64,000 nucleotides of DNA from Diploptera punctata. Lineage: Eukaryota; Arthropoda; Insecta; Blattodea; Blaberidae. The stretch lies in assembly GCA_030220185.1 (NCBI GenBank), contig JASPKZ010002332.1, positions 2,294,001 through 2,358,000 of the forward strand. The letters are read 5' to 3'. Numbering within the stretch: the first letter of the stretch is position 1; each line of letters opens with the position of its first letter. A program made the position numbers and the translations under genes. Under the pieces are notes generated by a model. The model was not told where the DNA came from, ran no database searches, and was given only the letters and a program-made list of their open reading frames with translations. Shown here piece after piece: positions 1-64,000 of this stretch.

Positions 1-312
1 AGGAGACTGAATAACAGTGAGCTATATGATCTTTATGGGAAACCAGATATAATAAGAACATTTAAGTCTCGTAGACCGCAATGGGCAGAACATATGACAC
101 GAATTGGGAATAAAAGAGAGGTTGGACACTCCTTGTAGGAAAGCAGCCAGTACGTAGGCCAAGAATGAAGTGGGAAAATAACATTAACTGTGATTTGAGG
201 GAAGTAGATTATTCAGAGGATGATTAGAAAACATTAGGTCAGAATTGAGATGTATGGAGAGTTTATGTCCGCGCGGCCATGAACTATGAGTTCCATAATG
301 CCAGTGAGTTAG
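1..312 (+). mobile_element. LINE-3 family 3' end (RTE-like), cut by window edge
   Basis: Degenerate end of a non-LTR retrotransposon. Frames with stops still give the C-terminal tail of an endonuclease/reverse transcriptase (SRRPQWAEHMTRIGNKREV, then a GRPRMKWEN-like stretch), followed by 3' sequence containing 'gtccgcgcggccat' and the end motif 'gccagtgagttagtta'. The same end is seen at 39843-40022, 50431-51214 (minus) and 59808-60510. The reading frame is broken, so this is a dead copy; its 5' part lies outside the window. Confidence 0.75.
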
Positions 313-335
313 TTATAGCCTTTCTTTCTATCTTC

Positions 336-745
336 GTTTCTTCTTTGTCTTAGTTAACCTCTCCCTTTGTAGGTACTTTTACGTGTCTCATGTCACCCGC
401 GCCCTACTGGGACACTTACTGTTCGGAAAAGGATTTGGAATTCTTGACTATACATTTTTTTAGCATAAAAGGACATACATGGCCTCTCTGGATGAGTGAT
501 CAGCTCAATACCAGAGTCACCTCCGAGACAGGACGAACATTAAAAAACACCGTTCACTCATAAATTCATACTAATATGATAGAGATGATTGTGATGATCT
601 GATGGTGTTTGGGGACTATTTGGATTTGAAAATATCCTGACATTTGTCTTACAGATGAGAAAAAATCCCAAAAAGGAAACTTGTCCCGATCGGGATCAAA
701 CACGGGACCGCTGCATCTGAGGCAACGACGTTAGCTCTAGACCAC
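336..745 (-). mobile_element. SINE-B copy, long-tail subtype
   Basis: tRNA-headed SINE read on the minus strand. The head (about 745 down to 680) has the 'ctagagctaacgtcg' and 'cgatcgggacaag' regions of the family, followed by the conserved 'ctgtaagacaaatgtcagga' block. The distal part (336-560) holds a module shared with 3922-4352 and 57190-57300 ('acatggcctctctgg', 'cctccgagaca') and absent from the short SINE-B copies. Diverged and probably old. Confidence 0.75.
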
Positions 746-940
746 AGTTTGGTTTTGTTCATAATCTATCATCTTGTAACCACAGAAATACACACCGGAC
801 TCAAATAAGGTCTGAAACATCTAACATTAATATAAAGTGAAGTTGACAAGAGACAAGGAATTCGACACACTGTTGTACTGAAAATTGAAATTATACTGAG
901 TGATTCAAAAGGAATATACTAAGAAGAATATTTGGCAAAA

Positions 941-1312
941 TGGTCTCGAGATAGCGTGCTGCCTTTTCACACCGCGGGTCCTGATTCGATCCCCGGTCGG
1001 GACAAGTTACCAAGGTTAGGTTTTTTCGGAGTTTTTCCTCGCCTGTAAGTCAAATGTCAGGAACCTTTAAGTCCCAAACGGTCCCCGAACATCATATGGG
1101 CTTCATAATCATCATCATTCATATTCGCCTTAGATTGAGTTTAGGATTTAGGACTCTCCTGTGCACCGCTCTCATTATCATCCATCATATCATCGGGGCA
1201 GCGTAACCCCGCTTTCCAGGCCCCCCAACCTCATAAGTGGGTTACAATTACGCCAATATCAGGAGATAACACCAGAAAATGTCGAGGTGACAAGCCTGGG
1301 GTATTGAATAAA
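941..1312 (+). mobile_element. SINE-B head with a different 3' module
   Basis: Starts with the SINE-B tRNA-like head ('tggtctcgagatagcgtgct', B box 'gattcgatccccggtcggg'), then 'tttttcctcgcctgtaag' and 'gtcaggaacctttaag'. From about 1150 the tail differs from other SINE-B copies and ends in 'ggggtattgaataaaaaata'. A related tail occurs at 62590-62775 behind another head, so heads and tails appear to be shuffled among SINEs. Confidence 0.65.
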
Positions 1313-1394
1313 AAATAGATTTGACAAAATACAGGACTATTCAGAAAGAAGGAACATACTTCAAACATTTATTTCTTCCAAACACAAAAATAGA

Positions 1395-1805
1395 AACACA
1401 ATTCAAGTTTCTGGAAAGAGAAAAGTTTGAAGTTCCAATCACGGCCGCATTTTTCTAACCACGTCCGATGTTACCTGATAACACCATTCCAGGACGTTGG
1501 ATTGGAAGAGAAGGAGCAGAAGGTCAGTTTCATCGCCAGTGGCCTCCTAGGTCACCAGACCTACCCCATGTTATTTTTATCTATGGGTTTACGTAAAAGA
1601 CCATGTTTTTATCCCCCCCTATGCCTGTTACTCTTGAAAATCTGCGACATCGAATTGTTGAAGCTGTGAATTCGGTAAGCAGAGACCAGCTGAATCGTGT
1701 ATTGCAAGAAATGAGCCACTGTTTTGATATTTGCCGTGTAACACATGGTTCTCATATTTTTTATCCAAAACGTATAAACCCTATTTCACCTAAGGTACAT
1801 TAGGG
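1395..1805 (+). pseudogene. Tc1/mariner-type (DUF4817 group) transposase C-terminal relic
   Basis: In two frames the translation shows the C-terminal half of a DDE transposase of the group that carries a DUF4817 helix-turn-helix: a 'FQ...PHFSNHVRCYL' stretch after the second catalytic region, a degraded 'WPPRSPDLTP' segment near 1540-1570, and a clear tail, ENLRHRIVEAVNSVSRDQLN ... DICRVTHGSHI, at about 1630-1760. The same family occurs at 25745-27085, giving an internal comparison. At least one frameshift near 1590-1610 separates the halves, and the N-terminal half is missing, so it is a truncated relic. No terminal repeats were recognised. Confidence 0.75.
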
Positions 1806-1829
1806 TTATATTTGTCAATTTTTTGTCGT

Positions 1830-2352
1830 TATATAATTTTTCTTTTATCTAAAATTAAAGTTTTTTATGAATTTTATTTATAAAAACATTAAAAAGTCTG
1901 TAGTTCATTTCTGTCATAATCACTTCTGTAATGGGTGGTTTACTTAAACAGGCATTGTTATTTAGAAGACATATAATTTCAAATCTTTCATTCCAGAACA
2001 ATGGAGAATAAAATATAATATGTTCTAACGCTTTGATTGCCAATTCCACAATTACAGCTTGCATTTTCTATGATGTTGAATCTCTGTAGATATTGGCCAA
2101 ATTTTCCGTGCCCAGTGAGGAATTGTATTAATATGAAATTTGAAACAATGTGTTTGCATTTTATTCTGTCATAAATATTTTGAAAGAACAGTTGTCTTGT
2201 TAATGTACCTGTGATACTATAGAGCCACACATTGTTCCATCGTGCTATTATATGTTCCTTTATTTGTGACTTTAGGAAAGAAATATGGCAGAGATCATAT
2301 GCATACTGTAAACTGGAATCTGCTGCAGACTTGGCTAATATATCCGCACGTT
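1830..2352 (-). pseudogene. RNase H/C-terminal tail of a LINE-2-type (I/R1-like) element
   Basis: Minus-strand translation gives ADILAKSAADSSLQYAYDL at about 2340-2280, matching the final 'ADELAK' motif of a LINE RNase H domain. It continues into WNNVWLYSITGTLTRQLFF and a cysteine-containing tail (LTGHGKFGQYLQRF...CNCGIGNQSV). The element at 45425-48862 has the same order: RNase H, then 'SGHGKTNDYLHRFHI...CACGCPRQ'. This is a 5'-truncated, decayed relative; reverse transcriptase and endonuclease are absent. Confidence 0.7.
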
Positions 2353-2384
2353 AATTTCCTAATATCCCGCAATGGTTCTCATAT

Positions 2385-3130
2385 TCATCATCATAGTACA
2401 TTCACGAATTTAGGCCATTTGTTGACCTGTTTCGGCCTCAAGAGAAACACCATTCAAAAGTCTTTTGAGTGGATGTCCTGGTCTTCTTCTTCCTGCAGGT
2501 TGATATCTTAACATTTGTTTGGGTATTCTGTGATCTTCCATTCGATGAACATGTTGTATCCATCTTGACTTATAATCAGAAATTTTGTTTTCTAAAGATT
2601 CCATGTGTAATTCTTCTAAGATGTCTTCATTTTTTTGTGATCTAGTTGTGTGTATCCTGCAGTCCTCCGAAGATATCCCATTTCAGCAGATCTAAGTCTC
2701 TGTATATCCTTCTGTTTCAACGTCCATACTTCGCTACCATACAAAAGAGTTGGAAGAGCCGGTGTTTTATACACTTTTAATCTTGAATGCTTTTGGACTG
2801 TGGCTTGAAGATAGAATTTATTAACCCTAAAATTCTTAAAAATTTAGATATTTTTGCATTTACATCCTTTTCTTCTTCATATGAGATATTGCATCCTAGA
2901 TATGTAAAATTATTCACCTGCTCCAAAATTTTATTGTCTAGTACAATGTTACTTCTGACAGGATCTACACCTTGAAATACCATAATTTTTGTTTTTTCTG
3001 TAGATATCTTCAAACCATATTCTTCTGTAATTTTGTTAAGTTTATACAGACCTTTCTGTAGATTATTTTCGGAATTTGCTATTATTATTTGGTCATCTGC
3101 AAACAGTATGGTGTTTAATTTTCTCATATT
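2385..3130 (-). pseudogene. LINE-4 type reverse transcriptase 3' fragment
   Basis: Minus-strand frames encode the second half of a reverse transcriptase: NTILFADDQIIIANSENNLQ (the FADD catalytic motif of domain C), then 'ILEQVNNFTYLGCNIS' and finally a basic C-terminal tail (KSRWIQHVHRMEDHRIPKQM, GRRRPGHPLKR). The order fits the end of an RTE-like ORF. The ORF is broken between about 2600 and 2780. The 5' end stops abruptly at the FADD region, as expected of 5' truncation. Confidence 0.85.
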
Positions 3131-3139
3131 GAATGCATA

Positions 3140-3920
3140 AAACAGTGAAATTTGAACTTTTCCCTTTCCAGGAATATTGGAATTGTGTTTCTATTTTTGT
3201 AGTTTGTAAAAATGTTTGAAGTCTGTTTCTTCTTTCTGAATAGCCCTATACAAGAGAACATGCAGTGGACGATTCGGTACAATCACGGACTATATGAGAA
3301 ATGCAAAGAGATGGATCTTGGTAAATATAATATTGAGAATGTTGGAATGGGCTGCCCGACACCAATGTAGTAGAACTCAGGTTGCACCATGAGCACTGTC
3401 AGGAAGCTAACTATTGATTGAATGTGCTATAAAATGTATGCACCAGTCTCAACTACCACTTGGATGAATGTAAAACCCCAGAGGGACGCACCTTTAATAG
3501 TATTACTGAAGTGACTACGTTGAGATTTTAAAGCAAGTCCAAGTCAAACACATAAACATTTCTGCTTCTTTTAGTAGGTATAAGATCAATACGAAAACAC
3601 GTCATTTCTCAAGCTGTCAGTTATCATGAAAAGTTTCGGCCCCGCCTCTCGTCTTTCACAGTTTCATTTTATAGGTATATAAATCAAATAGCCTAACTTG
3701 GCAATCAACGTAACCTTTGCTCCAGTTGTTTTTATTTCAATCTTGATGTTCAGAAAATTAATGTTATATTTTCGTTTCCCAGTTATTTTAAGGTTGTTAA
3801 TTTGTAGCTTGACTTGCGAAAAATTGTATTAACAATGATTTATCTAAAATAAGTTAAAAATGCATTCAATACATTACGTCTTCTCAAAAACCCTCTTGAC
3901 ATTTTATGTTATATTATTCC
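3140..3920. other. Unassigned AT-rich spacer
   Basis: No coding potential, tRNA-like box or terminal repeat recognised. It separates the LINE fragment from the next SINE. Confidence 0.4.
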
Positions 3921-3921
3921 A

Positions 3922-4352
3922 TTCCATTCCCGCACTTTAACCTCTCATATTATAGGTACCTTTACATGCCACACGTCACCCTGGTCTTACAGTGGCACGA
4001 TGTTTAGGGAGAGGGATTTTAACTAAGGATTACACACTTATTTTTTGACCACACAAGGACATGGAGGGCCACCCCGATTGAATGATCAACTCAATGTCAG
4101 GGCCTCCTCCGAGACAACACAACGTTAAGACAAAACACACCATTCATAGTAAATATTATGAATATGATAATGATGATTATGATGGCCAGATGATGTTCGG
4201 GGACAGTTTGGGCCTTAAAGTATTCAGATATTTGTCTTACAGGTAAGGAAAAACCCCGAAAAAAAGAACATCCAGGATACTTGTCCCGACCGGGAATCGA
4301 ACCCGGGCCTGCTGCATACGAGGCAACGACGCTACCTCGATATCACAGCTGT
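3922..4352 (-). mobile_element. SINE-B copy, long-tail subtype
   Basis: On the minus strand a tRNA-like head (about 4350-4280, B box read from 'gaccgggaatcgaacccggg') is followed by 'cgaggcaacg', 'cttacaggtaaggaaaaacc' and the long-tail module (4050-4110 'acatggagggccacc', 'cctcctccgagaca'). The end near 3925 is 'cattcccgcactttaacctc'. Best-preserved copy of this subtype in the window. Confidence 0.8.
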
Positions 4353-4428
4353 GGAGTATTATAACTAAATTAATTCACTAGAGATACAGGCCTATATCAT
4401 ATTACAAATGTATAGCCAATGAAAATTA

Positions 4429-4440
4429 TTATTATTACTG

Positions 4441-4502
<62 letters not shown>
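4429..4502. repeat. (ATT)n microsatellite
   Basis: Almost uninterrupted 'tta' repeat of about 70 bases, starting just past the SINE-B copy. Confidence 0.95.
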
Positions 4503-4504
<2 letters not shown>

Positions 4505-4509
4505 GAGCT

Positions 4510-5163
4510 AGGATTTATATGTAATAAAAATGGCTAACTATGTACATATTACAAAAATAACTTAACCATTCAGAAAAATCATTTATATAAATTTTAATTT
4601 CACAGGTGACAATTTACAATCTGGCGGTGTTTAAGTTTATAAGACACCGAAAAAACAAATAAATAGTCCACACTGAAGATGCGCTCAAAGGTAATAACGA
4701 CTGTTGTTAGTTTATGGAATTCTGAAACTGAAGCATATAACCTACAAATAGTGGAACTGCTAATTGCTTGGGTCATACACATTGTGGTCAGTTAAAATAA
4801 ATATTGTTACAAGAGGTTTATTGACAATGTCAAAATGGAGCATTAAAGAAAAAATGTGTATACGACACAACTTGTTTTCAACATTCCATAGGAATTCAGT
4901 AATCCAGCTTTGGTATACAGATGCTAGTAAAATACATTTTTTAACGACTAATTAATGGCATGAGTAACTTTCAAATCATAAAATATGGAATATATTTGAA
5001 ACAAAACGTTCAATTATGTAAAGATATGTGATACTTTCTTAAATGCGTATAAATATGTACTAACCCCTGAAATATGGTAAAATACGAAAAAAACAAAGTG
5101 TCTTAAATTACTCCAAATAATGTATTTAGTAAACATTTGACTAATTTTTAACTTTAACATTTG

Positions 5164-5165
<2 letters not shown>
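4510..5165. other. Unassigned AT-rich spacer
   Basis: Nothing recognised on either strand; short open frames here lack any family signature. Confidence 0.4.
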
Positions 5166-5167
<2 letters not shown>

Positions 5168-5200
<33 letters not shown>

Positions 5201-5545
5201 GGAAGCAGCTGAGATGCGATTTTTTAAGAAATATAGCAGGATATACTCTGCTGGATATAAGAAAAGAAATGAAGATATAAGAAAGGAACTAAATATTTTC
5301 AAACTTACAGACCGAATAATTAAATATAGGAACGACTGGAAAGAACATATTGATAGAATGCCAGAAGGAAGATTTCCAAAATTATTGCTAAATTATAAAC
5401 CGCACGGAAGGAGAAATGTTGGTCGCCTACACAGAAGATGGTCTCAACAATTTTAACAATTCTAGCTTTCATGAAACTGGAATGAGCCAACAGGCTTAAT
5501 CCCTGGATGATGATGATGATGATATATATATTTATTTATTTATTT
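5168..5545 (+). pseudogene. LINE-4 type 3' end after a (TA)n tract
   Basis: A (TA)n run (5168-5197) leads into a frame encoding a LINE C-terminal tail: RNEDIRKELNIFKLTDRIIK, 'WKEHIDRMPEGRFPKLLLNY', 'GRRNVGR' and a final RRW. The 3' noncoding end carries 'ggaatgagccaacaggctta' and a (ATG)n-like tail, then (ATTT)n at 5525-5550. The same 3' layout is seen at 22440-22650. Only the last ~85 codons remain. Confidence 0.8.
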
Positions 5546-5554
5546 ATTTACAGA

Positions 5555-6110
5555 CAAATTCTAGCCCCGGTCATTATATTTGGCAGTTTGACAACTTGAA
5601 AAACTAAATGAATAAGTATACAACTGCTGTTAAGTTGTCACGTTAGCATACTCTTGCTTCATATGCATATCATTACAGTCTTGGTGTTAAGCTTGAAACT
5701 TCGTGTTTTATTAGCAGTACTGTCTGTTGTTACATTTATCCGTTCAAACTTTACAACTTTCATACATTAAAACAATTCTGGTGAAAAGTTTGGGATAAAA
5801 TGACAGCTCTCTTTTAACTGAACTTAATGTAGAGGGATGGGCAAATGTGACATATATATGCGGTATATATGGTAGCAATAACATCTCTCTGCAAGGATTT
5901 ATTACAACAAGATGGCTGTTTGCGTGTCCTGGCCACTTTCCAGTATTCCCCCAATTAGCGCATCGTTCCCCAGTCTAAAATGTCACAATTGTAATTAAGT
6001 AGGACAGGACACTTCCTAATGGGATTACGTTAAGCTCGAATGATTGCGTTTAGGAACGCAGTATGCTATATAAATTAAATTATTCGAATTTTTGTCTTGT
6101 TAATCTCCCT
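5555..6110. other. Unassigned spacer
   Basis: No gene, RNA or repeat signature recognised. Confidence 0.4.
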
Positions 6111-6237
6111 TACTTTAATGAAAACGATAGTTACAAAAATATAGTTGCAATTGCATGAATTTTTTCTGGTTTCTTTGTAAAAGGGCGTTATAAAATTTAA
6201 CCCATAAGTAACAAAATTCATTTGAAAGCATTACTTT

Positions 6238-6249
6238 CACACACACAAA

Positions 6250-6287
<38 letters not shown>

Positions 6288-6300
6288 TATATATATATAT
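6238..6300. repeat. (CA)n followed by (TA)n microsatellite
   Basis: Runs of 'ac' then 'at' of about 60 bases; frames across it give low-complexity peptides only. Confidence 0.9.
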
Positions 6301-6334
6301 CAATGTTACACATATTTCTATGTTTAAAGTTTAA

Positions 6335-6540
6335 TTTTCTTCTCACTCGTCTCTATCCATCCACTCCATGTCAACCAGTCCTCTTGTTCTCATTCCAGTT
6401 CGTATTTCTTGCATCCATGAATTTCGAGATCTTCCTTTCTTTCTTTTTCCAGGTGGACACCATTCCAATGTTTTTCTTACATTCGTCGTAAATGACCATT
6501 GCAATTTAATTGCTTGTATCTTATATAATCTACTATTCAA
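6335..6540 (-). pseudogene. LINE C-terminal tail fragment
   Basis: Minus-strand frame with the basic tail typical of LINE ORF2 ends: KTLEWCPPGKRKKGRSRNSW followed by MQEIRTGMRTRGLVDMEW. The 'PxGKRKxGRxRxxW' pattern is the diagnostic part. Only about 65 codons remain. Confidence 0.7.
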
Positions 6541-6687
6541 TATTTAATATTAATTTTTTTCTCGTGTGACATTATTTCTTTTTTTTTATATATAATTTTG
6601 AACATCTTGCTGCTCTCTTGAAGAAATCCATTTCCATCGACATAAGTTTTTATTCTAATTTTTTGTTGAATTTATATATATATATAT

Positions 6688-7086
6688 CGGCCGCGGGGAC
6701 TAGTGGTTATGCTCCTTGCCCCTGGTCCCGAGGGTCGCGGGTTCAAACCCGGCCGGGTCGATACATTTTTTAAGAGAAGGAAAAAATCCAAGGAGGAAGT
6801 CCTCCGGGAGGGACTTTAAGCCATGGGTTCCGAGTCTGAAGATTTTCAGGCTCGTAAAAAATCCTTAAGCCTGAATGAAAAGGCCTCTATGCAAAATTTA
6901 CCGAATTTTCCCGTCCTAGTACTACCTTGGTTTCCTAGATGTCAGTATGAGGCGGAACGCTGACCACGGTCCACTCAAAAATGACATCTATACGAAAACA
7001 AGTGTAACTAAATTAATATGGTTCAAATTCTTCCCTGTAGGGGGAGAGCGCCTAAATCTCTGTAAAGGGAAAACATGGCCTTACAA

Positions 7087-7090
<4 letters not shown>
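6688..7090 (+). mobile_element. SINE-A copy (near full length)
   Basis: Begins 'cggccgcggggactagtgg' with an A-box-like 'ctagtggttatgc' and a B box 'gggttcaaacccgg', then the family body ('gtcctccgggagggacttta', 'cttggtttcctagatgtc', 'aaacatgg'). It is about 400 bp and flanked by (TA)n tracts at both ends (6672-6687 and 7091 on), so insertion into a TA microsatellite is likely. tRNA-derived, non-coding, presumably moved by a LINE. Confidence 0.9.

Positions 7091-7160
<70 letters not shown>
7090..7160. repeat. (TA)n microsatellite
   Basis: Two TA runs separated by 'cacat', directly behind the SINE-A copy. Confidence 0.95.
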
Positions 7161-7162
<2 letters not shown>

Positions 7163-7267
7163 CTTGAAAAGAAAAATAAATGCCGGAGTCGGGATTTGAA
7201 CCAGAGTTCCTAAACTTTGTACGTTTCCTAACACAAAAATGTATTTCTCTTATGTATATATATAGTA

Positions 7268-7434
7268 TGTTCCCGAAATCATAGGGCCATCATCATCATC
7301 ATCATCCTTATCATTATCATCATCATCCTTCACCGGTGTGGAAAGCAACGGGAAGCTACCACACCTACAATTCCCCAGTAAAGGTGCACAGCATAGCATG
7401 CCCTCGGGCAGAATTACTATGGATGGATATATAG
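7268..7434 (+). mobile_element. SINE-B 3' portion
   Basis: Carries the 3' half of the short SINE-B type: 'tcccgaaatcatag', an internal (ATC)n stretch, 'ccttcaccggtgtggaaagc', 'ctacaattcccc' and the end 'gggcagaattactatgg'. The tRNA-like head is missing. Confidence 0.85.
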
Positions 7435-7584
7435 TATTCTCAATTTACACTAGAGGTAGCGGGATATCGTTCCAACTGTCATCTAGTGGCCACTATAACA
7501 AGTAAGCATATTTTAAGAGAATATTTACTTTATAGCTGTAACGCTTGTATATTTAGTTGTTATAACTATATTTTTGACATTTAG

Positions 7585-7632
<48 letters not shown>

Positions 7633-8200
7633 ATTTACAAAGTATTCGTTTAAATCATTGTGTCTTATGTATAACTATAACGAAAACGTTTAAGGTAACT
7701 GAATCAGTAATACCGTAGCATTGCTCAGGTAGCCGGAGTGTGCTAAATGATTCGTGAGCTGTGGACTCAAGAATCAGAAAGCCCGCGGAGAACTTTTCAC
7801 ATACGTCTACACCTCCATATTGGAAAGGCCCGGTCTCGGGACTTCGACTCGAGAAAAGTCTAGACTGACTTCCAGATGGTTCTGACCATAGCATATGTAA
7901 GAGGATGCGAGGATCGAACCAGCCAGTTGCAACTGTGTCCGGATAGTGGACCAGTGAAGTGACCTATTAGAGTAAAGACAAGAAAGCGATCTAAGTGAAA
8001 CCGTCATCGAGTATAATGGACTGTGTGATAAATAAATTGTTGTGCTAGAATTTTAATTAGCAGCTAATTATTTGAGAAAAGTCTGCGAATGATAGTGAAA
8101 TGAATAAAGTGAATATGGAAACTTTGTTTAGAGACTGTGGTGTTTATTAAAAAAAGATATGGATTCTACGAATGCGCTGAAAGCCACAACACTATGCACC
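7435..8200. other. Unassigned region with (TA)n tract
   Basis: A (TA)n microsatellite lies at 7586-7626. The stretch 7690-8180 has higher GC than its surroundings, and a 'gagaaaagtctagac' motif partly recurs near 8074. It resembles non-coding parts of a retroelement, but no open frame or terminal repeat supports a name. Confidence 0.3.
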
Positions 8201-8203
8201 TAC

Positions 8204-8207
<4 letters not shown>

Positions 8208-8245
<38 letters not shown>

Positions 8246-8258
8246 TTATTTATTTATA
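8208..8258. repeat. (TA)n and (TTTA)n microsatellite
   Basis: TA run followed by a short 'ttta' run. Confidence 0.9.
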
Positions 8259-8326
8259 GTTTGTTCAAACATTTCTAAAAATACATTTTAGGATGTAAAC
8301 TTGTATAAGAGTGCAAGTCAGCAATT

Positions 8327-8456
8327 GTATGTTCCATCCATAGTAATTCTGCCCGAGGGCAGCTCTTTCACTGCAATCATAGTGTTTTCATGCTATGCTT
8401 TGCAGCTTTACTAGGGAATTATAGGTGTGGTGGCTTCCTGTTGCTTTCCACAATTA
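8327..8456 (-). mobile_element. SINE-B 3' portion
   Basis: Minus-strand copy of the SINE-B end: 'tccatagtaattctgcccga', 'tcatgctatgctttgcagc', 'gggaattataggtgtggt'. Truncated before the tRNA-like head. Confidence 0.85.
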
Positions 8457-8621
8457 TATATTAGTAGTACATATTGTATTGATTAGCAAGTTTATGAAAT
8501 TTACAATCACTTGATATAAGCCTCTCTAACCAAACTTGCTTAAATAGAACAAACAAATGTGCGCGTGTGTTTGTGTTATCTTCTTTCTCGATTATGGTCT
8601 CCACGCAATTAAAAATAAATG

Positions 8622-8915
8622 TAAAAGTAAAGTAATCCCACTACAGGCCTCAGGAGGCCCTTGGGATAGTAGGAGGTTAAGGCTCCCACTTATTCTAGAC
8701 AATCGGCACTTGATGTCAGCCCTGAGTGACGGCCGCCTTTACCCCCAGAACAAGCGCCTAGTACTCATTTCCGTTAGAGGCTGAGTCGAACCCAGGGCCT
8801 TAGTGCCGCCAGAAGGTTTGGGTGAGTTTAAAAATCCTGAACCCACCGGGACCTGAACCCTCGACCTTCCGGCTTGTAGCGCAGTGCCTTAACCACTACG
8901 CTACGGCGTGCCTCC
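8622..8915 (-). mobile_element. SINE-C copy (full-length-like)
   Basis: On the minus strand the head reads 'ggcacgccgtagcgtagtgg' (A-box region) with a B-box-like 'gggttcaggtcccgg', then a second 'gggttcgactcagcctc' element, and ends with 'ctgtagtgggattactttac'. The length is about 290 bp. A plus-strand relative lies at 32330-32616. Confidence 0.85.
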
Positions 8916-8919
8916 AACA

Positions 8920-9660
8920 TAAAAACAAAAATGAACACACAATAGAGCCATGGTTTTTCAATAGATACAAACATTAAAAAATCCATAAAATAGAATTACG
9001 CACTCCTATAACTTCACACATAAAACATGGTGTAGTCAGAAAATAGCTTTGCAATCAGAATTTCTGTCAGAGAGATAGGTAGATAACGTTTTGGATGTAG
9101 ATGATAGAAGTGGAATTGTTTGGTACGGCATAGAGGGATGGACGGCTTATAATTTAAAAAGCGATGACGTCATTAAATTATATCTCAGCAATCATTAAAC
9201 AAGAATAAGCCTGATCGTCCAAACAAGCCCGTGTGCTCTTTTATTCAATACTAACTTTAAGTATCTACTGTATAAAGATTGGTAGCACCTACGAATTAGA
9301 ATATCGCTACCCGCATTTTACGGATGCCAGAGAAGTTGCACGATCGATAGTAGCAGGCGATTCTGTATTTTGATGAAAGTGAGTGTAGGGAAACCCGTTT
9401 ATCTCTTATCGCATTATTCACCTATCTGTATCTCGTCTTTTCTAACACAGATCAAATAACATTGAGCAACAAAAAATGAACTTTCTTTTTGTCTCAGAAA
9501 GAAAAATATGTGATTCTGATAGTACTTTTTCTCCTGAATTCAAATATGATATCGGTTTTTCTCCATCACGCAAGGTTTCCGAGAGACAGGCATTTATTAT
9601 AATTTCAAACACTTTAATATTTTCTACATTCGTAACTACATAATATTCGAACATTCGGAC
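8920..9660. other. Unassigned spacer
   Basis: No supported feature; a 70-codon minus frame at 9442-9654 has no recognisable signature. Confidence 0.4.
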
Positions 9661-9664
9661 TTAC

Positions 9665-9868
9665 CTAGAAAGTAAGAAATTACGATTTTGTGCTACATTT
9701 CGCCTGTGGAGCATCGCTCTTGATGGTCCAACAATAATCGGCCAGCATATTAGGATTTCATTTGCCTTGATATCTCTTTTCCATAGCTGAAATCTCCTGA
9801 TGAAAGTGTTCCCCGTGCTCATCGCTCACTACGCCAAGATTTTTCGGGAAGAAATCTAGGTTTATTAA
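9665..9868 (-). pseudogene. Fragment of a widespread repeat-encoded arthropod protein
   Basis: Minus-strand translation reads NLDFFPKNLGVVSDEHGEHF then HQEISAMEKRYQGK, a stop, and NPNMLADYCW followed by a lysine-rich end. I recognise this from memory as the C-terminal end of an uncharacterised protein found in very many copies in insect and spider genomes, presumably transposon-borne. Its function is unknown to me. One internal stop and the lack of the upstream part mark a relic. Confidence 0.55.
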
Positions 9869-10033
9869 AAAAATAATTACTTAAATCCATTAATTGAAAT
9901 TGAAATAACAAAAAAAAAACTGTGGGTGTTGGAGCAATTCCGAATACATATTTGAAAACACGATAGAAAACTGCATCAAGTACAACTATTGGTACTCATG
10001 AGACAAAAATCATGTTGACCTGTGTAATTAATT

Positions 10034-10036
<3 letters not shown>

Positions 10037-10080
<44 letters not shown>
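10037..10080. repeat. (TA)n microsatellite
   Basis: Uninterrupted TA run of about 44 bases. Confidence 0.95.
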
Positions 10081-10082
<2 letters not shown>

Positions 10083-10199
10083 CATAGATATTTACAGAGG
10101 ATCACATTTCAATTAAGTAATATTTCTAAAATATAACCTTAATATCAATAAAGAAAATTAAAGTTTTTGCTTTTAAATGACCAGATATCTTATGATCAA

Positions 10200-10605
10200 T
10201 TTTTTTCTATGGGAAACACATTGAACAAGTGAATAGTTTTAATTATCTAGGTTGTGAGATCTCATATTTTAAGAAACAAAACATTTTAATAAACCAAGTA
10301 AATTTAACTTGATATGTGGGAGATTAAAACTTCATTAAGATACACAAGAAGATATATTCATTTTTTCTATAAGATAAATGATATACCTATATTGCTGTAT
10401 AGTTGTTAGTGTTGGGCTCTGACATAAAAAGGAGGGGAAAAAACATAGAGGCGCAGAAATGTTAGGAAGTTGCATGCTTTTGGATAAAAGGAAAAGTGAA
10501 AATATCGTGAATGAATTGTATTTTTAAACTGATAGAAAAAAATTGAGTAATGTGGGAACAATTGGAGGAAACATGTTCAGAGAACATTTTAGATTATAAG
10601 CTAGA
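10200..10605 (+). pseudogene. LINE-4 type reverse transcriptase fragment
   Basis: Plus-strand frames give 'HIEQVNSFNYLGCEISYF', the same thumb/connection segment as in the element at 2385-3130 ('EQVNNFTYLGCNIS'), then stop-broken sequence with 'LLYS...GSD' and 'NVGT'. The matching 3' tail appears at 11480-11580, on the far side of the fold-back repeat, so the fold-back probably inserted into or beside this LINE. Confidence 0.6.
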
Positions 10606-10606
10606 A

Positions 10607-10754
10607 GTTATATTAGTCTGAGATCCAGCTGCAAGATTACTATGTCATCGAGTGTATGAACAAAATCATTTTTTTTCATAAAATTGTGAATTACTGAATG
10701 CATTTTTGCCGAGTTGCCTATTAAAATTCGGCCGCCAGTATGTTTAATTAAAAT

Positions 10755-10786
<32 letters not shown>

Positions 10787-11476
10787 TTCGAAATAATTTG
10801 ATTCACTTGTTATTAAAATAAATTATAATCCAGCTCGCAGAAATCGATGTATAGAGCTTTAGAAGTTTTGGTTGTCATTGCACACTTGGCCGTAAACCTC
10901 CTCGCGGCTACAGCAGGCTGTGACACCAATCAGTAATAAAATGGCGGTAAGTACGTATTTATTGTTTTATATTGTTCCCTCGCAGCGGAAAGTAAAGCCA
11001 CTGTCCTTTATGTATATTACGTACAATGTATATACAAAAATATATCCAAAAGGTAGTGTTGGTATACATTATACGAAACAAATCACAACATTTTTAATGA
11101 ACTGAACTTTATTTGAAACGATACAAAACAATAAATACGTACTTACCGCCATGTTATTACTGATTGGTGTCACAGCCTGCTGTAGCCGCGAGGAGGTTTA
11201 CGACCAAGTGTGCAATTGCAACCAAAACTTTTCAAGCTCTCTATACATCGATTTCTGCGAACTGGATTATAATTTATTTTAATAACAAGTGAATAAATTA
11301 TTTCGAATAAATTAATGAATTATGTTTTAATTAAACATACTGGCGGCCAAATTTGAATAGGCAACTCGGCAAAAACGTATTCAGTAATTCAAAATGTTAT
11401 GAAAAAAAATGATTTTGTTCATACACTCGATGAACATAGTAATATTGCAGCCGGATCTTGGACTATATGAAATGGT
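10607..11476. repeat. Long fold-back (inverted repeat), arms ~365 bp
   Basis: Left arm about 10607-10976 and right arm about 11115-11476 are reverse complements at high identity by eye (for example 'gtgacaccaatcagtaataa' against its complement at 11150-11175, and 'ccgccagtatgtttaattaa' against 11330-11345). The arms are separated by a 138-base spacer. The left arm also has an extra (TTTA)n run at 10750-10785. No transposase is present. It could be a MITE-like fold-back element or a source of hairpin RNA. Confidence 0.9.
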
Positions 11477-11479
11477 CGA

Positions 11480-11580
11480 TATGCCAAAGAAGAGATGGAT
11501 CAAACTTTTCAATTATAATCTGTGATACTGGAACGAGCCTTAAAGGCTTTCAATCCGTAAAGTTTTGATTATGATGAAAT
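11480..11580 (+). mobile_element. LINE-4 3' tail
   Basis: Contains 'ccaaagaagagatggatcaa' and 'tggaacgagccttaaaggct', matching the 3' ends at 22540-22640 and 5430-5500, and ends in an ATGATG-like run. Probably the far half of the LINE begun at 10200. Confidence 0.7.
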
Positions 11581-11850
11581 ATGCCCATCGAGGTATTATA
11601 TACTGTCATGGACTACAAAATGAATTAGGGTTCTTTATAGTTTGCGTATGCCTTAATATGTAGGGGAAAGAATAAAAAAAAACGTGGTATTCAGCCAATA
11701 GGATTTAAGTGGTTATTCACGATACAAGGATTCGAAGTGAGATTTTACGGAGTTACAGCCAATTAAGATTTCGAAACTAAATTGTAAACTGATTTAAATC
11801 CTTACACAATACATAATTTTATTTAATGTTTGCAATTTGGGTATTTTAAT

Positions 11851-12258
11851 CGGCCGCGGTGGACTAGTGGTTATGCACCTTGCCTCTGGTCGCGAGGGTC
11901 GCGGGTTCAAACCCGGCCGGGGTCGATGGACTTTTTTAGGATGGAAAAATCTAAGGAGCAAGTCCTCCGGGAGGGACTTTAAGCCGTGGGTCCCGAGTCT
12001 GAAGATTTTCAGGCTCGTAAAAGATCCTTAAGCCTGAATGAAAGGCCTCTAAGCAAAATTTACCGAATTTTCCCGTCCTAGTACTACCTTGGTTTCCTAG
12101 ATGTCAGTATGAGGCGGAACGCTGACCACGGATCACTCAAATGACATATATACGAAAACAAGTGTAACTAAATTAGTATGGTTCAAATTCTTCCCTGTAG
12201 GGGCAGAGCGCTTAAATCTCTGTTAAGGGAAACATGGGCTTACAAAAAAGAAGAAGAT
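11851..12258 (+). mobile_element. SINE-A copy (full length)
   Basis: Starts 'cggccgcggtggactagtgg', has the B box 'gggttcaaacccggccgggg' and the complete body, and ends 'gggcttacaaaaaagaagaa'. About 408 bp with few differences from the copies at 26388-26795 and 61147-61552. Confidence 0.95.
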
Positions 12259-12307
12259 GTCGAATTTAATTGATTTTATAAGTAATATAATTTATACTTG
12301 CAAGGTA

Positions 12308-12425
12308 TCCGTCAACAATTGCATGTCGAAACCTCTATTTAAATTTCTCCCAGAGAAGCGTTCTAATGTAACAATGCGTGTCAAAAAAAATCTGCTGCTT
12401 TTATCTGCAAGACACTAAAATGCAG
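12308..12425 (+). mobile_element. Half of a TAA-type MITE (relative of 30547-30787)
   Basis: The stretch 'cgtcaacaattgcatgtcga' followed by 'aatttctcccagagaagcg' matches the left end of the element at 30547-30787. The other terminus was not found, so this looks like one half or a decayed copy. Confidence 0.5.
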
Positions 12426-12693
12426 CGCCAAATATCTCATTTAAACTACAGGGAAGTAATATAACTCCTTACTTGGTGGATTGGATAACCCTCAGAACCT
12501 GCAGTCTGCGACAAGCCCCGTCTCTCTCCACCTCGCTCTATTCAAGTAGGGACGTCCATCTGCTTCGCACAATGGATTGCCATTGCAGGATTCTGCGTGG
12601 AGTGCAATTCTACACAAATATTTTCAAAGACCTGTGTAATATTTTTAATTAATCTTATAGCCTCCACAGTTCTCTATGAAACATTAATACAAG

Positions 12694-12778
12694 ATGTTAA
12701 ATATAAAATTGGTACCTGGTAAGTCAGTCGTTAGTTGAGGACGACTGACTTACCAGGTACCAATTTTATATTTAACAT
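12694..12778. repeat. Perfect 38-bp inverted repeat with 9-base loop
   Basis: Arms 12694-12731 and 12741-12778 are exact reverse complements around the loop 'tagttgagg'. The pairing ends sharply at both sides. A transcript from either strand would form a fully paired 38-bp stem. No gene lies nearby. Confidence 0.95.
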
Positions 12779-12799
12779 GTTATTATATATCCTCAACGG

Positions 12800-13290
12800 T
12801 GCTTTAATATGAATTTTAAAAGTGTTGATATTAATACAAGTTAAATATCTATATAAAATTTAAGTAATTTTGAATCCTGCTCTTTTTCCTCGCATATGGT
12901 TTCTGAATAATATTACTGGGCATATAATATTATTGATGGGTATGCTATATTATTGCTATAATATTGTTTTGTGTATGTATAATCCTTGGTTAGTTTCTCA
13001 ATATGAAAGAGTATTTATGTTTTGTATGTTTCCTTCGAAACTTTCAAAAGTCATTTCGTCCAAAACTTATGTAAACAATGGTTGCGTATGTCTGTTGCTA
13101 TGTGTAGATGTGGTTATTACATGGTCATTTAATTCATTATTATTAAATTGTGAAACTAAAATTAATAACGACATGATTAATGGAAATTGAAATTGAACCC
13201 ATGATTTGCCTTGACGACTAAGGAAGATAAATGACGCGCCAAATTGGCCGCTTACAGCATTTGAAACCAGAAAACGTCACTGGCTCAACA
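12800..13290. other. Unassigned spacer with a 106-codon frame
   Basis: An open frame at 12870-13190 is hydrophobic and cysteine-rich but shows no family motif and has AT-rich random composition. I do not call it a gene. Confidence 0.35.
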
Positions 13291-13292
13291 CA

Positions 13293-13424
13293 TTCCTAAA
13301 AGTTTCAAATTAAGATTTTTTTTTTCATTTAGGATCTCCAATAATTTTACTGGACAATGTAAACATTTGATGTATTTTCAAAGCCCAATTAGGTTCTCAA
13401 CTCTTCTAAAAGTATAGCGCCATG

Positions 13425-13468
<44 letters not shown>

Positions 13469-13599
13469 CCTAAAAGTTTAAATTAAGATTTTTTTTTTCA
13501 TTTAGAAGAATCTCCCATTATTTTACTGGACAATGTAAACATTTGATGTATTTTCAAAGCCCAATTAGGTTCTCAACTCTTCTAAAGTACAGCGCAATG

Positions 13600-13632
<33 letters not shown>

Positions 13633-13757
13633 CTAAAAGTTTCAATTAAGATTTTTTTCATTTAGAATCTCCAATTATTTTACTGGACAATTTAAAAATA
13701 TGATGTATTTTCAAAGCCCAATTAGATTCTCAACTCTTCTAAAGTACAGCGTCATGT
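13293..13757 (+). repeat. Three tandem ~140-bp units, two (TA)n linkers
   Basis: Units at about 13293-13425, 13467-13600 and 13631-13757 share 'ttactggacaatgtaaacat', 'aaagcccaattaggttctca' and 'caactcttctaaa'. Units 1 and 2 are followed by (TA)n tracts (13428-13466, 13603-13629). Differences are mainly T-run length and single bases. Confidence 0.9.
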
Positions 13758-13762
13758 TATAC

Positions 13763-13872
13763 TTTGTAAAGTAAAGTATTCCCACTACAGGCCTCAGGAG
13801 GCCCTTGGGGTAGTGGGAGGTTAATGCTCCCACTTTTTCTTGACAATCGGCACTTGATGTCAGCCGGGTTGT
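13763..13872 (-). mobile_element. SINE-C 3' fragment
   Basis: Matches the end of SINE-C ('cccactacaggcctcaggag', 'gcacttgatgtcagcc'), truncated before the head. It sits directly behind the third tandem unit. Confidence 0.85.
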
Positions 13873-13879
13873 CAGCCAT

Positions 13880-14380
13880 GCTATACTTTGAGTATACACA
13901 ATTATTGCTAGATTAGTTTTTACGTAGGACAACGAAGATTTGTATGGATCCAAGCAGCATGTTATGATGCTGTCTTATATGCGACTATTTCACTTTGCTC
14001 GCCTCTTCAGGCTGATGTATAATAATCAGAGTTTTTGGAGTATAACAACAGTAATATTCATTAATGAAATTATATATTAAACTACCAACATTTTACCATT
14101 ATATTAGCATTTCATCTATTCCTAAATTTTCCATCAATTTGTGATAATAATTTTTTATTTATAATTTTAATGCCATATATATTTTTTTTTAAATACAGAG
14201 ATAGAAAAAAATGTTAATGTAGGGGAAAGGTTTCCTTCTCAACTTACTTAATAAGCCTTGCTAATATTAACATCCCGTAGCAATATTGTAGAACGACGTT
14301 AATCTGCTTAGGAGTATTGAAACTTGTTCCTTTATGTTAATCTGTGGTATTTGATAACTTTTTTTTGTACAATAAAAATG
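13880..14380. other. Unassigned spacer
   Basis: AT-rich, no supported feature. Confidence 0.4.
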
Positions 14381-14381
14381 T

Positions 14382-14640
14382 AATGGCCATCTCGGTAGAT
14401 GCGTGGCTAGCGCGGGTGACTGCTCCGAGTGGGATCCCAGGTTCGAAACCTGGAGTTTCCAGAGGGGTATTGGTGGTGGGCCGATATCGGATTTTTCGGG
14501 TTTTCTCGGGGTTCTCCCGTTTCCCGAATTTCATCCCACCAACATTCTTCATTCTCCCTTCCTACTCTTTCATGTCATTTTATTTCTCATTCGTTCAGTT
14601 ATTTATTTCATACTTCCTTCGGCTCATCTCATGTTAGGAA
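14382..14640 (+). mobile_element. SINE-D (tRNA-related head)
   Basis: Starts 'ggccatctcggtagatgcgt'. A strong B box ('caggttcgaaacctgg') lies at about 14448-14463, about 60 bases downstream, at tRNA spacing. The body is pyrimidine-rich ('ttttcgggttttctcgggg', 'cattctcccttcctactc'). Open frames across it are incidental. Only one copy was found in the window. Confidence 0.65.
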
Positions 14641-14686
14641 AAATAGTTTGGTTGCCAATATACAGGTATTGAAAATATGTGGTTGC

Positions 14687-14874
14687 GGGTATCTAGTGGT
14701 AGATCCATCAGGGTCTTGCCTCATAACTCCGAGCCTGAGCAGTAAGAAAGGGCATCAAGGTGCCAATGCCAGATTTGTAGTCTCTCCTCGAGGCCAAGGT
14801 TTCAACCCAAATATGGCGGTATGGCTCATGGAAGTAGATCCTGGTGAGTCGGATCTGGAAGACGACCTATAACT
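14687..14874 (+). mobile_element. Second SINE-like unit, target of the full-length LINE
   Basis: Moderately GC-rich stretch with an A-box-like 'tatctagtggtagatcc' and a B-box-like 'aaggtttcaaccc'. It is directly followed by the left 13-bp target duplication of the LINE. Family not recognised. Confidence 0.35.
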
Positions 14875-14887
14875 TACATAACATTGT
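14875..14887 (+). repeat. Left target-site duplication of full-length LINE
   Basis: TACATAACATTGT, repeated exactly at 20762-20774 behind the (CTA)n tail. This fixes both ends of the element. Confidence 0.9.
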
Positions 14888-14967
14888 GATTCTATTATCT
14901 GCTAGCCGTCGAGAAGAGCGGACGTGTTTTTGTTAGAGTGGTTGAAGTGTGCAGGGGACAAAGCATT

Positions 14968-15899
14968 ATGGAAGAAGTTAGAAAGCTGATTGAAACATTG
15001 TCAACTGAAGTGAAAGAGGGGTTTGAAAAGTGCAACGTGGGTGAAAAAATTCGTGATATTGAGACGAACATGCATCGGATGAAGGACAGATTGAAATGGC
15101 TGGAATCTAAATTAGACTATCTCGAAAACCAGAGTCGCCGTAATAATATTGTGATATATGGTGTGCATGAAGAGGACAGAGAAAGCTGGGAAGAAACTGA
15201 ACATATAGTTAAAAGAGTAGTGGCGCAAATCGGAATTGATTTGGTGGACAGTGATATTGAAAGAGCGCACAGAGTAGGTCGTTGGAATATGTGGAAAGAG
15301 ACCGATTGTATGCAAATTATCACACTACAAAATAAAATGTTGGATCCTTAGAGACAGTAAATATCTTAAAGGGACCGGTATCAATATTGCCGAAGACTTT
15401 AGTGAGAAGGTGCGCCGCGAAAGAGACTTTCTTAAGCGACACATGCTCGAGGAGAGGAGGCAGGGCTGCCATGCAATCATACAATTTAATAAATTGATTA
15501 TAAATGGACGAATCTGGAGCAGGGAAAAACTACAAAATATGGACAACTCTGAAAATGAATTTGAAGAGGTCATTGACAGCGAGTCCCCAAAACATACAGG
15601 GGACGCTTCAACAGCAGGTGGTCTCCTTACAGCAGAGGAGGGAGAAAATTCTACACGAGAGAAGAGAGAGGGACCACTACCTTAATAACTCCCAGAAATC
15701 CATAAACATACAGCAAAAAACGGCCGAACGCAAACAGCATACCCCACCTCTAAGAAGTAAACGACCGGCGGACACAAGAACTCCAACAAGAAAATCACTA
15801 AGACTTCAGAATCTACCCGCAGAAAAGGAACTATTGAGAGGGGAAGTTCGAAAAATACAGGTAAGACTAATGACAAGGGAACACAATAGGGTTTGTTGA
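14968..15899 (+). pseudogene. LINE-1 ORF1 (coiled-coil RNA-binding type), frameshifted
   Basis: ORF1 encodes the nucleic-acid chaperone that coats LINE RNA. From the ATG at 14968 (MEEVRKLIETLSTEVKEGFE) there is a coiled-coil region (RMKDRLKWLESKLDYLENQ), then the conserved core 'SRRNNIVIYGV' and 'DIERAHRVGR', the usual signature of Jockey/CR1/L2-type ORF1 proteins. A first frameshift near 15345 moves the frame to 'RRERDFLKRHMLEERRQGCH'. A second near 15590 leads to a basic, glutamine-rich C-terminus (QQQVVSLQQRREKILHERRE ... RTPTRKSLRLQ) that ends at TGA 15897-15899. Its end overlaps the start of ORF2 by a few bases. The intact protein would be about 310 residues. Confidence 0.85.
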
Positions 15900-17703
15900 C
15901 AGTCGGTTCATGGAATATCGAAGGGTTAAAGCAAAAACTTTCAATGGACAGATGTGTAGAGTTTATTGAGACTTTTGATATATTAGCCCTAGGAGAAACA
16001 TGGTTAAAAGCTAATGAATGCGTAAATCTATGTAATATGAAAGGTTATTTTAAGGGTAATCAAAAGAGAGGAAAGAGAGGTAGATATCCAGGCGGTGTTG
16101 CCATTTTATATAAAGCTAACTTAGACCCATATATTAAAAAGGTAAATATTACTTTAAAAGAGGCAATTTGTATATATTACCATACAGAAAGAGCAGAAAT
16201 GTGTCTGTTGTCTATTTATCGCCAACCACTAAATTCCAGGTATGCCAATCCAAATTTTTTCGTTGAATTGTCTGACTCGTTGGCAGAAATAAAAGATAGG
16301 TTTCCGGAAGCGGGAATAATAATTTTAGGGGACTTTAACTGTAGGATTGGGGAGGAAAATATCACTATAAAATCGGATGATAATGAACATGAGGTGAGGG
16401 TAGGAGAAGCAAAGATAAGATTTTAAATTCAGAAGGAAACCAATTGTTAGCTTTTTGCGATGCATTTGAACTTGAAATTCTGAATGGTAAATATGGGGAA
16501 GATAAAAATGGAGAACTGACATTTATTAATAAAAATGGAAGTAGCGTAATCGATTATTCAATATGCACACAAGACATGATTCCAGTCCTAAGTAATTTCT
16601 GTATAGTTTCCAGAATCGAATCACACCACTTCCCAAACAAACTTATTTTAAATATGAAAGGTATTAGTGAGACAGTTAATGATGAGGTGGCAACAATATT
16701 GCGGCCAATTATCCGTTTCAGGTGGATCGAGGATCTGAGAGAAGAATTTATCAGGAGTTTGGAAACGCTAATACAGGATCTGCAATTAAATGATCTTAGC
16801 GGGGAGGAAATTATTAAAACTTTGACAGAATGTTTTCAAAAAGCAGGGGAAAAATTCAAGGTTAAATACGCAATGAACCAGAAGGACAAAGGGTGGTACA
16901 ATAATGCATGTAGAAAGAAGAAGAAATTTGTCGAAAGTAGTCTTTTAAAGTTTAGAAAAGAAAGCACAGATGAAAGCAGAAAAATTATGCGCAAGAGAGA
17001 AAGGAATATAAAGAATTATTGGCAGAAAAAAACAAAACTAGCATGGCAAAATAAGAAATCCGAAGAAATGAGAGTCGCGACTGAAAGTGGGACCATTGCG
17101 GACATATGGAAAGCGTTAAGGGAACTCAAAGTAAAGTCCATAAATCGGACAAGAATATCGCCCGGGGAATGGAGAAGTTACTTTGATAGGGTGCTGGGAA
17201 ATGAGAGGTTAAGATATAATTAAGGAAATATAGTTGAGATCCCTGACCCAATTCATATTCAATTACTGGATCAGGATATTTCGAAAAATGAAGTGGTTTC
17301 TTCCATTAAATGTTTAAAGAATGGTAAAGCACCTGGAATTGATGGAATACCAGGGGAATTCTTGAAAAATATGATATCATCCAATAAATTATTAGACGTT
17401 TTGAAAACTGCGTTCAACAAACTTTTTAATGGAGGAGATTATCCGGAAGCCTGGGCGACAGGTGTCATCCAACCGCTATACAAAGGGAAAGGTGGGGCAC
17501 AGATACCAGAAACTTATAGGGGAATTTGTCTCTTGTCAGTGTTCGGAAAAATATATTGTAAAGTACTTTACGAACGAATCAGACAATGGGCTAAAGAGAA
17601 CAATAGGCTCTCAAAATATCAGGCAGGTTTTAGAGAAGGGTACTCCACGGTGGACAACCTATTTGTTCTGAGAACATTAATTGATGACAATCTGAAAATG
17701 AAG

Positions 17704-17716
17704 GGGGGTAAATTAT
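17704..17716 (+). repeat. Left target duplication of the tRNA-like array
   Basis: GGGGGTAAATTAT, repeated at 18760-18772. Reading across from the left copy directly into sequence after the right copy keeps the ORF2 frame open, so these are the exact insertion borders. Confidence 0.9.
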
Positions 17717-17737
17717 ATTTGAAGAGAAAAATTATAC

Positions 17738-17810
17738 GCTCAGACCGGGACTTGAACCCGGGACCCTTGGTTCTCCAGACCAAGTGCTCTACCAACTGAG
17801 CTACCTGAGC
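17738..17810 (-). tRNA. tRNA-like gene, array unit 1 (anticodon position GGA)
   Basis: 73 nt folding as a class I cloverleaf: 7-bp acceptor stem (GCTCAGG/TCTGAGC, one G-T), D arm GCTC/GAGC, anticodon stem TTGGT/ACCAA with loop CTGGAGA, T arm CCGGG/CCCGG with loop TTCAAGT. A box TAGCTCAGTTGG and B box GGTTCAAGTCC fit the Pol III consensus. A run of five T lies about 6 bases after the 3' end. Two bases instead of one separate the D and anticodon stems. GGA would be serine, yet there is no long variable arm, so identity and function are doubtful. Confidence 0.75.
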
Positions 17811-18030
17811 AAGTACCGATCTAAACGCAAATCTTTCTCTATATACATTGTAATTCCCGTCCACCAAATGCTATGAAGCCATGCTTCTATCTTGCAAATG
17901 GCGGCTCCTTTATTAAGAAGACATATTTGGGAATTATACATTACAGCCAGTACGGCTTTTTCCTTGTTATTATTATTGATTTCGTACATCTCAATGATGG
18001 ATAAATCATATTTGAAGAGAAAAATTATAC

Positions 18031-18103
18031 GCTCAGACCGGGACTTGAACCCGGGACCCTTGGTTCTCCAGACCAAGTGCTCTACCAACTGAGCTACCTG
18101 AGC
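18031..18103 (-). tRNA. tRNA-like gene, array unit 2
   Basis: Identical in sequence to the unit 1 tRNA-like gene (17738-17810) with the same flanks and T-run; spacing from unit 1 is 293 bases. Confidence 0.75.
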
Positions 18104-18324
18104 AAGTACCGATCTAAACGCAAATCTTTCTCTATATACATTGTAATTCCCGTCCACCAAATGCTATGAAGCCATGCTTCTATCTTGCAAATGGCGGCTC
18201 CTTTATTAAGAAGACATATTTGGGAATTTATACATTACAGCCAGTACGGCTTTTTCCTTGTTATTATTATTGATTTCGTACATCTCAATGATGGATAAAT
18301 CATATTTGAAGAGAAAAATTATAC

Positions 18325-18397
18325 GCTCAGACCGGGACTTGAACCCGGGACCCTTGGTTCTCCAGACCAAGTGCTCTACCAACTGAGCTACCTGAGC
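18325..18397 (-). tRNA. tRNA-like gene, array unit 3
   Basis: Same 73-nt sequence as units 1 and 2. Its upstream leader is complete, but the unit breaks at about 18564, where the inverted segment begins. Confidence 0.75.
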
Positions 18398-18619
18398 AAG
18401 TACCGATCTAAACGCAAATCTTTCTCTATATACATTGTAATTCCCGTCCACCAAATGCTATGAAGCCATGCTTCTATCTTGCAAATGGCGGCTCCTTTAT
18501 TAAGAAGACATATTTGGGAATTATACATTACAGCCAGTACGGCTTTTTCCTTGTTATTATTATTGGTGGACGGGAATTACAATGTATATAGAGAAAGATT
18601 TGCGTTTAGATCGGTACTT

Positions 18620-18692
18620 GCTCAGGTAGCTCAGTTGGTAGAGCACTTGGTCTGGAGAACCAAGGGTCCCGGGTTCAAGTCCCGGTCTGAGC
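18620..18692 (+). tRNA. tRNA-like gene, inverted array segment
   Basis: Same sequence on the opposite strand. Its leader is shortened (18565-18619, starting 'ggtggacgggaattacaatg') but trailer and tail are complete to 18759. The T-run terminator is at about 18698-18702. Confidence 0.75.
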
Positions 18693-18759
18693 GTATAATT
18701 TTTCTCTTCAAATATGATTTATCCATCATTGAGATGTACGAAATCAATAATAATAACAA

Positions 18760-18772
18760 GGGGGTAAATTAT
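18760..18772 (+). repeat. Right target duplication of the tRNA-like array
   Basis: GGGGGTAAATTAT; ORF2 continues from here as GGKLFCAFIDFKMAFDTVD. Confidence 0.9.
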
Positions 18773-20304
18773 TTTGTGCATTCATTGATTTTAAGATGGC
18801 ATTTGATACTGTGGACCGAAGCGCACTTTGGGAAAAATTAAATCGGAAAGGATTGTCTCGTAAAATGATACATGCTTTAATGTCAATTTATAAATATGTT
18901 AAATTTTGTATAAAAGTAGACCAAGGGCACATTACAGAGAGCAGCGAAGCCAATCGGGGAGTGAGACAAGGTTGCATTTTATCACCAATGCTATTTAATC
19001 TATTCGTTGATGATATTGTAGACGTAATGCTAGAAGGAGAAATTGAGGCTCCGGAGATAGGAAATGTTAGAATCCCAGTCCTGTTGTATGCAGATGATTT
19101 AATTATCTGTTCCAAGACAATCAAGGATTGCAAAGAGGTCTTGACCTACTGGAAATATACTGTAGGAATTGGGGATTGACTGTAAATGCTAGTAAGACAA
19201 AAACAATGACATTTAAAAATGGGACGGTTTATGGTAGAACAGAGGAATGGAAATACAGAGATCAAGTTCTTCAAAACGTGAAACATTTCGAATATCTTGG
19301 TACAACGTTGAAAATGAACGGAAAGTGGAAAAAACACATTGATATAGCATTATTTAAAGGGAGGGGACAACTTAACAGTGTACTCGGTATTCTGGGTCGA
19401 GTGCCTGATATTCCAGTCAGCACATTAGAAAAAATGTATGGAGCTATGGTCAGGCCAGTCATGCACTATAGTAGTGCGATTTGGGGTTTCCAAAGAACGG
19501 AAATACTAAATAAGGTATATACGCATTTTCTAAAGTATATTACAGGACTTAGTAAGGCCGTTTCTAACTGTGGAATTTTATATGAATTCGGGTCATTCCA
19601 GGACGATATTAACTGTAAAATTCGTGTACTCAAATACTGGTTGCGAGTAATCCAAGGTGAACAAACAATGCTTAGAGCAATTTGCTACGACCACCAAATT
19701 AAAAACATAGATGTTAAATTTTGGGCAGACGAGGTTAGGAGAGAACTCCAAAAGATTGGGATGGGCTGGATATGGGAAAAAGGGACTGAAAATCGCAAGA
19801 ACGTGTGGAGAAAAATAAGGAGGAGGTACTTAGATGTAAACCAACAAGATACCTTCGCCGAATGTACAGGAAAACGCTCACTGTGTTTACAAAGAGACCT
19901 AAAACACGTCTGGGGAAAAGAATCGTATATACTCAACCTAGGATTTAAGGAGAGGTCAGGGCTTGCTTGGTTTAGGCTAGGGGCATGGAAATTTCTAAAA
20001 ATTAGCGACGATCACGATATGCGAATATGTCCAATGTGCGGGAACTTTGAAGATGAGATACATATGTTAGGAAAATGTAATGATTTAGAATATTGGAGAC
20101 GTCAGTTATTACCGGAAAGATTTCTAAATTCAAATCGGGAAAGATTGGCATGCTACGAGTTATTGGTAAATCCAGAAAATTGGATAAACCTCGGTAAATT
20201 TCTGGACAAAACGCGAAAAATAAGGACAACGCTCATTCATGAATAAATATATGTTATCAAAATGCAATACCATTAATTATTAACAATTATATATAAATTA
20301 ATTA

Positions 20305-20600
20305 GTGTATAATGCTGTTGTGTTATTATTTAATTGTAATATTAATGTGTTTTCTTTATGTAATTGTAATGTTAATGTTTTTTTAGTGTATAATGCTATT
20401 GTGTTATTATTTAATTGTAATATTATTATTGTGTTTTCTTTATGTAATTGTAATGTTATTGCTATTGTGTTATTACTTAATTGTAATATTATTGTGTTTT
20501 CTTTATGTAATTGTAATGTTAATGTTTTTAGTGAATAATGCTATTGTGTTATTATTTAATGGTAATAGTTTTATTGTGTTTTCTTTATTTAATTGTAATG
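20305..20600 (+). repeat. Tandem units in LINE-1 3' region
   Basis: Repeats of 'tattgtgttattatttaatt' and 'gtgttttctttatgtaattg' in a 60-90 base pattern, about four imperfect copies between the ORF2 stop and the 3' end. Frames through it give low-complexity peptides only. Confidence 0.85.
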
Positions 20601-20761
20601 TTATTGCTGTATTTGTTTATTTTTCTTTACACTAGTACCAATTATTACTTATTGTAACGGACTGTCAACAGCACGTACGGCTTACTGCCCGTGCGACCCA
20701 TATTCGTAAATAATATTGTAAATATCTTACTTTTTGTCTAATAAAGTCCTACTACTACTAC

Positions 20762-20774
20762 TACATAACATTGT
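20762..20774 (+). repeat. Right target-site duplication of full-length LINE
   Basis: TACATAACATTGT directly after the (CTA)n tail; exact match to 14875-14887. Confidence 0.9.
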
Positions 20775-20779
20775 AGTGT

Positions 20780-21804
20780 AGACTTTCATTCCACCCATCT
20801 TAAAATACCGGGATAGCACAATAGATGTTTCAGATCGCAGTGCTCGGACAGTTTGCTTTCCCAGTCTGAATAAAGAACTAAAGAGTATAATGACTTATTA
20901 ATATGAACGTGTATTCCACAGGACGAATTTCATATTACCTGGAAAAGTATGTTTCACAACAGAAGACAAGCTAGACTGAATCCTGTCTACTCAAATGACG
21001 GCTCTTTATTGGTGAGTAGAATAAAACTACTTTGATACCATCTGTGAAATTTTAAACTGTTGAAAACTAAAAAATTAATGTTACATTACATTCAAGTAGT
21101 TTTGACCACATTTTCACTGGAGTACAAAATCCATATTAAAATTTTTCACAGTTACCTTCAATGCGAATAATTAATTTTTATCGCACTATATTCATATTTG
21201 TTACTTAGAGTATTTTTTATTATTAATATATTTATTGTTCATAAATATAAACTTTAGTGTAATAAATGGAAAAGTTAAATTTTAAAATGTGAATTTATTT
21301 AATTTAAAATGTTTGTTCATATCATAAAGAGGTGTTACAGAAACAAGTCAGTCTTGTCCATGAGATGCAAATTAACTTTAATTTATTTCTTCGAGTTTAT
21401 TTTGAGACTTTTGGACCTCTTGGGTCATATGGTGTTTATAATATTTTATTGTATGTATTAACGAGAATTTTGGAAATGTAATTACATTGATTGTAATTAA
21501 TTAAGAAACAACAGTTAATATTGAAATGTTGTTACAAGTCAGCGTTTGCCTAGCTCACTAATGATATTAATGAAAATTTGGTCGGTGCCGGAATTTGAAA
21601 TCAGGACATCTTGATGCTACCGTCTGAGCTTGTTCGCTTAATTACCATTTTATTTTGTATTTATAATAGTTTTAGTCCGTGTGCTTTTTTTTATGTGTAC
21701 CCAAACAGAGTTATACCCAAGTAGCCTACCTTATGTATTTGTATCATTTCTGCTTGGATTGACTCGATATTTAGCTAAACAAAACAGGAATGTTACTGCC
21801 ATCA

Positions 21805-21842
<38 letters not shown>

Positions 21843-21870
21843 TTTAATTAAATTAATACTTTTCTTGCAA
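20780..21870. other. Mostly unassigned spacer
   Basis: AT-rich. Around 21575-21640 a minus-strand 'tttcaaattccgg' B-box-like stretch may be a SINE remnant, and an (ATT)n tract lies at 21808-21843. Otherwise nothing supported. Confidence 0.4.
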
Positions 21871-21872
21871 TA

Positions 21873-22420
21873 CAGTTAAAGGTCCTTATGTTCCGCGAAT
21901 ACAGAAACGGGAATATGGAATGGTAATTTGTATGGGTATATAGGGGATACGTTCCAAGGTTCAAAATTAAAATTATCGAAATAAAATCAATTAATGGAAG
22001 ATTATAAAGAATTTTCTTTTACTCGAAATTATAAATAGGCAACAAAGCAGAAGAGATGCGTGTTATTCAATCAAAATGATTGCAAAGAATGACAAATTGA
22101 AACAATAAAGTGGCGAGTGCTGCATTTATCAACGGACATAGCGGCACATGAAATACAGAGGCGGTGGCTTTTAACAACGGACTTTAGGCTTAATAACAAT
22201 AAGGTTTGTTTTACTTTGATATTAATGTTTCATTTGATTTGAATCACTCTTTGTAAAAGCCGCCTTGACACGTGCCTGCAGTAAAAAAAAGTTGCCATTG
22301 CGTTAATAAAGGATACTAATCCTTCTAATATACCGACTGGATCCGCGAATAAAGAAATGTTTAGCGCGAATACAAGAACTGTGTAGCATTTTTTAACCCG
22401 CGAATAAAGAGCGTTTACTG
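21873..22420. mobile_element. pogo/Tigger-like MITE, TA target
   Basis: Starts CAGTTAAAGGTCCTTATG and ends with the complement of CAGTAAACGCTCTTTATTCG, flanked by TA on both sides (21871-21872, 22421-22422). 'ccgcgaat' motifs repeat internally. 548 bp with no transposase frame. The CAGT...ACTG ends and TA duplication place it with the elements at 23327-25584 and 41216-42188. Confidence 0.7.
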
Positions 22421-22439
22421 TATAATTATGTAATTAAAA

Positions 22440-22650
22440 TAAGGTTTAGAATCTAGAAAAAATGGAAAGAACATGTTCAAAGAATGGAAGATGATCGCAT
22501 TCCCAAAATTATACTTACATACAAACCAAAAGGACGCAGGAATGTTGGTAGACCGAAGAAGAGATGGATCCAACTTTTGAATGAGAATCTATGAGACCGG
22601 AACAAGCCACATGGGCTTAATCCGTGATTGTTGATGATGATGAAATAAGG
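22440..22650 (+). pseudogene. LINE-4 type 3' end
   Basis: Encodes a basic C-terminal tail (WKEHVQRMEDDRIPKIILTY, then GRRNVGRPKKRWIQLLNENL), then 'accggaacaagccacatggg' and an ATGATG tail. Only the end of ORF2 is present. Confidence 0.8.
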
Positions 22651-22654
22651 ACTA

Positions 22655-23320
22655 CCTAAGAGCATAGGCATCTTTTGAACACCGAGAAAAAAATGCAATT
22701 CTCCAAAATGTTAAGAAAAAAATTAATGCTCCTAAACTTTTTACTGTCTTGTATATAATTTTTAAAATAGATGACTACGTAGTTTCGTCAGTATTTGAGC
22801 AATAACATTGCCGGTAATTGAAATGAATAAAACTATTTTTTATGATTCATATTTTAAGTTACTAATACATTTTACACTTCTGCATGTTTTATTGGGATTC
22901 AAATGTTATACAAACACCGTTAGCATAAGTGAGATTTGAACTCGGTAAAGTATATTTTTTTTCCATCTAGCACTAAAACTATAATCCTAATATACGAATT
23001 GGAATTAATGTATTGTAACGCAGTGGAAATTAGAGAGAAAGAAAATGCAGTGCGCCCGGTTAACTTGTTACAGTGCATCCATGTGAGTGCTCTTGTTAAG
23101 CCTCAAGAGGAACAAGGTTGTCTTACTTGCTATTCTCCACATTTCAAGTGTTACATCTTGATTCTGAACAAATAATTGTCTATAGAGAGTCCATTAAATC
23201 TCTACTTGCTAGTATCACTACTCAGCAGTGAAGTTACGTCATGAATAAATTATTATTAGGCCTATCTGCAGACTTGTGAATATACAGAGTGTTCCGTTGA
23301 ATCACTATTATAAAGAAATG
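22655..23320. other. Unassigned spacer
   Basis: A short 'gagatttgaactcggtaaag' near 22930 may be a worn SINE B box. Nothing else is supported. Confidence 0.35.
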
Positions 23321-23636
23321 TAAATACAGTAAAACTTGCTCAAATCGCATGGGACCATTTTTTTTCGCATTAGACAATATTCCGCATTATAAAAAACTAA
23401 AAGTTATTAATAATCTTGCATTATAGAGTAACGTATATATCTTTGGATTAATTGAAGTTCCGCTGCCGTTGAACAGTGAAGTGTAGTATGTAAGAGCGAC
23501 TTCGACGGCAACGCGCGAAATAAACAGTCCCGTTTCGTCAGCGTTAAAATTTTCTCTTAGGCACGTATCCTGAAATTAAAGTATGCAGTTTCACTTTCCG
23601 CTTGCTAACTACACTTTTGTCCACACAAATTCCCCG

Positions 23637-23867
23637 CTAATCCATTCCGTACACAATGTGTTGTCTTTTAAAACTGCCCACCCAACCTGAAGATGCCTTG
23701 AAGTCGTTATTCCTGAAGGATTTAGCAACAGCTAGAGCTTGACTTTGGAGGATCGGTCCGAAAATTTGGAGATTTTTTGGTCGTGCACTTGTAAAACTCT
23801 CCCACACTATTTTGTTGATTTCTTTATTTCCTTTTTTTTTAAGTCTCATAAACTTGAGTTTTTCCAC
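23637..23867 (-). pseudogene. CENP-B/Tc5-type helix-turn-helix region of pogo-like transposase
   Basis: Minus-strand frame with 'EINKIVWESFTSARPKNLQI', 'GPILQSQALAVAKSF', 'DFKASSGWVGSFKRQH'. The GPxLQxxAxxxA...FKASxGWxxxFKxRH pattern is typical of the HTH_Tnp_Tc5/CENP-B domain, which binds the transposon ends. The upstream helix-turn-helix half is out of frame and the DDE region is missing. Confidence 0.8.
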
Positions 23868-24076
23868 ATTTAAATTTACTCATTATTTCGCGCACTGAGA
23901 GGTTTTTTTCCTTTATCTTCAATCACTTTCACTTTTTCGTTTAATGACAATAATACATACATTTTATCCATCTTTATTCCGTAAATTCAGAACGTTAGCT
24001 GTGAAAGATCGGTCTCAGAACTTAAACTAATGTAAGGTGTTTACAGTGCAATGGTTATTTGTAAGTCAGGTACAGT

Positions 24077-24080
24077 ATCT
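24077..24080. repeat. Left 4-bp duplication of solo LTR
   Basis: ATCT, repeated at 25243-25246. The intact relative at 41216-42188 shows the uninterrupted target sequence. Confidence 0.7.
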
Positions 24081-24783
24081 TGTAGCGATTAATACGTAAG
24101 GAGACATATAAACTAAGATACAACTCTAATATGCATGGAGCTGAAACTAAAATGTTCCGAAATATATTAAATTGTTATTAAAATTAAATAAATCTATAAA
24201 AAATGAAAATAGAATATATTACTAATATCGCTATAAAATATGTATGTGGAAAAGTAAAAATACCCAGGTAAAAATTCCACCTACATTTGTCTAGAATAAA
24301 ATACTGTAAAACGCTACCTGCTATACAAATGACAAATAAAGAGGTATTGTCAGAACTCTACCTACTACACAACTTACAAATAATATAGGAACACAAAAAG
24401 GGTATTGTCAAAAGAATTCCAATTAGCAGGCTATACAACTAATAAGAAAAGATAACATTAGTTAGCTATTAAAAATATTAAAAATCTATTGACCAATTCT
24501 TAGAAACCAATTAACGCTACTAAGGAATTCCAAGAAATGATGATAAAGAATTACTACCTGCCTAGTCCAGACAAGAAAAGACATTCATTCACCTCTAGAA
24601 AAGATAATCTCTTAACATTGACAGTTTACAAAGAAACTGATAAACATTTTTCTATTAAATATCAAAGAACCAATTTACCCAGTTCTTAGAAATGTTATAC
24701 ATACTAGTAAATAATATTATAAAACATAAATATATTCAATTGTAAGGAGTGGATTCGAGAAAAGTGGGAGGAGCCACCGCCTT

Positions 24784-24790
24784 TATAAGC
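24784..24790 (+). promoter_or_regulatory. Putative LTR TATA box
   Basis: 'tataagc' in a GC-richer context (gaggagccaccgcct upstream), about 27 bases before the start of the 81-bp repeat that would contain the transcription start. Confidence 0.45.
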
Positions 24791-24810
24791 GAGAACTTAT
24801 ATCAAAATAA

Positions 24811-24970
24811 TCACTATCACTCTCAGTGACTCTGTGATCAGTGTTGAAACATAGTAGATCTGCAGACCGCGATCTCCGATTCAGTTAAAACTCACTATCA
24901 CTCTCAGTGACTCTGTGTTCAGTGTTGGAACATCGTAGACCTGCAGACCGCGATCTCCGATTCAGTGTTA
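24811..24970 (+). repeat. 81-bp tandem duplication inside the LTR
   Basis: 'tcactatcactctcagtgac' begins at 24811 and again at 24892. Both copies run through 'ctgcagaccgcgatctccga' with a few differences. Confidence 0.9.
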
Positions 24971-26378
24971 ATATTAGATTCGTCCGAGAAATAGTTAAAT
25001 TTAAAGTTATAGTCTGTTAAGCATTTGGACTTTAAAAATATTGACTCGAGCACGTGGACCTCTAAGTATTTCATCGACTCCACTCTTAGATAAAACTTGT
25101 AACTGTATTAACAAAAGTGTATTTCTCCGAAAATAAAGAGTTCTTGGATTCGTTAAAATTGAGTGTACATTTATACGTTGTTCTTTGCTTATAAAGAGTT
25201 CATAACATTGAGATCTCTTGCCTACCACCGAGCTCCGTTACAATCTGTATATTTCGCATAATGGGTGTGCAGTGAGGTCGAAAGGAAATTTCGGATACAG
25301 GTAGAATTCACCCGGCGATAGGAATCATTCCTCATTTTTTTTTTTTTTTTGCCTAACGGGAATTCAATGAAGTGGAACCTAATCTATTTCTCTCTCTGCC
25401 CTTCCGCTTTATACATTTTTTATGAATTGTGTAGAAATATTCTTCCGGTTCGGCGTTGGACAGATTTCGTTTTATGCGAAATAAGTACACGTAAAATTAC
25501 TATCATTTCGCCGGGACTAATAAATTTGTTCACATTGAACATATTTCCGCATTATTCACGTTCCGGATTAAACACGTTTTACTGTATCTCGTCACTCAAT
25601 GAATTTAGAAATATATTTCGTCTTATTTACGTAAAAACTTTTTCAAGTTTGGTAACAATGAAAATTAAGACTAGTGCGCATACGCGGGTGTGATAACAAC
25701 ATAGAGTTAAAATGGCTGAATTCATGGTTCAGCTGAGAGTTAAATAATGCTATTGATTAGCCGAGTTGAAGTATCCAATTGCACGGCAAAGAGGATTTAG
25801 GCAGGAATATGGTGCAAATGCTCAGTCCGTCGTGTCATTGTGATGTGGTATTATCAGCTGTTGGAAACAGCATAAAAGGTTCTGTGTTAAGGGAGAAGAG
25901 AATCTGCAAAAACACAGTGTCCTCAGCTAAAATTGATGATGTTAGGCGAGCATTTCAGCGCAACCCAAGGAAATCAATTCGACGGGCCAGTTTAGAGCTG
26001 GTTGTTCCAAAGCCAACTGTTCACAACATTGTACATAAAAGATTGCAACTTAAGAGCATACAAAATCCAACTTGTGCAAAAGCTGCAGCGATATGATAAA
26101 CCGACCGAGTTCGCTAATGCAAAGTTAGTCCGCATTGAAGGTGACAACCACGTCGTATTCTCAGTCGAAGCAATATTTCACAACTGTAGATTATGGGGAA
26201 AAGAAAACTCATATGTCGTAATAGAATATGAACGTAATAGTCCCAAAGTTAACGGATGGTGTGCTTTGACTTATGATACTGTGATCGGACCTTTCCTCTC
26301 TGCTGAAAGCACAGTGATAGGGACACGATACCTAGATATGCTGGTGAACTATGCAGCCCCCACATTACTCTATGAATT

Positions 26379-26387
26379 TCAAGACTA
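26379..26387 (+). repeat. Target duplication of SINE-A insertion
   Basis: TCAAGACTA, repeated at 26796-26804. Confidence 0.85.
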
Positions 26388-26795
26388 TCTTCTTCTTGTA
26401 TCTTGTAAGCCCATGTTTCCCTTAACAGAGATTTAGGCGCTCTCCCCCTACAGGGAAGAATTTGAACCACACTAATTTAGTTATACTTGTTTCGTATATA
26501 TGACATTTAAATGGTCCGTGGTCAGCGTTCCGCCTCATACTGACATCTAGGAAACCAAGGTAGCACTAGGACGGGAAAATTCGGTAAATTTTGCTTAGAG
26601 GCCTTTTCATTCAAGCTTAAGGATCTTTTACGAGCCTGAAAATCTTCAGACTCGGGGCCCACGGCTTAAAGTCCCTCCCGGAGGACTTGGTCCTTGGATT
26701 TTTCCGTCCTAAAAAATCCATCGACGCCGGCCGGGTTTGAACCCGCGATCCTCGGGACCAGAGGCAAGGAGCATAACCACTACCACCGCGGCCGA
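26388..26795 (-). mobile_element. SINE-A copy (full length) with 9-bp duplication
   Basis: On the minus strand runs from the head 'cggccgcggtggtagtggt' to the tail 'cttacaagatacaagaagaa' (seen as tcttcttcttgtatcttgta at 26388). 408 bp, nested in the transposase relic. It defines the true ends of the SINE-A family. Confidence 0.95.
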
Positions 26796-27089
26796 TCAAG
26801 ACTACCTCAAATCGTAATTTCGAAACAAGTGGGTTGGAAGATCAGATCCCATTGAATAGCCTCAAAGGTCACCAGACCTTTCTTTGGCGATACGTAAAAG
26901 GCACTGTTTATCAAACTATTATACAGGACCTGGCTGACCTCCGAAGGTGGATAAGAGACACTTAGAATTCCGTAATTTCTGTAATACTGCGGATCACACG
27001 GAAGGAGATAGAATACCGCCTTGATATTATTCGGGCCACCAGAAGTGCGCATATGGAAAAGTATTGAAATTTGGAGAGTTGAGTTTCTG

Positions 27090-27470
27090 CATAAGACAAG
27101 ATGAGAAACATATTTCTAAATCCTCTGAGTGACGAGATATTTATATTTCCTTGTTGTAGTAGTTCTACGGGAGATACTGTATTAAGAAGTTGAGCAACGA
27201 AGATACATGGTACGTGTGTACAGTAATATCAGTATATTAATGTCACCCATACTTGCCAACTGAATGAATGAATGAATGTCATATATCCTGCATCTTTGCG
27301 CTGTATGTACTAGGGTTGGTTTTTATTCAAATAACTGATTTTATCGTGATTTAAATGAAATTAATTTTTTATTTAAATCGCACTTTGGTTTTTTTAAATT
27401 TTGTCAGCCTAACAATGTACAAGTATCATAGCAATTTGAAATTCGAATTTAAACTATAATTACCAATCTT
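27090..27470. other. Unassigned spacer
   Basis: Short (TGAA)n run near 27265. Nothing else recognised. Confidence 0.4.
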
Positions 27471-27474
27471 CTTC

Positions 27475-27690
27475 TTCTTATTGTTCTTCTTCTTCGGCTT
27501 TCCCCCACTTATAGGTTTGCCGTCATTTATTTCTATCATTCCAATATCCTTCTTTCAAATTTCTATTATCCATTATAGTTATGACACAAGATTTCCATTT
27601 CCATCTTGTTCTGACACGTTTATTTCTTCCAAACAGTGACCATTGGTATATATTTTTTTGCCATCTTTAATTAACAATCAACAATGCAAA
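27475..27690 (-). pseudogene. LINE 3' fragment (same family as 55985-56535)
   Basis: Shares 'cggctttcccccacttatag' and 'gtttgccgtc' with the better copy at 55985, then 'ccattataagttatgacac'-like and 'tttatttcttccaaacagtg'. The minus strand encodes remnants of a GRxxxGRPRWKW-type tail. Heavily decayed. Confidence 0.65.
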
Positions 27691-27699
27691 AAAACATTT

Positions 27700-28790
27700 T
27701 TATTTCTTAAAGAGCAGACAGAGTACTGTAGTCTGGTGTTGATTTCACTTCAGTAAAGTAACTTTGCAGTGCATACAGTTCCTAAAAAAAGGTATTTGCT
27801 GGTCGGAAACGTGATCATAATGTGGGGATATATATACTGAAGAATTACCCAGAATAACAGGTAAAACTGGCGTAAGTGTGTAAACTCGAGATGTAAGAAC
27901 TTGTAGCCAGGTTGAAAATACATTTACAGAAGGGGTTTTATCTGAAATCCGAAAATTTAAAATTGCTCTAACGGCCGCTATATTTGTTTTCTTGCAACTA
28001 AATTGGATACATACGATTCAATTAACAGGTGTACTCGTATTACACAAGCCATCAAAATTGTACCATAAATTCGACTTGCTGAAGAATTCGCTTACTTTAC
28101 GCAGTTACTGCGTGACGGACTTTTGTTGTGTCAAGATCTCCTAGAGTTGAAGTGGACATTTGACCAGTCATTACGTGGAAAATACTCGGTTCGGATTACC
28201 CTCTCCATCTTTGATGATTTGAGGCAAGAAGTGTGGGATATCATGTTTATTGTAAGTACAGTATTAACTTTTTGAGAGGAGTTGGACCCTATTGGTCTAG
28301 TAAGCCTCAGTATTCGAGTTTCTCTGATTCAAACTGAACCAAGAACGATTAATTTTTAATGGTATGATCACGACTCTTTCAGTCTCCTGGTCACGTATCG
28401 TAGATGGAGGGCACAAACATCTTAAAATAAAAAAAAAAACTTTAAGCCCTTCAAAAATTCGAAATGTTAAAGACTGTGATTATTTAAAATACAGATTTAG
28501 GTCATGGTACCAATCTATGAAAGATTCGATTGGAAGCAGATATTATGACGATTATAGAGTCTATTCTCCTTTTATTCGTGGCTGATTAGAATTTTTTTAT
28601 TTGAGAATAATTCTAGTATTTTTGGTAAAAATACCCATATTTTCTGCTGATAAGTTTATATTCAGATTAACAATAATCCTTAGGTATTACTATGTCATTT
28701 TAAATTGAATAGATAAATGAAATTCGTTGGCTGTTATTTTTTGCCGTATTCTGAAAGCATAAGTTATATGTATCGTTAACGCATGTACCT
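27700..28790. other. Unassigned spacer
   Basis: No supported feature; a 73-codon frame at 28364-28585 has no signature. Confidence 0.4.
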
Positions 28791-28799
28791 ACTGTAGTA

Positions 28800-28976
28800 T
28801 CGCCTCACTATGATGGTTGTCCGTTTATATAAAAGCAAATGCCGCGCGACAATGCCTGACTATGATTTACATACGGAATTATTATAGTGGCGATAGTCGG
28901 CATATTTGTATTTAATTATATATAACAGTTGCGGGGAAACAAAGCGAGCCGCTGGACAACCATCACAGTAAGGCGA
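28800..28976. mobile_element. 177-bp TIR MITE with TA target
   Basis: Left end TCGCCTCACTATGATGGTTG and the complement of the right end (TCGCCTTACTGTGATGGTTG) match in 18 of 20 positions. TA lies on both sides (28798-28799, 28977-28978). No coding capacity; fits a Tc1/mariner-type non-autonomous element. Confidence 0.85.
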
Positions 28977-28989
28977 TAATATATTGTAT

Positions 28990-29550
28990 ACAAACAGAAT
29001 TAAATTATGTAAAATTTACCTGTTTGAGATGGGGAACCTAGAGTCTCTGACGAAAATATCTGATGTATCGTTTGTTAAATATTTTTATGATTGATATAGT
29101 CCAGCCTTAAAAGGAAATAAAAGTATGGAACGCTAGGAGATTAGTTTGGATCTTACTAGGCATTGGAAGTAATCCAACTATTAAAAATAAACATATTTAT
29201 AAAATATACCTTTTAGATAATTTGTAAAATTGCTGGCAAAATAATTTAGTAAATTATTTAAAGCTGAATTTTGAAAAAAAAAAAGATTAGATCTTGGTTT
29301 CATACAATCTTAAACATCCCACTTGCTTCTCTTTAAAATTAATATTGGATTATTAGTATCAAATGTAGCTAAACAAATTTAACATATGATGCTTCGACTT
29401 TTTTTTTGTGAGATCCTATGTTCTTTAACTCCTCTATAACCAGGTAAATTTATTCGATTTAATCACTCTGCAATTATGTTGCGGACGCCGTAGCATAATT
29501 GTCCTGAAATCAACTAAGCTTCTAACAAAAATGTCTACCAGATGTTTGGT
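28990..29550. other. Unassigned spacer
   Basis: AT-rich, nothing recognised. Confidence 0.4.
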
Positions 29551-29552
29551 TT

Positions 29553-29690
29553 TGCGGTAAAAGTGGCCGTCATGCAGAGCTGATAATAAGGCAGATATCT
29601 GGTGCCAATTGTCTACAAAAGATGAGAGAATTAATCTCTTTCTGCCCCAAAGGCCTTCTAAGGCCTATACTAGGATCACTTTACCTTAAT
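29553..29690 (+). mobile_element. SINE-C 3' fragment, diverged
   Basis: 'ggtaaaagtggccgtcatgc', then 'ctgccccaaaggccttctaa' and 'aggatcactttacctt' match the end of SINE-C at 32480-32610 with many changes. Confidence 0.65.
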
Positions 29691-29699
29691 ATGTAGATG

Positions 29700-30082
29700 A
29701 TGTAGGCCTGTTTGATGACTAGTATGTTGTATTCTAACGCGGTGTATACAATTGAGGTAGTTGAAGATGGGATTTGTATTGCATAAGTGTAGAATTCAAT
29801 TTTAAAAAGTTAATTTGGGATTGTAAATGTACTTTTACATAACTTTGTGGTAATTTAACTTTATAATGCGCGTAACAAATTAGACTCGCCAAATGGCTTG
29901 GATTACTTAATATGCAGCCCAGGATTCCATGTTAGAATTAATTTTAATCCAACATTAAAATCTCCTTACATTAAGTTTTAAGAGGATCAACCAAGTTTTA
30001 TAGAAGCTAGCTTTATGATATAGTAATCAGAGATGATATCAACTTACATTTTTAAAAGTACTTTTAATATGTTTATTATTAA

Positions 30083-30130
<48 letters not shown>

Positions 30131-30540
30131 CATCATCATCATCATTACTATATTAGTTTATTGTATGGGTCATATAACTTACGCGGAAAAAAACATGGAT
30201 GTAGGTTGGTCAACCCGAATTCGATCCCGGAAGTTTGGAGAATTTTCTTCGTTCATTCGTCCCTACACTGACCTGGAATAAACTTAGTTTCCTAAAGCAT
30301 GAGTCCGCAAAATTTTCTGAGAGGTCATGAGGTTAGCCATCCTGCAGCCTTCCGCATTTAGTAAGAATCGTGAATCATTTCGTCCATGGCCTCATGGATC
30401 TTTATGACCTGTTAACGGCCAGCCACTGATATATTTTATCGTTAAGGGCTATATTTAAATAGTAACCATACGTATTAGTTATTGTTATAGATAAAAAAAT
30501 ACAACAACGTAAAAATTATTTCTATAATAGTTTCTTTGTT
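29700..30540. other. Spacer with (ATT)n/(ATC)n microsatellite
   Basis: (TTA)n then (TCA)n run at 30079-30145. The rest is unassigned. Confidence 0.5.
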
Positions 30541-30546
30541 ATCTAA

Positions 30547-30787
30547 CAAGGAAACTGTCAACCATTGCATGACGAAACCTACCTTGAAATTTGTCCCAGA
30601 GAAACGTGATGAACAAAGGTCGTGTCCAAAAAAATTGTCTTTTTTAGCTGTAAGGCACACAAATCGAACCCACAATCAAGAAATGGCAACCCATTTTAAA
30701 AGCAGATGGACTGCCTGCTTGAGTAAGAGCTTCTCTAGGAGAAATTTAAAGGTAGGTTTCGTCATGTTATGGTTGACAGTTCCCTGG
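30547..30787. mobile_element. 241-bp TIR MITE with TAA target (Harbinger-like)
   Basis: Left CAAGGAAACTGTCAACCAT and complement of right CCAGGGAACTGTCAACCAT begin arms of about 60 bp ('gacgaaacctacctt' in both). Flanked by TAA (30544-30546, 30788-30790). The 3-bp TAA duplication is what PIF/Harbinger elements make. A half copy is at 12308-12425. Confidence 0.8.
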
Positions 30788-30799
30788 TAAGACGTTTCA

Positions 30800-31520
30800 C
30801 ATTAGATGTTACTTTTCAATTGGCCATTCGCCGTAGGTTTTACCGATTCGTGGAACATATAGGATATTCTCTCTTTACTTGCAGCAGTTTCATAATAATT
30901 AACGAGAATTAGACACAATTGTTTAGCAAATGTTATATATAACTCATTATTATCTTACTTCTTCAAATCTTACAGTACTGAGCATGGTATCCTTCAAGGG
31001 GGAAAAGTAAAGTAAAGTGTTTCATGCCGCAGAATTTGAAATATAGGGGAAACTGTGTCGACTCCTGGATTGCCTTGATAGTACAGTTGGTTAGTGCATC
31101 AGCGTGTAAAGTTGAAGATATTTAGTTAAAGTCCCGGTACAGTGCAAACATTCCTCTTTAGTCGTATTATCAATTGCATGCGATAGCCTGCTGAGTATAT
31201 TAATTTCAACATTACGTTCGTAATTAATTGAGATGGCATGGAAAATCCCATCATGTCTTCTTAGTAGAAGAAAACCTGCTATAATGTGTATAGTTCACTA
31301 CTAATGGGTAAATGAGGATTTCAAATAGAAAAAAAATTGCCTGATACTGGATTGCCTATATAGGATAATTGGTTAGTGTATCAGCGCGCCAAATCCCGTT
31401 TCAGGCAAAATAAATTATCTTTAGTTGTATCTCTTTCTTACATAAATATGTTAAAATTTTACGAGCTTTATTCTTCACCACATAACAACAATAATAAATA
31501 ACAATAATGGTGTAATAATA
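30800..31520. other. Two tRNA-like SINE remnants in spacer
   Basis: 31078-31160 ('tggattgccttgatagtaca', 'ggttagtgcatcagcg') and 31345-31435 ('tggattgcctatataggata', 'ggttagtgtatcagcgcg') are related to each other and have an A-box-like element. The rest is unassigned. Confidence 0.45.
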
Positions 31521-31523
31521 GTA

Positions 31524-32177
31524 CAGTGAGATCAATATAGTATTGGACAGCAGACGCGGGGTTTGTGCTGTGCGATGACGAAGGCTTACACGTGCAGACA
31601 CGGAACTTGAAATGTGCGCTGACTAAGCAGTATGACTTGAAATGTGCGCTGACTCAGCAGTTTACGAGTACATCCCATGCATTTACGGTCATAGTCAGAT
31701 AGTGTACTTCGAACAGTTAAGGTGCTCAGTCGCTTTACCTTGTGAACTGAATGGCGTGTATATAATTTAAACTGAATGACGTGTGCATAAGTGTAAACTG
31801 TATAATGACTGAATAATTTTTCTACTGAACAAAGTGTATTTATTTATGGTCAATATTTGTTAACTCAGTCTGCCAGCCAAGTACGAAGACCTTTCGAAAC
31901 GCGATTCCCGGATGTAAAAATTCCGTCACGGTCAACAGTCCATAATATGTACAGCAAATTTTATAAAGAGGTGTCAAATATGTATGGACAACAAAGGTGA
32001 ACAGTTCCAGCACCTGCTTCAATAAAGTTGGTAAGTATGAAAATTTGTAAAATAGTTACGAAAATATGTGTGCTTGTATCACCGCGATCCTACGCTGTCC
32101 GTTCCCCGCCGCGAGTGCGTTAGCAGTGTATAGTGAAATCCCAGCGTCTGCTGTCCAGTGCTATACTGATCGCACTG
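31524..32177 (+). mobile_element. Tc1/mariner-like element with DUF4817-type remnant
   Basis: Ends CAGTGAGATCAATATAGTAT and complement CAGTGCGATCAGTATAGCAC, then 'tggacagcagacgc' in both arms. TA flanks at 31522-31523 and 32178-32179. 654 bp. Inside, the plus-strand stretch at 31845-31985 reads QYLLTQSASQVRRPFETRFP, 'DVKIPSRSTVHNMYSKFYK', the helix-turn-helix pattern of the DUF4817 family. The catalytic domain is missing: a deletion derivative. Confidence 0.85.
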
Positions 32178-32329
32178 TATAATAATTTACACTAAAAGCG
32201 ATGAAACTTTTAAAAATAAAACAGCTTTAAGTTTGTGCTTACGATAGAGCAAACGATTTGTTTACAAAGTTCGGTATAACTGTACTATTTTACAAATTTA
32301 ATATTTAAAATGAACTTGGATTGTTTTTG

Positions 32330-32616
32330 GGGGCACGCCGTAATTGATTAAGGCAATACGCTACAAGCCGGAAGATCGAAGGTTCGAGTCCGGTGGGGTC
32401 AAACATTTTGGTGGCACCTATGGTTCTGAGGTCGACTCAGCCTCTAACTGAAATTAGTATCAGACGCTTGTTCTAGGGGTAGATGTGGCCATCATGCAGG
32501 CCTGACAACTCTACTGACATCAAGTGTCTCTTGTCTAGAAAAGTGGGAGCCTTAACCTCCTGCTACCCCAAGGGTTTCCTAAGGCCTCTAGTGGAATAAC
32601 TTTACTCTTTTGGGTT
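32330..32616 (+). mobile_element. SINE-C copy
   Basis: Head 'ggcacgccgtaattgattaa' with B box 'ggttcgagtccggtggggtc', middle 'gaggtcgactcagcctctaa', end 'ccccaagggtttcctaaggc' and 'gtggaataactttact'. About 287 bp; the best plus-strand copy. Confidence 0.85.
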
Positions 32617-32619
32617 GTT

Positions 32620-33130
32620 TTTTCTTAATATAACCGACTTAAAATGTAAAAAATATTTATTCTAAAATCGAAGGAATTTGATAAAAATAAATCATAGTTA
32701 CTTTATTTTTCTGAATATGAATAAAGATTCTTTAAATTCTTCGATATTTTCATGGAAATATGTTGTTGAGAAAAAATATCGGACAAAGTTTATTTTGCTT
32801 TTTTTTTCTCTCTTTGATGTCTTTTACTGTACGAAGAATGTGTGATGTATACAAACAGCTAATATAGCATTCGTCTGCTTTTATAAAAGCAATTTAGAAA
32901 ACAGCAGTTGGGATAAGTAGTTCTACGTCACAACTTTATTACTTTTTCTTAAAGTACTGTTACTAGCATTGAACAAATCCGCATGTTACTTCTGTGAACA
33001 AAATTTAAGTTCTCCCCTTAACATGCGTCTGCACTTGTATTTAGCAGATGCCATGTAAATTGGCATTTTATGTAGCAATGTCATCTATTCTGAATTTGAC
33101 GGGACGTCATGTTATCAAAAATATTTACAT
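32620..33130. other. Unassigned spacer
   Basis: AT-rich; nothing recognised. Confidence 0.4.
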
Positions 33131-33135
33131 AACCC

Positions 33136-33447
33136 ATCCATCGTAATTCTCTCAAAAGCGGGTCTTTCACTGCAATCATAGCATTTTAATGCTATGATTT
33201 GCAGCTTTACTAGGGAATTATAGGTGTGGTAGCTTCTTGTTATTTTCCACACCGGTGAAGGATGATGATGATAATGATATGGATGATGATTGCCGGATGA
33301 TTTTCGGGGACCGTTGGGCCCAAAACTTCCTGACATTTGTCTTACAGGTGAGAAAAAACACATCCAGGAGCCTGTCCCAACCGGGAACCGAAGCCGAGGC
33401 CGCTGCGTTACAAGGCAGCACGCTACCTCGAGACCACAGCGACGAGA
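33136..33447 (-). mobile_element. SINE-B copy (full length)
   Basis: Minus strand: head complement 'cgctgtggtctcgaggtagc' at about 33445, B box region 'cggttcccggttgggac', body with 'cttacaggtgagaaaaaac' on plus, and end 'tccatcgtaattctctc'. About 310 bp. Confidence 0.9.
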
Positions 33448-33618
33448 CAAAAATTCTTAGTGGCGTTTGTAAACACAGCTTCAAGTTATGAATATAGGTA
33501 ATTCGCTGTTTTTCCTTTATCGAGTGTTTGAAATACGTAAATTTATATTATGTACATTTATTAATTTTTACAAAAAAGTTATTATTTTTATATCTCATTT
33601 TTTCACTGTTACTGTTAT

Positions 33619-33800
33619 CGGCCTCGATGGTCTAGGGGTTATGTGAATTGCCTTTGGTCTCGAGGGTCACGTGTTCAAATCCGGTCGGGGTAGATGGATT
33701 TGTTGGGGTGGAGAAGTTCCTCCGAGAGGAACAAAATGGCCATAGATCCCGAGTCTGTAGATTTTCGGGCTCATTGAAGAAACCTCAAACATAAATTAGA
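33619..33800 (+). mobile_element. Diverged, truncated SINE-A
   Basis: 'cggcctcgatggtctagggg', B box 'gtgttcaaatccggtcgggg', 'cccgagtctgtagattttcg'. The 3' half is lost. It lies directly before the block shared with 60945-62330. Confidence 0.75.
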
Positions 33801-34480
33801 TTATCGTAAGTAATGTCACGAGAGATTTCCAAATTATCGAAAAATTCACGACTATATAGTTCTTTTAAAATATTTATATATTTAATGTAAACGGCGATGT
33901 TTGAAAACAAATTATAAACGTTTGTTATGTTTCACTTGTTCATCACTGCAACCAGATCATATTATTTATTGCCAAAGGATCACAATATTGTATGAATGCA
34001 CCCTAGCGGAGAAAAAATGAAACACATCAAACTGTTTTACCAACATTATAGGTTATTAATTAATTTCTGATGTCCTATGGTGTAAATTATATTTTCTGGA
34101 ACCTAAATACTTGGGAAATAATATGTTTAAGAAAGTGCAAACAGTGGTTTCTTTTTATTGTGGTATAATCAATTACTACGAATGTTTTTATTATATCCCG
34201 TAAGCAGTCTCTCTTTACATTCGTGCAATATATATACAGTCTGGTAGCCGTATTTCTTAGAGAGTCAGTCACTGCAAAATAATGCTCTGACCTATTCCGA
34301 ATGTTAAAAAGTAGACGCTTGATTTTAATATGATAAAATTAAACTGATAAAATCGAGATGAAACACGACTGTGATTGGTTGTAAATCAAAATTCATTGAA
34401 ATGTGATTGGTCATTGACTCCCATGAGTTAAATAGTCTGAGTAAAATCGTCCATTCTCCTCCATGTAATATCATAGTTGC
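33800..34480. repeat. Copy 1 of a block shared with 60945-62330
   Basis: 'aatgtaaacggcgatgtttg', 'ctgcaaccagatcatattat', 'gaaacacatcaaactgtttt', 'aaacagtggtttctttttat', 'cacgactgtgattggttgta' all recur in order at 61560-62260. Probably a repeat family (DNA element or LINE non-coding part); no frame is open. Confidence 0.8.
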
Positions 34481-34604
34481 TTAGGTGTCTTTTAATAAAA
34501 ATAATAATAATAACAATAATAATAATAAATTAAGCACAATTTGTGTATATCAGTTTACACAATAGTCTGTGATGGATTTCACTAAGTTTTTACATATTAG
34601 AGTT

Positions 34605-34948
34605 CACCGCTGTGGTCTCGAGGCAGCGTGCTGCCTTGTCATGCAGCGGACCCGGGTTCGATCCCCGGTCGGGGCAGTTTTTCTGGGTGAGGTTTTTATC
34701 GAGGTTTTTCCTCGCCTATAAGACAAATGTCAGAAAAACTTTAAGGCCCAAACGGTCCCCGAACTCGTATGGCCATCATCATCATCATCATCGTCCTTAT
34801 CATCATCATCATCATCCTTCACCGGTGTGGAAAGCAACGGGAAACTACCACACCTACAATTCCCTAGTAAAGCTGCAATCATAGCAGGAAAATGTTATGG
34901 TTGCAGTGAAGGACTTGCCTTCGGGCAGAATTACTGTGGTTGGATTAC
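34605..34948 (+). mobile_element. SINE-B copy (full length)
   Basis: Starts 'accgctgtggtctcgaggca' with B box 'gggttcgatccccggtcggg', then 'tataagacaaatgtcag', the (ATC)n stretch, 'ccttcaccggtgtggaaagc', end 'gggcagaattactgtgg'. About 344 bp; the cleanest plus-strand SINE-B. Confidence 0.95.
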
Positions 34949-34969
34949 ATATTAGAACATGGTAACGGT

Positions 34970-35600
34970 CACAATGTTGTTCACAGAGTTAACATATAAA
35001 GCCTGATTGCGGGTCGTGGTAAGTTCTTGTCTTGCATGTTTTATGATTGTAGCCATGAACCGCCATCGAATTCACAAAGTGACCCAGCTCCTGGTTTGCA
35101 CCGGCCCATGATCTGTTCATCATAGCCTCTGTCGAGTAAAAATCTTGCCAAATATATTTCTTTTCTTCTCCCTGTCCTCCAACAACTTCTTCCAGCTGTC
35201 TGTGGAGGGCGGATTGAATTTCCATCTCTGGTCGTCTATTAGAAATGGTTCTCCTATGAGTTCATAGGCTAGTCTTGAACTTGTGTACTTGGATACTCCG
35301 AGGGCGACTTTCAGGAAGCAGGCTCTGACGTCTTCCATGCGGAAGAATATCTATAGCTTAGTTTTTCCCAGGTTGTCTCAATTCCGTAAGTTAGAATAGG
35401 AACAATTTTGGCCTCATAAACGGCCATGGCAGTTTTCAGTGAGAGTTTGGTTATTGTACTGATTTCGTATATAGCTTTTGTCGCGGCTGCTGCTTTATGT
35501 GTAGTGTATATTTTGTATGAATGTGCTGTTGATTGAAGGCTTAAATATTTGAAGCTGTTCTAGTCTGTAGTGGTTCTTATTCGAGGAAAATTGTATCCTA
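34970..35600 (-). pseudogene. LINE reverse transcriptase C-terminal fragment
   Basis: Minus-strand frames give KAIYEISTITKLSLKTAMAV, 'YEAKIVPILTYGIET', then after frameshifts MEDVRACFLKVALGVSKYTS, 'RLAYELIGEPFLIDDQRWKF', and a tail with 'FVNSMAVHGYNHKTC'. This is the thumb/connection part that follows the FADD motif in LINE ORF2, with a possible zinc-binding C-terminus. It is a different family from LINE-1 to LINE-4. Confidence 0.75.
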
Positions 35601-36776
35601 CGTGGCGAGGGTTTATTTTAATATACTGAGTTTCGTTGTGAAACATCGAAAATTGTGACCACTAGAGCGATTTAAAATTTTCACTTCATGTGAAGCCTAT
35701 AGTCGTTATGCTCCTTGCCTCTGGTCCCGAGGGTCGCGGGTTCAAACCCGGCCGGGGTCGATGGATTTTTTGAATGGAAAAATCCAAGGATCAAGTCCTC
35801 CGGGAGGGACTTTAAGCCGTGGGTCCCAAGTCTGAAGATTTTCAGGCTCGTAAAAGATCATTAAGCCTGAATGAAAGGCCTCTAAGCAAACTTTACCTAA
35901 TTTTCCCGTCCTAGTACTACCTTGGTTTCCTAGATGTCAGTATGAGGCGGAACCCTGACCACAGACCACTCAAATTACATCTATACGAAAACAAGTGTAA
36001 CTAAATTAGTATAGTTCAAATTCTTCCCTGTAGGGAGAGCGCCTAAATCTCTGTTAAGTGAAACATGGGCTTACAAGATACAAGAATAAGTGAAGTCCTA
36101 CACTCCTTTTAGAGGGTGCAATTGTGAATCTAAATCATCCAGAGACCGACTCAATCAAACACGAACATTTTCATCAAAATCGGTGAAGACGTTCAGGCAG
36201 TTTTTTAATTTCGGATTTCAAGTAAACCTCCACTTCTAATTGTCGGGTTTCGCTCATTTTTTGACAATGCGTATCTTGGTCTATTTTAATAGGTCATACT
36301 AATTGTCGTTGTAAAACATCGAAAATTGTTATCGCTAGAGCGATTTTTAAATTTTCACTTCAGGTGAAATCCTACACCTAATGGGTTTACAGGATCCAAT
36401 TGTGAATCTAAGCCATCCAGGGACCCACTTAAACGCACACAAAAAAGTATAATCAAAATCGGCCCAGTCTTATAGGTATTTTTTAAATTGCAGATTTCAA
36501 GTAAACCCCCACTTCTAATGGCCGGATTTCATAGTACTTACCTCGGTTTATTTTAATAGGATATTCCGAGTTTTGTTGTGAAACATCGAATATAGCGATC
36601 GCTAGAGCAATTTTTAAATTTTCGTTTTAGGTGAACTACTACATCTAAGATTTTAGAACGTAACAGATAACGGCTAAACACTCGCCGCATCTGAAATTGC
36701 GTATATACAAATTTTCACGAAGATCGATTGAACGGTTTAGAAGTCTATAAAGGACAAACAGACAGACAAACATACA

Positions 36777-36790
<14 letters not shown>
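35600..36790 (+). repeat. ~270-bp tandem repeat block with SINE-A insert
   Basis: Units starting near 35615, 36275 and 36545 share 'tttattttaatag', 'ttgtgaaacatcgaaaattg', 'gctagagcgatttttaaatt' and 'ttaaattttcacttcaggtg'. Unit 1 is split by SINE-A at 35700-36089. The block ends 'ggacaaacagacagacaaac' and (TA)n at 36780-36815. Parts recur at 42245-43300. Confidence 0.85.
35700..36089 (+). mobile_element. SINE-A copy with short duplication
   Basis: Body intact from 'cgttatgctccttgcctctg' to 'cttacaagatacaagaataa'. The first ~15 bases of the head are missing. Flanks GTGAAG-CCTA and GTGAAGTCCTA are the probable target duplication. Confidence 0.9.
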
Positions 36791-36815
<25 letters not shown>

Positions 36816-36817
<2 letters not shown>

Positions 36818-37398
36818 ATCCATCCATAGTAATTCTGCCCGAGGGCAGGTCTTTCACTGCAATCATAGCATTTTCATGCTATGCTTGCAGCTTTACTAGG
36901 GAATTGTAGGTGTGGTAGCTTCCCGTTGCTTTCCACACCGCTGAAGGACGATGATGATAATGATAAGGATGATGATGATGATGGCCATATGATTTCGGGG
37001 ACCGTTTGGGCCTTAAAGTTTTCCTGATATTTGTCTTACAGGTGAGGAAAAACCGCGATAAAAACCTCGGCCTGCAGCCCGAGAACCTTCATCAGGATCA
37101 TCATAGCAACTCCGGCCGTGAAAGTCTACGTGAATACATTAATTGCATTGTATTCATAACTTGTAATCGTTTATATATATATATATTGTAATTTAGATTT
37201 AAGATTATTTTTGTTTGTTTGTATTTTTTTAAACCTGGTTGAGTGGTAGACAAGGCCTTAAGACCTTAACTCTGCCAGGTAAAATAAAGCTATTATTATT
37301 ATTATTATTATTATTATAAAAACTGCCCCGACCAGGGATCGAACCAGGGCCCGTTGCGTGCCAAGGCAGCACGCTACCTCGAGACCACAGTTGTGGAC
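36816..37398 (-). mobile_element. SINE-B copy interrupted by a LINE 3' end
   Basis: Two SINE-B parts on the minus strand (36816-37066 and 37317-37398) are separated by a foreign ~250-bp piece. The second part holds the tRNA-like head ('gaccagggatcgaaccaggg'). (TA)n tracts flank the SINE at both ends. Confidence 0.85.
37067..37318 (+). mobile_element. LINE 3' end with AATAAAGC(TATT)n tail, nested
   Basis: 'gttgagtggtagacaaggcc', 'cttaactctgccaggtaaaa', 'taaagc(ATT)n'. The same end is found on the minus strand at 57299-57445. Short flanking repeat ATAAAAAC on both sides suggests target duplication. No coding part remains. Confidence 0.7.
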
Positions 37399-37553
37399 AT
37401 ATATATATATATATTGAGTGTTTATTGTATTATAAACAGTTCTGCTATGTGAGTATAGTATGTTAGCAATAATATGTCAATACAGTACAATGTTAACATG
37501 CTTTAAGTGACATGAATTAAATGCAATGAATTAGTTCTATATTTCGTTTAATG

Positions 37554-37667
<114 letters not shown>

Positions 37668-37679
37668 TAGATTATATTA

Positions 37680-37915
37680 AAACTCAGCAATTAAGATGGT
37701 ACGGACATGTCCAGCGAATGAAAAAGGATCGGCTACCAAAATGTGTTTTGGAATGGAAACCTGAGGGAAGACGAGGCAGAGGAAGACCTAAAACCTCCTG
37801 GAGTCAGGGAATATATTTATACATAAAGGAGAAACATCTACAACCAGGAGATTGGATAGAACGACAAAATTGGCTATTAGGAATCGGACGACGTCAAAAA
37901 CATTTACCAACCGAT
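37680..37915 (+). pseudogene. LINE C-terminal tail fragment
   Basis: Encodes QLRWYGHVQRMKKDRLPKCV, 'LEWKPEGRRGRGRPKTSW', 'WIERQNWLLGIGRRQKHL', the usual end of RTE-like ORF2. Enclosed by (ATT)n and (ATT)n/(AGT)n microsatellites. Confidence 0.85.
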
Positions 37916-37926
37916 CTATCTATTGT

Positions 37927-37940
37927 CTATTATTATTATT

Positions 37941-38007
<67 letters not shown>
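37927..38007. repeat. (TTA)n/(AAT)n/(AGT)n compound microsatellite
   Basis: TTA run, then AAT run, then AGT run; acts as the tail of the LINE fragment before it. Confidence 0.95.
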
Positions 38008-38013
38008 TTTTAC

Positions 38014-38140
38014 ACAGGGATTAATAGGAAAACATTTTTTAGAGATTTTGCAATCCGTATTGTTGCAAGTTTAGTTCAACATATACATGTGAGCAACTAT
38101 TTTCGACATTGAACTATACTAAAAGTGATATACGGTCTAT
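38014..38140 (+). pseudogene. hAT-type transposase C-terminal fragment
   Basis: Plus frame: INRKTFFRDFAIRIVASLVQ, 'HIHVSNYFRH', then after a frameshift 'YTKSDIRS'. This resembles the dimerisation end of hAT transposases of the ZBED/SCAND3-like kind, where 'A.R..A.F....LCE..FS.M...KS..R' is usual. It is very short, so the call is tentative. Confidence 0.45.
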
Positions 38141-38144
38141 AATT

Positions 38145-39444
38145 TAAAGTATGATACTTTACTCTCCATATTCGGTCTCCCTGTATCTACAATTAAGCCT
38201 GTTGTTGATAAATTAGTGTAAAAAAAAGATTCAACGTTCAACTATGCACCCGAAGGAAGATGTTCTGTGATCTGTGCTTCAATCATAATTTGAGGAGAAG
38301 AAATCAAAGCGAGATACTAAATTATTAGGGCTAGAATGTAGTGTAATTTGGAAAAGTACTCCGTAGAACAAATGAATTTAAGTTTCGGCGGTCGGTTAAT
38401 CTGAATGGTTGCTAAAGTGACATTAGACCATGTAAAAATTATATTTTAAGTTACGATTGAATCGAGAGAGTAATAAACTCGGAAATGTGCAGAATATGTT
38501 AATTTTAGGACCCATTTTGTCTTTTTATTATGCATATTATCGCTTTGCTAAATAGTATAACTTTCATTTTTAAATAATTGTATAGAAACAAAAGCAAACT
38601 ATTCTACCGAAAGCAAATATAGGCGCTACACTTAAGTTGTAATTTGATATTTTACAGAATTGTTTCTACTGCTCTTTAAGTGCAGCTTTAATGTCAGCCT
38701 AATTTATTTTGGTATTTGGCGAGCAGAAAAATTTTGAACTAGCAGACCTCCTTACGTCTGATTGGACATTCCATTTTAGTTACTTCTTTCTTCCTTTCTT
38801 TTAATTTTCTCTAAAAGCGCTCTGGTGATTTCCTGAAACCCATTGTTTTTATTGCACTTTGTATATCTTATGTTCAAACTGTGACATTTCAAGACAGAAA
38901 GGAAGTGCATGAGAGATTCCTTTTCTTTTACATAGACAGATGGCATCAAATCCATTATGCGTGTCTCATCCAAAATACTGAATAACTACTCAAGTAGGGC
39001 TATATAGGGTTTCAAGACATATGTAACTGTTTGGAGATGATACCAAAGCATAATTTGAAATAAATAATGGTTTCAGATGCAAGTGGAGAAGTTCTAGGGC
39101 CTATAAGAGGTCATTCGACTAGTTTTTTAGTTTTTTTATTTATTTGGCAGTTATATATTTACAAATAATGAGTTATAAATTTATTAAAAAAACATAACTG
39201 GTTACCACTGAATGAGCAGAGCTCCGGTTTGGGAACTTTCAGATTGAATTAGTTTTTCCAATAAAAATAAATATAATATAAATATTACAATATTTACATT
39301 AAAAATAGATTATTAATTTAAAAGAATATTTTTTTTATTGAAATTGATATTACCACAACACCTTAAACATACGAGTAGAAACATTTTCATCCTGTAGTTT
39401 AGTAATGTAGGTGCGTAATAAGCACGTGGTTTCACTTTCAATAA

Positions 39445-39483
<39 letters not shown>

Positions 39484-39840
39484 TGCAATAATAATAATAA
39501 TAATAGTTTTATTTTAACTGAATTTTAAAGCCATGAACCCTTATCTTCCATTGACTAATATAGGCCTAATAAGGCCTACAATCATGTGTTTTGTAAGTAG
39601 GCCTATTATTAGAGCTAATACTAATACTATTAACACAAATGTGCATTTAAAAATAAATACAATATAGTATTGAAATATAATAGTAATAAATGCATGCACA
39701 ATACAAAGATTTTCTAATTTATGAAATAACTCATTGGATTAAAGAAAAAAGTGACAGTACTGTAGAGCTTATAGAAATGTTTCAATGTTTATTTGAAAGA
39801 AAATATTGTCAGGCAACTCCTGATTTCCAATGTTAAACTT
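38145..39840. other. Long unassigned stretch
   Basis: No supported gene. A minus frame at 38776-38973 (MDETRIMDLMPSVYVKEKES) has protein-like composition but no family I recognise. An (AAT)n tract lies at 39447-39485. Elsewhere AT-rich sequence only. Confidence 0.4.
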
Positions 39841-39842
39841 CT

Positions 39843-40022
39843 TGTAGGAAAACAAGCAGGAAAGCGCCCAATAGGTAGGCAAGAATTAAGTGGGAGAATA
39901 ACATTAACTATGATTTGAGGTAGGTGAATTATACAGGGATAATTGTAAAACATATTCTTAGGATAGGGATATATGGAGAGCTTATTTCCGCGCGGTCATG
40001 ATAGTGCCAATGGGTTAGTGAA
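39843..40022 (+). mobile_element. LINE-3 3' end fragment
   Basis: 'agcgcccaataggtaggcaa', 'gagaataacattaactatga', 'ttatttccgcgcggtcatg', 'tgccaatgggttagtg' match the 3' ends at 1-312 and 60300-60510. About 180 bp remain. Confidence 0.8.
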
Positions 40023-40084
40023 TTCCAATAACGGGGAGAGTGAGATGATGGAGGAAGAAGAAGAAGAAGAATGTGATGTTCCAT

Positions 40085-40408
40085 GATATCCATCCATCCA
40101 TCCATCCATCCATAGTACGTAATTCTGCCCGAGGGCAGGTCTTTCGCTACAATCATAGCATTTTCATGCTATGCTTTGAAGCTTTAGGGAATTATAGATG
40201 TGGTAGCTTCCCGTTGCTTTCCACACCGGTGAAGGAGGAGGAGGAGGATGATGATGATGATGGTGATGGCCGATGATTTTCGGGGACCGTTGTCTTACAG
40301 GTGAGGAAAACCTCCGAAAAAAGCCTCACCCAGGAGCCTGTCCCGACCGGGAATCGAGCGCGGGCCCGCTGCGTGACAGGGCAGCACGCTACCTCGAGAC
40401 CACAGCAG
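40085..40408 (-). mobile_element. SINE-B copy (near full length)
   Basis: Minus strand, with the tail (CATC)n at 40085-40110, end motif 'gtaattctgcccgagggcag', a (GGA)n/(TGA)n expansion in the middle and the head region 'cacgctacctcgagaccaca' on plus. The head's B box has 'gggaatcgagcgcggg'. Confidence 0.9.
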
Positions 40409-40419
40409 TTCCATGATAT

Positions 40420-41210
40420 GATTAGTTTAATATTTCATTGGCCTGTGATTTAGGGTTGACATTATGATTGGAGGATAAAAGATGAAAGCGAACTGACAGA
40501 TATGTAAATTAGAGGTGTGAATAATTTTGAATAAAAAGGTTAGAGAATGCAATGTTTTTCTGTCACTCAGCCGGATCTAAGACAGTGATTCAATAGAAGA
40601 TGAAATATGGTCATACTTACGGATATTACTGAACATGCATATTTAAGGAAGCATTATAAACATGTTGTAGCTATTTGACAATTAAGCGTAGGCTACAAAC
40701 TATTCATTAAAAACAAATATGGTTCAACATTTTTCCCAAAAAATACATTACAAATTTAGTATAGATGAAACAAGATGTTATTATAGCTGTTCGATTGTGT
40801 GTGCCTGGAATTGAGAAACATTAATTCAGAGGAGAAATTAACGGTTTTAAATAAATAAATTTTGATCATTCTTCTTTCGAGTAAAATTAAATACCTGTCG
40901 AGGCCAAGGGGACAGAGATGGTCGTAGAGGTATATGCTCTACCAGTGAATGTATGTAAGAAAAATCGAATAAATTCCAGTTATTTCTATCATGTCCTAGT
41001 CATGCCCCCGGGGAAAATTGTTAATACATAAATCACGGATGGGCAAAAACAAGTTTACAACTTTTTAACTGGGGCAAACTAGCTAAGGGAGCACACCCCT
41101 ACAGAAAAGTTCTTAATGTAACGTATCTTAAATAAATATTCTAGGTAATTATGTCTCCTCCAAATCGGTAGATGAAATTTTACTTTCTCTTACACCTGTG
41201 TATTTTGACT
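40420..41210. other. Unassigned spacer
   Basis: Nothing recognised. Confidence 0.4.
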
Positions 41211-41215
41211 TTATA

Positions 41216-42188
41216 CAGTAAAACTTGTTTAATCCGGAACGTAGGGAATAATGCGGAAATCTGTCCAATGTGGACATATTTATTGGTCCCGGCGAAATAA
41301 TAGTAATTTCACGTGTATTTATTTTGCATAAAACGAAATCTGCCTAACGCGGAAACGGAAGAATATTTCTGCACAATTCATGAAAAAAATTATAAAGCGG
41401 AAAGACAGAGAGATAAATTAGTTTTCACTTCATTGAATTTCCGTTAGACCAAGAGAACAATAAGGAATGATTCTTGCCGACTGGTGAAGTAGAGATTTTA
41501 CCTGTACCTGAAACTTTCTTTCGGCCTCACTGCACACTCGTTATGCGAAATACAGATACCTGTCTTACAAAAAACCATTGCACTGTAAAATCTTAAATTA
41601 GTTTAAATTCTGAGACTGATCTTCCACAGGTAGCGTTCTGGATTTACGGAATAAAGATGGATGAAACATATGTATCATTGTCAATAGACAAAAAAGTGAA
41701 AGTGATTGAAGATAAACCTCCTAATTTCCGGACCGATGCTCCAAAGCCAAGCTCTAGCCGTTGCTAAATCCGTAGAGAATAACGATTTCAAGGCATCTTC
41801 AGGTTGGTTGTGAACAGTTTTAAAAGACGACACAATGTAGTGTGAAATGGAATTTTCGGAGAATCAAAGGATGTGGACGAAAGTGTAGTTAGTGAGCGAA
41901 AAACAGAATTGCATACTTTAATTCCAGGATACGCGCCTAAAAGATATTTTTAACGCTGACAAAACGGGACTGCTTTTTCGCGCGTTAGCGTCCAAGTCGC
42001 TCGTACATGCCATACTTCACTTTTCAAAGGCAGCGGAACTACAATTAATCCAAGGTACGTAAAAAAGGCATATACGGTACCCTATAATCTAAGATTATTA
42101 ATAAATTTTAGTTTTTTTATAATACGGAATTTTGTCTAATGTGGAAAAGAATGGTCCCGTGCGATTCCGCTTTGAGCAAATTTTGCTG
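41216..42188 (+). mobile_element. pogo/Tigger-like element, uninterrupted copy
   Basis: Ends CAGTAAAACTTGTTTAATCC and complement CAGCAAAATTTGCTCAAAGC; TA at 41214-41215 and 42189-42190. 973 bp. Near 41660-41820 the frame starts MDETYVSLSIDKKVKVIED, the usual first helix of CENP-B/pogo N-termini, then breaks; parts of the Tc5-type domain follow ('FRTDAPKPSSSR', 'FQGIFRLVVNSFKRRHN'). No DDE domain. It shows the uninterrupted target of the LTR in the copy at 23327-25584. Confidence 0.85.
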
Positions 42189-42440
42189 TATTTGAATAGT
42201 AGACAGCGATGAACGATTGTAGTCAAGACTGCTAAAATTGTATTAATTACTAGATAACAACCCGGCGTACGCTGTTACACTTAAATGAATTAAATTTTAA
42301 GGGTTACCGTAATTACATGATATGGTGTACAGTGGGACGAACTAATAATGCCGGTTGCTAGAGTCAATTTTTAATTTAGGGTTTCAGGTACACTTCCACT
42401 TCTAACGATCGGTTTTCGCTGATTTTTTGATAATACCTTC

Positions 42441-42453
42441 CTCAGTTTATTTA
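42441..42453 (+). repeat. Target duplication of Penelope fragment
   Basis: CTCAGTTTATTTA, repeated at 43073-43085. Confidence 0.85.
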
Positions 42454-43072
42454 AAATGGTAAAGAAACATTAAAATTGGCCAACACACTAAAAAAGCTCG
42501 ATAAGAATATTAATATATCCTACAGAACTGATAATAAATTTAACAATTTAATAAACAACAACATCGAAGAAATAGATGAATTCATCAATAAAGGCATCCA
42601 CAAATTAACATGTACAGACTGCAATATATTCTACATTGGGAAAACTAATAGAAGCTTCAACATTAGATTCAAGGAACATTTCAGAGATTTCATTTATAAT
42701 GGAGGAAAATCAAGTTACGCAAAACATGTAATTCAGGCTGGACACCATATGCATAACATCGATAACATCCTCACAATAGTACATAGAGAAAACATTCCAA
42801 CGAGAATAAATATACTGGAGGAAATCGCAATCCTAAGAGAAATCAACAACAACCTGATTCTCAATTAATACACACCCAGTCCACACAATTCTCTGTACAA
42901 AATTCTCACAACCAAGTCAGTGCTTCAACAAGGGTCAACAAGTACGGACCTAATGCATTCTGCTGATGATGGGACTAGTCCCGAAAGGCCTACAGAGTTT
43001 TAAAACAACTTAAGTTGAGGAGACGGACCTACAAGGTAACTGTTTTATACTTTTTAACCGTGCATCATATTA
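42454..43072 (+). mobile_element. Penelope-like element, 5'-truncated 3' end
   Basis: 619 bp, with the GIY-YIG region in an open frame and a 3' region containing 'ctgatgatgggactagtccc' and 'ttaagttgaggagacggacc'. Flanked by an exact 13-bp duplication. The reverse transcriptase part is missing. Confidence 0.85.
42476..42868 (+). CDS. GIY-YIG endonuclease end of a Penelope polyprotein (partial)
   Basis: In Penelope-like elements this C-terminal domain cuts DNA during insertion. The frame is open for 130 codons from the first ATG and probably starts upstream at the truncation point (42454). It shows KLTCTDCNIFYIGKTNRSF, where CDC...FYIGKT corresponds to the CxxC plus GIY-YIG strands, then 'IRFKEHFRDF' with the conserved arginine, 'SSYAKHVIQAGH' with the usual AxH...H pattern, and 'ILEEIAILRE' with the terminal glutamates. 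No stop or frameshift is seen, so the copy is fairly recent, but without the reverse transcriptase it cannot be autonomous. Confidence 0.85.
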   Translation: MANTLKKLDKNINISYRTDNKFNNLINNNIEEIDEFINKGIHKLTCTDCNIFYIGKTNRSFNIRFKEHFRDFIYNGGKSSYAKHVIQAGHHMHNIDNILTIVHRENIPTRINILEEIAILREINNNLILN

Positions 43073-43339
43073 CTCAGTTTATTTATCAGAAAATTTCGAC
43101 AGCTAGAGCGATTTTTAAATTTTCGTTTCAGATGAACTCCTATACCTACCTAATCGTTTTAGATCATGATAAGCCTAGATAGCGACTAAAAACTCGTCGT
43201 AACTGAAAACCTGTAGGCCTATGTACAAATTTTCAAGAAGATCGATTAGTGGTTTAGAAGTCTACAATGGACAAACATACTACACATTAATTTATATAGG
43301 CATCTATATGTTTTTTTATTTCAAGATTGTTTTTGTTAT

Positions 43340-43985
43340 TTACACAGGTATCATCAACCAAAATATACAGTTTTCTCTTCCACACTTCCAGGTCTTGCGT
43401 GTCTGCTTCTGTCATATTTCTCTTCTTCATGTTGTTTTGAATTCCCATTATCCACGTTGGCTGTGATCTAGCACGTTTCCCTTTTCCAGGAGTTATCCAT
43501 TTCAATACTTCGTTTGATTCTGTGTCCCTTCTTCTCATTATATGTCTATACCATCTTAGTTGGATTTCTTCAATCTCTCGTACAATATCCTTTCCTACAT
43601 TCATTATTTATCTTATTGTATTATTTTTTATTTTATCTAATTTTGATATTCCTTCCTATCTTCTTAAAAAAAGTTCATTTCTGTGGCTAATAATTTATTT
43701 CTGTGTTTTTGCTTCAACGTCCATGTTTCCGCGCCATATAATAAAATATTCTTCACAATTGTGTTATATATTAATAATTTAGTCCTCTTGATTATATGCT
43801 TACTCCATAAAATAGAATTTAATATGCCAATAACTTCCTTTGTCTCTATTATTCTTTTTTCGATGTCTAATTCAGATGACCCATCTATTTTAATTATTGA
43901 TCCCAAATACTTAAAATATTCTACTGTTTTAATCTTTGTTCCATTTATTTCTAATTCAGCGGAATGATATGTGCTCATATATTCT
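43340..43985 (-). pseudogene. LINE reverse transcriptase C-terminal fragment
   Basis: Minus-strand frames: 'TYHSAELEINGTKIKTVEYF', 'KYLGSIIKIDGSSELDIEKR', 'LLIYNTIVKNILLYGAETWT', then after a frameshift 'IEEIQLRWYRHIMRRRDTES' and 'WITPGKGKRARSQPTW'. This is the thumb plus basic tail of an RTE-like ORF2. At least one frameshift near 43610-43670. Confidence 0.85.
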
Positions 43986-44007
43986 GTTTTATTATAATTA
44001 ATTATTA

Positions 44008-44338
44008 TATTATAATGGCAAGATACCTTGATGCAGAGCTACGGGACTTGCGCTGGTTCGGGTCTCCATGGGGGAAGAAATTGTCTCATGGAATTTCGGC
44101 CAGTATGGGACCGGAGCCCACGTAGCATCCTGAGGAATTTCGGTAGCTACAATAAGTAGCGACTCCAGGTTGAGGAAACCAGGTATAGCGGCTGGGGGAC
44201 GCGAATCTCACCACATGTCACCCCTATACTGGCTGGCTGACCGTCTACTTCTGTGATTAACACATGTGGATGTGAGGCCAGCAGCAGGTTTGTTGGCCAA
44301 AGGCCTTCTAGACCTGTCGCTCCATGTAGTAATATATG
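44008..44338. other. GC-richer island, unassigned (possible repeat)
   Basis: Unlike its AT-rich flanks, this holds 'ctgcatcaaggtatcttgcc' (minus), 'ggaccggagcccacgtagca', 'gggggacgcgaatctc', 'ggccaaaggccttctagacc'. No open frame or tRNA-like box is convincing. It has the look of an interspersed repeat, but no second copy is in the window. Confidence 0.35.
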
Positions 44339-44344
44339 TTATTT

Positions 44345-45000
44345 TATCATGAAAAGAATACATATTATGCAAGGGTTAGATAAAAGTAGTATTTAGATTG
44401 ATGTAATTCCTAGATAATTTCTTTATTACAAGTGAAAATATGTTTTTAATCCTTCAGTAAAATCTCCTTCCATATGTACCAATCTTCTGCCATACGTGTG
44501 GAAGGCGTCGTATTCTGTTAGCACGCCCATCTTCGGTATTTAAACCGATGATATTTAAACCCAAGTTTGACCCCTAAAGGGGGAAATAAGACAACGCTTA
44601 TGGGATTAAGATGAAATAATTGTTTTATTCTTATAGCGATTCAAAAAATGGCTCCATTAAACCGAGATTATTATCGAATCAATAGTTTTTGGGGTCGCTA
44701 ATTTGATTGATGGAGATGTAGATATGGAGAAGGAGGAAGCTTATAAAAAACAAAGATGTGCTAGACAGAGTGGGTTAGGGAAGAATAATGCTGGAACTCA
44801 TAAAGAAGAGGAAAATAAATAATTATGGATTGGCTAAGAAGAAAACTGGCTGCTGACGGATGCCCTAGAAGGAATAGTCAACGAAAAGAAGGTTAGTGAC
44901 AGAAAATGACATCAAATGATAGACAACATTAAAATAAATGTTTTGTATGCGGATACAAAAAGGAAGGCTGAGGTAAGGAAAGAGTTAAGAATGCTGAGTT
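44345..45000. other. Unassigned spacer
   Basis: No supported feature. The last part (44700-45000) resembles worn LINE non-coding sequence. Confidence 0.35.
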
Positions 45001-45005
45001 TGCAG

Positions 45006-45033
45006 TGAAAGACCTGCTCTTGGGCAGAATATT
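45006..45033 (+). mobile_element. SINE-B tail stub
   Basis: 'gtgaaagacctgctcttggg' and 'cagaatatt' are the last bases of SINE-B, followed at once by the (TATG)n tract; in other copies this tail ends in ATGGATGG. Confidence 0.75.
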
Positions 45034-45424
45034 ATGTATGTATGTATGTATGTATGTATGTATGTATATGTATGTATGTATGTATGTATGATGTAGATGT
45101 ATGTATGTAGGTATGGATGTATGTATGTATTAGTATGTATGTATGTATGTATGTAAGTACTACGACGTACGTACGTACGTACGTACGTATGGACGTATGT
45201 ATGTATGTATGTAATGTATGTATGTATGTATGTATGTATGTATGGATGTATGTATGTATGTATGTATGTATGTATGTATGTATGTATGTATGTATGTATG
45301 TATGGATGATGATGTATGTATGTATGTATGTATGTATGTATGTATGTATGTATGGATGTTATGTATGTATGTATGAGTATGTATGTATGTATGTTATGTA
45401 TGTATGTAATGTATGTATGAATGT
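45032..45424 (+). repeat. (TATG)n microsatellite, ~390 bp, with ACGT block
   Basis: TATG repeats with variants (GGATG, TTATG) and an (ACGT)n patch at 45166-45189. The complement is (ACAT)n. It forms one side of the LINE-2 insertion. Confidence 0.95.
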
Positions 45425-45794
45425 ATTTTTTTTTTTTTTAATTATTGAACTGAAAATCAATCAAACATTGCCCCACTGCAGAGCAGTATTACATGCATTA
45501 TTTTACACACCACCTTATTAACTATAAGTTCATAGAGTTTATAAATTTACAAAATTGTTTTAGATGTTTAGTTACTAATTCGTTGTTAGTAACCGGCCAG
45601 TTCCCTCCATTTTATATATGGTCTGCTATTAAGGTAGTTCTCTGCTGCCGAAAATCTTTACACAAGTAAATCATATGATTCGCAGTTTGTCGCGGGCAGC
45701 CACATGCACATCCCGGGTTATCTATAATATGGAATCTATGTAAGTAGTCATTTGTTTTACCGTGGCCTGATATCAATGCAGTAAAACTGCGGTG

Positions 45795-46535
45795 TTATAG
45801 GAATTTTAATGTTAAGTCTTTCTTTGATATATGGGAAGAATAGTCTGCATTGAGCACCCTTATTTGTTGCATTCCACCTATTCTGCCACAGCTGGTGTCC
45901 GTTTCTCTTATTCTACACTTTATTAGTGATTTTGGAATCTTGTTATATATTACATGCAGATTTAGGTCTTTTGCTGCCTCCTTTGCAAGCTCATCGGCAT
46001 ACTCATTTCCAATATCACCTATATGTGCTTTCACCCATTTAAAATGAATTGTCCATTGTTTCTGTTCTAAATTTTTTATCGTTTTTAGAATGTCCTCAAC
46101 TATGCTATTATGTTTGCTATTTTTCTGGAAAAGGGCTAGGGCAACTTTACTATCAGAATATATAGCTGCAGTCTTCTCTTCACCCGAAGTGTTACTTATA
46201 TTCTGTATTTCTTGTAGAGCTTTCAATACAGCTAGTTGTTCGGCCTGATTATTTGAACAATTTCCACCAAGTCTATATTTGAGATTTAAAAAAATATTGT
46301 CAAATTTGTATATCACTGCTGCGGCTCCGACATTTTCTTCCTTTTTACTGCCATCTGTGTAAATTTTTAGAAAATAATTTGTACCTTCCTTAGCCTCTTG
46401 TATTTGGGGTATTTGTGCAGGATGCATCCAATCACTTGGTGTTAAGGGTGCATCATAATTTACATCTCCATGTATAGAATCATACTGTTTGATTATTCCT
46501 TGTATTGTAATATCAATAGGCTGAATACCAGCCAA
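45795..46535 (-). pseudogene. LINE-2 RNase H domain
   Basis: Removes RNA from the RNA-DNA hybrid after reverse transcription. All four acidic positions of type I RNase H are visible: 'FLKIYTDGSKKEENVGAAAV' (first D), 'NNQAEQLAVLKALQEI' (E), 'AAIYSDSKVALALF' (D) and 'WVKAHIGDIGNEYADELAKE' (H and last D). Open for 246 codons. Separated from the reverse transcriptase by a frameshift near 46530. The segment after it (45560-45790) carries a C-x-C-x... H-type tail. Confidence 0.9.
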
Positions 46536-47460
46536 AACGCAAGAAGCTTCATATGAAATTGTTCTGTATGCCTTCGTAATTTTATGTTGAATAATCTCTG
46601 AACTCTCTGAATTTTTGTTAAATTAGTTTTAATTTGTAAGGCGTCTCCCCACACTGGAGCTCCGTATGTCAGAATCGGTTGTATAGCGCCCATATAAATT
46701 GTATGTAGTGCTTTATTTCCAATACCCCACTTTAATTTTGCTGCTTTCGATAATGTGTGAAATATACTTATTGCTTTATCATGGATTTGATTAATATGAT
46801 GATCAAATCTAAATTTTTTGTCAACGTAAATTCCAAGATACTTTAGTGTATCTACTTGTTCTAGCGTTTTGTTATTAAGATAAATGTTTATAGATTCATT
46901 GTTTATTTTCTTTTTCCTGGTTATCATCAGAACTTTCGATTTGGAGTCATTAAAGTTTATTTTATTTTCATTAGCCCATAATTCAATTTTCTTTAAATCC
47001 TGATTACAATAATTTCCTACGTCTAATTTACTCTTCCCTTTTGTCATGATGAGGATATCATCAGCAAAGGCAATTACCTCTGTTCTTTGTGTGAATTGTA
47101 AGTTAAGCATGGAATTATATAAAACATTCCATAGACCTGGTCCGCAACAAGATCCTTGTGGACAGCCCTTCTCAACTTGTTTTTCTGTTTGATATTCATT
47201 TGACGATAGGCTTGCTGTTCTATTTTTGAAATAATCCTGACATAGTCTATATAAGTTACTTGGACATTCCATTTCTCTTAGGTTATTTAAAATGGTAGGC
47301 CACCACGCAGCGTCAAATGCACCTTTAACATCCAGGCTTACTAGAACGATGTATCCAAATTGCGGTAAATTACGTTTGACAAAGCTTTTCATTTCCATAG
47401 CTGCATCCACCGTACTTTTTTGGGCCATAAATCCAAACTGTCTTACATTAAAAGTTTTCT
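46493..47460 (-). pseudogene. LINE-2 reverse transcriptase, catalytic half
   Basis: Copies element RNA at the nick. Visible: 'VLVSLDVKGAFDAAWWPTIL' (motif A), 'QVEKGCPQGSCCGPGLWNVL' (motif B), 'TEVIAFADDILIMTKGKSKL' (catalytic FADD), 'KVLMITRKKK', 'LKYLGIYVDKKFRFDHHI' and 'QPILTYGAPVWGDAL' (thumb). One open frame of 311 codons. The upstream half of the domain is in another frame, and the C-terminus runs out of frame before the RNase H. Confidence 0.9.
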
Positions 47461-48862
47461 TGAATTTATGTGATGTTCAATCCTATTTATCATCAATTTC
47501 TCGAGGATTTTTCCATTTATATTCAACAAGCTTATTGGACGATATTTTGTAACGCTGTGAGTTTCTGTTTTACCATGCTTAATTATTGGAATTATCACCG
47601 ATCGCTTCCATCTTATAGGAAATATACTATCACTGAGACACTTATTGTATAGTGCAGTGAAGAAGCAGGGGAACATTCTAAAGGCATACAATAAGATATC
47701 ACTAGTTATTCCGTCTTCTCCAGGCGATTTTCTCGGATTGAAATTCTGCAATATGTTTAATATTTCTGCAGTTGTGAATTCTATGTCCTCCGGTGTATTC
47801 ATAGGTTCTGTTGTAAGTCTTCTTAATTGTTTTGTGTCTCTCAGTGTCATCCTGCTCACTGTCTTGCGGGAAAAAGTGTTTTAACATATATTGCAATGTG
47901 TCAGAAGTATCTACGGTGTATGTTCCATCTTCCTTTCTTAGTGTAGTGAGGGTATTGTTCCCTTTCAGTTTTCTAGCCACAATCTTGTATACTGCTGTCC
48001 ATGGATTTGATCCGTCAGTCGCGCTACAAAATTCTTTCCATGATTTTAGTTTTTCAGTATTTATTTTTGTTTGATACTGCTTGTTGCCATCCATGTATAG
48101 ATTTCTTCTGACTTCCCTCAGTTGCTCATTGTTATAAGTTCTTTGATAACGTCTTCTTAATGCATTCACCCTTTTCCTCATAACAGTTAGTTCTGGTGTC
48201 CACCATGGAACAGACTTCCCTCTAATCTTTCGTTTATTTCCTCTGTTTATTTTAAATGTTTCGTTACATGCTTCTTTTATACTATTATAATATATGTCTA
48301 TTATATGTTTGAGATTTGAATGATTTCTTACTTTATGAGCTAGTTCTTCATCCATTTTTTCCTGGCTGTGTATACAATTAAAGTTTAATTTAAATTTTTC
48401 CACTAAAGTGTTGCCAAATTGTTCATAATTTCCACCATTTGTTATGTATCGTATTCCTTCAAACGTATATATTAGATTTTGTATTACATTAGTTATCTTA
48501 AACGAAATTATTTTATGATCAGAGCAACTTTCTTCCTCTCCACAGGTCCATTCCTTTATATCTTTCAACAGTTTATTATTGACAATAGTCAAGTCTACCC
48601 AAATTCTTCCTTCTTGCGTTTCAAAGGTTGGCACACTATTATTTTCATTTACAATATGTAGATTATTTACTATAATAAATTCTTCCATGCATCTGCCTCT
48701 TTCGTTAGTAATTTTATCATACCATAATTTATTTCTAGCATTGCTATCCACTGAAATTATTAATCCATAGCCATTAGTGTGGTCTATAATTTTTTCGATT
48801 TTTTGTATATCTTCATTTATATCACACAGTCCATCGAAGTACATACTTACACCAAAGAATGT
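47443..48862 (-). pseudogene. LINE-2 endonuclease C-terminus and first reverse transcriptase motifs
   Basis: The 5' end starts within the AP-endonuclease: 'GVSMYFDGLCDINEDIQKIE', 'GLIISVDSNARNKLWYDKIT', 'WVDLTIVNNKLLKDIKEWTC', 'ESCSDHKIISFKI' (conserved SDH). A linker follows with 'KIRGKSVPWWTPELTVMRKR' and, after a frameshift near 47860, the reverse transcriptase entry 'NPRKSPGEDGITSDILLYAF', 'WKRSVIIPIIKHGKTE', 'YRPISLLNINGKILEKLM'. Upstream of 48862 the frame runs into the TATG tract, which only gives His-Thr-Tyr repeats and is not part of the protein. Confidence 0.85.
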
Positions 48863-48965
48863 ATGTATGTATGTACGTATGTATGTATGTATGTATGTAT
48901 GTACGTATGTACGTATGTATGTATGTACGTATGTATGTATGTATGTATCTATGTATGTATGTATT
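48860..48965 (+). repeat. (TATG)n microsatellite at 5' side of LINE-2
   Basis: TATG/TACG repeats of about 105 bp. With 45032-45424 it brackets LINE-2. Confidence 0.95.
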
Positions 48966-48969
48966 TTGA

Positions 48970-50040
48970 TCGATGACTCTGCAAATGACACGTAAGCACA
49001 AGTTTGTCCTCTAAGCATTCTTAAGAGGGCAAGGGAATAAGAAGAGGTGAAAAATAAAAATACAACACTTATCGCGTTTATATAGGTACTGTAATAAACT
49101 AAAATATAAAGTAAATACAAATATGCTTAAGCACTAAATATTGAAACCTACATGAAATACATAGGCCTATATAAGGCAAAATAAGTAAAAATGCAAACAC
49201 GTTTAAAACAATGTAAAATATATTTAAGATTTATCTTAGTTCTGAATTCCAAAGTAATAATTATATAATAATCCATGACTGGTGTTTCCAAGAAATATTA
49301 TGATCACCGGCCCTAAAAGTCTAATGAATTCCGAAATTGAACAGTAGCTGCAGTGAAATATGATTGATGAATAAAGTAAAGTGTACCGAGCGTAAGCAAA
49401 TGATGTAACTTCATATTTTACAGTATTGGAACCAATTGCCCGGCATGAGATAAAAGAGAAGGAAATTTAACAAGTCACAAAAAGTTTAAAAATGTCGATT
49501 GACTCTTCTACTTTAAAAAAAACAAATGTTAGTATAAAAAGTCATAATACTGCAAAGTATTAATTAGGTACCATTCATCTAGAGTGTTTACCTACTGTAA
49601 AAGAGTTGGAAAGTCAATAATTGAAGTGTAATCATGGAGTAGAATATTAGCAATTTTCATGCTAAGTGGGACAGCATATATTCCAACTCTGTCGTCATGG
49701 AGAAAGGCAATTCAGTTCCTAAATACTGCAGGTCGATTCACACAGCTAAAATTGGGAAACCGTAATAGGGATTTTTAACGAAATTGAATTCGCCCTCCAT
49801 GTAGCCTATAGAGATCACATCGCTCTTTACTTCTGCTGGACTTAGTTCTGGAACAATTTTTATGAATCCAAATAAAAAAAAAGTGATTATATATTGCATC
49901 ATTTATATAATCACAGTACGTACCGTACTTATTTTTAAATTTGGTGATTGCTTTATTTATTTTGCCTTACTATACATTACTTTACTTTACTTCCTTCCAG
50001 TAACACAGATCTAATTTCCATGAACTTGCAATGAGCGAAT
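48970..50040. other. Unassigned spacer
   Basis: AT-rich, no recognised gene or repeat. Confidence 0.4.
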
Positions 50041-50049
50041 TGTCTGAAA

Positions 50050-50130
50050 TATAGAGTTTGAGATTCAAATTCGGGTGGTCCCGTGTTCAAATTCCGGGGT
50101 CGACTAACCTGACAGAGGTTTTCATCAATT
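50050..50130 (+). mobile_element. tRNA-like SINE stub
   Basis: 'ggtggtcccgtgttcaaatt' followed by 'ccggggtcgactaacctgac' looks like a B box and body start of an unplaced SINE, directly upstream of the SINE-A variant. Confidence 0.4.
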
Positions 50131-50138
50131 ATCACTTA

Positions 50139-50430
50139 AAATGCGGTGGTCTAGTGGTTATGTTCTCGAGGGTCGCGGGATCAAACTCTGCCGGGATCAA
50201 TGGATTTTTTACAATAGAAAAATTCAATGAGCAAGCCCTCCGGCAGATACTTTAAAGCGTGAGAAGATTCGTAAAATAACTTTAAGCCTGAAGAAAGAGG
50301 CCTCTAATAAAACTTTACCGACCTTCATCATCCAATATCTTAGTTGCCTACTAGATGTCTCATTGAGTCGGTATGCTGACCACATGCTACTCATGGCTTC
50401 TTTTGGAAATAAGCTTAACTAAATTAGCTT
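50139..50430 (+). mobile_element. SINE-A variant, left part (outer layer of nest)
   Basis: Diverged head 'gcggtggtctagtggttatg', B box 'gggatcaaactctgccggga', body 'aagccctccggcagatactt', up to 'ttaactaaattagctt'. The rest continues at 51575-51625 ('ggtctagagaatcctaacga'). The same variant end is at 53999-54066. Confidence 0.8.
50415..50430 (+). repeat. 16-bp target duplication of LINE-3 insertion
   Basis: TTAACTAAATTAGCTT, repeated exactly at 51575-51590. Confidence 0.9.
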
Positions 50431-50549
50431 ACTTACTTACTCACTGCCACTATCGAACCCGTAGGTTTATGGCCGCGCGGACATAAGCTCTCCATACATC
50501 CCTATCCTGAGCTAATGCTTTCCAATCATTCCCTGTATAATCTACTTCC

Positions 50550-50560
50550 CTCAAATCATA
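50550..50560 (+). repeat. 11-bp duplication of tRNA-like insertion
   Basis: CTCAAATCATA, repeated at 50864-50874. Intact LINE-3 copies (39905-39920, 60370-60385) show the unsplit target. Confidence 0.9.
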
Positions 50561-50863
50561 TTTTTATTATTGATTTCGTACATCTCATTGATGGTTAAAT
50601 CATATTTGAAGAGAAAAAAGCCGTACTGGCTGTAATGTATAATTCCCAAATATGTCTTCTTAATAAAGGAGCCGCTATTTGCAAGATAGAAGCATGGCTT
50701 CACAGCATTTGGTGGATGGGAATTACAATGTATATAGAGAGAGATTTGCGTTTAGATCGGTACTTGCTCAGGTAGCTCAGTTGGTAGAGCACTTGGTCTA
50801 GAGAACCAAGGGTCCCGGGTTCAAGTCCCGGTCTGAGCGTATAATTTTTCTCTTCAAATATGA
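50561..50863. mobile_element. Single-unit tRNA-like element, internally inverted
   Basis: 303-bp insert. 50561-50618 is the trailer/tail of the unit on the minus strand ('ttattattgatttcgtacat', 'atatttgaagagaaaa'). From 50619 the unit runs on the plus strand: leader, tRNA-like gene, T-run and 'cttcaaatatga'. Near-terminal inverted copies of ATATTTGAAGAGAAAA result. About 95% like the array at 17717-18759. Confidence 0.9.
50766..50838 (+). tRNA. tRNA-like gene, single-unit copy (anticodon position AGA)
   Basis: Same 73-nt cloverleaf as the array copies with one change in the anticodon loop (CTAGAGA instead of CTGGAGA), giving AGA, also a serine anticodon, again without the long variable arm that serine tRNAs carry. 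A and B boxes are intact. TTTTT follows 6 bases after the end. Confidence 0.75.
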
Positions 50864-51224
50864 CTCAAATCATAGTTAATGTTATTCTCCTACCTCATTC
50901 TTGGTCAACCAACTGGGCATTTTCCCTCTGGCTATCCTACAAGAAGCTTCCATGCACGTCTTTCATTACCCATACGAGCAACATGTCCTGCCCATCGCAG
51001 TTTACGAGACTTAACTGTTCTTATTATATCTGGCTTTCTGAGGAGACCATGTAGATCGTTGTTATGTAGTCTTCTCCATTCATCTGTCTGTTCATCTCTC
51101 TTTCGTCAAAAAATTTTCCTAAGAACTTTATTCTCAAATACTTGTAATCTCCTTTCCTCCCTTAAAGTAAGAGTCCATGTTTCGCACCCATATAATATAA
51201 CTGGTAGAATAATAGTTTTATATA

Positions 51225-51560
51225 TCCATCCATAGTAATCTGCCCGAAGGCAGGTCCTTCACTGCAATCATAGCATTTTCATGCTATGGTTGCAGCTTTA
51301 CTAGGGAATTGTAGGTGTGGTAGCTTCCCGTTTGCTTTCCACACCGGTGAAGGATGATGATAATGATAAAGATGAAGATGATGATGGCCATATGATTTCG
51401 GGGATCGTTTGGGCCTTATAGTTTTCCTGACATTTGTCTTACAGGTGAGGAAAAGCCCCGATAAAAACCTCACCCAGAAAAACTGCCCCGACCGGGGATC
51501 GAACCCGGGCCCGCTGCGTGACAAAGCAGCACACTACCTCGAGACCACAGCGGTGGATTT
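51225..51560 (-). mobile_element. SINE-B copy in nest, 10-bp duplication
   Basis: Complete minus-strand SINE-B: 3' end 'ccatccatagtaatctgccc', internal TGATGA stretch, head 'gaccggggatcgaacccggg' and 'ctcgagaccacagcggtgg'. Flanked by GTTTTATATA at 51215-51224 and 51561-51570. Confidence 0.95.
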
Positions 51561-51574
51561 GTTTTATATATATA

Positions 51575-51625
51575 TTAACTAAATTAGCTTGGTCTAGAGA
51601 ATCCTAACGAAGGAGAGGCTGTGAT
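51575..51625 (+). mobile_element. SINE-A variant, right part
   Basis: Begins with the right 16-bp duplication and continues 'ggtctagagaatcctaacga' 'aggagaggctgtgattcaa', the end of the element begun at 50139. Confidence 0.8.
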
Positions 51626-51629
51626 TCAA

Positions 51630-52115
51630 ATAACCGTAAATCCATAAATAAGTAACGCTGGGTTGGAATTTAATTACCCGGACTCATTTCATCATATTCA
51701 CCATTTCACATCATTTCAAAAATTAATTCAGTGAATGTTCATAAGACACACGCTTACATACAGTACATACACAACCTACTGGATACAATAAAAATATTCT
51801 AGACCGTATGTGGCCTCGGTTGTTGAAGCGTTTGTATATAAACATGAAGCAAAAAATAATAATTGCAGAGATTTTGATTATTTTAAATATTTCTGTAAAC
51901 ACGCCCCATAGACACATGTATCCTATTAAATACCGAACAAGAGCATAATATTCTGGTTTAATATTGTAAGAATATTTCGAATGTTTTATCTTTAACTTCA
52001 TTATATTACTTCGACAGCGCAGAAATCAGCGCACATGAACAAAGGGTCCTGTTTTGATGTCAGATATTTAAATTATACCATGCTCTTATTGGATTTATAG
52101 AGGTCTCTTAATTGT
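51630..52115. other. Unassigned spacer
   Basis: Nothing recognised on either strand. Confidence 0.4.
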
Positions 52116-52119
52116 TAAT

Positions 52120-52520
52120 CGGCCGCGATGGACTAGTGGTTATGCTCCTTGTCCCCCGAGGGTCGAGGGTTCAAACCCGGCCGAGGTCGATGGATTTTTT
52201 AGGATGGAAAAATCCAAGGAGCAAGTCCTCGGGGAGGGACTTTAAGCTGTGGGTCCCGAGTCTGAAGATTTTCAGTCTCGTAAAAAAATCTTTAATCCTG
52301 AATGAAAAGCCTCTAATAAAAATTTACCGAATTTTCCCGTCCTAGTACTACCTTGGTTTCCTAGATGTCAGTATGAGGCGGAACGCTGACCACGGACCAC
52401 TCAAAATGACATCTATACGAAAACAAGTGTAACTAAATTAGTATGGTTCAAATACTTCCCTGTAGGGGGAGAGAGCCTAAATCTCTGTAAAGGGAAAACA
52501 TGGGCTTACAATACAAAAAA
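52120..52520 (+). mobile_element. SINE-A copy (full length)
   Basis: Starts 'cggccgcgatggactagtgg', B box 'gggttcaaacccggccgagg', complete body, end 'atgggcttacaatacaaaaa'. AATTGT flanks both sides and may be part of the target duplication. Confidence 0.95.
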
Positions 52521-52784
52521 AATTGTGATATCTGATTAGCTGTAAAGTCTTTCAGAAACTATTAATATATAGGCCTACTCTGACGACCCATAGGAGCCAA
52601 ATACAATAGGCTTATTTACTTTAAGACATTGTTTTTTTGACCATAAATTGACCAATACGCTGTCTAGGTATTGTTGGTTTTGTGCTAATAATTGCATCAC
52701 ACAATTTGAACTACTGTACTTATACAATGGCCTTACACATGCAGCATAAATAAGGCTTGTAAGTAAAATAACCGAGTCTTACTG

Positions 52785-52970
52785 ATAAATCTATATGGAA
52801 GCAAATCAGCAGTTTCATTCGTACCAGATTAATTTAAACGTTATTAGGGACTCTGAAAAACGCGAGTATTAATATTATTTTCAAATTTGATATTCTTAAT
52901 ATCCCATGATTTCCATGTAGTCTTAAAAGTATTGCAGATACCAAAGTTAAGTAAATAAATAAAAAAATAA
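52785..52970. repeat. Local duplication, copy 1
   Basis: 'gtaccagattaatttaaacg', 'ttattagggactctgaaaaa', 'gatattcttaatatccc' pair with 54531-54680. Both copies lie upstream of a minus-strand LINE-4 tail. Confidence 0.75.
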
Positions 52971-53107
52971 GTAAATAATTAAAAATTAAAAATAATAACA
53001 GAAGGATTTAACTGCGTTCTTAAAACTTGAAGTTGATATAGTATACGTTACTCTGCTACAGTAATTTATTTTTATATATTTATCTATATGAAAGGTTATT
53101 CAAACAA

Positions 53108-53455
53108 TATAAAGATCATCATCATCAACAACAAGGATTAAGCCCAATGGCCTGTTCCGATCTCGTTATAGGTCTAATTGGTCCTTCTATCTCTTCAATG
53201 GTCTTCCCAACAATCTTCTCCCTTTTGGTTTATAATTATACATTCTTCTTGGTATGCGCTGTTCATTCATTCGTAATAAGTGCTGAAGGTAAGCATTTTG
53301 ATAGTATTTTATCTTTCATAGAGATTAGATATATTAAGTTCTGTTCTTATATCTTCGTTTTTCTATTTATCGGTCCTTTGGTACCCTACTATTGCTCTCA
53401 GTATCTTCATTTCTGCAGCCTCTATTTGTTTACTATCTGCCTTTGTTAATATAAA
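53108..53455 (-). pseudogene. LINE-4 type 3' end
   Basis: Minus-strand frames: 'EAAEMKILRAIVGYQRTDK', 'NEDIRTELNISNLYE', 'LRMNEQRIPRRMYNYKPKGR' and 'LLGRPLKR', then 'gaacaggccattgggcttaa' in the 3' part. Multiple stops; only the end of ORF2 remains. Confidence 0.8.
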
Positions 53456-53574
53456 GATTATGGAATGTAAATTAATATCAATAAAACAAAATGTAAGTAA
53501 CTCATACGATTAATAGGTTTATAAAAATAATAATTGCTGAGAGAAAATTGTTTAAACAAGTGGGAAAAAAATTA

Positions 53575-53690
53575 ATATCTGGGAATTTTGATTACAAAAG
53601 AAGTAATTAGATCTTCAGATAACCAATTACGGATTGAACAGGCAAGAAGAGTATTAGGATCCCTGAATTCAATATGATGGGATATGATTA
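53575..53690 (+). pseudogene. Short LINE reverse transcriptase scrap
   Basis: Plus frame with 'TDNQLRIEQARRVLGSLNSI', which resembles the thumb region following the 'YLG' motif in RTE-like LINEs ('...I..R....ALNSI'). About 35 codons. Confidence 0.45.
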
Positions 53691-53726
53691 TTACAAAATT
53701 GCATATATCGAAAATTACATATATAG

Positions 53727-54066
53727 TGGTTATGCTCCTTGCCTCCGAGGGTCGAGGGTTCAAACCCGGCCGAGGCCGATTAATTTTTTAGGACGGAAAG
53801 ATCCAAGGAGCAAGTCCTCCAGGAGGGACTTTAAGTCTTGGGTCCCGAATCTGAAGATTTTCAGGCTCGTCAAGGGTCCTTAAGCCTGAATAAAGAGGCA
53901 TCTAAGCAAAATGTACCAACATCAACGTCCTAGTAATACCTTAGTTGCTTGTTAGACGTCTCATTGGGTTGGTGTGTTGACCACATGACATCTAGGAGTA
54001 AATAAGGTAACTAAAAATTAACTTGGTCTAGTAACTCCTTATAAAGGAGAGACTATGGCTCAACAG
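53727..54066 (+). mobile_element. SINE-A variant copy
   Basis: Head truncated ('tatagtggttatgctcct'), B box 'gggttcaaacccggccgag', body, then the variant 3' end 'aacttggtctagtaactcct' 'aaaggagagactatggc'. Same end type as 50139-51625. Confidence 0.85.
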
Positions 54067-54189
54067 TGGGCTAGCCATTGTTGATAGATAGACATACAGT
54101 ATATTGAAAAAAACATTAGTTGGAAGTATTTTATGCTACAATAGTGAAGTGTATATTTCGAATGAAAATGTAAAATATTTGGCAGTAGA

Positions 54190-54530
54190 AATGGATTGTA
54201 AGAAGAAGTGAAGAAGTGTCAAGGATGCAAATAATCCGGAATGAAGAAATTAGTAGACGGATGGAAGCAGAGAAAAGTTTGATAGAATTGAAAAGAGGGA
54301 GTTAAAATTGTTTGGATGTCTAATGAGGATACAAGAACAATGATGGCCTAAACAGATATTACAATGGACACCAGCCAGAATGGGTATTATGGAAAGATTA
54401 ATAAGTTCATGGAAACTAAAAGATATTTCTTCAAAGAGACTTCAAGTGAAAATGCTATTGATCGAGGAGTGTGGAGGTTGAGAACGGCAAGACGACTTCA
54501 GCTCCAAAATGCCTGAAATAATAACAATAT
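54190..54530 (+). pseudogene. LINE C-terminal tail fragment
   Basis: Plus frames (with shifts): 'RRMEAEKSLIE', 'KRELKLFGCLMRIQEQ', 'KQILQWTPARMGIMERLISS', 'WRLRTARRLQLQNA'. This is the basic tail typical of RTE-like ORF2 with a GHV..RM-like segment decayed to LFGCLMRI. Confidence 0.7.
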
Positions 54531-54680
54531 GGATGGAAGTAAATCAATAGTTTAATTTGTACCAGAATAATTTTAATGTTATTAGAATCGCTAAGAAACG
54601 TGACTGTTAATACTAAATTAAAAATTTGGTGTCCTTAATATGCCAGTAATTTATTCACAATCTTAAGAATATTAAATAAA
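54531..54680. repeat. Local duplication, copy 2
   Basis: 'ttgtaccagaataattttaa', 'ttattagaatcgctaagaaa', 'ggtgtccttaatatgcc' match 52785-52970 with about 75-80% identity by eye. Confidence 0.7.
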
Positions 54681-54689
54681 TTCTTTCTC

Positions 54690-55408
54690 TTCTTCTTCTT
54701 CGTCACGGTTTAGGCTTATTTACTAGCCTGTTCCGGCTCCAAATTGCTGCTCTTTCCATCTTTTCTTTGGTCTTCCCAGACTTCTTCTTCCTCGTGGTGT
54801 ATGCTGCTTTTGGTATTCTATTCTCAAGTGTTCTTTCCAGTTTGTTCTGTATTTCACTATTGTTGCGTTTAATTCCTCTACTTTTAGTTGTCTTATTTCT
54901 GTGTTCTTTGACATCCTGCTATTGGTCTGAGGAATTTCATTTCAGCAGCTTGTATTTTGGCAGATTCTTGTGTTGTCACTGTCCATGTTTCGGATCATAA
55001 GTAATAATAGGCACTGCCATTATCTTGTATAATTTTATTATAGAGTCTTTCCTGGCTTTGTTTTTCAAAGTTCTTTTTATTGTTCCTGTTATATAATTAA
55101 ACTTATTTAGTTTGTTATTTATATCTGTTTCCGCTGTGTATGATATTTCGCAACCTCGGAAGTTATATCTTACGAATTGTTCTATTGATTTATTTTCTAA
55201 TATTATCTTTGTCCGAACTAGATGAAGGTCATTGTTTTTTTATTTTCCTGATGATATTTCCATGTTGTATTTTTTTGATATTTCATTTAGTTTATATAGC
55301 ATACTTTGTAGTTCGTCTTCTGTTTTTGCTATTAAAATCTGGTCATCTGCAAAGGCTACAGTTTTTATTACTATATTTCCTAAGTTAATTCCCCCAGTCG
55401 TAATTTGC
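54690..55408 (-). pseudogene. LINE-4 type reverse transcriptase 3' fragment
   Basis: Minus strand: 'GNIVIKTVAFADDQILIAKT' (catalytic FADD) at about 55380-55320, 'ELQSMLYKLNEISKKYNMEI', and the C-terminal tail 'NATIVKYRTNWKEHL', 'TPRGRRSLGRPKKRWKEQQF' near 54900-54740, then 'gaacaggctagtaaataagcc'. Stops between. It abuts a plus-strand endonuclease piece at about 55410. Confidence 0.85.
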
Positions 55409-55409
55409 T

Positions 55410-55825
55410 TCCATGGAATGTCAGAGGAATACATAATAAAGAAACCGAACTGGAGAGAGAATTAAAATAAATAAGTATAGATATAGCAGTGATAACAGAA
55501 TAAAAAAAGAAACAAAGAGGAAGTCAAAATCTAAGTAATTATATAATGTTTTATAGTGGAATTGAAATAACAGAAAGAGTTCAAGCAGGAGTAGCAATAT
55601 TAGTAAGCACAAGATTAAGGAACACAATAACTGCATACGAATGGATAAATCAGAGAATAATGAAAATAAGATGCAAAAATACCAAAAGGAAATCTTACTG
55701 TAATAGGAATCTACGCACCACAGGAAGGCAGAAAACAAGAAACAATAGAATTGTACAAACAACTACAAAAGATAATAGACAAAACAAACAAAAACGATTA
55801 CTTAATCATTGTGCATCTCATTCCT
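55410..55825 (+). pseudogene. LINE endonuclease N-terminal fragment (inverted neighbour)
   Basis: Plus strand begins with a 'WNVRGI'-like start ('catggaatgtcagaggaata' at 55412), then 'DIAVITE', 'NYIMFYSGIEITERVQAGVA', 'ILVSTRLRNTITAYEWINQR', 'IMKIRCKN', then after a frameshift an 'LYKQLQKIIDKTNKNDYLII' stretch. These are AP-endonuclease motifs from the start of a LINE ORF2. Its 5' side faces the 5' side of the minus-strand reverse transcriptase fragment. Confidence 0.75.
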
Positions 55826-55980
55826 CTTTGTGATTATTGTTCATTTATTTGAATTCAGCCACTTCCTCAAAATTTCCCTCATTTGTCATTAGCTGTCCAT
55901 TACCATTATATAATGTATTTCTATGTGTGACCATATATTTAGTTTATTGATATTTATTTCTAGTCCCAATTTCTTAATAT
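55826..55980 (-). pseudogene. LINE-3 reverse transcriptase scrap
   Basis: Complement of 59808-59935: 'atttctatgtgtgaccatat', 'tttgtcattagctgtcca', 'aattcagccacttcctc'. On the minus strand it reads 'KKLGLEIN', 'NEGNFEEVAEFK'-like. Confidence 0.8.
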
Positions 55981-55984
55981 TACT

Positions 55985-56535
55985 CTTCTTCTTCTTCTTC
56001 TTCTTCGGCTTTCCCCCACTTATAGGTTTGCCGTCTTCAGTTTCCATTTATCTCTATCATTCCAATCTCCCTCATCCAAATTCCGATCATCCGTTATAGT
56101 TCTGAGGTAGGTTTTCCATTTCCATCTTGGTCTGCCACGTTTATTTCTTCCAGGTGGTGACCATTGGTATATATTTTTTTGGTCATCTTTCATTTTCTAT
56201 TCTTTGTACATGGCCATACCATTTAAGTGTTTGATTTTCAATCCTCTTAACAACAGATGTGGTGACATTCATTTCTCTCCAAAGGAATTCATTTCTTATT
56301 TTATCCTGTCTTGTTTTTTGGAGGCTTCTTCTAAAATAATCAAATTCAACTGTACTAATTTTGTTCTTTTGTAATTCCGTCAAAGACTAAGTTTCACTTC
56401 CATATGACAAACTATTCTGTATTATGCTCTTATAAATTTTCATTTTAGTTTCCTTTGTAATATTTTTATTCCAAATTATTCCATGTAATGTCTTAGTTGC
56501 ATTTTTTGCCATTGCAATTTTACTCAATAGCGATA
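55985..56535 (-). pseudogene. LINE ORF2 C-terminal fragment
   Basis: Minus strand: 'AKNATKTLHGIIWNKNITKE', 'TKMKIYKSIIQNSLSYGSET', then 'EFLWREMNVTTSVVKRIENQ', 'TLKWYGHVQRIENER', and in a shifted frame the GRPRWKWKTYL-type tail. The end at 55985 is a (CTT)n run. Same family as 27475-27690. Confidence 0.85.
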
Positions 56536-56539
56536 ATTA

Positions 56540-56960
56540 TTGTGATATGATAAAAACTTACCTCTAATATTAACTCATAACACTACAAGTGAAAAATGAT
56601 TCGTTTGAATACAGCTGCTCTTTCGTAGCGTATTTTTATGTTGAAAGAAGGCCTACTTGTGAAATACATATCTATACGCATGTAAATGTACATTTTTGAA
56701 TCTTCTTCTCATAAGCTACAATAGCTATATTAGCTACAATAATACAATGTATAATGTAGATTGTCTATGTTAATCTCGTGTATAAAATTTAAATTAACAT
56801 TTAATGCATTCTTTATTGACATATTTTACTTGACATACCATGAAACACAGTACTTGAAATAGCATTGTGTAAAAGGTAGAATACATATTTGTATAATAAT
56901 GGTAAAAAGTTTAAAGAAAAAATGTGATTTTTTTTAGTCTGGAATTATGAATGTCAAGAT
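56540..56960. other. Unassigned spacer
   Basis: AT-rich; nothing recognised. Confidence 0.4.
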
Positions 56961-56967
56961 AAATCAA

Positions 56968-57296
56968 GTTCACTTATGGTCTACTGGCCATGCCATTGCG
57001 TCAGACGGAGCGGGCTCGGGTTCGATGCCCGGTCTGGACAAGTTTATTGGGTGAGGTCTTTTCGGTTTTTTTTTCTCGTCTGTAAGACAATTTACGTAAA
57101 GAAACTTTGAAGCTCAAATAGTCTCAGATTACCATATGGCCATCACAGTCATCCATACCATAAATTTACCTTGTTTGATATTACTGAATGAGTGAATGAT
57201 TTGTCATGTCTTACATGTACGTGTTGTTTCCGAGGTGGCCTGGCATTGAGCTGATACTCATCCAGGGAAGCCTCCATGTCCTTGTTTGGTCTAAAG
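56968..57296 (+). mobile_element. SINE-B copy, long-tail subtype, diverged
   Basis: Head 'tatggtctactggccatgcc', B box 'gggttcgatgcccggtctgg', 'ctgtaagacaatttacg', then the long-tail module ('tccgaggtggcctggcattg', 'gcctccatgtccttgtttgg'). Confidence 0.75.
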
Positions 57297-57350
<54 letters not shown>

Positions 57351-57445
57351 TATAATGATAATAATAATAATGCTTTGTTTAAGCTGGCAGAGTTAAGGCT
57401 TTAAGCCTCTTCCACTCAACCATCGAATAATAAAATCATTAAAAA
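57297..57445 (-). mobile_element. LINE 3' end with (ATT)n tail
   Basis: (AAT)n run at 57297-57372, then 'gctggcagagttaaggcttt' and 'cctcttccactcaaccatcg', the complement of the end at 37220-37318. Confidence 0.75.
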
Positions 57446-57466
57446 ATTTCTTTTTTTTTTTCCTTG

Positions 57467-57590
57467 TAAGCCCTTGTGTTTCTCAACAAGACTTAGGTGT
57501 TCTCCTCCTCCAGTAGAGAAATTCAACCATACTAATTTACACTTGTTTTCGCATAGATGTCATTGAGTGGCCCGGGGTCAGCGCTCCTTA
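57467..57590 (-). mobile_element. SINE-A 3' fragment
   Basis: 'ccttgtaagcccttgtgttt', 'catactaatttacacttgtt', 'atagatgtcattgagtggcc' match the complement of the SINE-A end; truncated. Confidence 0.8.
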
Positions 57591-57991
57591 TACTTATTAA
57601 AATTTAAAGATATTATTAAAATATAGACTGAACAAAAGACAATGCGGATGTGGTCTAATATTAGCCAACACTAACAAAACATGGAATAAAATAATGTAAG
57701 AAAAAGCTTTCTAGATGAATATTTATAGGTATACAAAATGCTGAATATAGTTGTTATGCAGTTAATGTTTTCATTGTGTGGAACGTAAAGGTACGTACAC
57801 ACTTGCGCGCGCGCACAATGTTCGTCAGATTTGGACGGGGTTTTAAGCTGCGCGCGAAAGGCGCGCGCGCGTCTCTCACCACGATCCACTCTTTGTCGGT
57901 TTTTTCCACAAACACTTTGATGGTTCGCTGTTTAGATTTGGACGGGTACCTGAGAGGTTCGTTGTTTTCGGTGCGCACCTATTATTTGAGT

Positions 57992-58084
57992 ATGGAGTGG
58001 TCAGAGGAAAACATGTTAAAACTTACTGATATTTATAGAAGCAAGCAATTATTGTGGGATCCTCAACATAAGGATCATTTTTAA
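57992..58084 (+). pseudogene. MADF-domain N-terminal fragment
   Basis: ATG at 57992 opens MEWSEENMLKLTDIYRSKQL followed by LWDPQHKDHF and a TAA. MADF domains (Myb/SANT-like DNA-binding) begin with this 'LI.lY....LWdp....y' pattern; Harbinger elements commonly encode such a partner protein. Only 30 codons, so the domain is cut after its first helix pair. Confidence 0.65.
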
Positions 58085-58837
58085 AAATCATTGAAAGGAG
58101 ATGCCTGTTTTTTTTCAATGTTATGTGTTTTTTTATGTGTACTGTAATTGTATGAATAAATTAGAATTATTTAGAAAACATTATTTATTTAAGACGTTCA
58201 TTTCATAATATTATGCATGAAGTATCACAAAACAATACAATATATAAACACATTTAATACTAATTATTTATGTATTTCTTCAAAGACTCCAAAGAGCATG
58301 ATTGCTCATGTTAAGGGACAATATATAAAAAATAATGGCCATAAAACAATTAACAATAAAAACAAGAAAACAAATTCAGGCATAAGTTTAAATAATACAA
58401 ACTACTATAGATGCACAATATATATACACATATAAATACAATATTTAAACAGGATAATATTAATAATAATAAAATTAACAAAATCAACTAAGAAAGCAAT
58501 GAGAAAAAATATTTTTTAATACAATTAGAAAAATGTTTAACATTCGTGAAATGTTGATATTCAATTGGTAAGTTATTGTAATGGTTGATTAATGCATAAC
58601 GAATCCCTTTTATGCCTTTTTTTTTGAGAAACTAGTATCTTTGTGCAATAAAGTACAACCTCTAGTATAATAATCATGTACATCTTTATTAAAAATTAAG
58701 GCCATGTTATGGTGAGATAGATTCTTAATAATTTTAAACATATATATACAAATCATATATTTTTTTTAAAAATTCCTTTAATGCTATAATATTTGAAAAA
58801 GTATAAATAAAGTTATAAGATGTAATAAGTAATAAGC

Positions 58838-58935
58838 GTGACCAGACGTCCCGATTTTGGCGGGACAGTCCCGATTTTTAACAATTTGTCTCGCGTCCCG
58901 CGGCATTTATAAAAAAGTCCCTATTTTTGGGAAAG
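58838..58935 (+). repeat. Short motif with TE-terminus-like character
   Basis: 'gaccagacgtcccgattttg' then 'gcgggacagtcccgattttt' contains inverted CCCG/CGGG elements. I associate such 'GTCCCGATTTT' motifs with non-coding ends of hAT-like elements in animals, from memory only. Confidence 0.3.
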
Positions 58936-59444
58936 AATGCAGGACAAGCGGGAGAACGGAAAGGGAATAGACATGGTTGGTTACACCTGCTCTGCAAAAT
59001 GTCTACTGAAGGTTTATGGGTTTCCTATGGATCGCAGGAGGTTCGTTGAAATTAATAATTTCGACGAACATAACACGCGCCGTTCGTGTTTGCGGCGCGC
59101 ATATGTGTACGTATCTTTAGATATTAGTTCATTTGTATTTAAATAATGATAGTGATTGACAGTCCATGGCATGACTACGAAGTGAGTTCCATGCTCTAGT
59201 CATAGATATTGTGTTACATGTCCTGCGGTATAGACAGTGAAGAGGTATCTTATGATCTTGTTCCCAAATTTTGATAAGCCGATACATTTTGAAAACGTGT
59301 TGATAAATGTACGTGATCCAGAGTTTAAAATTCTCTCTTGATTGATTGTATCCCTGTATGGCGCGTGTGCATGGGGCATGTATAAGTACTTACAGACGGA
59401 GAGGTTAAAATTGGGTAAAGAAGCAAAGATAAATTAATATAGTC

Positions 59445-59800
59445 TTCTTCTTCTTCATCTTCTTCTTCTTCCTTTCCAGAATTAGGTCAATGCGACCTGT
59501 TCCGGTCTCAAGTCCATCGTTTCCTTGGCCGTCCCAAAGATCTTTTTCCATGTGGTTTGTAGGTGTTGATCTTTTTGGATAATCTTGTATTGTCCATTCT
59601 GTCTAAATGTTCTTTCCATTGGTATTTGTGCTCTTCTAGTTTATCGACTATTGAAAATATCTCCAGTTCGTTTCTTACTGATTCATTGTGTAAATCTATC
59701 CATGCGTGTACATCCTTTTGCGGATCTTAAAAATTTCATTTCAGTGGCTTGAATGTGTGAGATATCTTTTTTTGTAAGTACCCAAGATTCAGATCCATAT
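59445..59800 (-). pseudogene. LINE-4 type 3' fragment
   Basis: Minus strand: 'LLYGSESWVLTKKDISHIQA'-like start, 'ATEMKFL', 'LEEHKYQWKEHLDRMDN'-like, 'TTWKKIFGTAKETMDL', and 3' noncoding 'gaacaggtcgcattgaccta' with a (CTT)n end. Frame broken. It abuts the plus-strand LINE-3 fragment at about 59808. Confidence 0.75.
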
Positions 59801-59807
59801 AATATAG

Positions 59808-60510
59808 CAATAAAACTAAATATATGGTCACACATAGAAATACGTTATATAACGGAAGTGGACAGCTAATGACAAATGAGGGATGTTTTGAGGAAGTGGC
59901 TGAATTCAAATACCTAGGAACAATAATCACAAATAGGAATGAGATGAACAAAGAAATTGAACATGGATATGCGTGCTATTATGCATTACAGAGACTCTTG
60001 ACGTCCCAACTCCTTTCAAAAAACGTTAAACTGAAAATATATGAAACTACTATTATACCAGTTATATTATATGGATGCGAAACATGGACTCTTACTTTAA
60101 GGGATGAAAGGAGATTACGAGTATTTGAGAATAAAGTTCTTAGGATTTTTTTTATCAAAGATAGATGAACAGACAGGTGAATGGAGAAAACTACATAACA
60201 GTGAACTACATGGTATTTATAGGAAGCCAGATATAATAAGAACAGTTAAGTCTCGTAGATTGCGATGGGCAGGACACCCCTGGCACGAATAGGGAATAAA
60301 AGACGTGCATGGAATCTACAGAGGGGAAACGCCCAGTTGGTAGACCAAGAATGAGGTGGGAGAATAACATTAAATATGATTTGAGGGAAGTAGATTATAC
60401 AGGGAATGATTGGGAAACATCTCAGGATAGGGATGTATGGAGAGATTATGTCCGCGCGGCCATAAACCTACGGATTCGATAGTGCCAGTGAGTTAGTTAG
60501 TTAATTATTG
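59808..60510 (+). pseudogene. LINE-3 (RTE-like) reverse transcriptase C-terminal end
   Basis: Best copy of the family end: 'FEEVAEFKYLGTIITNRNEM' (YLG motif of the connection), 'LKIYETTIIPVILYGCETWT', 'LRDERRLRVFENKVLRIFF', then after a +1/-1 slip 'GEWRKLHNSELHGIYRKPDI', 'SRRLRWAGH', and shifted frames of the GRPRMRWENNI-type tail. It ends with 'ggccataaacctacggattc', 'gccagtgagttagttagtta'. Missing everything upstream of the catalytic FADD region. Confidence 0.9.
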
Positions 60511-60514
60511 ACGT

Positions 60515-60940
60515 AGAATTTCTTAGAATAATTTGTATCTTCTCTGTAAAGTACATGTGCCGTATCTGGATCTGAAACCAGACAGGACAAATAAGAACTC
60601 AGTTTATGACTTTACGAAGTGGCGCTGCTAGTACGTGAGCCATTTAATAAATCATTCAATAACGCTAACTTAAAGTTTACGCTTTATGTACACTTTTATG
60701 CGTAGTGTATTCAACACATGAAGGGGCACTTAATAAGCAGGTGGAGTAACTCCACTTGTGTCGCATAATTTATTATAAAGTTTCACAGATTAATAAATAG
60801 GTCGCAATTAACTCGCTTGATTCAATGTGATTATATTTATTCCAGAATTAATGTTATAACAGTTTTTTTGTCACATGAATATTAATTTTTTTTGCTATCT
60901 AGTTTTAGGCCCTGTCCATTTGTGGTTTTATGTACGTGCT
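60515..60940. other. Unassigned spacer
   Basis: No supported feature. Confidence 0.4.
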
Positions 60941-61146
60941 TATCATAAGTAACGACACGAATGATTTCCAAATCATCGATAAATTCACGATGTCACTAAG
61001 TGACAAGTGAATTTATCTAGAGAATTTGGAAATCAAGAGTGGCATTTGTCAGGACTATTTAACGAATAAAATTAAGTTGTTTACTCACAAATCATTATTT
61101 AAATGTAGTTATTTTTAAATATTTATATATTTAATGGACCGCGGAT

Positions 61147-61552
61147 CGGCCGCGGTGGACTAGTGGTTATGCTCCTTGCCTCTGGTCCCGAGGGTCGCGG
61201 GTTTAATCCCGGCCGGGGTCGATGGATTTTTTTAGGACGGAAAATCCAAGGAGCAAATCCTCCGGGAGGGACTTTAAGCCGTGGGTCCCGAGTCTGAAGA
61301 TTTTCAGGCTCATAAAAGATCCTTAAGCCTGAATGAAAAGGCCTCTAGGCAAAATTTACCGAATTTTCTCGTCCTAGTACTACCTTGGTTTCCTAGATGT
61401 CAGTATGAGGCGGAACGCTGACCACGGACCACTCAAATGACATCTATACGAAAACAAGTGTAACTAAATTAGTATGATTCAAATTCTTCCCTGTAGGGGA
61501 AGAGCGCCTAAATCTCTGTTAAGGGAAATATGGGCTTACAAGATACAAGAAG
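61147..61552 (+). mobile_element. SINE-A copy (full length), 12-bp duplication
   Basis: Starts 'cggccgcggtggactagtgg', ends 'gcttacaagatacaagaag'. The duplication ATATATTTAATG lies at 61125-61136 and 61553-61564, with ten extra bases (GACCGCGGAT) between the left copy and the SINE head. Confidence 0.95.
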
Positions 61553-61899
61553 ATATATTTAATGTAAACGGCTATGTTTGAAAACAAATGAGGAACGTTT
61601 GTTATGTTTCATTTGTTCATCGCTGCAACCAGATCATGTTATTTATTGCCAAAGGATCGCAATATTGTAAGAATGCACTCTAGTGGAGAAAAAATGAAAC
61701 ACATCAAACTGTTTATAACAAACATTATAGGTTATTAATTAATTTCTGATATTCTATGATGTAAATATGTCAATTATATTTTTCTGGAACGTAAATACCT
61801 GGGAAATAACACGTTTAAGAAAGTGCAAACAGTGGTTTCTTTTTATTGTGGTACAATCAATTACTACAAATTTTTTCTATTATATCCCGCAAGCAGTAT

Positions 61900-61914
61900 C
61901 TGTTTACATTCGTG

Positions 61915-61966
<52 letters not shown>

Positions 61967-61981
61967 CACGAATGTAAACAG
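61900..61981. repeat. Perfect 82-bp palindrome with (TA)n centre
   Basis: CTGTTTACATTCGTGCAC at the left is mirrored exactly at 61964-61981 around a TA tract (61918-61963); no mismatches seen. Confidence 0.95.
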
Positions 61982-61999
61982 GATGCAAGTGGCTCCTAG

Positions 62000-62049
<50 letters not shown>

Positions 62050-62069
62050 CTAGGAGCCACTTGCATCCT
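61980..62069. repeat. Perfect 90-bp palindrome with (TA)n centre
   Basis: AGGATGCAAGTGGCTCCTAG at the left is mirrored exactly up to 62069 around a second TA tract; overlaps the previous palindrome by two bases. Confidence 0.95.
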
Positions 62070-62589
62070 AGTATTCTTACATCTTAATATATAAATTGCT
62101 ATTTTTAATATATTTCTTAGAGTGTCAGTCACTGCAAAAAATGCTCTGACCTATTCAGAATGTTAAAGGAGGAGCTTTTTTAAACATGATAAACTTAAGT
62201 TGATAAATTCGAGGTGAAACACGACTGTGATTGGTTGTAAATCAAAATTAAATGAAACGTGATTGGTCATTGAATCCCATTTGGGGCATGAGTTAAATAA
62301 ATAGTCATAATTAAGAGACACTAACAGTTTTGTAATTTCAAATCGTAGTTTTCTCAACAGTTCTCCATTTTTCCTTGTCATGTAGGGCCTATTATTGGTA
62401 TCAAACTTACCAATTTATAATTTATCCAAGTAACTTTTCCTGATCGGAGATCGAGCCCAAGTCCTTTTTTTCTGAGGCAACCTCTATATGACGCGACGAT
62501 GGTGGTCAATGTAAAATAAATATAGCAGATAAAATACCCTATATCACGTCAGTATTTTCGAAACTGCATGAGTTACTTTTGTCGTGTTA

Positions 62590-62775
62590 ACCAGCCTCAT
62601 GGTCTTGTGGTCAGAGCTTTGTAATCATTTATCACCCATAATACCATCGTGGTAATGTATGCCTTCAAGAGGCAACCTCAAAAGTGGATTGCAACTCCGT
62701 CAATGTCAGGAGAGAATTCCAGAAATTTTGTACGGTAGCCTGGTGGCATTGAACAAAAAAAATATAATTAAAAAA
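62590..62775 (+). mobile_element. Decayed SINE with tail shared with 1150-1312
   Basis: A-box-like 'ggtcttgtggtcagagctt' at the head. The tail 'ggcaacctcaaaagtggatt', 'gtcaggagagaattccagaa', 'tggcattgaacaaaaaaaat' matches the tail at 1237-1312 behind a SINE-B head. Confidence 0.55.
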
Positions 62776-62779
62776 GGAG

Positions 62780-63055
62780 AATCTGTCTTCGCGCAATTAA
62801 ACTTGTTATGGACATCTAGATACTTATCACTTAAATTGAAGATCCAAGTTTTACGCAAACGTTAAATCAGTAATGTTATATGGAAGGGAAACCTGGAAAG
62901 CATATAAAGCAGTTTACAAGAAATTACAAGTATTCGTAAATATATATATTTCCAGTTTTAACAATGTTATACATTTTTCCGGCACCAATGACTAGTCTTC
63001 AATTTCGCTTTTATTTTTAAATCTGTCCGGCTGTGAATCATTGGGTTTTTTAACA
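62780..63055. other. Unassigned, possible LINE scrap
   Basis: Near 62850-62910 'gtaatgttatatggaaggga' 'aacctggaaa' could be a worn 'VMLYGRETWK' segment of a reverse transcriptase; too short to be sure. Confidence 0.35.
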
Positions 63056-63060
63056 TTTCT

Positions 63061-63490
63061 TTTTTTTTTCTTCTTCCAATGAACGGGGAGTTAGCCCGTC
63101 GCATCAACCCCCAACCTGGAGGACCAGGAAATTTTGTTTGTATTTTCTTCCCATAGCCTTTGAAGATCCCTCTTCACCGCAAGGCAGCGTTTTACCATTT
63201 TCCTTAGAGATGGGTTGCCTCTTCCGCCAGATCCGCCCCGCCGTCTTGAAGGATTCCTTCTGCCGCCGACTCTGCCGTTGAGGTCTTCACCGTAACCCTG
63301 GCTAGGGGCCCTTACAGGGTACTATCAGTCGGAGCCAATGAACCCTGGTTTTTTGATGAGGTTATTATTCCTCCCCCTCCTCCTTCCTCATCCGGGCTTG
63401 GGACTGTCCATGGCGGAGTTTGGTTCCCCGGAGGGAAACGAACCCTGGTCTCCCGCGTGACAGACGGGGATACTGACTACTATACTAGTA
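63061..63490 (-). mobile_element. SINE-E, tRNA-Asp-derived
   Basis: On the minus strand the head (63490 down to about 63415) reads 'tagtatagtagtcagtatcc', 'ccgtctgtcacgcgggagac', 'cagggttcgtttccctccgg', which is close to a tRNA-Asp with anticodon GTC. A GC-rich body of about 340 bp follows, ending in an A-run (seen as T-run at 63061-63070). Only copy in the window and the GC-richest stretch of its surroundings. Confidence 0.85.
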
Positions 63491-63539
63491 AATAGATGTT
63501 TGAAATGGATCACGAGAACTTGATAACCAAACATTAATT

Positions 63540-63960
63540 CCAACAAATAATTGTGCAAATTGAAAAATCGGTTTGAGGTTTCCAAAGAAATTAAACAAAG
63601 AAAATGGAAATGGATTGGACATGTTTTGAAAAGGGAATATGGAAATATAGCAAAAAAACGGGTATGGAATGGGATCCCAAACGAATGCCCAGAAGAAGTG
63701 GAAGAACCAGAATTAATTGGCGAAACTCTACACTTGTAAGGAAGCTAAGGAATTGGGGAATAGTTGGATTGAAGTTAAGATGCTGGCAAGGAATAAAATA
63801 TGTTGGCGATTTTTCGTGGAGACTTTTGCTCCTTCCGAATTACTACTACCACTCGTCTGGTTTGAATTATGGGGTAATAAGTAATAAAGTCAGATTATGC
63901 CCTATTATACAGATATAAATCATCTTCTTCTTCTTAATCATAATTTGTAGGATTTTCATC
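63540..63960 (+). pseudogene. LINE C-terminal tail fragment
   Basis: Plus frames: 'EIKQRKWKWIGHVLKREYGN', 'IAKKRVWNGIPNECPEEVEE', then 'NWRNSTL', 'GIVGLKLRCWQGIKYV', and 'WRLLLLPNYYYHSSGLNYG'. This is the well-known LINE tail with W.GHVLRR...ALEW-P and a final 'W...V.ALC' region. It ends in a (CTT)n run near 63925. Confidence 0.8.
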
Positions 63961-64000
63961 CTGTTTATTTCCAAAATCACTCCTCGGAGGAAGAAGTATT

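Follow-up and report, generated by a model that had tools for sequence, protein, structure and literature searches.

How a short tandem repeat carrying a tRNA-like gene came to lie inside a LINE, and which enzyme placed it there, is the question raised by a locus in Diploptera punctata. The window analysed here is a 64,000-nt stretch of contig JASPKZ010002332.1, in whose numbering all positions are given. The insert noticed first (copy 1) is 1043 bp long, occupies 17717-18759 inside a LINE reverse transcriptase gene, and is flanked by exact 13-bp duplications. Its parts are:

17704..17716, unstranded: left target duplication of copy 1, exact 13 bp, GGGGGTAAATTAT
17717..18565, minus strand: inverted block of copy 1, 849 nt, holding (in the tRNA-sense direction) a 15-nt tail piece, then 293 + 294 + 247 nt
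18566..18759, plus strand: sense block of copy 1, 194 nt, unit positions 100-293 with the possible hairpin and the A/T-rich tail end
18760..18772, unstranded: right target duplication of copy 1, exact 13 bp, GGGGGTAAATTAT

The 15-nt piece of the inverted block is the tail of an upstream unit, and the last unit of that block is cut at position 247. A first-pass annotation of this DNA had described repeated units and an inverted part between exact 13-bp duplications, with only the tail-proximal segment in sense, and this description is borne out by a 294-nt direct repeat in three copies (spacing 293 and 294), by three long inverted pairs with arms of 162-199 nt, by the identical duplications at both sides, and by the division into an inverted and a sense block. 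The joins between units are identical, and one 1-nt indel is the sole difference among the copy 1 pieces. The flanks, once joined, give an open reverse transcriptase frame, as had been claimed for removal of the insert, although the host LINE is broken elsewhere by a stop at 17221-17223 and a frame change near 19098-19179. The LINE piece to the left of the insert gives an RVT_1 match under the Pfam cut-off and the piece to the right one of 67.8 bits, while a protein search with the host LINE passed none of 1165 candidates.

The repeated unit (U) measures 293 nt in the tRNA-sense direction, counted from GGAAAAAGCC, which follows AACAA at the tandem join. Along it are found, in order, an upstream region, the tRNA-like gene (U154-227), TTTTT (U233-237), and a 3' tail containing a possible small hairpin (U249-280), followed by the A/T-rich end AATAATAATAACAA. 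The TTTTT lies 5 nt past each tRNA and is the sole run of at least four T in the unit. The tRNA-like gene had been given as 73 nt, one to a unit; copy 1 does hold four such genes, with a corrected length of 74 nt by Rfam RF00005, and a fifth lies in another insertion described below:

17737..17810, minus strand: tRNA-like gene, copy 1, Rfam RF00005, 62.4 bits
18030..18103, minus strand: tRNA-like gene, copy 1, Rfam RF00005, 62.4 bits
18324..18397, minus strand: tRNA-like gene, copy 1, Rfam RF00005, 62.4 bits
18620..18693, plus strand: tRNA-like gene, copy 1, Rfam RF00005, 62.4 bits
50766..50839, plus strand: tRNA-like gene, copy 2, Rfam RF00005, 60.1 bits

A 26-nt pattern taken from the tRNA occurs five times in the window and never in 100 shuffles. 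The stretches at U161 and U206 are A-box-like and B-box-like, respectively. The label Ser given by ARAGORN rests on a GGA triplet (AGA in copy 2), and a working tRNA-Ser gene was rejected; the sequence is not taken as a serine tRNA because the form is 74 nt without a long variable arm and seems, by eye, to have a 6-bp anticodon stem. A separate ARAGORN call, tRNA-Thr at 4282-4349 on the minus strand, is absent at the Rfam gathering score and is probably spurious.

The hairpin folds no better than shuffled sequence (52 of 200 shuffles fold as well in copy 1, z -0.66, and 15 of 200 in copy 2, z -1.50), and both copy 1/copy 2 substitutions within it lie outside its pairs. Rfam calls no hammerhead in the unit at E up to 5, a pattern search for a CTGANGA core with downstream GAAA finds none in it save one spurious one-mismatch hit, and none of the other catalogued ribozymes is found in it. 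A chance ORF over the unit passed none of five candidates in a protein search. No exact pattern match to the unit was present in viral, bacterial and archaeal contig collections, a negative which says little given what these collections contain.

A second insertion of the unit, absent from the first-pass annotation, is present in the window at 50564-50863 and consists of a single unit (copy 2):

50550..50563, unstranded: target duplication of copy 2, exact over 11 bp, or 14 bp if one mismatch is allowed
50564..50618, minus strand: tail piece of copy 2, unit 233-287, 53/55 identical to U
50615..50863, plus strand: body of copy 2, unit 3-251, 244/249 identical to U
50864..50877, unstranded: second target duplication of copy 2, partner of the one at 50550-50563
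60261..60501, plus strand: paralogous empty site, an uninterrupted copy of the LINE 3' repeat that holds copy 2

The body and the tail piece of copy 2 stand head-to-head, their join falling within a run of A. Read on the minus strand, the order is duplication, inverted body from U251 to U3, sense tail from U233 to U287, and duplication; the copy differs from the unit by seven substitutions. One LINE 3' region is present in several copies in the window (50431-51225, 60037-60501, 39835-39999 and 78-313); copy 2 lies in one of them and its empty site in another.

Other repeats surround these insertions. An interspersed repeat of about 400 bp has six copies in the 64 kb (6686-7086, 11849-12270, 26387-26796, 35700-36086, 52118-52511 and 61145-61563), with at least 91.7% identity to one of them, and four weaker partial matches near 33617, 50161, 53724 and 57449. 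A long imperfect palindrome lies at 10614-11465, where an alignment of 883 positions to the reverse complement of the stretch itself shows an 82% match. A LINE on the minus strand at 45798-49126, its frames broken and overlapping, retains matches to endonuclease (72.8 bits), reverse transcriptase (105.5 bits) and RNase H (69.8 bits).

The unit is a short non-coding retroelement of about 293 nt, inserted by target-primed reverse transcription. The first-pass annotation had proposed such copying of an RNA, and the proposal is supported in the form of an RNA-mediated insertion with both target strands primed on the RNA. In both insertions in the window the body is inverted relative to a sense tail. 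The inverted block of copy 1 starts at U247 (up to 249) and that of copy 2 at U251, 2-4 nt apart, and the opposite outer ends lie at U293 and about U287, respectively, 36-46 nt beyond the inner ends (n=2). The head-to-head joins are at U279/U100 in copy 1 and at about U3/U233 in copy 2, with 3 (TTG) and 4 (A/T run) common bases, respectively, by eye; these joins differ, so the inversions do not go back to a single template that was already inverted. The two cDNAs overlap by 19 nt in copy 2 (U233-251), while in copy 1 they overlap by 148 nt if drawn from the same unit or are separated by a gap if drawn from neighbouring units, and the sequence fits either.

Both target sites resemble unit 243-258, each with a score of 9, and the paralogous empty site scores 11. 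This likeness carries little weight, because random stretches (n=4000) match too often, 63% of them reaching 9 anywhere and 10.8% at that place, and 18.8% and 4.1%, respectively, reaching 11.

As to the enzyme, the comparison of the ends leads us, with confidence a little better than even, to regard a Penelope-like enzyme as the most likely inserter of the two copies. Penelope elements carry direct pLTRs and an adjacent inverted pLTR, most commonly head-to-head, with an optional 31-bp tail on one inverted pLTR and target duplications of 8-10 bp in the examples given (PMC3846280). The purified Penelope protein is described as cutting and extending both strands, preferring ATT in its target, and starting at two adjacent internal RNA sites, the interval between which corresponds to the 30-40 bp tail (PMC11167929). 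The internal starts, near-fixed as far as two copies show, the tail of about 40 nt, the tandem units and the head-to-head inverted end copy together follow this published plan, and for this reason a Penelope enzyme is favoured. Tandem units with an adjacent inverted head-to-head copy are found in copy 1; copy 2 has one unit, with the inverted piece present. Penelope-like elements also share the priming of both target strands (PMC3846280, PMC11167929). They differ in that the unit described here has no ORF or hammerhead and has a tRNA-like gene inside, a tail of 36-46 nt and duplications of 13 and 11-14 bp. A Penelope-like remnant, representing a candidate type of mobilising enzyme, lies in the window:

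42455..42868, plus strand: terminal part of a Penelope-like ORF, whose GIY-YIG match is weak and short of the Pfam cut-off (E 0.018)

A protein search with this remnant passed 1 of 54 candidates, at 53% identity, and a search of phage records gave no match. It is followed by a hammerhead-like core (CTGATGA...GAAA) at 42963-42986, near which Rfam calls no hammerhead.

Against the Penelope reading stand the sample of two copies from one window, and the inner start of copy 1, which is the best-annealing register, as twin priming predicts. The Penelope descriptions drawn on here give no rate for inverted copies. A/T-repeat tails are also usual for some LINEs, and a search of the window for elements sharing the unit tail found none above 10 shuffled controls per query. 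The reading is further weakened by the tail-side cut of copy 1 (GAA/GGGGG), which is without an A/T-rich motif, given the ATT preference of the protein studied (PMC11167929).

The strongest alternative, one we regard as a serious if less probable contender, is that reverse transcription by a LINE enzyme began at the A/T tail of an RNA of one or several units, and that the second target strand paired within this RNA and served as primer for the remainder, copied the opposite way. Such twin priming was the mechanism named in the first-pass annotation, and it is favoured by copy 1, where the 3' end of the target forms 10 pairs with the RNA (8 standard and 2 G-T) exactly where the cDNA starts, none of the other 293 registers annealing as well. 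In copy 2, by contrast, the start is not an annealing site: the pairing run at U251 is 4, which 13 of 293 registers equal or better, and the other primer, given the 14-bp duplication, pairs best at register 243 (10/10), where no cDNA starts.

The general plan of the insertions, an inverted part with a sense tail part, suits twin-primed L1, as do their duplications of 13 and 11-14 bp, inverted L1 inserts having mostly 10-20 bp duplications (PMC12016303, PMC4245944). LINE remnants are plentiful in the window. The 19-nt overlap in copy 2 is of the order reported for L1 (median 12 bp, with quartiles of 4-17 bp), and L1 inversion breakpoints also peak (PMC12016303). What sets the present insertions apart from 5'-inverted L1 is the shortness of the element, the inversion of both copies and their nearly equal inner starts; agreement within 4 nt has a chance of 9/293 if starts are uniform. 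In one human study, 5' inversions affect 18-22% of L1 insertions (germline 165 of 897, somatic 328 of 1495) and one of 5936 Alu insertions, against two of two short copies here, although these human rates may not hold for the present host (PMC12016303). In a cell assay, 5' inversions arose solely with L1 in human cells, bar one Nimb insert (PMC4245944). LINE twin priming is doubtful because it poorly explains inversion in both copies of a ~290-nt element together with near-fixed ends; the inner site of copy 1 speaks for the earlier proposal.

An ordinary tRNA-derived SINE, in multimeric form and inverted twice by chance, is very unlikely. An A box and a B box do appear to be in place. On the other hand, the tRNA is internal and TTTTT precedes the tail, in place of a 5' tRNA head with a Pol III transcript running to the tail. 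Because TTTTT follows the tRNA, ordinary Pol III transcription would stop short of both the tail and the next unit, and its product would also lack the first 153 nt. Unless termination leaks, such a product would not have served as template for the insertions. Multimeric SINEs have been described (PMC10702118), but two inversions in two copies would be left to chance. A search of the window for a 3' end common with a partner LINE gave no match above 10 shuffles per query. Judged by its layout, the unit is no standard SINE, polymer and tail not being expected products of ordinary Pol III transcription, in agreement with the first-pass annotation; its picture of a Pol III-competent polymer moving as one piece is not supported, given the TTTTT 5 nt past each tRNA and the monomeric copy 2.

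Slightly less probable still is a satellite in genomic tandem arrays, with both loci arising by DNA recombination or capture, for even though tandem tRNA-like repeats are known (about 360 nt in newt and 250 nt in Rana, a third of ~200 nt being doubtful; PMC10702118) and the copy 1 pieces differ by only one 1-nt indel, both copies have target duplications with the tail adjoining one of them, one has a paralogous empty site, and the outer ends are nearly equal in two unrelated targets.

Several of the components have known relatives, namely tandem tRNA-like repeats, SINE multimers, metazoan retrozymes, and LTR miniatures with tRNA-like LTRs. In the amphibian repeats (newt PolIII/TAN and Rana/polIII), too, a tRNA-like sequence lies inside a unit of 250-360 nt repeated in tandem (PMC10702118); the cockroach unit differs in being dispersed, with target duplications, a tail and an inverted end piece at its insertions. 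Helenus, an LTR miniature, also has a tRNA-like sequence in the repeated unit of a non-autonomous retroelement; its duplications are 4-5 bp, and its internal region has a primer-binding site and polypurine tract (PMC10886601). Assignment to Helenus or other LTR miniatures was rejected, with duplications of 13 and 11-14 bp here and units joined directly without an internal region. Metazoan retrozymes are similar in form, being ~300-nt, non-coding, tandem, low in G+C, and suspected of using Penelope enzymes (PMC7229834, PMC7761336, PMC8969392). The type I hammerhead of retrozymes is not found in the present unit, which has a tRNA-like module instead, and since it has no hammerhead the unit is not a retrozyme by definition. 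Among the literature matches listed (titles and abstract starts, with few subscription papers covered), none described a tRNA-bearing element whose ends are of the Penelope type.

Under the favoured Penelope reading, an RNA of one to several units, as a tandem transcript or a circle, would be bound via its tail by a Penelope-like enzyme. One cDNA would start from the outer tail end, near unit 287-293, and the other from the inner site, near unit 247-251, and the two would meet head-to-head through a few common bases (microhomology). The template would probably be something other than a Pol III transcript. The identical joins and near-identical units of copy 1, together with the seven substitutions that separate copy 2, suit a template in tandem or circular form, and equally a homogenised source array. 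The unit would then act like a metazoan retrozyme, with the tRNA-like module in place of the hammerhead. A fuller model, which we offer tentatively and consider less likely than not, is that of a minimal parasite of Penelope-like retrotransposons, consisting of a tandem tRNA-bearing unit whose RNA would be multimeric or circular, perhaps cut and re-joined via tRNA-processing enzymes and tRNA ligase without a ribozyme, and on which the Penelope enzyme would prime both target strands at two fixed sites in the tail.

What is at stake is the identity of the enzyme that mobilises short, tandem non-coding elements in animals; a review describes metazoan retrozyme repeats as having no conserved motif that would reveal the partner (PMC7761336). 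Insertions that keep the two-site, head-to-head plan of Penelope would let the partner be tested with nothing more than genome sequence, and the ribozyme-based elements would gain a counterpart based on a tRNA.
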